Source of the DNA: an uncultured Clostridium sp.
GTDB lineage: Bacteria > Bacillota > Clostridia > TANB77 > CAG-508
Assembly (NCBI GenBank): GCA_905203195.1
Contig: CAJKVD010000011.1
Location: 1 to 10,576, forward strand
Direction: 5' to 3'
DNA length: 10,576 nucleotides
Every line of letters begins with the position of its first letter. Position 1 is the first letter of the stretch. Shown here piece by piece: positions 1 through 10,576 of this stretch. Below the pieces are notes generated by a model. That model did not search any database. It worked only from the letters and a program-made list of their open reading frames with translations, and was not told where the DNA came from. The translations under genes and the position numbers were made by a program.

Positions 1-234
1 TAATACTCCAGTTCTTATTTCTGGACCTTGTGTATCTAATAATAATGCTACTGGAACATCTAATTCTTTTCTTAATCTTAATACTTCTTCTGTTTTTTCA
101 GCTTGTTCATCCCAACTTCCATGTGAATAGTTGATTCTTGTTACATTTAGTCCTGCATTTATTAATTCTTCTAATCTGTTTTCACTAGCAGGTCCTATTG
201 TTCCTACGATTTTTGTTTTTCTTAATGTTTTCAT
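1..234 (-). CDS. pyk: Pyruvate kinase, N-terminal 78 residues (runs off left edge)
   Basis: Pyruvate kinase transfers phosphate from phosphoenolpyruvate to ADP in the last step of glycolysis, in the cytoplasm. Only the first 78 codons are here, open to base 1. The reading starts MKTLRKTKIVGTIGPAS, the family's N-terminal strand, followed by the RINYSHG motif (substrate-binding Arg and Asn) and LLLDTQGPEIRTG at the window edge, where the first half of the barrel domain begins. Many family members have DTKGPEIRTG, so Gln replaces the usual Lys in that loop. The ATG at 234-232 has a GAAAGGAA Shine-Dalgarno about 11 bases upstream. The gene follows the thioesterase by 129 bases and has its own promoter, so it is probably a separate transcript. 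It is not preceded by pfkA, a common partner in Firmicutes. The identity is secure; the rest of the protein is not visible. Confidence 0.97.
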   Translation of the reverse strand, partial: MKTLRKTKIVGTIGPASENRLEELINAGLNVTRINYSHGSWDEQAEKTEEVLRLRKELDVPVALLLDTQGPEIRTGVL

Positions 235-275
235 TTTTTATCAATTCCTTTCTTTTTAGACAATTCCTTTTTCAT
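231..275 (-). other. Possible 14-codon leader ORF overlapping the pyk start
   Basis: An ATG at 275-273 opens a frame reading MKKELSKKKGIDKK. Its TGA (233-231) overlaps the pyk ATG in the ATGA arrangement typical of translational coupling. No convincing Shine-Dalgarno precedes it, and such a short Lys-rich frame can arise by chance in AT-rich DNA, so translation is doubtful. Confidence 0.2.
242..270 (-). repeat. Duplicated AAAGGAATTG in the pyk leader
   Basis: The 10-base unit AAAGGAATTG occurs twice, at 251-242 and 270-261, with a 19-base period. The copy nearer the ATG serves as the pyk ribosome binding site. The distal copy could act as a standby ribosome site or be a chance duplication. 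Confidence 0.4.
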
Positions 276-327
276 ATGATACCATATATCATTAGATTTT
301 ATACTTGTCCTTTTTTTATCGGTATAC

Positions 328-357
328 ATTATATCACATTTAACTACTATTTTTCAA
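328..357 (-). promoter_or_regulatory. Sigma-A-type promoter of pyk
   Basis: The -35 box TTGAAA (357-352) and the perfect -10 box TATAAT (333-328) are 18 bases apart. The -10 is preceded by TG plus one base, an extended -10. Transcription would start near 321 and give a leader of about 85 bases. The -35 lies 7 bases beyond the thioesterase stop codon. The sequence around this -35 is nearly identical to that of the pgi promoter. Confidence 0.72.
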
Positions 358-363
358 GACTTT

Positions 364-1092
364 TTATTTTAATTTTATAATTGCATGTAAAATCTTTTCA
401 CTGTAATCATATATTGTAATTATGTAAGCATTATCTACATTTGCATATTTGCAAATGAGTTTTTCTCCATATTTTATTTCTTTTTTATATTGGATCTGTA
501 CACTATCATATGGCCTTTTTTCATATACATCCTTTGGTAATGCCTCATATGCTAAATCTAAATAATATAGATTATGCATATGTCCATTTATATCAATATC
601 TTTTCTATTTACTGTGTATTCAATTTTATTTGTATACTTAATATTTTCTGGTATTTCTATTTTTTCTAATTCTTTTTCAGGATATACACTTTTTTCTTCT
701 GGCTTATATTTATTTGCAATTTCTTCTGTTATTCTTGTTAACTTACCTGTTTTGGTGTTTACTAATACCCATTTTGATGTTGCTATTGCGCATAATTTAC
801 CTTGTTCATTAAATACTTCAAAATCACGGTATGTTATTGCTCTTGTCATGTCCCTGCCCCATGTTTTTATATTTATAGTTTGTCCATATTTAGGTCTTTT
901 TATTACGTTTAGTTTCCAACCTGCTAAAATCCATGCAACATGTGTTTTTTCTATGTCTCCTGCTCCATATCCTGCCAAATCGGAGTGATATGCTCCTATG
1001 TTTTCTAACATTTCTAATATTGCTCTATTTTTTATAAAATTGTTATTTCCAATATCTTTTATTCCCATTTTAAATTGTTGTTCAAATACCAT
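364..1092 (-). CDS. Acyl-ACP thioesterase (FatA/FatB-like, double hotdog), 242 aa
   Basis: This family cleaves the thioester of acyl-acyl carrier protein in the cytoplasm, releasing free fatty acid and ending chain elongation. The protein resembles bacterial acyl-ACP thioesterases in length and in having two hotdog halves. The N-terminal half (about residues 1-130) carries AGWKLNVIKRPKYGQ, the substrate-tunnel region. The C-terminal half (about 150-242) carries DIDINGHMHNLYY (165-177), whose Asn and His match the catalytic Asn-x-His of the plant enzymes. The ATG at 1092 has AAAGGAT 7 bases upstream. It lies 67 bases behind pgi with no clear terminator or promoter between, so co-transcription from the pgi promoter is likely. 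Chain-length preference cannot be read from the sequence. The family call is firm; the physiological role is inferred. Confidence 0.9.
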   Translation of the reverse strand: MVFEQQFKMGIKDIGNNNFIKNRAILEMLENIGAYHSDLAGYGAGDIEKTHVAWILAGWKLNVIKRPKYGQTINIKTWGRDMTRAITYRDFEVFNEQGKLCAIATSKWVLVNTKTGKLTRITEEIANKYKPEEKSVYPEKELEKIEIPENIKYTNKIEYTVNRKDIDINGHMHNLYYLDLAYEALPKDVYEKRPYDSVQIQYKKEIKYGEKLICKYANVDNAYIITIYDYSEKILHAIIKLK

Positions 1093-1159
1093 TTTATTGT
1101 ATCCTTTCTCGTACTCGAATCATTATTGATGTTTTTTGAGTTCGTCCACAAAAACACCT

Positions 1160-2470
1160 TTAGTATCCTGGTTTTTCTAATAGATGAAACATATTTTTCT
1201 TGTATTTTTCTACTCCTGGTTGGTTAAATGGATTTACTCCTAATATCATTCCTGACATTGCACATGCTTTTTCAAAAAAGTATATTAGCTCTCCTATATT
1301 TTTGGCGTCTAATTTATTCATTTCTATTATTATGTTTGGTACATCTCCGTCTACATGTGCTTTTACTGTTCCTTCCATGGCTTTTTTATTTACATAGTCC
1401 ATTGTTTTTCCTGCTAAATAGTTTAGTCCATCTAAATTGTCATCATCTGGATTTATTATTATGTCATTTGCTGGTGTTTTTATTCTTATTACTGTCTCGA
1501 ATAAATCTCTTCTTCCTTCTTGTATATATTGTCCCATTGAATGTAAATCTGTTGTAAAATCTACTCCTGATGGAAATATTCCTTTATTATCTTTTCCTTC
1601 GCTTTCTCCATATAGTTGTTTCCACCATTCAGTAAAGTAGTGCATTTTTGGTTCATAATTTACTAATATTTCTGTGGTTTTTTTCATTTTACTATATAGT
1701 ATGTTTCTTATTACTGCATATTGATAGCATTCGTTATATTTTAAGTCTGGGTCATCAAATCTTTCTTGTGCTATTCTTGCTCCTTCCATTAATTTTTCTA
1801 TATCTATTCCTGCTACTGCTATTGGTAACAGTCCTACTGCTGTTAATACTGAATATCTTCCACCTACATTGTCTGGTACTACAAATTGTTCATATCCTTC
1901 ATTTTCTGCTAATGTTTTTAGTGCTCCTTTTTCTTTATCTGTTGTTGCATAAATTCTACTTCTTGCTTCATCTATTCCATATTTATTTTCTAATATTTCT
2001 CTAAATATTCTAAATGCTATTGCTGGTTCTGTTGTTGTTCCTGATTTTGATATTACATTTACTGAAAAATCTTTGTTTCCTATATATTCTATTATTTCGT
2101 TCATATAGTTTGGACTTAAATTGTTTCCTACATATAATATTTGTGGATATTTTCTTTGTTCTTCTGGCAACAGATTATAAAATGAACTTGTTAAACTTTC
2201 TATTACTGCTCTTGCTCCTAAATATGATCCTCCTATTCCTGTTACTACTAAAATATCTGATTCTTTTGCTATTTTTTTTGCTGCTTTTTTTATTCTTTTA
2301 AATTCTTCTTTATTATAGTCTGTTGGTAATTCTAGCCATCCTACAAAGTCCTCATCATCTAGTGCTCTATCATGCAATTCTTTATGATTTTTTTCTACTT
2401 CTTTTGCGTAGTCTTGTATCATTCTTTTTGTTATATTTGTGTGTTTATAATTTAATTTAATATTTGGCAT
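1160..2470 (-). CDS. pgi: Glucose-6-phosphate isomerase, 436 aa
   Basis: Phosphoglucose isomerase interconverts glucose-6-phosphate and fructose-6-phosphate in the cytoplasm, at the head of glycolysis. The length fits the short bacterial PGI class (about 450 residues). Visible motifs are the phosphate-binding SKSGTTTE (residues 141-148), the family signature [14 protein letters not shown] (200-213), GESEGK with the catalytic Glu (about 289), DLHSMGQ with the ring-opening His (about 310), and the C-terminal signature [12 protein letters not shown], whose Lys (about 422) completes the active site. All key residues are present. The ATG at 2470 follows a strong AAAAGGAGG (2477-2485) at 6 bases. 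The gene has its own promoter just after spoIIP and is followed by the thioesterase gene. Confidence 0.98.
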
Positions 2471-2517
2471 ATTTTTCCTCCTTTTGGTATTTAATTACCA
2501 TTTTATTTTTCTTTTTT

Positions 2518-2546
2518 ATCATACATTATTTTTCTACTTTTTTCAA
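2518..2546 (-). promoter_or_regulatory. Sigma-A-type promoter of pgi
   Basis: TTGAAA (2546-2541) and TATGAT (2523-2518) are separated by the optimal 17 bases, about 47 bases upstream of the pgi start. The -35 lies only 11 bases past the spoIIP stop codon. The surrounding AGTCTTGAAAAA and the AGTAG just after it also occur at the pyk promoter. Confidence 0.72.
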
Positions 2547-2556
2547 GACTAAAATA

Positions 2557-3198
2557 CTATAATATTTCATCTAATACTTTTGCCAAATATTTCATGCTTG
2601 TTAGGCATTGTTCTAAAGTATTTCCAGTTGCTCCAACTTCCATTATACTTGCATATTTTCCTGCATGCTGGTTATATCTATATTCTGTTAACATTAATGG
2701 TTTAAATAGTCCTGGATACATTTCCTCTGCTTTTTCTTGTACTTTTATTGCGAATTTTAGGTTTTGTTGCCAGTTTGGGTGTTCTAGTCCTCCTTGATTT
2801 GTTCCTATTACATACATTATTTGTGCTGCATAGTCATCTCCTATTTTTACTGTTGGTGCATAGTCTGCTCGTGCTCCTATTGCATCTCTATGTAAGTCTA
2901 TAATTATATCTGATGGTGTATTTTTTAAAATATTTTGTACAGTTGTTAATGATCGTGTATATGATCCATTATATGATGGATAATCGTGATAACTTGTATT
3001 ATGTACTACTGGTATGTTGTATTTTTTTAATTCTGTTTCTAATTCTGTTCCTACTCTTGTTACTGTGTAATTTAAGTCTGTTGTTCTATATGTTCCTGTT
3101 GTATTGTATTGAAATTTTTCACTTGGAGTATAGCTTTCACAACTGTGGGTGTGAAAGATTACTACATTTTTATTGTCTATTGTTATATTTGGTTCCAT
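2557..3198 (-). CDS. spoIIP: SpoIIP catalytic-domain fragment, 213 aa from first ATG
   Basis: This holds the SpoIIP-family hydrolase domain. Counting from the ATG at 3198, it shows HTHSCES (16-22), DLHRD (101-105), an IGTNQGG loop (131-137) and IMEVGATGNTLEQ (185-197), the conserved His, Asp and Glu motifs of this metal-dependent cell-wall hydrolase family. The frame has no stop as far up as 3459, and the extra 87 codons are a Glu/Asn/Lys/Thr-rich linker, as expected between anchor and enzyme. The ATG at 3198 sits right at the domain edge and has no good ribosome binding site, so it is probably not a real start. Made alone, the product would lack an export signal and stay in the cytoplasm, away from its substrate. 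Confidence 0.75.
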   Translation of the reverse strand: MEPNITIDNKNVVIFHTHSCESYTPSEKFQYNTTGTYRTTDLNYTVTRVGTELETELKKYNIPVVHNTSYHDYPSYNGSYTRSLTTVQNILKNTPSDIIIDLHRDAIGARADYAPTVKIGDDYAAQIMYVIGTNQGGLEHPNWQQNLKFAIKVQEKAEEMYPGLFKPLMLTEYRYNQHAGKYASIMEVGATGNTLEQCLTSMKYLAKVLDEIL

Positions 3199-3427
3199 TA
3201 TTTGTTCTGTTAGATTTATATTTGTTCCATTTTTTATTTTTACATTTTTATATTGTATATTATATGTTTCTTTTATTGGATTGTTTGTTACTACTTGTGT
3301 TTCTACATTTGTTTTTGTTTCTTCGTTTTCGTTTTTGGGCTCTTCTTCATTTTCCTTTATAGTGTTTTCTTTTTCTTCTTGTTCTCTTTGGCTTTCATTT
3401 ATTATTGTGTTATCTTCTTTTTCTTGG

Positions 3428-3709
3428 TTATTTATTGCTGATATTTCTGTCCCGAATGGCTATTTTTAGATAATTTTTGTTTTTATTTTCTTCTTTATTT
3501 TCTTCTTTTTCTTTAATAGAATTTATTGCTGGAATTTGACTATTTATTGATTGTAAACACAGTTTTGATTGTGGAATTAATAATTTTATTTTATTTTCTT
3601 TTTTTAAGTCAAAAAATCTTGCAAATAACACAATCATTATTACTAATAAAAGTGTACCTACAAGATATTTGGTTATGTCTTTTAATTTAAAAATTGCAAC
3701 ATTAAACAT
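3428..3709 (-). CDS. spoIIP: SpoIIP N-terminal fragment: membrane anchor, 93 aa
   Basis: This fragment begins MFNVAIFKLKDITKY. It has one strongly hydrophobic helix at residues 12-33, then a basic stretch and a Glu/Asn/Lys-rich tail ending at a premature TAA. In SpoIIP the helix anchors the protein and the catalytic domain lies outside the membrane. An in-frame ATG also exists at 3751, but the ATG at 3709 has AAAGGAGA at the correct distance and gives the typical short cytoplasmic tail, so 3709 is preferred. The last 13 or so codons are probably read out of frame, because the other frame reads PFGTEISAINNQEK over the same bases and leads into the catalytic part. Alone, this piece has no enzyme domain. 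Confidence 0.75.
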   Translation of the reverse strand: MFNVAIFKLKDITKYLVGTLLLVIMIVLFARFFDLKKENKIKLLIPQSKLCLQSINSQIPAINSIKEKEENKEENKNKNYLKIAIRDRNISNK

Positions 3710-3716
3710 ATATATT

Positions 3717-3724
3717 TCTCCTTT
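3717..3724 (-). promoter_or_regulatory. Ribosome binding site that sets the spoIIP start
   Basis: AAAGGAGA lies 7 bases ahead of the ATG at 3709-3707. The ATG 42 bases further upstream has no comparable site, so this one decides the start. Confidence 0.7.
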
Positions 3725-3770
3725 GCATTCTATATATAATTTATGTTGCAACCTTTTGATTTATTCTTTT

Positions 3771-5180
3771 TTATTCTTGTTTATTGCCAGATGAATTATT
3801 TTGTGAAGAATCTGTATTAGTTTTTTCTTGTGTGTTTGTATTTGTTGTTTCATCATTTTTTACAGCTTTTACGCCTATTGAGTCTAGCCATTTTTCTACA
3901 TCATATCGTTGATCTTCAAAATTTAAATAGTAGTATTTGTTTCCTGAATCTATTACCATATAAATGTCATCTGCCATTGTTGGGAATTTCTCTTCTCCTG
4001 ATGCATTTATTAATCCATATTTATTATCTTTGCATGTTACAATCATATTATAATTTGGAATTACCAATAAGTTCAGTGCATCTTTACTGCTTGATGCCAC
4101 ATATCCTAAACTGTCGTATTTATAATCTACTATAACATCTCCATTTTTATCAACTAATCCCCATAAATCCTTTTTCTTTACTGGTATTAGTTTATCTACT
4201 AACAAATATTTATTACGTATATTATTTTTTTCAAACTTTGTAATGTCTATTCCTATTTCATCATTTTCAATATATAATTTTATATTTCCTTTAATATCTA
4301 TTATTCCAAATTTTCCATCTCTTTCTGCTAAATAGATTCCAGCATCCATATCCATTAAACTTAAGCTGTCATATAAAATTTGAACTTTTGTTACACCATC
4401 TTTTGATAATATTCCTATTTTATTGTCACTTGTTACAAAAAAGTCTCCTGTTTCTGGTATATATTTTATTTCTTCATATTTTGGTTCTATTATTGTGTTT
4501 CCTTGTAAGTCTATTACTCCTATTTCTTTTTTATCTTTTTGTACTATTAGTCTTCCTTCAAATATTGATTTTTGATTGTGAAATTCTGTACTTGTTTCTG
4601 CATAATTTTTGTCTAAAACCATTTGTTGATAATTATTTAATAAATAATCCATTGTATATATATATATACGATTGTTATCTTTATCATAATTAAAACTTGC
4701 ATTAAATGCTTGTTCAAATCCATCTGAAGAAACATATAGTTTTCCGTTTATTGCCTTTACTGGCTTTTTACTATAAAAATATGTGTATTCTGAGTCTTTT
4801 TGCTGAGTTTCTAATTTATATATTTTTGTAGAATTTAAAACAAAATTTGCTATTTCATTTTCACTTTGTATATAGCATTTGTTTTTTGCTTCTGACCTTT
4901 CTGAATAGTCCCCACTATAGCTTTGATATCCTACATAACTTGCTATATCTCTAATTGATATATATACTGTATCTCCTTCAAATACTAACATATCGTTTAA
5001 TTTTGCATCTGCTACATCATTTACTGCTACTTTTAGTTTTGAATTCTCTATATAACCTAATGCTGCAACTATTCCTATAATTGAAATAAATAATATTACA
5101 ATTATTGTTATAATTATTTTTGGCATTTTTGTATTTGCTTTTTTTTCTTTTTCAACAAAATTCTCATCAATTATATTCAT
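3771..5180 (-). CDS. Membrane-anchored WG-repeat protein of unknown function, 469 aa
   Basis: I do not recognise a specific gene. A short Lys-rich cytoplasmic tail precedes one membrane helix (about residues 21-43), so most of the protein should be outside the membrane. Residues about 60-175 (VYISIRDIASYVGY and following) resemble the copper-amine-oxidase N-terminal-like domain found in many clostridial surface proteins. Then come degenerate WG-type repeats, around EIGVIDLQGN (219), KIGILSKDG (254), KFGIIDIKGN (290), LWGLVDKNGD (339) and KYGLINASGE (387). The last 30 residues are Asn/Thr/Ser/Gln-rich. Start ATG 5180 is 14 bases after the tgt stop, and its AAGGGGG binding site overlaps the tgt TAA, so translation is probably coupled to tgt. 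spoIIP follows 61 bases later. WG repeats are usually scaffolds without enzyme activity; a cell-envelope role is inference only. Confidence 0.85.
   Translation of the reverse strand: MNIIDENFVEKEKKANTKMPKIIITIIVILFISIIGIVAALGYIENSKLKVAVNDVADAKLNDMLVFEGDTVYISIRDIASYVGYQSYSGDYSERSEAKNKCYIQSENEIANFVLNSTKIYKLETQQKDSEYTYFYSKKPVKAINGKLYVSSDGFEQAFNASFNYDKDNNRIYIYTMDYLLNNYQQMVLDKNYAETSTEFHNQKSIFEGRLIVQKDKKEIGVIDLQGNTIIEPKYEEIKYIPETGDFFVTSDNKIGILSKDGVTKVQILYDSLSLMDMDAGIYLAERDGKFGIIDIKGNIKLYIENDEIGIDITKFEKNNIRNKYLLVDKLIPVKKKDLWGLVDKNGDVIVDYKYDSLGYVASSSKDALNLLVIPNYNMIVTCKDNKYGLINASGEEKFPTMADDIYMVIDSGNKYYYLNFEDQRYDVEKWLDSIGVKAVKNDETTNTNTQEKTNTDSSQNNSSGNKQE
4655..4668. repeat. (TA)7 dinucleotide run inside the WG-repeat gene
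   Basis: Seven TA units lie in the coding sequence at the RIYIYT segment. A change of one unit by slippage would shift the frame, so the tract could be hypermutable, though seven units is short for a phase-variation switch. Confidence 0.6.
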
Positions 5181-5194
5181 CTGTATTCCCCCTT

Positions 5195-6319
<1,125 letters not shown>

Positions 6320-6405
6320 TTAATTAAATTCCTCCTTAAGCACCATTTGTGCGAGATTACTATTATATTTTCTCTTTAAGGTATTATGTTTGTACTTTGT
6401 TACTT

Positions 6406-7431
6406 TTATGATATGAACATTGCATCTCCAAAACTGAAAAATTTATATTTTTCTTTTACTGCTTCTTTATATGCTTTCATTATATAATCTTTTCCTGCTA
6501 ATGCTGATACTAACATTAATAATGTTGATTGTGGTAAATGGAAGTTTGTTATTAATCCATCTATACACTTGAATTTGTAGCCTGGATATATAAATATTTG
6601 TGTATCACTTTCTATTGGTTCTACTGTTCCATCTTCTGGATTTGCTATTGTTTCCAATACTCTACATGATGTTGTTCCTACTGCTATTACTCTTTTTCCG
6701 TTTTTCTTTGCTTTGTTTATTTTGTCACAGTCTTCTTGTTTTATGTAAAAATGTTCTGAGTGCATTTCATGTGCTTCTACTGTGTCTTCTTTTACTGGTC
6801 TAAATGTTCCTATTCCTACATGTAGTGTTACATTTGCTATTTCTATTCCTTTTTGTTCTATTTTTTCTAATAGCTCTTTTGTAAAGTGTAAGCCTGCTGT
6901 TGGAGCTGCTGCTGAGCCCTCATATTTTGCATATACTGTTTGATATCTGTCTTTTTCTTTTAATTCTTTATGTATATATGGTGGCAATGGCATTAGTCCT
7001 ATCTTGTCCAATATTTCGTTGAATATACCTTCATATGTGAATAATACTTTTCTTGTTCCTCCTGGCATTGTGTCTAATATTTCTGCTTTTAGTAATCCAT
7101 CTCCAAATATTACTTTTGTTCCTATATGTAATTTGTTTCCTGGTCTTACTATTGTTTCCCAGATATCTCCTTCGATATTATTTAATAACAAGAATTCTAT
7201 ATTTGCTCCTGTTTCTTTTTTTCCATATATACGTGCTGGTATTACTTTTGTGTTGTTTCTTACTAAACAGTCTCCTGGCTCTAAATAGTCTATTATGTCT
7301 TTAAATGTTTTATGTTCTATTGTGTGTTCTTTTCTGTTTAGAACCATTAGTCTTGACTCATCTCTTTTTTCGATTGGTGTTTGTGCTATTAGTTCTTCTG
7401 GCAATTCATAATCAAATTCTGTTACTTTCAA
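6406..7431 (-). CDS. queA: SAM:tRNA ribosyltransferase-isomerase QueA, 341 aa, TTG start
   Basis: QueA moves the ribosyl part of S-adenosylmethionine onto 7-aminomethyl-7-deazaguanine in tRNA, making epoxyqueuosine from the base inserted by Tgt. Length and motifs are normal: [15 protein letters not shown] (residues 56-70), [13 protein letters not shown] (172-184), [11 protein letters not shown] (204-214), [10 protein letters not shown] (251-260) and [18 protein letters not shown] (296-313). The start codon is TTG (7431-7429). It is supported by AGGAGG (7445-7440) at 8 bases and by the family-typical N-terminus [16 protein letters not shown], and no usable ATG or GTG lies further upstream. The gene is 80 bases after pnp and 86 bases before tgt, in the common queA-tgt order. 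Confidence 0.97.
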
Positions 7432-7439
7432 TGCTTTTG

Positions 7440-7445
7440 CCTCCT
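7440..7445 (-). promoter_or_regulatory. Ribosome binding site supporting the queA TTG start
   Basis: A perfect AGGAGG lies 8 bases before TTG at 7431-7429. It compensates for the weak start codon and fixes the gene start. Confidence 0.8.
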
Positions 7446-7511
7446 ATATTTTTTTTAAGCTTTTTATAATTTAAAATTTATTGTAAATCCCTTTTTATTT
7501 TCAATTTTATA

Positions 7512-9611
7512 TTATAATTCTTTCATTGTTAGGTTTATTCTGTCTTGGTCATCTATTTCTATGACTTTTACTGTGACTTTTTGTCCAACATGTAGTACAT
7601 CTTCTACATTTTTTATTCTTTCATTTGATATTTTTGATATGTGTAATAATCCTTCTTTTCCACCACATCCTAAGTCTACAAATGCTCCAAATGGCATTAT
7701 TCTTGTTACTTGGCCATAATAGATTCCACCAACTTCTACATCTCTTACTATGTCTTCTATCATATCTAATGCATCTACTGCTTTTTCTGGGTCAGATGAA
7801 TATATAAATACTCTTCCGTCTTCTTCTATGTCTATTTTTACTCCTGTTTCTTCTATTATTTTGTTTATTACCTTTCCTCCAGGTCCTATTACATCTTTGA
7901 TTTTTTCAACTTTTATTTGTGTTGATACTATACGTGGTGCATATTTTGATATTTCTTTACGTGGTTCACTTATTACTGGTTTCATTATTTCGTCTAAGAT
8001 GTATTGTCTTGCTATTTTTGTTCTTTCAAATGCTTCTGCTATTATGTCATATGTTAATCCATCTATTTTGATGTCTACTTGGATTGCTGTTATTCCTTTT
8101 TCTGTTCCTCCTACTTTGAAATCCATGTCTCCAAAGAAGTCTTCTAGTCCTTGTATGTCTGTTAACATTACATAATCGTTTTCGTCTTCTGGATTGGTTA
8201 CTAATCCTGTTGAGATTCCTGCTACTGGTCTTTTTATTGGTACTCCTGCTGCCATTAATGATAATGTGCTTCCACATATACTTGCTTGTGATGTTGATCC
8301 ATTTGATGATAGTACTTCTGATACAACTCTTATTGCATATGGAAATTCTTCTTTTGATGGTAGTACTGGTACTAATGCTTTTTCTGCTAATGCTCCATGT
8401 CCTATCTCTCTTCTTCCTGGTCCTCTTGATGGTCTTGCTTCTCCTACGCTATATGCTGGGAAGTTGTATTGGTGCATATATCTTTTTGTTTCTTCGTTGT
8501 CTAATCCGTCTAATGTTTGTTCTTCACTTATCATTCCTAATGTTGTTACTGATAATACTTGAGTTTGTCCTCTTGTGAATAATGCACTTCCATGTACTCG
8601 TGGTAATAAATCTATTTCACATGATAGTGGTCTTATTTCATCTATTTTTCTTCCGTCTACTCTTTTATGCTCATAGAATATCATGTCTCTTACACATTTT
8701 TTCTCTAATTTATATATTGCTTCTCCTATTTGTTGTTTGTTTTCTTCAAATGCTTCTTCTCCATATTTTTCTGCATATGCATTTGATATTTTTTCTGTTA
8801 ATTCTGCTATGTTGTTGTCTCTTGTTTCTTTGTCTTTTTCTTGTACCTTTTCTTTCATTTCTTCTGTGAAGTTTTCTGCTATGTATTCATATAAGTCATG
8901 GTCTACTGCAAATGATTTGTATTCGAATTTTGGCTTTCCTATTTCTTCTTTCATTTTTTCTATGAATTTGCAGATTTTTTTGATTTCTTCATGTCCTTTT
9001 TTGATTGCTTCTAGCATTACTTCATTTGATACTTCGTTTGCTCCTGCTTCTATCATTGCTATTTTTTGTTCTGTTCCTGCTACTGTTAGTGTTAAATCTG
9101 ATACTTTTCTTTGTTCTTCTGTTGGGTTTATTACTATTTCTCCATTTACTAGTCCTACATTTACTGCTGCTGTTGGTCCTCCGAATGGTATGTCTGATAT
9201 TGATAGTGCTGCTGATGCTCCTATCATTGCTGCTACTTCTGGTGAGTTGTCTTGTTCTACTGATAATACTGTTGCTACTACTACTACATCATTTCTGAAG
9301 TCTTTTGGGAATAGTGGTCTTAGTGGTCTGTCTATTGCTCTTGATGTTAGTATTGCTTTGTCTGCTGGTTTTCCTTCTCTTTTTTGGAATGATCCTGGTA
9401 TTTTTCCTACTGCATATAGTTTTTCTTCGTAGTCTACTGATAGTGGGAAGAAGTCTATTCCTTCTCTTGGTTCTTTTGATGCTGTTACATTTACCATTAC
9501 TACTGTTTCTCCATAACGTACTACTACACTTCCGTTTGATAGTTCTGCCATTTTTCCTGTTTCTATTACTAACTTTCTTCCTGCTAGTTCTGTTTCATAA
9601 CTTTTAAACAT
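7512..9611 (-). CDS. pnp: Polynucleotide phosphorylase, 699 aa
   Basis: PNPase degrades RNA from the 3' end by phosphorolysis as a ring-shaped trimer, and can also add tails. All domains are in order: first RNase PH fold (about 1-140), helical domain (about 150-310), second RNase PH fold (about 315-545) with GPGRREIGHG (397-406) and the catalytic GDMDFK (494-499), a KH domain with the GPGG loop (576-579), and a C-terminal S1 domain (about 625-697, GQVTRIMPFGAFVDLG). The length is normal and no key motif is missing. The ATG at 9611 has GAGGAGG 8 bases upstream. It follows rpsO across a hairpin terminator, the widely conserved rpsO-pnp order, so its expression probably depends on read-through. 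I saw no convincing separate promoter in the 133-base gap. Confidence 0.99.
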   Translation of the reverse strand: MFKSYETELAGRKLVIETGKMAELSNGSVVVRYGETVVMVNVTASKEPREGIDFFPLSVDYEEKLYAVGKIPGSFQKREGKPADKAILTSRAIDRPLRPLFPKDFRNDVVVVATVLSVEQDNSPEVAAMIGASAALSISDIPFGGPTAAVNVGLVNGEIVINPTEEQRKVSDLTLTVAGTEQKIAMIEAGANEVSNEVMLEAIKKGHEEIKKICKFIEKMKEEIGKPKFEYKSFAVDHDLYEYIAENFTEEMKEKVQEKDKETRDNNIAELTEKISNAYAEKYGEEAFEENKQQIGEAIYKLEKKCVRDMIFYEHKRVDGRKIDEIRPLSCEIDLLPRVHGSALFTRGQTQVLSVTTLGMISEEQTLDGLDNEETKRYMHQYNFPAYSVGEARPSRGPGRREIGHGALAEKALVPVLPSKEEFPYAIRVVSEVLSSNGSTSQASICGSTLSLMAAGVPIKRPVAGISTGLVTNPEDENDYVMLTDIQGLEDFFGDMDFKVGGTEKGITAIQVDIKIDGLTYDIIAEAFERTKIARQYILDEIMKPVISEPRKEISKYAPRIVSTQIKVEKIKDVIGPGGKVINKIIEETGVKIDIEEDGRVFIYSSDPEKAVDALDMIEDIVRDVEVGGIYYGQVTRIMPFGAFVDLGCGGKEGLLHISKISNERIKNVEDVLHVGQKVTVKVIEIDDQDRINLTMKEL

Positions 9612-9702
9612 TGATTTTTCCTCCTCATAAAAATTTATTTTTTATTTTGTTGGTTCTTGTTTGGTGCAAATATTTATTTTTACTTTTGTTTTTAACTTTA
9701 TT

Positions 9703-9735
9703 AAAAGCCCATGCCAAAATAAAGCACAGGCTTTT
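9703..9735 (-). terminator. Hairpin terminator/attenuator between rpsO and pnp
   Basis: In the transcript, AAAAGCCTGTGC (9735-9724) pairs with GCATGGGCTTTT (9714-9703) across a 9-base loop. This gives a 12-pair stem with two G-U wobbles, ending in UUUU. The stem has A-runs on one side and U-runs on the other, so it could act in both directions. It begins 9 bases past the rpsO stop. In E. coli an intercistronic terminator in this position reduces but does not abolish pnp transcription; a similar role is inferred here. Confidence 0.85.
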
Positions 9736-9744
9736 TATTAAAAA

Positions 9745-10008
9745 TTATTTTCTTAATCCTAATTTTTCTACGATGTCTCTGTATCTTTGTACATCTTTTT
9801 TTGCTAGGTAGTTTAATAAGTTTCTTCTTTTTCCTACCATTTTTAATAGACCACGTCTTGAATGGTTGTCTTTTACATGTACTTTTAAGTGTTCTGTTAA
9901 TTCGTTGATTCTTTCTGTTAAAAGAGCGATTTGTACTTCTGGTGATCCAGTGTCTTTTTCTTCTCTTTTATATGTGTTGATTATTTCTTGTTTTCTTTCC
10001 TTTGTCAT
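9745..10008 (-). CDS. rpsO: Ribosomal protein S15, 87 aa
   Basis: S15 binds the central domain of 16S rRNA early in assembly of the 30S subunit and contacts the 50S subunit. The core motif [17 protein letters not shown] and the highly conserved [22 protein letters not shown] are intact, and the protein ends KLGLRK. The frame can be extended to a GTG at 10017. I prefer the ATG at 10008 because AGAGAGGTG (10023-10015) then lies at proper ribosome-binding distance and includes that GTG. The 87-residue length is also closer to the usual 88-89. It has its own promoter and leader and heads the rpsO-pnp unit. Confidence 0.98.
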
Positions 10009-10014
10009 TTTTTG

Positions 10015-10023
10015 CACCTCTCT
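10015..10023 (-). promoter_or_regulatory. Ribosome binding site that decides the rpsO start
   Basis: AGAGAGGTG matches the 16S tail and lies 6 bases before the ATG at 10008. It contains the in-frame GTG that would otherwise be read as the start. Confidence 0.65.
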
Positions 10024-10098
10024 TTCATTTTTTTCCTTTAACTGAGCTTACAGTTTGGTGTGTGCTGGTAGGCTAAGTAAAAGGTCTTGTTTTTTGAC
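10024..10098 (-). promoter_or_regulatory. Structured 5' leader of rpsO, candidate S15 autoregulatory site
   Basis: The roughly 90-base rpsO leader folds locally. A hairpin with stem AACTG/CAGTT (10055-10051 with 10044-10040) has a 6-base loop, and an outer pairing CCTTT/AAAGG (10084-10080 with 10039-10035) encloses it and a CA-rich segment (AGCACACACC). The structure ends 12 bases before the ribosome binding site. In several bacteria S15 represses its own mRNA by binding such leaders. That this leader does so is inference; it does not obviously match a class I can name. Confidence 0.4.
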
Positions 10099-10104
10099 AT
10101 TCCT

Positions 10105-10133
10105 ATTATATTATATTTTTTGGAAAAAATCAA
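10105..10133 (-). promoter_or_regulatory. Sigma-A-type promoter of rpsO
   Basis: TTGATT (10133-10128) and a perfect TATAAT (10110-10105) are 17 bases apart, 97 bases before the rpsO start. It lies in the gap after the lectin-like gene, so rpsO need not depend on transcription of that gene. Confidence 0.7.
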
Positions 10134-10167
10134 TACTTTTTTGGCAATTTACAAAAGTTTGTGTGTT

Positions 10168-10576
10168 CTACTCCTCTACTTGAACTGGGATTCCAGATCT
10201 TAGAGAAACTAGGGGACCAACACTGTGCGTAGTGCTACAGTAGTCGTAGTAGTTCAAGTAAGCGCTGGTACCGCTCACATAGCACACGCGGTAATAGTCG
10301 CTAGACGAAGGAGAAGCCAGCCACCAATAGCCTGTTTTACTACCGTTTTTTCCTGCATACATGCTGTTATATCCTTTATAATCTAATGAATCTGTTCCTG
10401 TGTAATAATCACTATTTGATTTAGTTGATTGAGCTCCATTTAATGTGTATATGTATCCATGGTCACCACCATCATTTTTATATTCTGCTCCTAAAGTATA
10501 ATTTCCTACTTCTGTATGTGGTACATCATTATATGATGCTATATACATCTCTACACTTGGTCCTCCTATTGCATAT
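10168..10576 (-). CDS. C-terminal part of a C-type-lectin-fold protein, putative DGR target
   Basis: The frame is open to the right edge, so only the last 136 residues are visible. It reads YAIGGPSVEMYIASYN near the edge, then a Gly/Asn/Tyr-rich region, then GYWWLASPSS and GPLVSLRSGIPVQVEE at the end. This layout (IGGPSxEM, WWLASP, PLVSL) is that of the FGE-like C-type lectin domains of DUF6273/DUF1566 type, used as the scaffold of many DGR-diversified proteins. Bases 10321-10576 have about 33% GC, while the last 150 bases have 50% and quite different codons. The N-terminal part and cellular location are not visible; related gut clostridial proteins are often surface proteins. rpsO follows in the same direction, and no clear terminator separates them. 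The fold is fairly sure. DGR targeting is strongly suggested but unproven without a template repeat. Confidence 0.8.
   Translation of the reverse strand, partial: YAIGGPSVEMYIASYNDVPHTEVGNYTLGAEYKNDGGDHGYIYTLNGAQSTKSNSDYYTGTDSLDYKGYNSMYAGKNGSKTGYWWLASPSSSDYYRVCYVSGTSAYLNYYDYCSTTHSVGPLVSLRSGIPVQVEE
10171..10320 (-). repeat. Putative DGR variable region
   Basis: This 150-base stretch has 75 G+C bases, far above its flanks. Between 10302 and 10222 there are 27 codons. Five look fixed (GTG, GTG, GGT, GCT, TTG). The other 22 encode only Ser, Asp, Tyr, Arg, Cys, Thr, Asn and His, and 21 of them end in C or T, with one ACG at 10230-10228. That is what adenine-directed mutagenesis of AAC/AAT codons in a template repeat produces, because only the first two bases vary. 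The flanks LASPS and VGPLVSL are conserved-type sequence. Neither template repeat nor reverse transcriptase lies in this window, so this would be a remote target, or the element lies beyond the right edge. Confidence 0.72.

Follow-up and report, generated by a model that had tools for sequence, protein, structure and literature searches.

Diversity-generating retroelements (DGRs) with multiple targets are known (PMC6642488), and a global survey found DGRs to be more common in Firmicutes and in the human gut, with 24 clusters of targets (PMC8144416). Among the membrane-anchored cellular targets of that survey, an N-terminal transmembrane or signal segment is combined with a C-terminal C-Lec variable region (VR) (PMC8144416). 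DGR targets of Faecalibacterium prophages that contain DUF6273 carry the VR at the C-terminus of this domain, and some of these DGRs have two VRs (PMC11792537). Tentaclins and their companion target2 proteins contain a DUF6273-like domain reported to be C-type-lectin-like, with the VR forming a surface beta-hairpin (PMC10743442). The DGRs of Treponema denticola have targets that lie far from the core of reverse transcriptase (RT) and template repeat (TR), and one of their VRs is closer to the TR of another isolate type (PMC4891356). The target site of BPP-1-type elements includes a GC-rich hairpin of 7 to 10 bp with a GRNA loop, situated 4 to 34 bp downstream of the VR (PMC3240598).

Here we describe, from an uncultured species of gut Clostridia, a candidate DGR target gene at the edge of the window, by which we mean the whole stretch of DNA analysed (10,576 nucleotides). 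The order on the minus strand is the cut target gene, then rpsO, then pnp (Table 1). Placement of the predicted VR at the C-terminus of DUF6273 is the same as in the Faecalibacterium prophage targets, but those are phage genes, whereas the window target adjoins bacterial housekeeping genes; furthermore, its full-length relatives, unlike the prophage targets as described, combine a prepilin-like N-terminus with Big_2 domains (PMC11792537). Tentaclins differ in domain order, with an N-terminal lectin domain followed by Ig domains, whereas here Big_2 precedes a C-terminal VR domain (PMC10743442). As in T. denticola, the target is distant from any RT/TR core, a likeness in gene placement between different organisms (PMC4891356). 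The predicted layout and the host group are like those of the membrane-anchored survey targets, to which we liken the window target by description and not by cluster membership (PMC8144416).

Table 1. Features of the target locus, in positions of the window.
Feature	Position	Strand	Remarks
Candidate DGR target gene, 3' part	10168..10575	-	Open ORF, 135 codons + stop; 5' end beyond window edge
Predicted variable region (VR)	10209..10323	-	TR-homologous stretch; 115 nt vs 112 nt in G195 TR, one codon more in window
Predicted 5' anchor of VR, TGGCTGGCTTCTCCTTCGTCT	10303..10323	-	One mismatch to G195 TR across 21 bases
Predicted 3' anchor and IMH-like boundary, CCCCTAGTTTCTCTAAGATCTGG	10193..10215	-	TR/VR agreement to CCCCTAG
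Promoter-like site between target and rpsO	10105..10133	-	TTGATT, 17 nt, TATAAT; consensus scan
rpsO (ribosomal protein S15)	9745-10017	-	PF00312, E 3e-38
pnp (polynucleotide phosphorylase)	7512-9611	-	PF01138 and further domains

The stop codon of the target gene occupies 10168-10170. Profile PF19789 (DUF6273) matched the cut target protein with an E value of 6.3e-4 and 20.1 bits, below the cut-off of 23.5; in three relatives of the target the same profile gave scores of 24.9 and 26.2 bits, which pass, and 15.8 bits, which fails. The assignment of the target to DUF6273 is a weak match. Searches of the target against PHROGs returned a weak Hoc-like match alone (E 0.015), those against NCBIfam returned zero matches, and viral contigs had no match to the target protein or to two TR/VR patterns. 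Our structure searches gave no confirmation of a C-type lectin fold, and no sequence relative with a solved structure turned up at E 1. Within the 10.6-kb window, Rfam at gathering scores gave zero matches, and no TR, RT or Avd gene was seen. The first-pass annotation had named the neighbours as rpsO and pnp, and profile matches (PF00312 and PF01138) bear this out. Since the promoter consensus scan found 2 sites, and shuffled sequences had 4.0 on average, the promoter-like site between target and rpsO is no evidence of function; rpsO may have its own promoter, separate from the target. Elsewhere on the minus strand of the window, at 2557-3198 and 3428-3751, are a SpoIIP-domain ORF that matches profile positions 75-268 alone and, upstream of it, an ORF with no Pfam match; the two might be pieces of one broken gene.

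Composition and codon usage set the end of the target gene apart. Between the WW motif (10326) and the end of the stop codon, GC content is 0.503, compared to 0.325 in the 83 codons before the motif, so the abrupt rise to 50% that had been noticed at WWLASP is real. When the five codons called fixed are set aside, codons 92-118 leave 22 codons, and a recount of these gave the same result as before: 21 of 22 are NNY, with ACG at codon 116 as the exception, and the amino acids encoded are S, D, Y, R, C, T, N and H alone, with no K, E, Q, M or W. The five codons (V97, V100, G102, A105 and L107) face GTG, GTG, GGT, GCG and TTG in the TR of a relative, G195 (described below), none of which contains adenine. 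Their reading as fixed thus stands, but Cys98, which had been counted as variable, is actually fixed: it is TGC in the window and in the G195 TR, and Cys in 103 of the 105 relatives with a residue there. All window codons aligned to AAY codons of that TR are NNY (16/16), compared to NNY frequencies of 0.47 in the 83 codons before the VR (binomial 5.6e-6 for 16/16) and 0.22 in pnp. The third base is C in 14 of these 16 codons, versus 7 to 11% of codons in five other window genes. Thirteen codons separate Pro-Leu (codons 121-122) from the stop, placing the VR at the 3' end of the target. The stretch first proposed, 10171-10320, corresponds to a real region, of which the TR-homologous part is slightly shifted (Table 1). 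Oddities of the window VR are an extra codon relative to the G195 TR, and Tyr94 and Ser118, at which positions most relatives have Ser and Gly.

The genus of the relatives was picked through the WG-repeat protein of the window, which is 66 to 70% identical to its counterparts in three rabbit-gut Clostridia MAG loci. One of these loci, L001, whose genes were listed, contains the end of pnp, a gene that we take to be queA, tgt and the WG gene in window order, with two other ORFs between. All 210 genomes of the genus of that rabbit-gut genome were searched. A DNA search with the window VR gave matches in 20 of the 210 genomes at E 0.01, the best of which was G195, with matches in four places on four contigs (4 of the 19 candidates scored). 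Contig C24 of G195 carries, in one direction and within 2.9 kb, a target gene (3' part) that ends in a VR, then a gene resembling Avd, a repeat with many AAC and AAT codons, and an RT gene. The Avd protein matched phrog_3206 (5.7e-19) and scored 41.6 bits with NF033474 (under the cut-off of 80) and 35.5 bits with bAvd (cut-off 40), while the RT matched phrog_1423 (5.4e-76), with a PF00078 match on C24. Over 112 bases, the G195 TR and its local VR mismatch at 13 of 36 adenines and at 0 of 76 other bases (p 6.8e-8). The three remote G195 VRs mismatch at 13, 21 and 18 of the 36 adenines and at 6, 9 or 10 of the 76 others (6, 10 and 9, respectively). These non-adenine mismatches point either to mutation of the remote VRs from another TR allele or to later drift.

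Compared with this TR of another genome, the window VR is mismatched at 18 of the 36 adenines and at 14 of the 76 other bases (Fisher p 7.5e-4), so that its mismatches are biased toward adenines and not confined to them. VRs of two other genomes showed an adenine bias relative to the G195 TR (G194, p 0.0011; G046, p 8.3e-6), and those of G074 (p 0.13) and G085 (p 0.15) showed no significant bias, which suggests that not all VRs in the genus are read by the G195 type of TR. Immediately past CCCCTAG, the G195 TR has GAT, the window has GTT, and the G195 VRs have GTT or GTC. The VR and TR ends of BPP-1 differ in this region as IMH and IMH*, and the change from GAT to GTT at the CCCCTAG boundary resembles that difference. 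A BPP-1-like hairpin was absent from 87 folded window bases, where just a CTGG/CCAG stem with an AATC loop was found near the VR (folding z -0.57).

Variation in the population was assessed on 108 database proteins that match the window protein and were aligned to it, that is, on proteins rather than reads. Mean column entropy was 3.12 bits in the 16 columns that correspond to AAY codons of the TR and 0.75 bits in six interspersed fixed columns. The anchors were likewise conserved, with means of 0.39 in the 5' anchor (residues 84-91) and 0.82 in the 3' anchor; column 120, whose TR codon lacks adenine, was also variable (2.04 bits). Residues that NNY codons cannot encode (K, E, Q, M and W) accounted for 35 of 1,614 AAY cells (2.2%), compared to 1,059 of 7,650 cells upstream (13.8%). 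A search with the small ORF that spans the G195 TR recovered seven TR-type database peptides, which are asparagine-rich and have mostly the same fixed residues; PLDSL is present in 4 of the 7, where VRs mostly have PLVSL.

At the level of sequence comparison, these results demonstrate the TR architecture and its adenine specificity in the relative G195, together with a concentration of variation at the predicted codons. The first-pass annotation had read the gene as diversified by a DGR, and this reading is now supported by the cassette of a relative, whose TR has the predicted architecture, and by relatives in which most variation falls on the predicted codons and little on those in between. 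We conclude that the VR in the window was very likely made by a DGR. Surface lectin-like domains can, in general, vary fast, and an ordinary adhesin tip evolving under diversifying selection, with no retroelement involved, might be expected to do so as well. However, variable and fixed codons alternate here as the TR dictates, third bases remain C or T, and VR identity is nearly all-or-none across 11,628 pairs of proteins (see below), and we consider such an adhesin tip highly improbable.

Full-length relatives were taken from the best 120 of 686 matches. P0119 (534 aa), the nearest among the matches listed, is 98.8% identical to the window over the 84 aa up to the VR, while its VR matches the window VR at 20 of 35 aligned residues. 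It has a hydrophobic N-terminus, which we presume to resemble a prepilin leader, followed by a Big_2 match and a window-like C-terminus; the Pfam N_methyl profile reached 14.0 bits in one relative, against a cut-off of 21.2. The three closest full-length relatives among the matches listed are P0118, P0119 and P0125, whose entries leave their source unstated, as do those of window-encoded proteins, although the window contains the 3' part alone. Near-identical pairs were defined by at least 97% identity before the VR, the motif being present in 116 of 119 full-length proteins. There were 105 such pairs among the matches listed, of which 76 had identical VRs, 13 differed at 13 to 16 of 51 residues, 5 differed at 1 to 9 residues, and 11 differed in length. 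Since near-identical backbones carry differing VRs, both in P0119 and in 13 of the 105 pairs, VR replacement in this group has been recent.

The same differences bear on whether the window VR is a fossil, once diversified by a DGR that later disappeared or ceased to act on the gene, and now inherited in fixed form. That the nearest relative differs in its VR despite a near-identical backbone, as do the 13 pairs, weighs against this idea. The 76 VR-identical pairs are in its favour, and so are stable alleles (one 455-aa cluster represents 56 contigs, and its VR string is common to 15 proteins) and the 6 to 10 of 76 non-adenine mismatches in the remote G195 VRs, compared to none in the local one. 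On the DGR origin of the VR itself, genome content speaks both for and against. Avd-like genes are present in 121 of the 210 genus genomes and in 0 of 14 control genomes, and a window-like target was found in 46 of 194 genomes at E 0.001. On the other side, the TR core pattern, TGYAAYGTNAAYGGNAAYAAYGC, occurs in just 1 of the 210 genomes of the genus and 1 of 390 sampled from the family, and among the seven genomes that matched the target best, 4 (G137, G194, G046 and G139) gave no match to RVT_1. Furthermore, the three genomes nearest by WG protein (G001-G003) gave neither a target match nor an Avd match, as would be expected if the system had been lost. Overall, we consider a fossil VR rather unlikely, and a DGR cassette is probably still present in the genome from which the window derives.

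The position of the target next to housekeeping genes did not recur in the rpsO loci read: a tblastn search of up to 1.5 kb on each side of rpsO found a window-type target in 0 of 30 rpsO loci (of 194 genomes with an rpsO match). Judged from these neighbourhoods, the adjacency of the target to rpsO-pnp is probably incidental. At one of the 30 loci (L118), the gene beside rpsO matches just the N-terminal leader of a G195 target.

Several other loci contained DGR-like features. A second TR-like repeat was found in G328 (L132, G328:C11, ~6145-6275, minus strand), with 1 mismatch to the pattern and 81% likeness to the G195 TR over 91 bases. Its neighbours are a pilin-like gene and another ORF, presumably mobilisation-like, and no RT was recognised by eye among the listed ORFs; this repeat is possibly a TR remnant or a separated TR. 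G074 has another DGR cassette (L042, G074:C22, 9739-12143), with an Avd-like gene, an RT and a target-like ORF that contains GFYWTKSDDGDNDARVV and is of a different kind from the WWLASP target on contig C45 of the same genome. A DNA search found no second copy of the C45 VR in G074. VR-like stretches of ~0.5 GC, in genes ending in GFRPLVCL or PLVSL, were seen in L010, L011, L017, L021, L046, L047, L052 and others, and these genes apparently represent further VR families of the genus.

VRs were also compared across backbones in a set of 228 proteins (the window protein, the 108 and the 119), of which 35 had no parsable VR, leaving 193. Among the matches listed, these 193 proteins, window included, have 126 different VRs, and 23 of the VR strings are shared by at least two proteins. 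Pairs were counted for 153 of the 193 proteins. Across the resulting 11,628 pairs, VRs were identical in 218, 0.80 to below 1 identical in 20, and below 0.80 in 11,390; such a nearly all-or-none distribution suggests that VRs are replaced whole. The 80 residues preceding the VR were less than 95% identical in 64 of the 218 identical-VR pairs, which represent 13 VR alleles among the matches listed. Differences resume five residues or fewer from the WLASP motif in 20 of these 64 pairs, and in others the shared tract extends 20 to 56 residues. Mismatch in the 10 residues just before the VR was 0.10 in the 64 same-VR pairs, compared to 0.25 to 0.29 in matched other pairs. Because the stretch before the VR is thus also more alike in same-VR pairs, exchanged tracts may often exceed the VR. 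On the other side of the VR, five alleles were found with differing tails (among the matches listed). Independent mutagenesis would hardly yield identical VRs, which suggests either that VRs have moved between target genes or that assemblers have collapsed VR bubbles.

The window VR is itself one of the shared alleles. Its 31 residues are identical in P0133, whose 80 residues before the VR are ~70% identical to those of the window, with differences resuming on both sides. The relatives were gathered by likeness to the window, which favours P0133 through its VR; the remaining shared alleles differ from that of the window. Such a shared VR on a diverged backbone would be expected if the window VR had been gained by recombination with a paralogous, already diversified target, and not directly by retrohoming from a TR. 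However, P0133, compared here as a protein, lies on a contig of 2,096 bp and could be an assembly artefact. The flank common to both before the VR is ~12 residues, or some 36 bases (a length inferred from the protein), which argues against an artefact, as it is short for an assembler path switch. No VR sharing at the DNA level was found among the 30 distinct VR-like stretches in the fetched loci, and the claim of VR sharing is therefore one about proteins. We regard recombination as a rather unlikely origin of the window VR. More broadly, we tentatively suggest, with limited confidence, that finished VRs of these gut Clostridia act as cassettes passed whole between paralogous targets, the breaks falling at the edges of the VR or close to them, and that binding sites are in this way re-mounted on other surface proteins, the window VR being one case. 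Intragenic recombination that fuses domains to C-Lec regions has been suggested (PMC8144416). We recognised no report of VR exchange between paralogous targets among the papers listed by term searches of open-licence literature.

We propose that a DGR elsewhere in the genome would transcribe a TR, and that an RT acting with Avd would misread adenines while copying the TR transcript. The cDNA would then replace the VR between the ~21-nt 5' anchor and the CCCCTAG boundary. Scattered target genes would be hit, the window gene among them. The target protein would sit at the cell surface, with prepilin-like features and Ig domains, and its C-terminal domain, probably C-type-lectin-like, would present the varied residues for putative binding.

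This locus illustrates that a VR is recognisable from raw sequence with neither TR nor RT at hand. A DGR target can sit in a housekeeping neighbourhood far from any cassette, and cassette-centred surveys could miss such targets. The abundance of Avd-like genes in the genus (121/210) suggests an investment of these small-genome gut Clostridia in hypervariable surface binding. Should VR sharing prove real, it would constitute a second, shuffling layer atop DGR mutagenesis, in which the retroelement makes the repertoire and recombination shuffles it. If VRs do travel as cassettes, a binding site, once generated through mutagenic retrohoming, could be kept and re-used on other surface proteins.
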